Origin: Syntrophobacterales bacterium
GTDB taxonomy: Bacteria > Desulfobacterota > Desulfobaccia > Desulfobaccales > 0-14-0-80-60-11
DNA: 11,502 nucleotides
Assembly (NCBI GenBank): GCA_020052215.1
Contig: JAGVPN010000427.1
Location: 1-11,502 of the forward strand
Reading direction: 5' to 3'
Part shown: positions 1 to 11,502 of the stretch, one piece after another
How the letters are laid out: each line of letters opens with the position of its first letter
Numbering within the stretch: position 1 is the first letter of the stretch
Position numbers and translations under genes: made by a program
The notes under the pieces: model-generated
Database searches by the model: none
What the model was told of the DNA's origin: nothing
What the model saw: only the letters and a program-made list of their open reading frames with translations

Positions 1-174
1 CAGCCGATTGGCCCGGACAGGTTGCGCCTTGCTGTCATTATTTTTCATCTCGCCTCCGCCGGCCCAAGGAGTGGACACCATCAAGGCCGCCAAAGCAAAG
101 GTTAGCGCCAGGAAACGCTTCCACCCTTGCGTCCGAGATCCAGTCCGGGCGGCAGGTGAATTTTTCTTGGTCAT
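1..174 (-). CDS. N-terminus of an exported protein, cut by the window edge
   Basis: This reading frame opens with ATG at 174-172 and stays open for 58 codons to the window edge, so only the N-terminus is seen. The translation starts MTKKNSPAARTG and has a basic stretch ending WKR. A hydrophobic core (FLALTFALAALMV) and STPWAGGG follow, which together look like a Sec signal peptide with cleavage near the Ala of PWA around residue 38. The mature part begins polar (EMKNNDSKAQ). It lies 19 bases after the stop of the DUF2652 gene on the same strand, so it is probably the next gene of the operon. No strong Shine-Dalgarno is visible, only a weak GAAG-like stretch. The family cannot be told from this fragment. 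An export function is inferred from the leader alone. Confidence 0.6.
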   Translation of the reverse strand, partial: MTKKNSPAARTGSRTQGWKRFLALTFALAALMVSTPWAGGGEMKNNDSKAQPVRANRL

Positions 175-193
175 TTTAGGGCTTCATCACTTG

Positions 194-970
194 TTAGCGG
201 CCAGTATTCAGCTCTTCGCCCACTCCCTCAGGTAGATGGTTAAATTTCGGAAGTTTTGCCAGGCCGAAGTTGACGAGCATTGACCTTAAGCCCTTTAAGG
301 CCATGTTCTTGAGTCGGTAGAAAACCGACGAGTAGCGCTGGGGGACAGGAAGCGCCACCGACTCCGGAGTCGTTGAGGGGAAGTAGATATAGGTTTTTAT
401 CTTGCCGATGTCGTCGTAGGATTCTTCCCCTGGCGTCACCGGAATCTCAACCGGAAATTGCACATCCTGGTATGCCGCCTCAGTCATCAGGATATATTCA
501 CTGGCCGCCACCGAGTTCTTCAGTAAGCGGTGCACGATGATGACATCAACGCCGGATAATTCTTCGAATTTGCCGATTTGGTAGAGCAAAGCCTGCCCGC
601 TATGAACGACGATTTTTAAGCTCAATTTCTCGACGAAGGTGCAGGCATCGCAAGGGCAGGTGTTCGATTGACTCAGCTCCAGCAGTTTGTCCGAGAAAGC
701 TGATAGGAAAGCGAGCAGCTTCTGACCGATCTGCCGGGAAGTGTCCTGCCAAGAAGCGGCATTCATTTTTAAAGCGTAGAGGAAGATGGCATCGCCTTCG
801 AGTTTCGATATTTCCAGGGGGATATCGACCTGTGCAATGATCGCCTTCGTAAGTTCCGTGATGATGATTTGGCCGTGTAAAAGTGACTGCCGATTGGACA
901 ACATAAATCGGGTATAGCCGCTGATGTCGGTAATGATCAGAATGACTTCTTGCTCCTGGGACCCATTCAT
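194..970 (-). CDS. DUF2652 family protein (class III cyclase-related fold)
   Basis: This 258-residue protein opens with ILIITDISGYTRF (residues about 10-22), then KLEGDAIFLY (57-66), a short cysteine cluster CPCDAC (105-110), and LKIVVHSGQ (118-126). This order is typical of the DUF2652 family, which resembles the catalytic domain of class III nucleotidyl cyclases. Asp15 and Asp60 sit where those cyclases hold their two metal ions. The later N...R substrate-stabilising motif is not clear (VHRLLKNS, 146-153), so catalytic activity is uncertain. No membrane segment or signal peptide is seen, so a cytoplasmic place is likely. AAGGA about 10 bases before the ATG is a good ribosome binding site. 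The gene follows the VTT-flavoprotein gene after a 58-base gap holding a stem-loop and is probably in its operon. The C-terminal third has no motif I recognise. Family assignment is fairly sure; function is unknown. Confidence 0.8.
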   Translation of the reverse strand: MNGSQEQEVILIITDISGYTRFMLSNRQSLLHGQIIITELTKAIIAQVDIPLEISKLEGDAIFLYALKMNAASWQDTSRQIGQKLLAFLSAFSDKLLELSQSNTCPCDACTFVEKLSLKIVVHSGQALLYQIGKFEELSGVDVIIVHRLLKNSVAASEYILMTEAAYQDVQFPVEIPVTPGEESYDDIGKIKTYIYFPSTTPESVALPVPQRYSSVFYRLKNMALKGLRSMLVNFGLAKLPKFNHLPEGVGEELNTGR

Positions 971-993
971 CGCAGCAATTTCCTTCAGTTTGC

Positions 994-1023
994 TCGGTCT
1001 AACCTTTTCGGGTCAGAGACCGA
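994..1023 (-). other. Intercistronic stem-loop after the VTT-flavoprotein gene
   Basis: A 7-bp perfect inverted repeat, TCGGTCT and AGACCGA (994-1000 and 1017-1023), encloses a second 4-bp stem (AACC with GGTC, including one G-T pair) around a TTTTCG loop. In the transcript it starts five bases after the TAA of the flavoprotein gene and ends before the Shine-Dalgarno of the DUF2652 gene. No run of T follows, so it is not a classical intrinsic terminator. It may stabilise or process the operon mRNA or damp expression of the next gene. Confidence 0.5.
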
Positions 1024-1028
1024 CTATT

Positions 1029-3329
1029 TTAGCGGCGCCAGGCCAGGTACCGGGTGAAAAGGCGCTTCAGCCCGGGCGTCAGCCTGGTGCGGTTGTACAG
1101 ATCGCCGGTCTGGCGGATGGCCTCCGCCTGGGTGGGATAGGGATGGATGACCGCGGCCAGGGCTCCCAGCCCGACCCGGCCCGCCATGGCCGTGGAGACC
1201 TCGCTGATCATCTCCCCGGCATGCCGGGCCACGATGGTGGCTCCCAGAATCTTGTCGGTCCCGGCCTTGACCAGAATTTTCACATACCCTTCTTCCTCCC
1301 CGTCCAGAATGGCTCTGTCCACTTCGCTCAAAGGCTTCACGAAGGTCTGGACGGCAATGCCTTTCTTCTGCGCCTCGGATTCAGACAGGCCCACGTGGGC
1401 TACTTCCGGGTCGGTATAGGTGCACCAGGGAATAGTCAGGGCGCTCAGCTTCTTGCGTCCGAAGAACAGGGCATTCTGAATGACGATGCGGGCGGCGGCG
1501 TCGGCCAGGTGGGTGAATTGGTAGGGCAGGCAGATGTCGCCGGCGGCGTAGATATGAGGATTGGTAGTCTGAAGCTTATCATTGACGATCACGCCCCGGC
1601 CTTTGCCTCCCTCGTATTTCACTCCCGCGGCTTCCAGATTGAGGCCCTCCACATTGGGAGCCCGGCCGGCGCCCACCAGGATATCGTCCACTTCGATTTC
1701 CGCCGCCTGGCCGTTGCTCTCGTAGTGCACCACCTTCCCGGTCGCAGTCTTGAGAACCCGCAGGGGCTTGGCGTTGAGGATGAGATGAATACCGTCCTTC
1801 AAGAAGGCTCTTTGGATCAGCTCAGCCGCCTCGGGATCTTCCTTGTTCATGATGCGGTCGTACTTGTGCAGGAGGGCCACCTGGCAACCCAGACGCTGCA
1901 TGGCCTGGGCAAACTCGCAGCCGATGGGCCCGCCGCCCATGACCAACAGCCGCTCCGGGCGCTGTGTAAGGGAAAAAACCGACTCATTGGTGAGAAAGCC
2001 GGCCTCGGCCAGACCTTCCATGTTGGGATGCACCGCGCGGCCACCCGTGGCAATAACCGCCTTCTTGAACCAGAGGGTTTTGCCGGCTACCTCCACGGTG
2101 TCAGGTCCGGAAAAGCGGGCCGCTCCCAGGAACACATCAATGCCCAATTCCTGAAAGCGCTTCACCGAATCATGATGGCTGATGCCGGCTCGCAGACGCC
2201 GCATGCGCTCCATGACCGCCGGGAAATCCACCTCAGCGCTTGCCGCGACTTTTAACCCGTACTGGCCGGCGTCCCGGAGGTCGGCATAAACTCGGGAGGA
2301 GCGAATGATGGCCTTGGAGGGGACGCAGCCGTAATTCAGGCAGTCTCCCCCTAAAAGATGCCGCTCCACCAGGGCAACTTTGGCTCCGAGACCCGCGGCC
2401 CCGGCCGCGGTCACCAATCCGGCGGTGCCCGCGCCGATGACCACCAGGTTGTAACGGGGGGCCGGTTCCGGGTTCTCCCAGGCAGGAGGATGGACATTGG
2501 CCAGCAAGGCTTCGTTATATTGATCCAGGGGGCTTACTGCCGGCTCCCGGTACGGTTCGGCTGTATCCGAGCTGCCGGGCTGGGTTTTTATCTCCTTGAG
2601 TTGCAGTTTTTTTCGAGCCGAACGCACCAGGAAGGTGAGGATCACCACCACCCCCGCCAAGGCGCCGATTAAGCCCCAAGGGACTTTACCCTGAGCCAGG
2701 CCTTTGGTGAAGGCGTCGGCTCCCACCACGTAAAGGGCGGTGCCCGGCAGCATGCAGAGCCAGGACCAGAGGACGTAGGTCCAGAAAGGCACTCGGGTCA
2801 GCCCAAACCCGTAATTGAGCAGGTTGAACGGAAAAATCGGCACCAGGCGGGTCAATGCCACGATGATGGCGCCATGCTCTTCCGTCAGTTGGTCCAGGCG
2901 TTGAAATTTCTCGCTTTTGGAGAGCCAGCGGACCACCGCTTCCCGGGCGAAATAACGGCCGACCAGGAAGGCCAGACCGGCGCCGATGGTGGCGCTAATG
3001 CTTACCAGGATGATCCCCAGGACTGAGCCGAACAGGGCCCCCGCGGCGATGGTGAGGGCGGAACCGGGCAGGGCCGCAACTACGGCCACTATATAAATCA
3101 GGACAAAGACTATCGGTCCCAGGGGTCCTAGGGTGCGGATCCAGTCCCGCAAGGCCTCTAGGCGCTCACCGACACCGAATACCTTGGCCAGTACCAGGAT
3201 GGCGACGACGAAGGCGAGGAGTACCACCGGGCGCCACCAGCCGCCCCCTTTTTTTCGGGCAGCAGGTTCAGGCTGACCGGGAGGGTCCTGGCTCCGGATA
3301 GAGTCGTCTTTACTCCTTGAGTGGTCCAC
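1029..3329 (-). CDS. Fusion of VTT/TVP38 membrane domain and mercuric-reductase-like flavoprotein
   Basis: This is a 766-residue two-part protein. The N-terminal part (about 30-240) has several hydrophobic segments and the VTT (SNARE-associated, DedA/TVP38) pattern LTIAAGALFGSVLG near 92-105, RYFARE at 125-130 and RLVPIFPFNLLNYG at 161-174. The C-terminal part (about 293-766) is a class I pyridine nucleotide-disulfide oxidoreductase. It has FAD motif GAGTAG (299-304), redox-active pair CLNYGC (330-335), NAD(P) motif GGGPIG (465-470) and second FAD motif AAGDIC (595-600), plus a dimerisation domain. The catalytic His-Pro of lipoamide dehydrogenase is replaced by Tyr731 in HPYPTQAE, as in mercuric reductases. 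However, the C-terminal Cys-Cys pair and N-terminal metal-binding domain of MerA are absent, so Hg(II) reduction is unlikely. The protein is probably an inner-membrane-bound dithiol or disulfide reductase of unknown substrate. It starts with GTG, preceded by TAAGGAG at 9 bases. Confidence 0.88.
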   Translation of the reverse strand: MDHSRSKDDSIRSQDPPGQPEPAARKKGGGWWRPVVLLAFVVAILVLAKVFGVGERLEALRDWIRTLGPLGPIVFVLIYIVAVVAALPGSALTIAAGALFGSVLGIILVSISATIGAGLAFLVGRYFAREAVVRWLSKSEKFQRLDQLTEEHGAIIVALTRLVPIFPFNLLNYGFGLTRVPFWTYVLWSWLCMLPGTALYVVGADAFTKGLAQGKVPWGLIGALAGVVVILTFLVRSARKKLQLKEIKTQPGSSDTAEPYREPAVSPLDQYNEALLANVHPPAWENPEPAPRYNLVVIGAGTAGLVTAAGAAGLGAKVALVERHLLGGDCLNYGCVPSKAIIRSSRVYADLRDAGQYGLKVAASAEVDFPAVMERMRRLRAGISHHDSVKRFQELGIDVFLGAARFSGPDTVEVAGKTLWFKKAVIATGGRAVHPNMEGLAEAGFLTNESVFSLTQRPERLLVMGGGPIGCEFAQAMQRLGCQVALLHKYDRIMNKEDPEAAELIQRAFLKDGIHLILNAKPLRVLKTATGKVVHYESNGQAAEIEVDDILVGAGRAPNVEGLNLEAAGVKYEGGKGRGVIVNDKLQTTNPHIYAAGDICLPYQFTHLADAAARIVIQNALFFGRKKLSALTIPWCTYTDPEVAHVGLSESEAQKKGIAVQTFVKPLSEVDRAILDGEEEGYVKILVKAGTDKILGATIVARHAGEMISEVSTAMAGRVGLGALAAVIHPYPTQAEAIRQTGDLYNRTRLTPGLKRLFTRYLAWRR

Positions 3330-3388
3330 AGTGGTTCTCCTTATGCGTGCAAGGTGACGATAGGTTGCAAAAGCAGGTTACGGCGCGG

Positions 3389-4906
3389 TTATCCTCCGGG
3401 TGGAGCCGTTAGTAAATGATATCCATAGGGCTTAAGAAGTACATAGAGACCCTTTGTTTCCAGTTGGCCCCGGTTCCGGGGGTAAATGGTCTGCGGCGCG
3501 CTCAAATCGTCTTTCAAGGGCACCTGCTCCCAGCCCTGCCAGAAGCCGTCGGGGAACTGGAGGAAGCCGGAGGCTACCTGGCCGCCCAGGTTCACCGCCA
3601 CCACGCCTCTCTGGTCACCAAGGGCATAGGCAAAAGCCACCAGGGGGCGGTGCGCCTCATCTCCCGTCACCGGAGGCTGTACTGGTAATACCTGGCACAC
3701 GCCTTCCTTGAACAACGGCTGCCGGGTCAGATTGAGAAGTTTCAAGTAAAAGGCGGCAAAGTCAGGATCGCTTGGTTCTTCAGGCCCTCGCCCCAACTGC
3801 ACCGGCAGCTTGATTCGGCTGCCCTCCAATTGACCATGGTGGAAGAGCCTGAGCCCCGGGGCCGTGGCGTGAATCACAGCCGCGGCGCGCCTCGCCTCGT
3901 CGGAAAAAGTGGCAGCGGCCCGGTCCTCATCGTGGTTCTCCAGGAACCGTACCATCCGGGGGCGCCGCAGACCCTCGTCCCTCAGACCCTGGGTAAAAGC
4001 CAGCGCATCCAAGGCTCGGAGACGGTCATAGCCGACTTTGTCATAAACGTAGTCAAAGCCCATTTGCAGCAGTTCGGTTTCCAAACCCCAGTAAACTTCG
4101 GCCATCAGGATAGAATCAGGGGACGTAGCCTTGAGGGGCTCCAGAACCTCGCTCCAGTATTCTTTTGGGGGGATAGTCCGGGCCGTCTCTGTCATCCAAG
4201 CCGCCCAGGTTGGGGCGAAAACCCGGTTGAGGGGCAGCATGGCCATGTCAACGCGTACACCATCGCAAAACCTGGCGATATTGAGCAGTTCGGCGGCCAG
4301 GGCGCCTCGCGTCTCCCGGCACCCGGAACATAACTGGGCCGTATCCGGCCAGGGGGCAAAATAAGGGTCGCGGCCGTGCGCCACCCAATAGGTGTTGCCG
4401 TCAGCAGCCAGGACGCTGAATGCCTCTCCCGGGCCGAATACTGAGGAAGAAGGGGAAGAAACGTACCGACTGGGGTGGGCCGATACCCAGGGATGGTCCA
4501 TAGCCGTATGATTGGGCACAAAATCCAGGATAAGGCCCAGACCGGCGCGACGGAGATTATTCCGGACTTTTATCAAGTCGGATTCGGCACCCAGGGCAGG
4601 GTTTAGCGTGTACCCGGCCACGGCATAGGGCGAGCCCACCAGGTCCGCCGGGGTGAAGTCGGGCAAGATTTCCCGGCAGACCTTCAGGAGACTTGGATTA
4701 CCGCGGTCAATGGCAATCCCCGCCGGGCTGGGGCGCCAGACCCCCATGAGCCAGACCAGGTCCATTCCCAGGTCTTTCAGGCGGTCCCAGTTTTCCTGGG
4801 GGATACTCCCCAGCGTGAGTTTCCGGCCAGATCGACCTGACAGGGAGTTGAGCCAGACCCTGGTATTGATTTCATAGAGTTGGGGATGTCGCGGTAACTG
4901 ATCCAT
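3389..4906 (-). CDS. GH13 alpha-amylase-family glycosidase
   Basis: This enzyme of 505 residues (from the ATG at 4906) shows all four GH13 regions: DFVPNH (128-133), GVRVD with the nucleophile Asp220, LMAEVYW with the acid/base Glu270, and ENHDED with the transition-state His325-Asp326. It is therefore very likely an active alpha-glucan or alpha-glucoside acting enzyme. Hydrolysis versus transglycosylation, and the substrate, cannot be told. There is no signal peptide, so it is probably cytoplasmic. The open frame extends to a TTG at 5017, but that would overlap the VTT gene by 86 bases. The chosen ATG lies 26 bases after the VTT stop and begins directly before HPQLYEINTRVWL, the usual start of the barrel. 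An ATG at 4975 is the main alternative. No start has a convincing ribosome binding site; coupling to the VTT gene is possible. The C-terminal part (about 400-505) looks like the GH13 beta-sandwich. Confidence 0.9.
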   Translation of the reverse strand: MDQLPRHPQLYEINTRVWLNSLSGRSGRKLTLGSIPQENWDRLKDLGMDLVWLMGVWRPSPAGIAIDRGNPSLLKVCREILPDFTPADLVGSPYAVAGYTLNPALGAESDLIKVRNNLRRAGLGLILDFVPNHTAMDHPWVSAHPSRYVSSPSSSVFGPGEAFSVLAADGNTYWVAHGRDPYFAPWPDTAQLCSGCRETRGALAAELLNIARFCDGVRVDMAMLPLNRVFAPTWAAWMTETARTIPPKEYWSEVLEPLKATSPDSILMAEVYWGLETELLQMGFDYVYDKVGYDRLRALDALAFTQGLRDEGLRRPRMVRFLENHDEDRAAATFSDEARRAAAVIHATAPGLRLFHHGQLEGSRIKLPVQLGRGPEEPSDPDFAAFYLKLLNLTRQPLFKEGVCQVLPVQPPVTGDEAHRPLVAFAYALGDQRGVVAVNLGGQVASGFLQFPDGFWQGWEQVPLKDDLSAPQTIYPRNRGQLETKGLYVLLKPYGYHLLTAPPGG

Positions 4907-4931
4907 ATCCGATACGATTAACTTTACGGGT

Positions 4932-5639
4932 CTAAGATGACCTTTGGTTTTGGGGTTCGGTCTCTTCTTTCCCATGTTGCAACAAAGTGCGCAGGGAAAA
5001 CAGATCATAGCGCTCAACCAGTCGGGGGAACCAAAAGAGGAAAAAGACCAATAATAACCCCAGGATTAAAACAGTCCCCCGACCTGATGCTAAAATAGCT
5101 GACCCGTAATAATTGTAGGCAAAAGTCATGGGCAGCATCCCCAGGAAGGTGGCCAGGCTGAAGGCTTTCAAGGAAATCATGGTAAGGCCGGCCCCATAGC
5201 TGACGACTTTGAATGAAACAAAGGGAAGTAATCGGGAGATGACGATCACCTTCGTCAGGAGGCGATCAGAACAGAGCGTGCAAAAATTGATATGTCCGGA
5301 AAGAAATCTCTCAATGAACTCTCGTCCGAGATAGCGAGCAATCAGGAAGGCGACAGCCGCCCCGGCTGTGGCGCCCACAGCCGAATAGATGGTACCCAGG
5401 AAGGGGCCGAAGAAGGCCCCGGCGGCAATATCCAGGGGCAGGGTGGGGATGAAGGGGATGACCACGGCCAGCGCCATGACAACCATATAGAGAAGTGGAG
5501 CCAGGCTGCCGGCTTTCCCGAGGATGCCTTGGATACGATCCGGGGGGAGATAGGATGTCAGGTCCCACAGGTAATTGGCGCCAAACAGAATCAGCACTAG
5601 AGCAATAAGTATTCGTTTGTCAATGGTTCCCAATTTCAT
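4932..5639 (-). CDS. TVP38/TMEM64-family (VTT domain) inner-membrane protein
   Basis: This 235-residue protein has hydrophobic stretches near residues 9-23, 45-65, 67-105, 150-180 and 188-205. It carries the VTT signature LDIAAGAFFGPFLG (68-82) followed by ARYLGREF (101-108) and SRLLPFVSFKVVSYGAG (135-151). This family (DedA/TVP38 superfamily) sits in the inner membrane; some members scramble or flip lipids, but the cargo of most bacterial ones is unknown. A CTLC pair (Cys120, Cys123) lies in the loop between the two signature parts. It might be a redox or metal site, which would fit the flavoprotein fused to a VTT domain two genes downstream; this is inference. AGGGAG about 11 bases before the ATG serves as ribosome binding site. 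The gene lies between the two glycosidase genes, 59 bases behind the large one and 26 bases ahead of the GH13 gene. Confidence 0.88.
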   Translation of the reverse strand: MKLGTIDKRILIALVLILFGANYLWDLTSYLPPDRIQGILGKAGSLAPLLYMVVMALAVVIPFIPTLPLDIAAGAFFGPFLGTIYSAVGATAGAAVAFLIARYLGREFIERFLSGHINFCTLCSDRLLTKVIVISRLLPFVSFKVVSYGAGLTMISLKAFSLATFLGMLPMTFAYNYYGSAILASGRGTVLILGLLLVFFLFWFPRLVERYDLFSLRTLLQHGKEETEPQNQRSS

Positions 5640-5664
5640 AAGTAATGCAACTCCCTCAGAAGAG

Positions 5665-5681
5665 CCTCAATGGCCATGAGG
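5665..5681 (-). other. Short intercistronic inverted repeat
   Basis: CCTCA and TGAGG (5665-5669 and 5677-5681) form a 5-bp stem with a 7-base loop in the gap between the large glucosidase stop and the VTT start. No T run follows on the transcript. It is weak and could be chance or an mRNA processing element. Confidence 0.25.
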
Positions 5682-5698
5682 TCGATCTGGCACGCGCC

Positions 5699-8356
5699 CT
5701 ACCTCCACCATTTAGCAGGTCGAGCCGGATATTTTCTTTTAATCAGGTTGGCCACCAGGCCGCTCCAACCGGTTTGATGCATCGCCCCCAGTCCCTGGCC
5801 GGTCTCGCCGTGATAATATTCGTAGAACAGGCAGAGATTCTGCCAGTGCGGGTCGTGTTGGAACGGGCTGTCCGGGGGATGAGCCGGAATTATTCCCTGG
5901 GCATTACGGCGGAAAAGGTTAATCAGGCGCTCGACCAGCAGGTCCACCACTTGCTCCAGATTCACCTCTCCGTCCTTCGCTCCCGGTAGCGGCACCTTGA
6001 AGTCAGGCCCCAAATACTCGTGGAATCTACTCAGGGCTCGCAAGAGGAAATAATTGATGGACAGCCACACCGGGCCCCGCCAATTGGAATTGCCGCCGAA
6101 TAGGTCGGATCTGGACTCGCCCGGGTCGTATTCGATGAGGGCCGTACCCAGGCCGGGAAGGGTTCCCAAGTCGCGTCTTTCGGCATGGAGGCGGCTCAGG
6201 CTGCGGACCCCATGGCCCGAGAGAAACTGGGCTTCATCCAGCAAACGCTGCAGAATGGGCGACACCATGCGATCGTCCGCGATGGAGAGCAAGTGGTCCC
6301 CGGTGGCATTAGTGGTAACCGGACAGGCGCAGACGATATGGGCATCGAAAGCTCCGCCCGCATGTTTCATCAGTTTGGCCATGAATTTAGGGAGCTTGGC
6401 CAGCACGGCTGGCCGCACGATTTCACTGGCGAACAGCGGGATAAGGCCCACGTAAGAATAAACGTCGATGCGACGGATAGCGCCGTCCGGGGTTATCAAG
6501 AGATCCTTGAAGAATTTATCTTCCGGGTCCCAGAGGGAAAGGTTCCGGGAGGTATGGCCGCCTATGGCGTTGGCGATGGAGAGAAATTGGTTGTAACACT
6601 GAATGGCGATATCCTCATAGGCAATGTCGTCCTGAGCCAGTTCCACCGCGATGGCCGTCATGTTGAGGGAAAACATGGCCATCCAGCCGGTGGCGTCGGC
6701 CTCTTTCAAACTGTACCCCGGTGGTAGCGGCATGGAACGGTCGTATACCGAGATATTATCCAGCCCCAGAAAACCGCCTTCGAACACATCCTGTCCTTCC
6801 CGGTCCTTACGATTCACCCACCAGGCAAAATTCATAATCAGCTTATTGAATACCCGCCGCAAAAAGTGCAGATCAGCCTGGCCTCGCTGCCGGCGTTCCC
6901 GGCGGAAAACTTCCAAGGCAGCCACCGCATGCACCGGCGGACTGGCATCGGCAAAGGACCACTCGTAGGCGGCTATCTGGCCGGTGGGATGCAGGTAGCG
7001 GGCATCCAACAACAATTCCAGTTGTTCCTTGGCGAAATCAATGTCCACCAGGGACAGGACCAGGGCGTGGAAGGCCAGGTCCCAGGCGGCGAACCAGGGG
7101 TATTCCCAGCTGTCCGGCATGGAAATCACATCGGCCGCGTCCAGGTGGCGCCAGTTGTGGTTCCGGCCGCGTTGGCGCTCCGCCGGCGGGGGGACCTGGT
7201 CACCGTCGAGCCAGCGGGCCACATTGAGATAGAAAAACTGCTTACACCAGATCATGCCGGCCAGAGCCTGACGGAAGATGCGGGCGTCTTCGGCGTTGGC
7301 CTCCGGCAAAATTTCTTCATAGAAGCCATCGGCTTCCGCCTGTCGCTGGGCTAAGACGGCGTCGATTTGCGCCAAGGGATTTTTCAAAGGACTGGAGCTG
7401 AGCACCAGTTCGATGGAGGCGAATTCGCCCGGCCCGCACTCCACCACCTGCCAGGCGGCAAACTTGGTGCCCACCTGGGCCGGATTGACGGCATCGATCT
7501 CTTCCTGGATGATCCGACGATGGAAGGCGTCTTTCACATAGGGAGAAGCATTGGGCCCGCCGAAGAGCCGCTGAAAATTCGTCTCGTTTTCCGTAAAGAG
7601 TCCCTGGGCGGGTTGCTTGCCGTAAAGGTAATAATTACCCAGAGTCGGGTGCGCAGCGGTCACCGCCCAGGCGGCCCTGCCCGGCTCGATGGCTCTTAGC
7701 TGCGGTTTGGCTTGCTCCGGGTCGCCCCAAGACCAGGTGTTGCGGAACCACAGGGTCGGCAAGAGATGCAGGGTGGCGTCTTCCGGGCCCCGGTTGGTAA
7801 CGGTGATGCGGGCATGAACGCTCTCGGGGCTCTCTTTGGCATAGACCACCTCCACGTCCCAATAGCGGCCCTCGGAAAAAACCCCGGTATCCAGCAGGTT
7901 AATCGATGGCTCCAATCGGGAGCGCCGCCGGCTCTCCGCCGCCAACAAAGCATAGGGAAATTCCGCCTGGGGATATTTATACAAATATTTCAAGTAACTG
8001 TGGCTGGGGCTGGCGTCCAGATAAAAAAAGTATTCTTTGACATCTTCGCCGTGGTTGCCCTCGCCGGGGGTCAGGCCAAAGGCCCGCTCTTTGAGGATGG
8101 GGTCGCGACCGTTCCATAGGGCCAGGGCCAGGCACAATCGCTGCTGCTCGTCGCAGATGCCCCCCATGCCGTCCTCCCCCCAGCGGTAGGCCCGGGAACG
8201 GGCGTGATCATGGGGAAAAAAGTTCCAGGCATCGCCGTTGGCGCTGTAATCCTCACGGACGGTGCCCCAGGCCCGTTCACCCAGGTAAGGCCCCCATAGC
8301 CGCCAGTTTTCCTCGCCGAGCCTCTGGGCCTCCAAACGCTGGTTCTCTGCATTCAT
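5699..8356 (-). CDS. MGH1-like (GH63-type) glucosidase
   Basis: This large enzyme of 885 residues belongs to the family annotated as MGH1-like glycoside hydrolase or 'glucosidase'. The N-terminal blocks [16 protein letters not shown] (about 30-45) and [19 protein letters not shown] (56-74) are characteristic. The second half is an (alpha/alpha)6 barrel: FAAWD with Asp426 is the likely general acid, NWRGPVW lies at 758-764, and [14 protein letters not shown] with Glu846 is the likely base near the C-terminus. Related enzymes act on alpha-linked glucosides, glucosylglycerate or mannosylglycerate; the true substrate here is not known. No signal peptide is seen. I chose the ATG at 8356, preceded by GGAAG at 5 bases, over an in-frame TTG at 8386. 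It is the first gene of the left operon and is expressed from the twin-palindrome promoter near 8600, behind a leader of about 230 bases. Confidence 0.88.
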
Positions 8357-8392
8357 GTCGTCTTCCCATAGTGACTTGTTCCTCAAGCCGAA

Positions 8393-8410
8393 GGGGGCGC
8401 TCAGGCCCCC
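8393..8410 (-). other. GC-rich stem-loop in the glucosidase leader
   Basis: GGGGGC (8393-8398) and GCCCCC (8405-8410) form a perfect 6-bp GC stem with a 6-base loop, ending 36 bases before the chosen ATG of the glucosidase. TTCGGCTTGAGG rather than a T run follows on the transcript, so it is not a standard terminator. It could control translation start or mRNA life. Confidence 0.4.
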
Positions 8411-8589
8411 AAATACCCTAACGAGTTAACCCGGGGTCAAAATTCCTTGCCGGTGCTGGGAGAAAATATTTTGTCAACGTTTTTACTAAGATAAGCCTGC
8501 CCTCCCCGGATACAAGGCGGCAAGACCTTATTGCAGGGGCTGCTTACGGTTGGGCACCCGAAGGCCGCTCGGGGCCGCCACTTACAACT

Positions 8590-8624
8590 ACTTTAAATTA
8601 TAAGGGAAAAGGTATAGATGAGCA
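8590..8624 (-). promoter_or_regulatory. Promoter of the glucosidase operon
   Basis: A perfect TATAAT box (minus strand, 8602-8597) lies downstream of the operator pair. The -35 position (about 8624-8619, TGCTCA) matches TTGACA poorly, as expected for a promoter that needs an activator. The start of transcription is expected near 8590. No experiment is implied; the call rests on the box and on the identical spacing at the hydrolase promoter. Confidence 0.65.
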
Positions 8625-8659
8625 GTGATTATGTCACCTTAAGATGGTGACTTTGTCAC
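8625..8659. promoter_or_regulatory. Twin 13-bp palindrome operator, predicted Crp/Fnr-family site pair
   Basis: Two palindromes, GTGATTATGTCAC (8625-8637) and GTGACTTTGTCAC (8647-8659), have centres 22 bp apart, about two helical turns. Their centres are 29 and 51 bp from the upstream edge of the TATAAT box, near -41 and -63. The half-site GTGA is the core read by CRP-type recognition helices with Arg-Glu, as in the regulator encoded just upstream. The gap between TGA and TCA is 5 bases instead of the usual 6. The same pair, with a degenerate promoter-proximal copy, occurs before the hydrolase gene. Confidence 0.7.
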
Positions 8660-8727
8660 TAAAAAAGGGAGGGTACTTTGAGAGGGTTCTCTTCGATGAC
8701 TTACGGAAAGGCCGTCTATTGGGGGGA

Positions 8728-9381
8728 TCAGGAGAGCTTAAGGTTGGTCAACTGAATGCAATTTCTTGACAGGATTATTAAACCCCTGCGCTCGAAATCC
8801 TTCAATAAACGGCTCACCACTTCCCTGGCCGTGCCCAATTCGTTGGCTATGACTTGATGGGTCGCAAATAATTTACCGTCTTCGCCCTTTTCTATGAGGT
8901 AATCGATCAGCCGCTCATCCATCCTTTTAAATGCAACTTCTGTGATTAGCTCCATAACCTCTACAAACATCTTACTTATATGAGCATGTATTAATTCTCT
9001 CATCTCTTTATATTTAGAGATGTACTCACGTAATTGATCTGGCGTAATAATAAGCATTTCAACATCTGTTATCGATATCGCGTTAGCCGGGTAAGGGATA
9101 TTTGACAAGGCGCACGACGCAGTCAACATACAAAACTCCCCTGAAACGATGTTGCCCAGGGTTATTTCCCTGCCCTCGCTTGCCTTAAAAATTCTCTTCT
9201 CCCCTGAAAGCATGAGGATTAAACCGGAACAACGGTGTCCATCCTTAAGAATCATAGTATTGGGGGGGGCGCTGACATATTCACCGTATGACAGGATATC
9301 ACTGACTAAAGCAGGTGGGGCTTTTTGAAATACAGGGAAAACACCAAGCAACCTGTCTTTTGATATTCTTTTCATTGGCAT
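8728..9381 (-). CDS. Crp/Fnr-family transcriptional regulator 1
   Basis: This 217-residue regulator has an N-terminal cyclic-nucleotide-binding-type beta-roll (about 12-120), a long dimer helix (about 122-160) and a C-terminal winged helix-turn-helix (about 172-212). The recognition helix is GTAREVVSRLL (183-193); Arg and Glu at 186-187 and Arg191 match the base-reading positions of CRP, which fits a GTGA half-site. The stretch GEFCMLTASCALSNIPYPA (81-99) replaces the cAMP-phosphate Arg-Ser pair of CRP with Tyr-Pro, so cAMP binding as in CRP is unlikely. The N-terminal iron-sulfur cysteines of FNR are absent. Cys84 and Cys90 in the roll could sense redox or a ligand; this is inference. It sits upstream of the twin-palindrome promoter of the glucosidase operon, its likely target. 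No clear ribosome binding site precedes the ATG at 9381 or the one at 9375. The gene looks more A+T-rich than the operon. Confidence 0.9.
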   Translation of the reverse strand: MPMKRISKDRLLGVFPVFQKAPPALVSDILSYGEYVSAPPNTMILKDGHRCSGLILMLSGEKRIFKASEGREITLGNIVSGEFCMLTASCALSNIPYPANAISITDVEMLIITPDQLREYISKYKEMRELIHAHISKMFVEVMELITEVAFKRMDERLIDYLIEKGEDGKLFATHQVIANELGTAREVVSRLLKDFERRGLIILSRNCIQLTNLKLS

Positions 9382-9448
9382 TCAGTGCTATGGCTTATAA
9401 CCTGAGACTTTCCCTGCGTCCCGGTGAATTTTGATGGTCGGTGATCAT

Positions 9449-9472
9449 GACGTTGCGCACGCGCATGACGTC
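9449..9472. other. Interrupted inverted repeat upstream of regulator 1
   Basis: GACGT-TGCGC pairs with GCGCA-TGACGTC across a very short centre, giving two 5-bp stems with a small bulge between them. The same stretch contains CATGACGT twice in direct orientation (9446-9453 and 9464-9471). It lies between the hydrolase stop and the regulator 1 start. No T run follows, so it may be an operator or a poor terminator of the hydrolase transcript. Confidence 0.35.
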
Positions 9473-9527
9473 TTCGGCAGCTTAGTGGCATCACCCCATC
9501 TGACACAATGCGCCATTGCCGGCAAGT

Positions 9528-10436
9528 CTACACTTTGACGTTCTTGCGGAGGAAGCTCCGTATCAGGTCGGCTATCTTGTCGCCGTCCTCCTCCAGCGCA
9601 AAGTGTCCGGTGTCGAGCAGGTGAAACTCCAGATTCTTCAAGTCTCTCCTATAGGGCTCAGCGCCGGCCGGGGGAAAGATCTCATCGTTCTTCCCCCAGA
9701 CGATGAGCATCGGCGGCTGGTGCTGGTGGAAGTAGGCCTGCCATTCCGGGTAATGCGGTGGATTGCTGCCGTAGCTATAGAAGAGAGCGAGTTGAATTCC
9801 AGAGTTCCCCGGCCGGTCGAGCAGCGGCTGGTCGACATTCCAGTTGTCGGGGCTGATCGTCTCTTTATTCCGGACACCATGGGTGTATTGCCAGATCGTG
9901 GCTTCCCGGGTGAAAAAGTCGCGCAGAGGCTTCTCGCGCTCTGCGGTCTTCTCTTGCCAGTAGGCCTTGAGTGGCTTCCAGAAATCATTGTCGATGCCCT
10001 CGTCATAAGCGTTGCCGTTCTGCACCACGAGCGCCTGCACGCGCTCCGGGTGCTTGCAAGCCAGGCGGTAGCCGACAGGCGCGCCGTAGTCCTGAACATA
10101 CAACGTATAATTCTTCAGCCCGACTTTCTCCGTGAACTTCTCGATCACCTCGGCCAGATGGTCGAATGTGTACTCGAACTGGTCCACGGTGGGCATCGAG
10201 CTGTTCCCGAAGCCGGGGTAGTCCGGCGCCACCAAATGAAATTCATTGGCCAGAGCCGGGATCAGGTTACGGAACATATGCGAACTGGTGGGGAAGCCAT
10301 GGAGCAAAAGCACAACGGCGGCGTCCTGCGGCCCCGCCTCCCGGTAGAAAATATCCAGGCCGTTGATCTTCACGATCCTGTAGGCCACCTTGGCTGCTGT
10401 TCCCGCCCCTGCAAGATGGCTACCCTGTGCTTTCAT
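9528..10436 (-). CDS. Alpha/beta hydrolase, haloalkane dehalogenase/epoxide hydrolase-like
   Basis: This enzyme of 302 residues has the alpha/beta hydrolase core. HGFPTS (46-51) is the oxyanion-hole loop, VQDYGAP places an Asp nucleophile (Asp116) at the elbow, WGKND gives Asp251 as a likely acid, and DTGHFALE holds the catalytic His278. A Trp/Tyr-rich cap lies between about 145 and 235. An Asp rather than Ser nucleophile points to epoxide hydrolases, haloalkane or fluoroacetate dehalogenases rather than esterases; the substrate is open. No signal peptide is seen. I placed the start at the ATG at 10436 because GGAGG (10443-10447) lies 6 bases before it. The longer frame from 10496 begins upstream of this site with a basic, unconserved-looking stretch. 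The gene is preceded by the second twin-palindrome promoter and regulator 2, its likely controller. Confidence 0.88.
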
Positions 10437-10564
10437 AATTGACCTCCGTTTCACATAATTTAATTGAGCAAGGCCATGCCGCCTTCTCAGTGCCATAATG
10501 TTCCGTGGAACCCCTTAAAATCATTTCAAGCTCCCGATATACCAGTACAACACACCTGGATAAT

Positions 10565-10599
10565 GGCTACGATTATAGCTACAAGGGAAGATTAATCAA
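10565..10599 (-). promoter_or_regulatory. Promoter of the hydrolase gene
   Basis: On the minus strand, TTGATT (10599-10594) and a perfect TATAAT (10577-10572) are 16 bases apart, a sigma-70-type promoter with a start expected near 10565. The promoter-proximal operator overlaps the -35 region edge, as in class II activation. Confidence 0.7.
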
Positions 10600-10634
10600 G
10601 GAAATGTGTCATTGGCAATCGGTGATTTTGTCAC
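10600..10634. promoter_or_regulatory. Second twin-palindrome operator, predicted Crp/Fnr-family site pair
   Basis: The distal copy GTGATTTTGTCAC (10622-10634) is a near-perfect palindrome. The proximal copy (10600-10612) keeps only one good half-site, TGTCA, and matches 8 of 13 bases of its counterpart at 8625. Centres are 22 bp apart and 29 and 51 bp from the edge of TATAAT, the same figures as in the glucosidase promoter. The better -35 box here goes with the weaker proximal site. Confidence 0.68.
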
Positions 10635-10720
10635 AAAGGATGAGGCCGCGCACGTAGAAAGGACTGCTTGGTTTAGGTGGGTTTAGGGGATGCCCGGGAG
10701 GTTTGAGAAAATCAGGAGGA

Positions 10721-11368
10721 TTAAATATTGGTGAGTTGGATGCAGTTTCTTGAGAGAATGACCAAGCCTCTCCTTTCAAAATCTTTTAATAAACGGCTTA
10801 CCACTTCCCTGGCCGTGCCCAATTCGTTGGCTATGGTTTGATGGGTCGCAGATAATCTGCCGTCTTCCGACTTTTCAATAATATAATCCATCAATCTATC
10901 ATCCATTCTCTTGAAGACGACTTCAGCGATTAATTCCATGACATCCGCCAGGTTCTGACTAATGAAGGAAAACATTAAGCTCTGCATCTCTTCAAATTTA
11001 AAAATGTACTCCCGGAATTTATCGGGTGGGATGATCAGCAACTCAACATTGGTGATGGATATCGCATTAGCCGGATAGGGAGTATTTGATAGAAGGGACA
11101 TTGCATTTATTATACAAAACTCTCCGGCGACAACGTTATAAAGAGTTATTTCTTTGCCAGTACCGCTTTGCTTAAAGATTCTTTTCTCCCCGGAAAGGAC
11201 GAGGACTAAACCGGGAGAATATTCCCCTTCCCGCTGTAATATGGTGTTTGGCGGTGCGGACATATATTGGCTGAATGACAAAATATCATTGACTAAGGCT
11301 TGGGGGCCTCTTTGGAAAACCGGAAAAATATCGAGGAATCTATCTCTGGTTATTGCACTCATTGGCAT
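10721..11368 (-). CDS. Crp/Fnr-family transcriptional regulator 2
   Basis: This 215-residue paralogue of regulator 1 has the same layout: a beta-roll sensor domain (about 10-117), a dimer helix and a winged helix-turn-helix. From ATHQ to the LTN near the end (about 40 residues) it differs from regulator 1 at only two positions, and the recognition helix GTAREVVSRLL (184-194) is identical. The sensor half differs much more: Cys85 (GEFC) is kept, but the second Cys of regulator 1 is Ser here (MSLLS). As in regulator 1, YPA replaces the Arg-Ser of the cAMP pocket. I chose the ATG at 11368, which gives an N-terminus (MPMSAITRDR) that lines up with regulator 1 and has AGGA at 8 bases; the frame also opens at a TTG at 11389. 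It precedes the hydrolase promoter, its likely target. Confidence 0.9.
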   Translation of the reverse strand: MPMSAITRDRFLDIFPVFQRGPQALVNDILSFSQYMSAPPNTILQREGEYSPGLVLVLSGEKRIFKQSGTGKEITLYNVVAGEFCIINAMSLLSNTPYPANAISITNVELLIIPPDKFREYIFKFEEMQSLMFSFISQNLADVMELIAEVVFKRMDDRLMDYIIEKSEDGRLSATHQTIANELGTAREVVSRLLKDFERRGLVILSRNCIQLTNI

Positions 11369-11383
11369 CGAAGAAGTCCTACG

Positions 11384-11410
11384 CGGCAACGGTCTTATAC
11401 CAGGTTGCCG
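11384..11410. promoter_or_regulatory. Inverted repeat over a putative -10 box of regulator 2
   Basis: CGGCAAC (11384-11390) and GTTGCCG (11404-11410) are perfect 7-bp arms with inner arms GGT and ACC. The centre contains TATAAG on the minus strand (11399-11394), which could be the -10 box of regulator 2. The matching -35 is weak. It may be an operator for control of regulator 2 or a leader hairpin just before its ribosome binding site. Confidence 0.4.
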
Positions 11411-11433
11411 TCAAACAAGTAATAATCCGAATT

Positions 11434-11461
11434 GTAGGGGCGGTTCGCGAACCGCCCCTAC
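11434..11461. repeat. Perfect 28-bp palindrome, REP/MITE-like
   Basis: GTAGGGGCGGTTCG (11434-11447) is followed directly by its exact reverse complement (to 11461). Palindromes starting GTAGGGGCG are common dispersed intergenic repeats in many bacteria, so this is probably one copy of such a family rather than a gene-specific site. It could also act as a terminator hairpin for a gene beyond the window edge, but no T run follows on either side. A second small palindrome, TGGTTGCAACCA, lies at 11464-11475. Confidence 0.65.
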
Positions 11462-11502
11462 GGTGGTTGCAACCATAAAGCCAGAGTTACCTCTATGACG
11501 GC

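Follow-up and report, generated by a model that had tools for sequence, protein, structure and literature searches.

Predicted operators suggest that a Crp/Fnr activator family often found beside sulfide-detoxification genes serves different genes in a Syntrophobacterales bacterium

Predicted operator sites in a Syntrophobacterales bacterium suggest that a family of Crp/Fnr activators, often encoded beside sulfide-detoxification genes, serves different genes in this organism. The window analysed here is the whole stretch of 11,502 nucleotides, in which two such regulators, RegA and RegB, are encoded on the minus strand in the order RegB (11368-10721), alpha/beta hydrolase (10496-9528), RegA (9381-8728) and glycoside hydrolase (8386-5699), with the remaining genes behind. 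Each regulator is hence followed by an intergenic region that holds the predicted operator of the next gene. The glycoside hydrolase is MGH1/GH63-like (PF22422, PF03200) and heads a presumed operon, the rest of which (1029-5639, same strand, from open reading frames and Pfam) encodes a VTT protein (4932-5639), an alpha-amylase-like protein (3389-5017) and a VTT protein fused to an FAD oxidoreductase (1029-3329). Co-transcription of the glycoside hydrolase gene with these downstream genes is presumed from gaps of approximately 60 bp or overlaps. The alpha/beta hydrolase (PF00561), the target of the second promoter, is also matched by haloalkane-dehalogenase models below their cut-offs. RegA starts 146 bp downstream of the hydrolase gene, and no terminator-like site was found on this strand in the scanned region, so that RegA, perhaps co-transcribed with the hydrolase gene, may have its own expression increased through the operator. 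Autoregulation through operators in front of the regulator genes was considered and rejected, given that the best upstream matches carry 2 of 8 mismatches for RegA and 4 of 8 for RegB.

An earlier sequence-only reading of this DNA had placed a pair of 13-bp GTGA-type palindromes before both the glycoside hydrolase operon (the glucosidase promoter) and the hydrolase gene, with identical geometry. Three of these sites are indeed perfect palindromes of the form GTGA-N5-TCAC (8625-8637, 8647-8659 and 10622-10634); the window holds three copies of GTGAYNNNRTCAC against a shuffle mean of 0.04, and at least three were reached in 0 of 200 window shuffles. The fourth, at 10600-10612, is degenerate: on the gene strand it reads ATGACACATTTCC, which matches GTGACAWARTCAC at 8 of 13 positions and has one recognisable half-site. 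At this fixed position P is 0.014 for at least 8 of 13 matches (intergenic composition) and 0.052 for at least 7 of 13. The half-site may hence be real, with the full palindrome absent, and the twin operator claimed for both promoters holds for the glucosidase promoter only. The geometry itself stands, with TATAAT on the minus strand at 8602-8597 and 10577-10572 and the site centres at distances of 29 and 51 bp from it in either promoter. The remaining intergenic DNA is, as described, little conserved: blastn of one region against the other gives, at best, a 17-bp match that covers the far site (E 0.009).

In the glucosidase promoter, the predicted far operator (8647-8659, minus strand; GTGACAAAGTCAC on the gene strand, an exact match) lies at approximately -63 and the predicted near operator (8625-8637, minus strand; GTGACATAATCAC) at approximately -41, 22 bp before the TATAAT at 8597-8602. 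No -35 element above 3 of 6 matches is seen at spacers of 15-19. The hydrolase promoter combines one good predicted site at approximately -63 (10622-10634, minus strand; GTGACAAAATCAC, an exact match), the half-site at -41 and a -35-like TTGATT separated by 16 bp from TATAAT (10572-10599, minus strand; 10 of 12 matches). Class I and class II placements of CRP-type promoters are at approximately -62 and at -41, as here. Relative to the predicted start, only the glucosidase promoter fits class II, with a site near -41.5 and no good -35.

We scanned the source genome (2,827,007 bases, 2.83 Mb; 73% complete) for the operator, as the sequence-only reading had proposed. Only four zero-mismatch places were found for GTGACAWARTCAC, all before genes: the three in the window and one on another contig (C163:1105-1117). 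At least three promoters therefore carry the operator, against the two of the earlier reading. The additional site lies 181 bp upstream of the ATG of a peroxidase-related enzyme gene (TIGR01926, 101.1 bits against a cut-off of 81.8; CMD by Pfam). A TATATA starts 51 bp from its centre, as does TATAAT in both window promoters, so that the distance from the far-site centre to a -10-like hexamer (TATAAT, TATAAT and TATATA) is 51 bp in all three promoters. In the C163 promoter, TATAAG at 53 bp matches the -10 consensus better, and the near position has 6 of 13 matches only. The looser GTGAYNNNRTCAC occurs at seven places against two for the reversed control, the other three being inside open reading frames, and GTGACAWARTCAC with up to two mismatches gives 103 strand-hits against 49 for the reversed control, with palindromic sites counted on both strands. 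The three one-mismatch sites (L013-L015) were rejected as further regulon members as they lie inside open reading frames, and a genome search for the near site followed by TANNNT returned the glucosidase promoter and two sites within open reading frames. Two-mismatch places were examined in the fetched loci, and weaker regulon members may therefore be missed.

At E 1e-20 the source genome is the only one of 59 related genomes with a regulator of this kind (0 of 3 from the same genus), and at E 1e-22 there are five genomes among the 395 of the phylum, the source genome included. Misbinning was considered and rejected as an explanation, given that the tetranucleotide composition correlates with that of 21 pooled loci of the same genome at 0.95 (window) and 0.88 (C163). 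Positions 8600-11502 have a GC content of 0.487 and a correlation of 0.63, lower than the whole window; the evidence for a late acquisition of this part is weak, because single loci of the genome span a GC of 0.477-0.613 and correlations of 0.468-0.897.

RegA and RegB are 67% identical and both carry PF00027, PF13545 and PF00325 over cut-off, that is, an N-terminal domain resembling cyclic-nucleotide-binding domains and a C-terminal Crp helix-turn-helix. Together with the match of the RegA model to Crp structures, this places them in the Crp/Fnr superfamily. From ELGTAREVVSR to LSRNCIQLTN they differ in one Ile/Val position; with nearly identical DNA-binding helices, both should bind the same operator. 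RegA has Arg186, Glu187 and Arg191 at the CRP specificity positions, and Arg, Glu and Arg are found there in 26, 27 and 27 of 27 aligned sequences. With these equivalents of R180, E181 and R185 and the GTGA half-sites, the features of CRP-type DNA recognition are in place. The CRP equivalog model gives 36 and 40 of 266 bits for the two proteins, far below its cut-off. RegA also has Cys84 and Cys90, present in 26 and 20 of the 27 sequences, respectively; RegB keeps the first conserved cysteine and has Ser at the second position, which is also missing in six others. An AlphaFold model of RegA (5 sequences; pLDDT 85.8, pTM 0.62) has the Crp-type structures 4ev0 and 3dv8 as top matches, superposes poorly overall on 3dv8 (rmsd 13.9), as for a differing domain orientation, and places residue 84 directly before a short helix, 85-93. 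We take this helix region to be the counterpart of the phosphate cassette of CRP, with Cys84 placed there by eye. The oxygen sensor FNR has an N-terminal cysteine cluster for its 4Fe-4S centre, and inspection of the RegA and RegB sequences by eye found no such cluster.

The operator recurs beside related regulators. We examined 30 loci of relatives (L005-L007, L057-L064, L065-L068 and L070-L084), drawn in part from a plasmid search with RegA at E 1e-10 (31 records, 22 fetched, those left out being for the most part near-duplicates from the same genera) and, for L084, from a plasmid search with RegB (36 records). An exact N5 site adjoins the regulator in 18 of the 30, in several phyla: 16 of the 27 loci scanned in the 350 bp downstream (single-locus shuffle P 0-0.013), L065, where the gene is divergent, and L070, where the site is further downstream. 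Two loci have a site with one mismatch (L057 and L072), two have N6 spacing (L063 exact, L082 with one mismatch), and in L071 an exact N6 stretch lies 208 bp behind the N5 site. No convincing site was found in eight (L007, L067, L068, L074, L075, L078, L079 and L084), the scan of L067 and L068 having covered exact sites only. The one-mismatch stretch of L078 has a shuffle P of 0.117, no worse than the 0.143 of L057; L057 is therefore weak by itself and is counted on account of the YgaP-like gene behind it.

Of the 20 counted sites, 18, namely all the exact ones and neither one-mismatch site, are followed by a TA at a distance of 22 or 23 bp. The background frequency of TA is 0.025 per position, which gives a binomial tail of 4e-22, with the positions chosen post hoc and relatedness ignored (many loci are from Rhodobacterales). 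A simple -10 score over 17 loci likewise has its best value at spacer 22 of the 52 tested. The relatives' sites are thus predicted to occupy the class II activator position (-41), which is also the position of the near glucosidase site at 8625-8637. The twin arrangement is not shared: 0 of the 20 counted sites have another copy at 22 bp upstream, with 5 of 8 mismatches as the closest approach, and GTGAYNNNRTCAC was found in 0 of 14 fetched glucosidase loci of relatives (L039-L052), some of which are gene fragments that may lack the upstream region. Overall, these predicted sites beside related regulators, other phyla included, lend strong support to the earlier assignment of a Crp/Fnr operator to the neighbouring regulators at activator-like positions.

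The genes next to these sites point to sulfur chemistry. In 17 of the 18 exact-site loci, one of the neighbours is a YgaP-like/DUF2892 gene or another sulfide/persulfide-detoxification gene; the remaining locus (L083) is unannotated. YeeE/YedE, DUF6691, MBL hydrolase, rhodanese-type or sulfur-transferase genes are annotated nearby in 11 of the 18 (L059, L060, L061, L062, L064, L071, L073, L076, L077, L080 and L081); the YgaP-like/DUF2892 gene is the only sulfur gene identified in six (L005, L006, L058, L065, L066 and L070). The genes of L005, L006, L065 and L066 are assigned to PF11127 by Pfam, which we take to be the same family as the annotated DUF2892. SulP is also among the relatives' neighbour genes, and in L066 the site is followed by an open reading frame resembling a truncated haemoglobin (a candidate) and then by the PF11127 gene. 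In L059, the MBL protein can be aligned with the second half of Blh, which is a sulfur transferase/dioxygenase, at 367 bits, below the cut-off of 625 for the two-domain protein. The two loci with N6 sites have sulfur-type genes too; L075, L078, L079 and L084, which lack a convincing site, have other neighbours. A putative sulfide/persulfide-responsive regulon is hence seen in the relatives, in 17 of 18 loci if YgaP-like genes are counted and in 11 of 18 if they are not. It is not seen in the source genome, where the targets of the operator in the window are genes other than those for sulfide/persulfide detoxification. A search for PF11127 found no match in this genome, which is 73% complete, and found the family in 10 of 14 control genomes. 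The sulfur function is therefore unreadable from the genome's own targets, and the operator appears redeployed.

There is nothing unusual in a Crp/Fnr regulator encoded next to its target operator. According to the accessible part of PMC1274295, E. coli CRP and Desulfovibrio HcpR use wTGTGA-N6-TCACAw, R180 and E181 are tied to half-site bases, and the CRP-like and FNR-like HcpR sites are both even palindromes. The operator described here shares the GTGA/TCAC half-sites and the R-E-x-x-x-R recognition helix of CRP-type systems but differs in its N5 spacer, at 4 genome sites and 18 exact relatives' sites, from the even GTGA-N6-TCAC of the canonical CRP operator, which makes it an odd 13-bp palindrome; RegA also differs in the cysteine in its phosphate-cassette region. 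The FNR-like HcpR operator TTGAC-N4-GTCAA, as given in the same part of PMC1274295, shares the GAC/GTC inner bases but is one base pair longer and has an outer T instead of G, and the RedB motif is non-palindromic in the excerpt of PMC9603854, unlike the site here. Among structures, 3dv8 (Crp/Fnr, Eubacterium rectale) is the best sequence match to RegA (profile E 2.5e-44) and the second by fold, and has a C-x5-C stretch. SqrR and CsoR-type proteins are sulfane-sulfur regulators; together with BigR and FisR they control sulfide/persulfide genes by cysteine chemistry, as proposed here, and to our knowledge all of them have folds other than Crp/Fnr. BigR and FisR are described as such regulators in the accessible parts of PMC7315123 and PMC9774590. 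The former also describes a Crp-like protein of A. baumannii, 50% identical to E. coli Crp, that is highly persulfidated with an effect said to be unknown, and in the part seen does not tie it to an N5 operator. This case shows that a Crp-type protein can carry persulfidation, not what the modification does. The accessible parts of PMC12170894 and PMC13047784 hold nothing on point. Among the literature matches listed, mainly non-subscription, there is no report of a persulfide-sensing Crp/Fnr regulator of these operons or of a Crp/Fnr protein with a GTGAC-N3-GTCAC site. As far as the searched literature shows, three features are new: an operator that is one base shorter and is kept in several phyla, its association with sulfur genes, and its placement here in front of other genes.

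We propose that RegA and RegB are thiol-type Crp/Fnr activators that would both act on the 13-bp operator GTGAC-N3-GTCAC; that they bind the palindromes and activate is, judged from the sequences, highly probable. At the glucosidase promoter, a dimer at approximately -41 would contact RNA polymerase for class II activation, with help from another dimer bound two turns of the helix further upstream (approximately -63), and at the hydrolase and C163 promoters a dimer at approximately -63 would act in a class I manner. Binding by another Crp/Fnr protein, with the adjacency of RegA and RegB a matter of chance, is very improbable: a first look at the source genome gave 6-7 Crp/Fnr candidates, so that other Crp/Fnr-like proteins may exist, but RegA and RegB alone pass E 1e-20 there, and in the relatives' loci it is their family that the site adjoins (18 of 30). 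We give virtually no credence to chance palindromes with a coincidental geometry, for which only the marginal P of 0.014 of the fourth site speaks, against three perfect sites that no shuffle reproduced and that have matching sites in relatives. It is also improbable, to a lesser degree, that the sites are repressor operators, with a protein at -41 and -63 blocking polymerase until a signal removes it. Sulfane-sulfur sensors do include repressors (ArsR-type sHdrR and SoxR; accessible part of PMC12423496), but the constant 22-23 bp to the -10 element in 18 of 20 sites and the missing -35 of the glucosidase promoter fit activation better.

For activation by RegA and RegB, the signal would probably be thiol-reactive, most likely sulfane sulfur or persulfide, sensed through the cysteine near the usual effector pocket. 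By guilt by association, we regard a persulfide signal for the regulator family as an evenly poised proposition. A heme or other redox signal is its main rival, because heme is bound by PgRsp of P. gingivalis, a protein modelled on 3dv8 (PMC6955866, accessible part, which gives no operator). Operator and regulators would then be unchanged and the signal heme, oxygen, peroxide or NO, in a general redox response. We consider this rather unlikely. Loss of PgRsp changes oxidative-stress genes (same part of PMC6955866), the target gene on C163 is related to peroxidases (TIGR01926 over cut-off), and the L066 site precedes the candidate truncated-haemoglobin-like frame. On the other side, the regulator has YeeE/YedE, MBL, rhodanese-type or comparable sulfur genes close by in 14 of 23 plasmid loci, 26 of 27 sequences retain Cys84, and replacement of Cys76 in PgRsp left the heme spectra unchanged (PMC6955866, accessible part).

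On the persulfide reading, RegA and RegB would belong to a widespread, little-characterised subfamily of persulfide-sensing Crp/Fnr regulators, with a cysteine in what was once the cyclic-nucleotide pocket and a 13-bp operator, shortened by one base, at -41, and a duplicated sensor pair, differing in cysteine content and sharing one operator, would have moved here onto carbohydrate and hydrolase genes; taken as a whole, this picture is tentative and falls somewhat short of an even chance. Here the operator would serve the glycoside-hydrolase/FAD-oxidoreductase operon, the alpha/beta hydrolase gene and the peroxidase-related gene. For the Crp/Fnr subfamily, both an operator and a promoter geometry are now predicted, and the odd length of the 13-bp palindrome implies that the geometry of the dimer on DNA is changed. 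The subfamily is tied, in Pseudomonadota, Chloroflexota and the phylum of the source genome, to YgaP-like genes and to genes of sulfide/persulfide detoxification, and the window looks like a case of one operator serving quite different genes.

The presumed glycoside-hydrolase operon ends in a gene (window 1029-3329) that fuses a VTT membrane domain to a mercuric-reductase-like FAD oxidoreductase. At the regulator end of the window (8600-11502) the GC content is 0.487, compared with 0.58-0.59 in the remainder, and the lower value makes later acquisition of this segment possible, although a similar GC content is reached by single loci of the same genome.

Among the loci that hold relatives of the Crp/Fnr regulators RegA and RegB, one from a genome of the same phylum (L066:5905-6880) carries the site followed by an ORF that by eye resembles a truncated-haemoglobin lipoprotein, and then by a YgaP-like gene. 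In Tritonibacter (L083), a further exact GTGACAAGGTCAC lies 173 bp before the regulator start, the position of which is approximate, and may reflect autoregulation or belong to another gene. The N6 version of the operator, one base pair longer, occurs in two Bacteroidota relatives, exactly in Pontibacter (L063:4730-4743) and with one mismatch in Spirosoma (L082:3600-3613), hinting that operator spacing varies between lineages.
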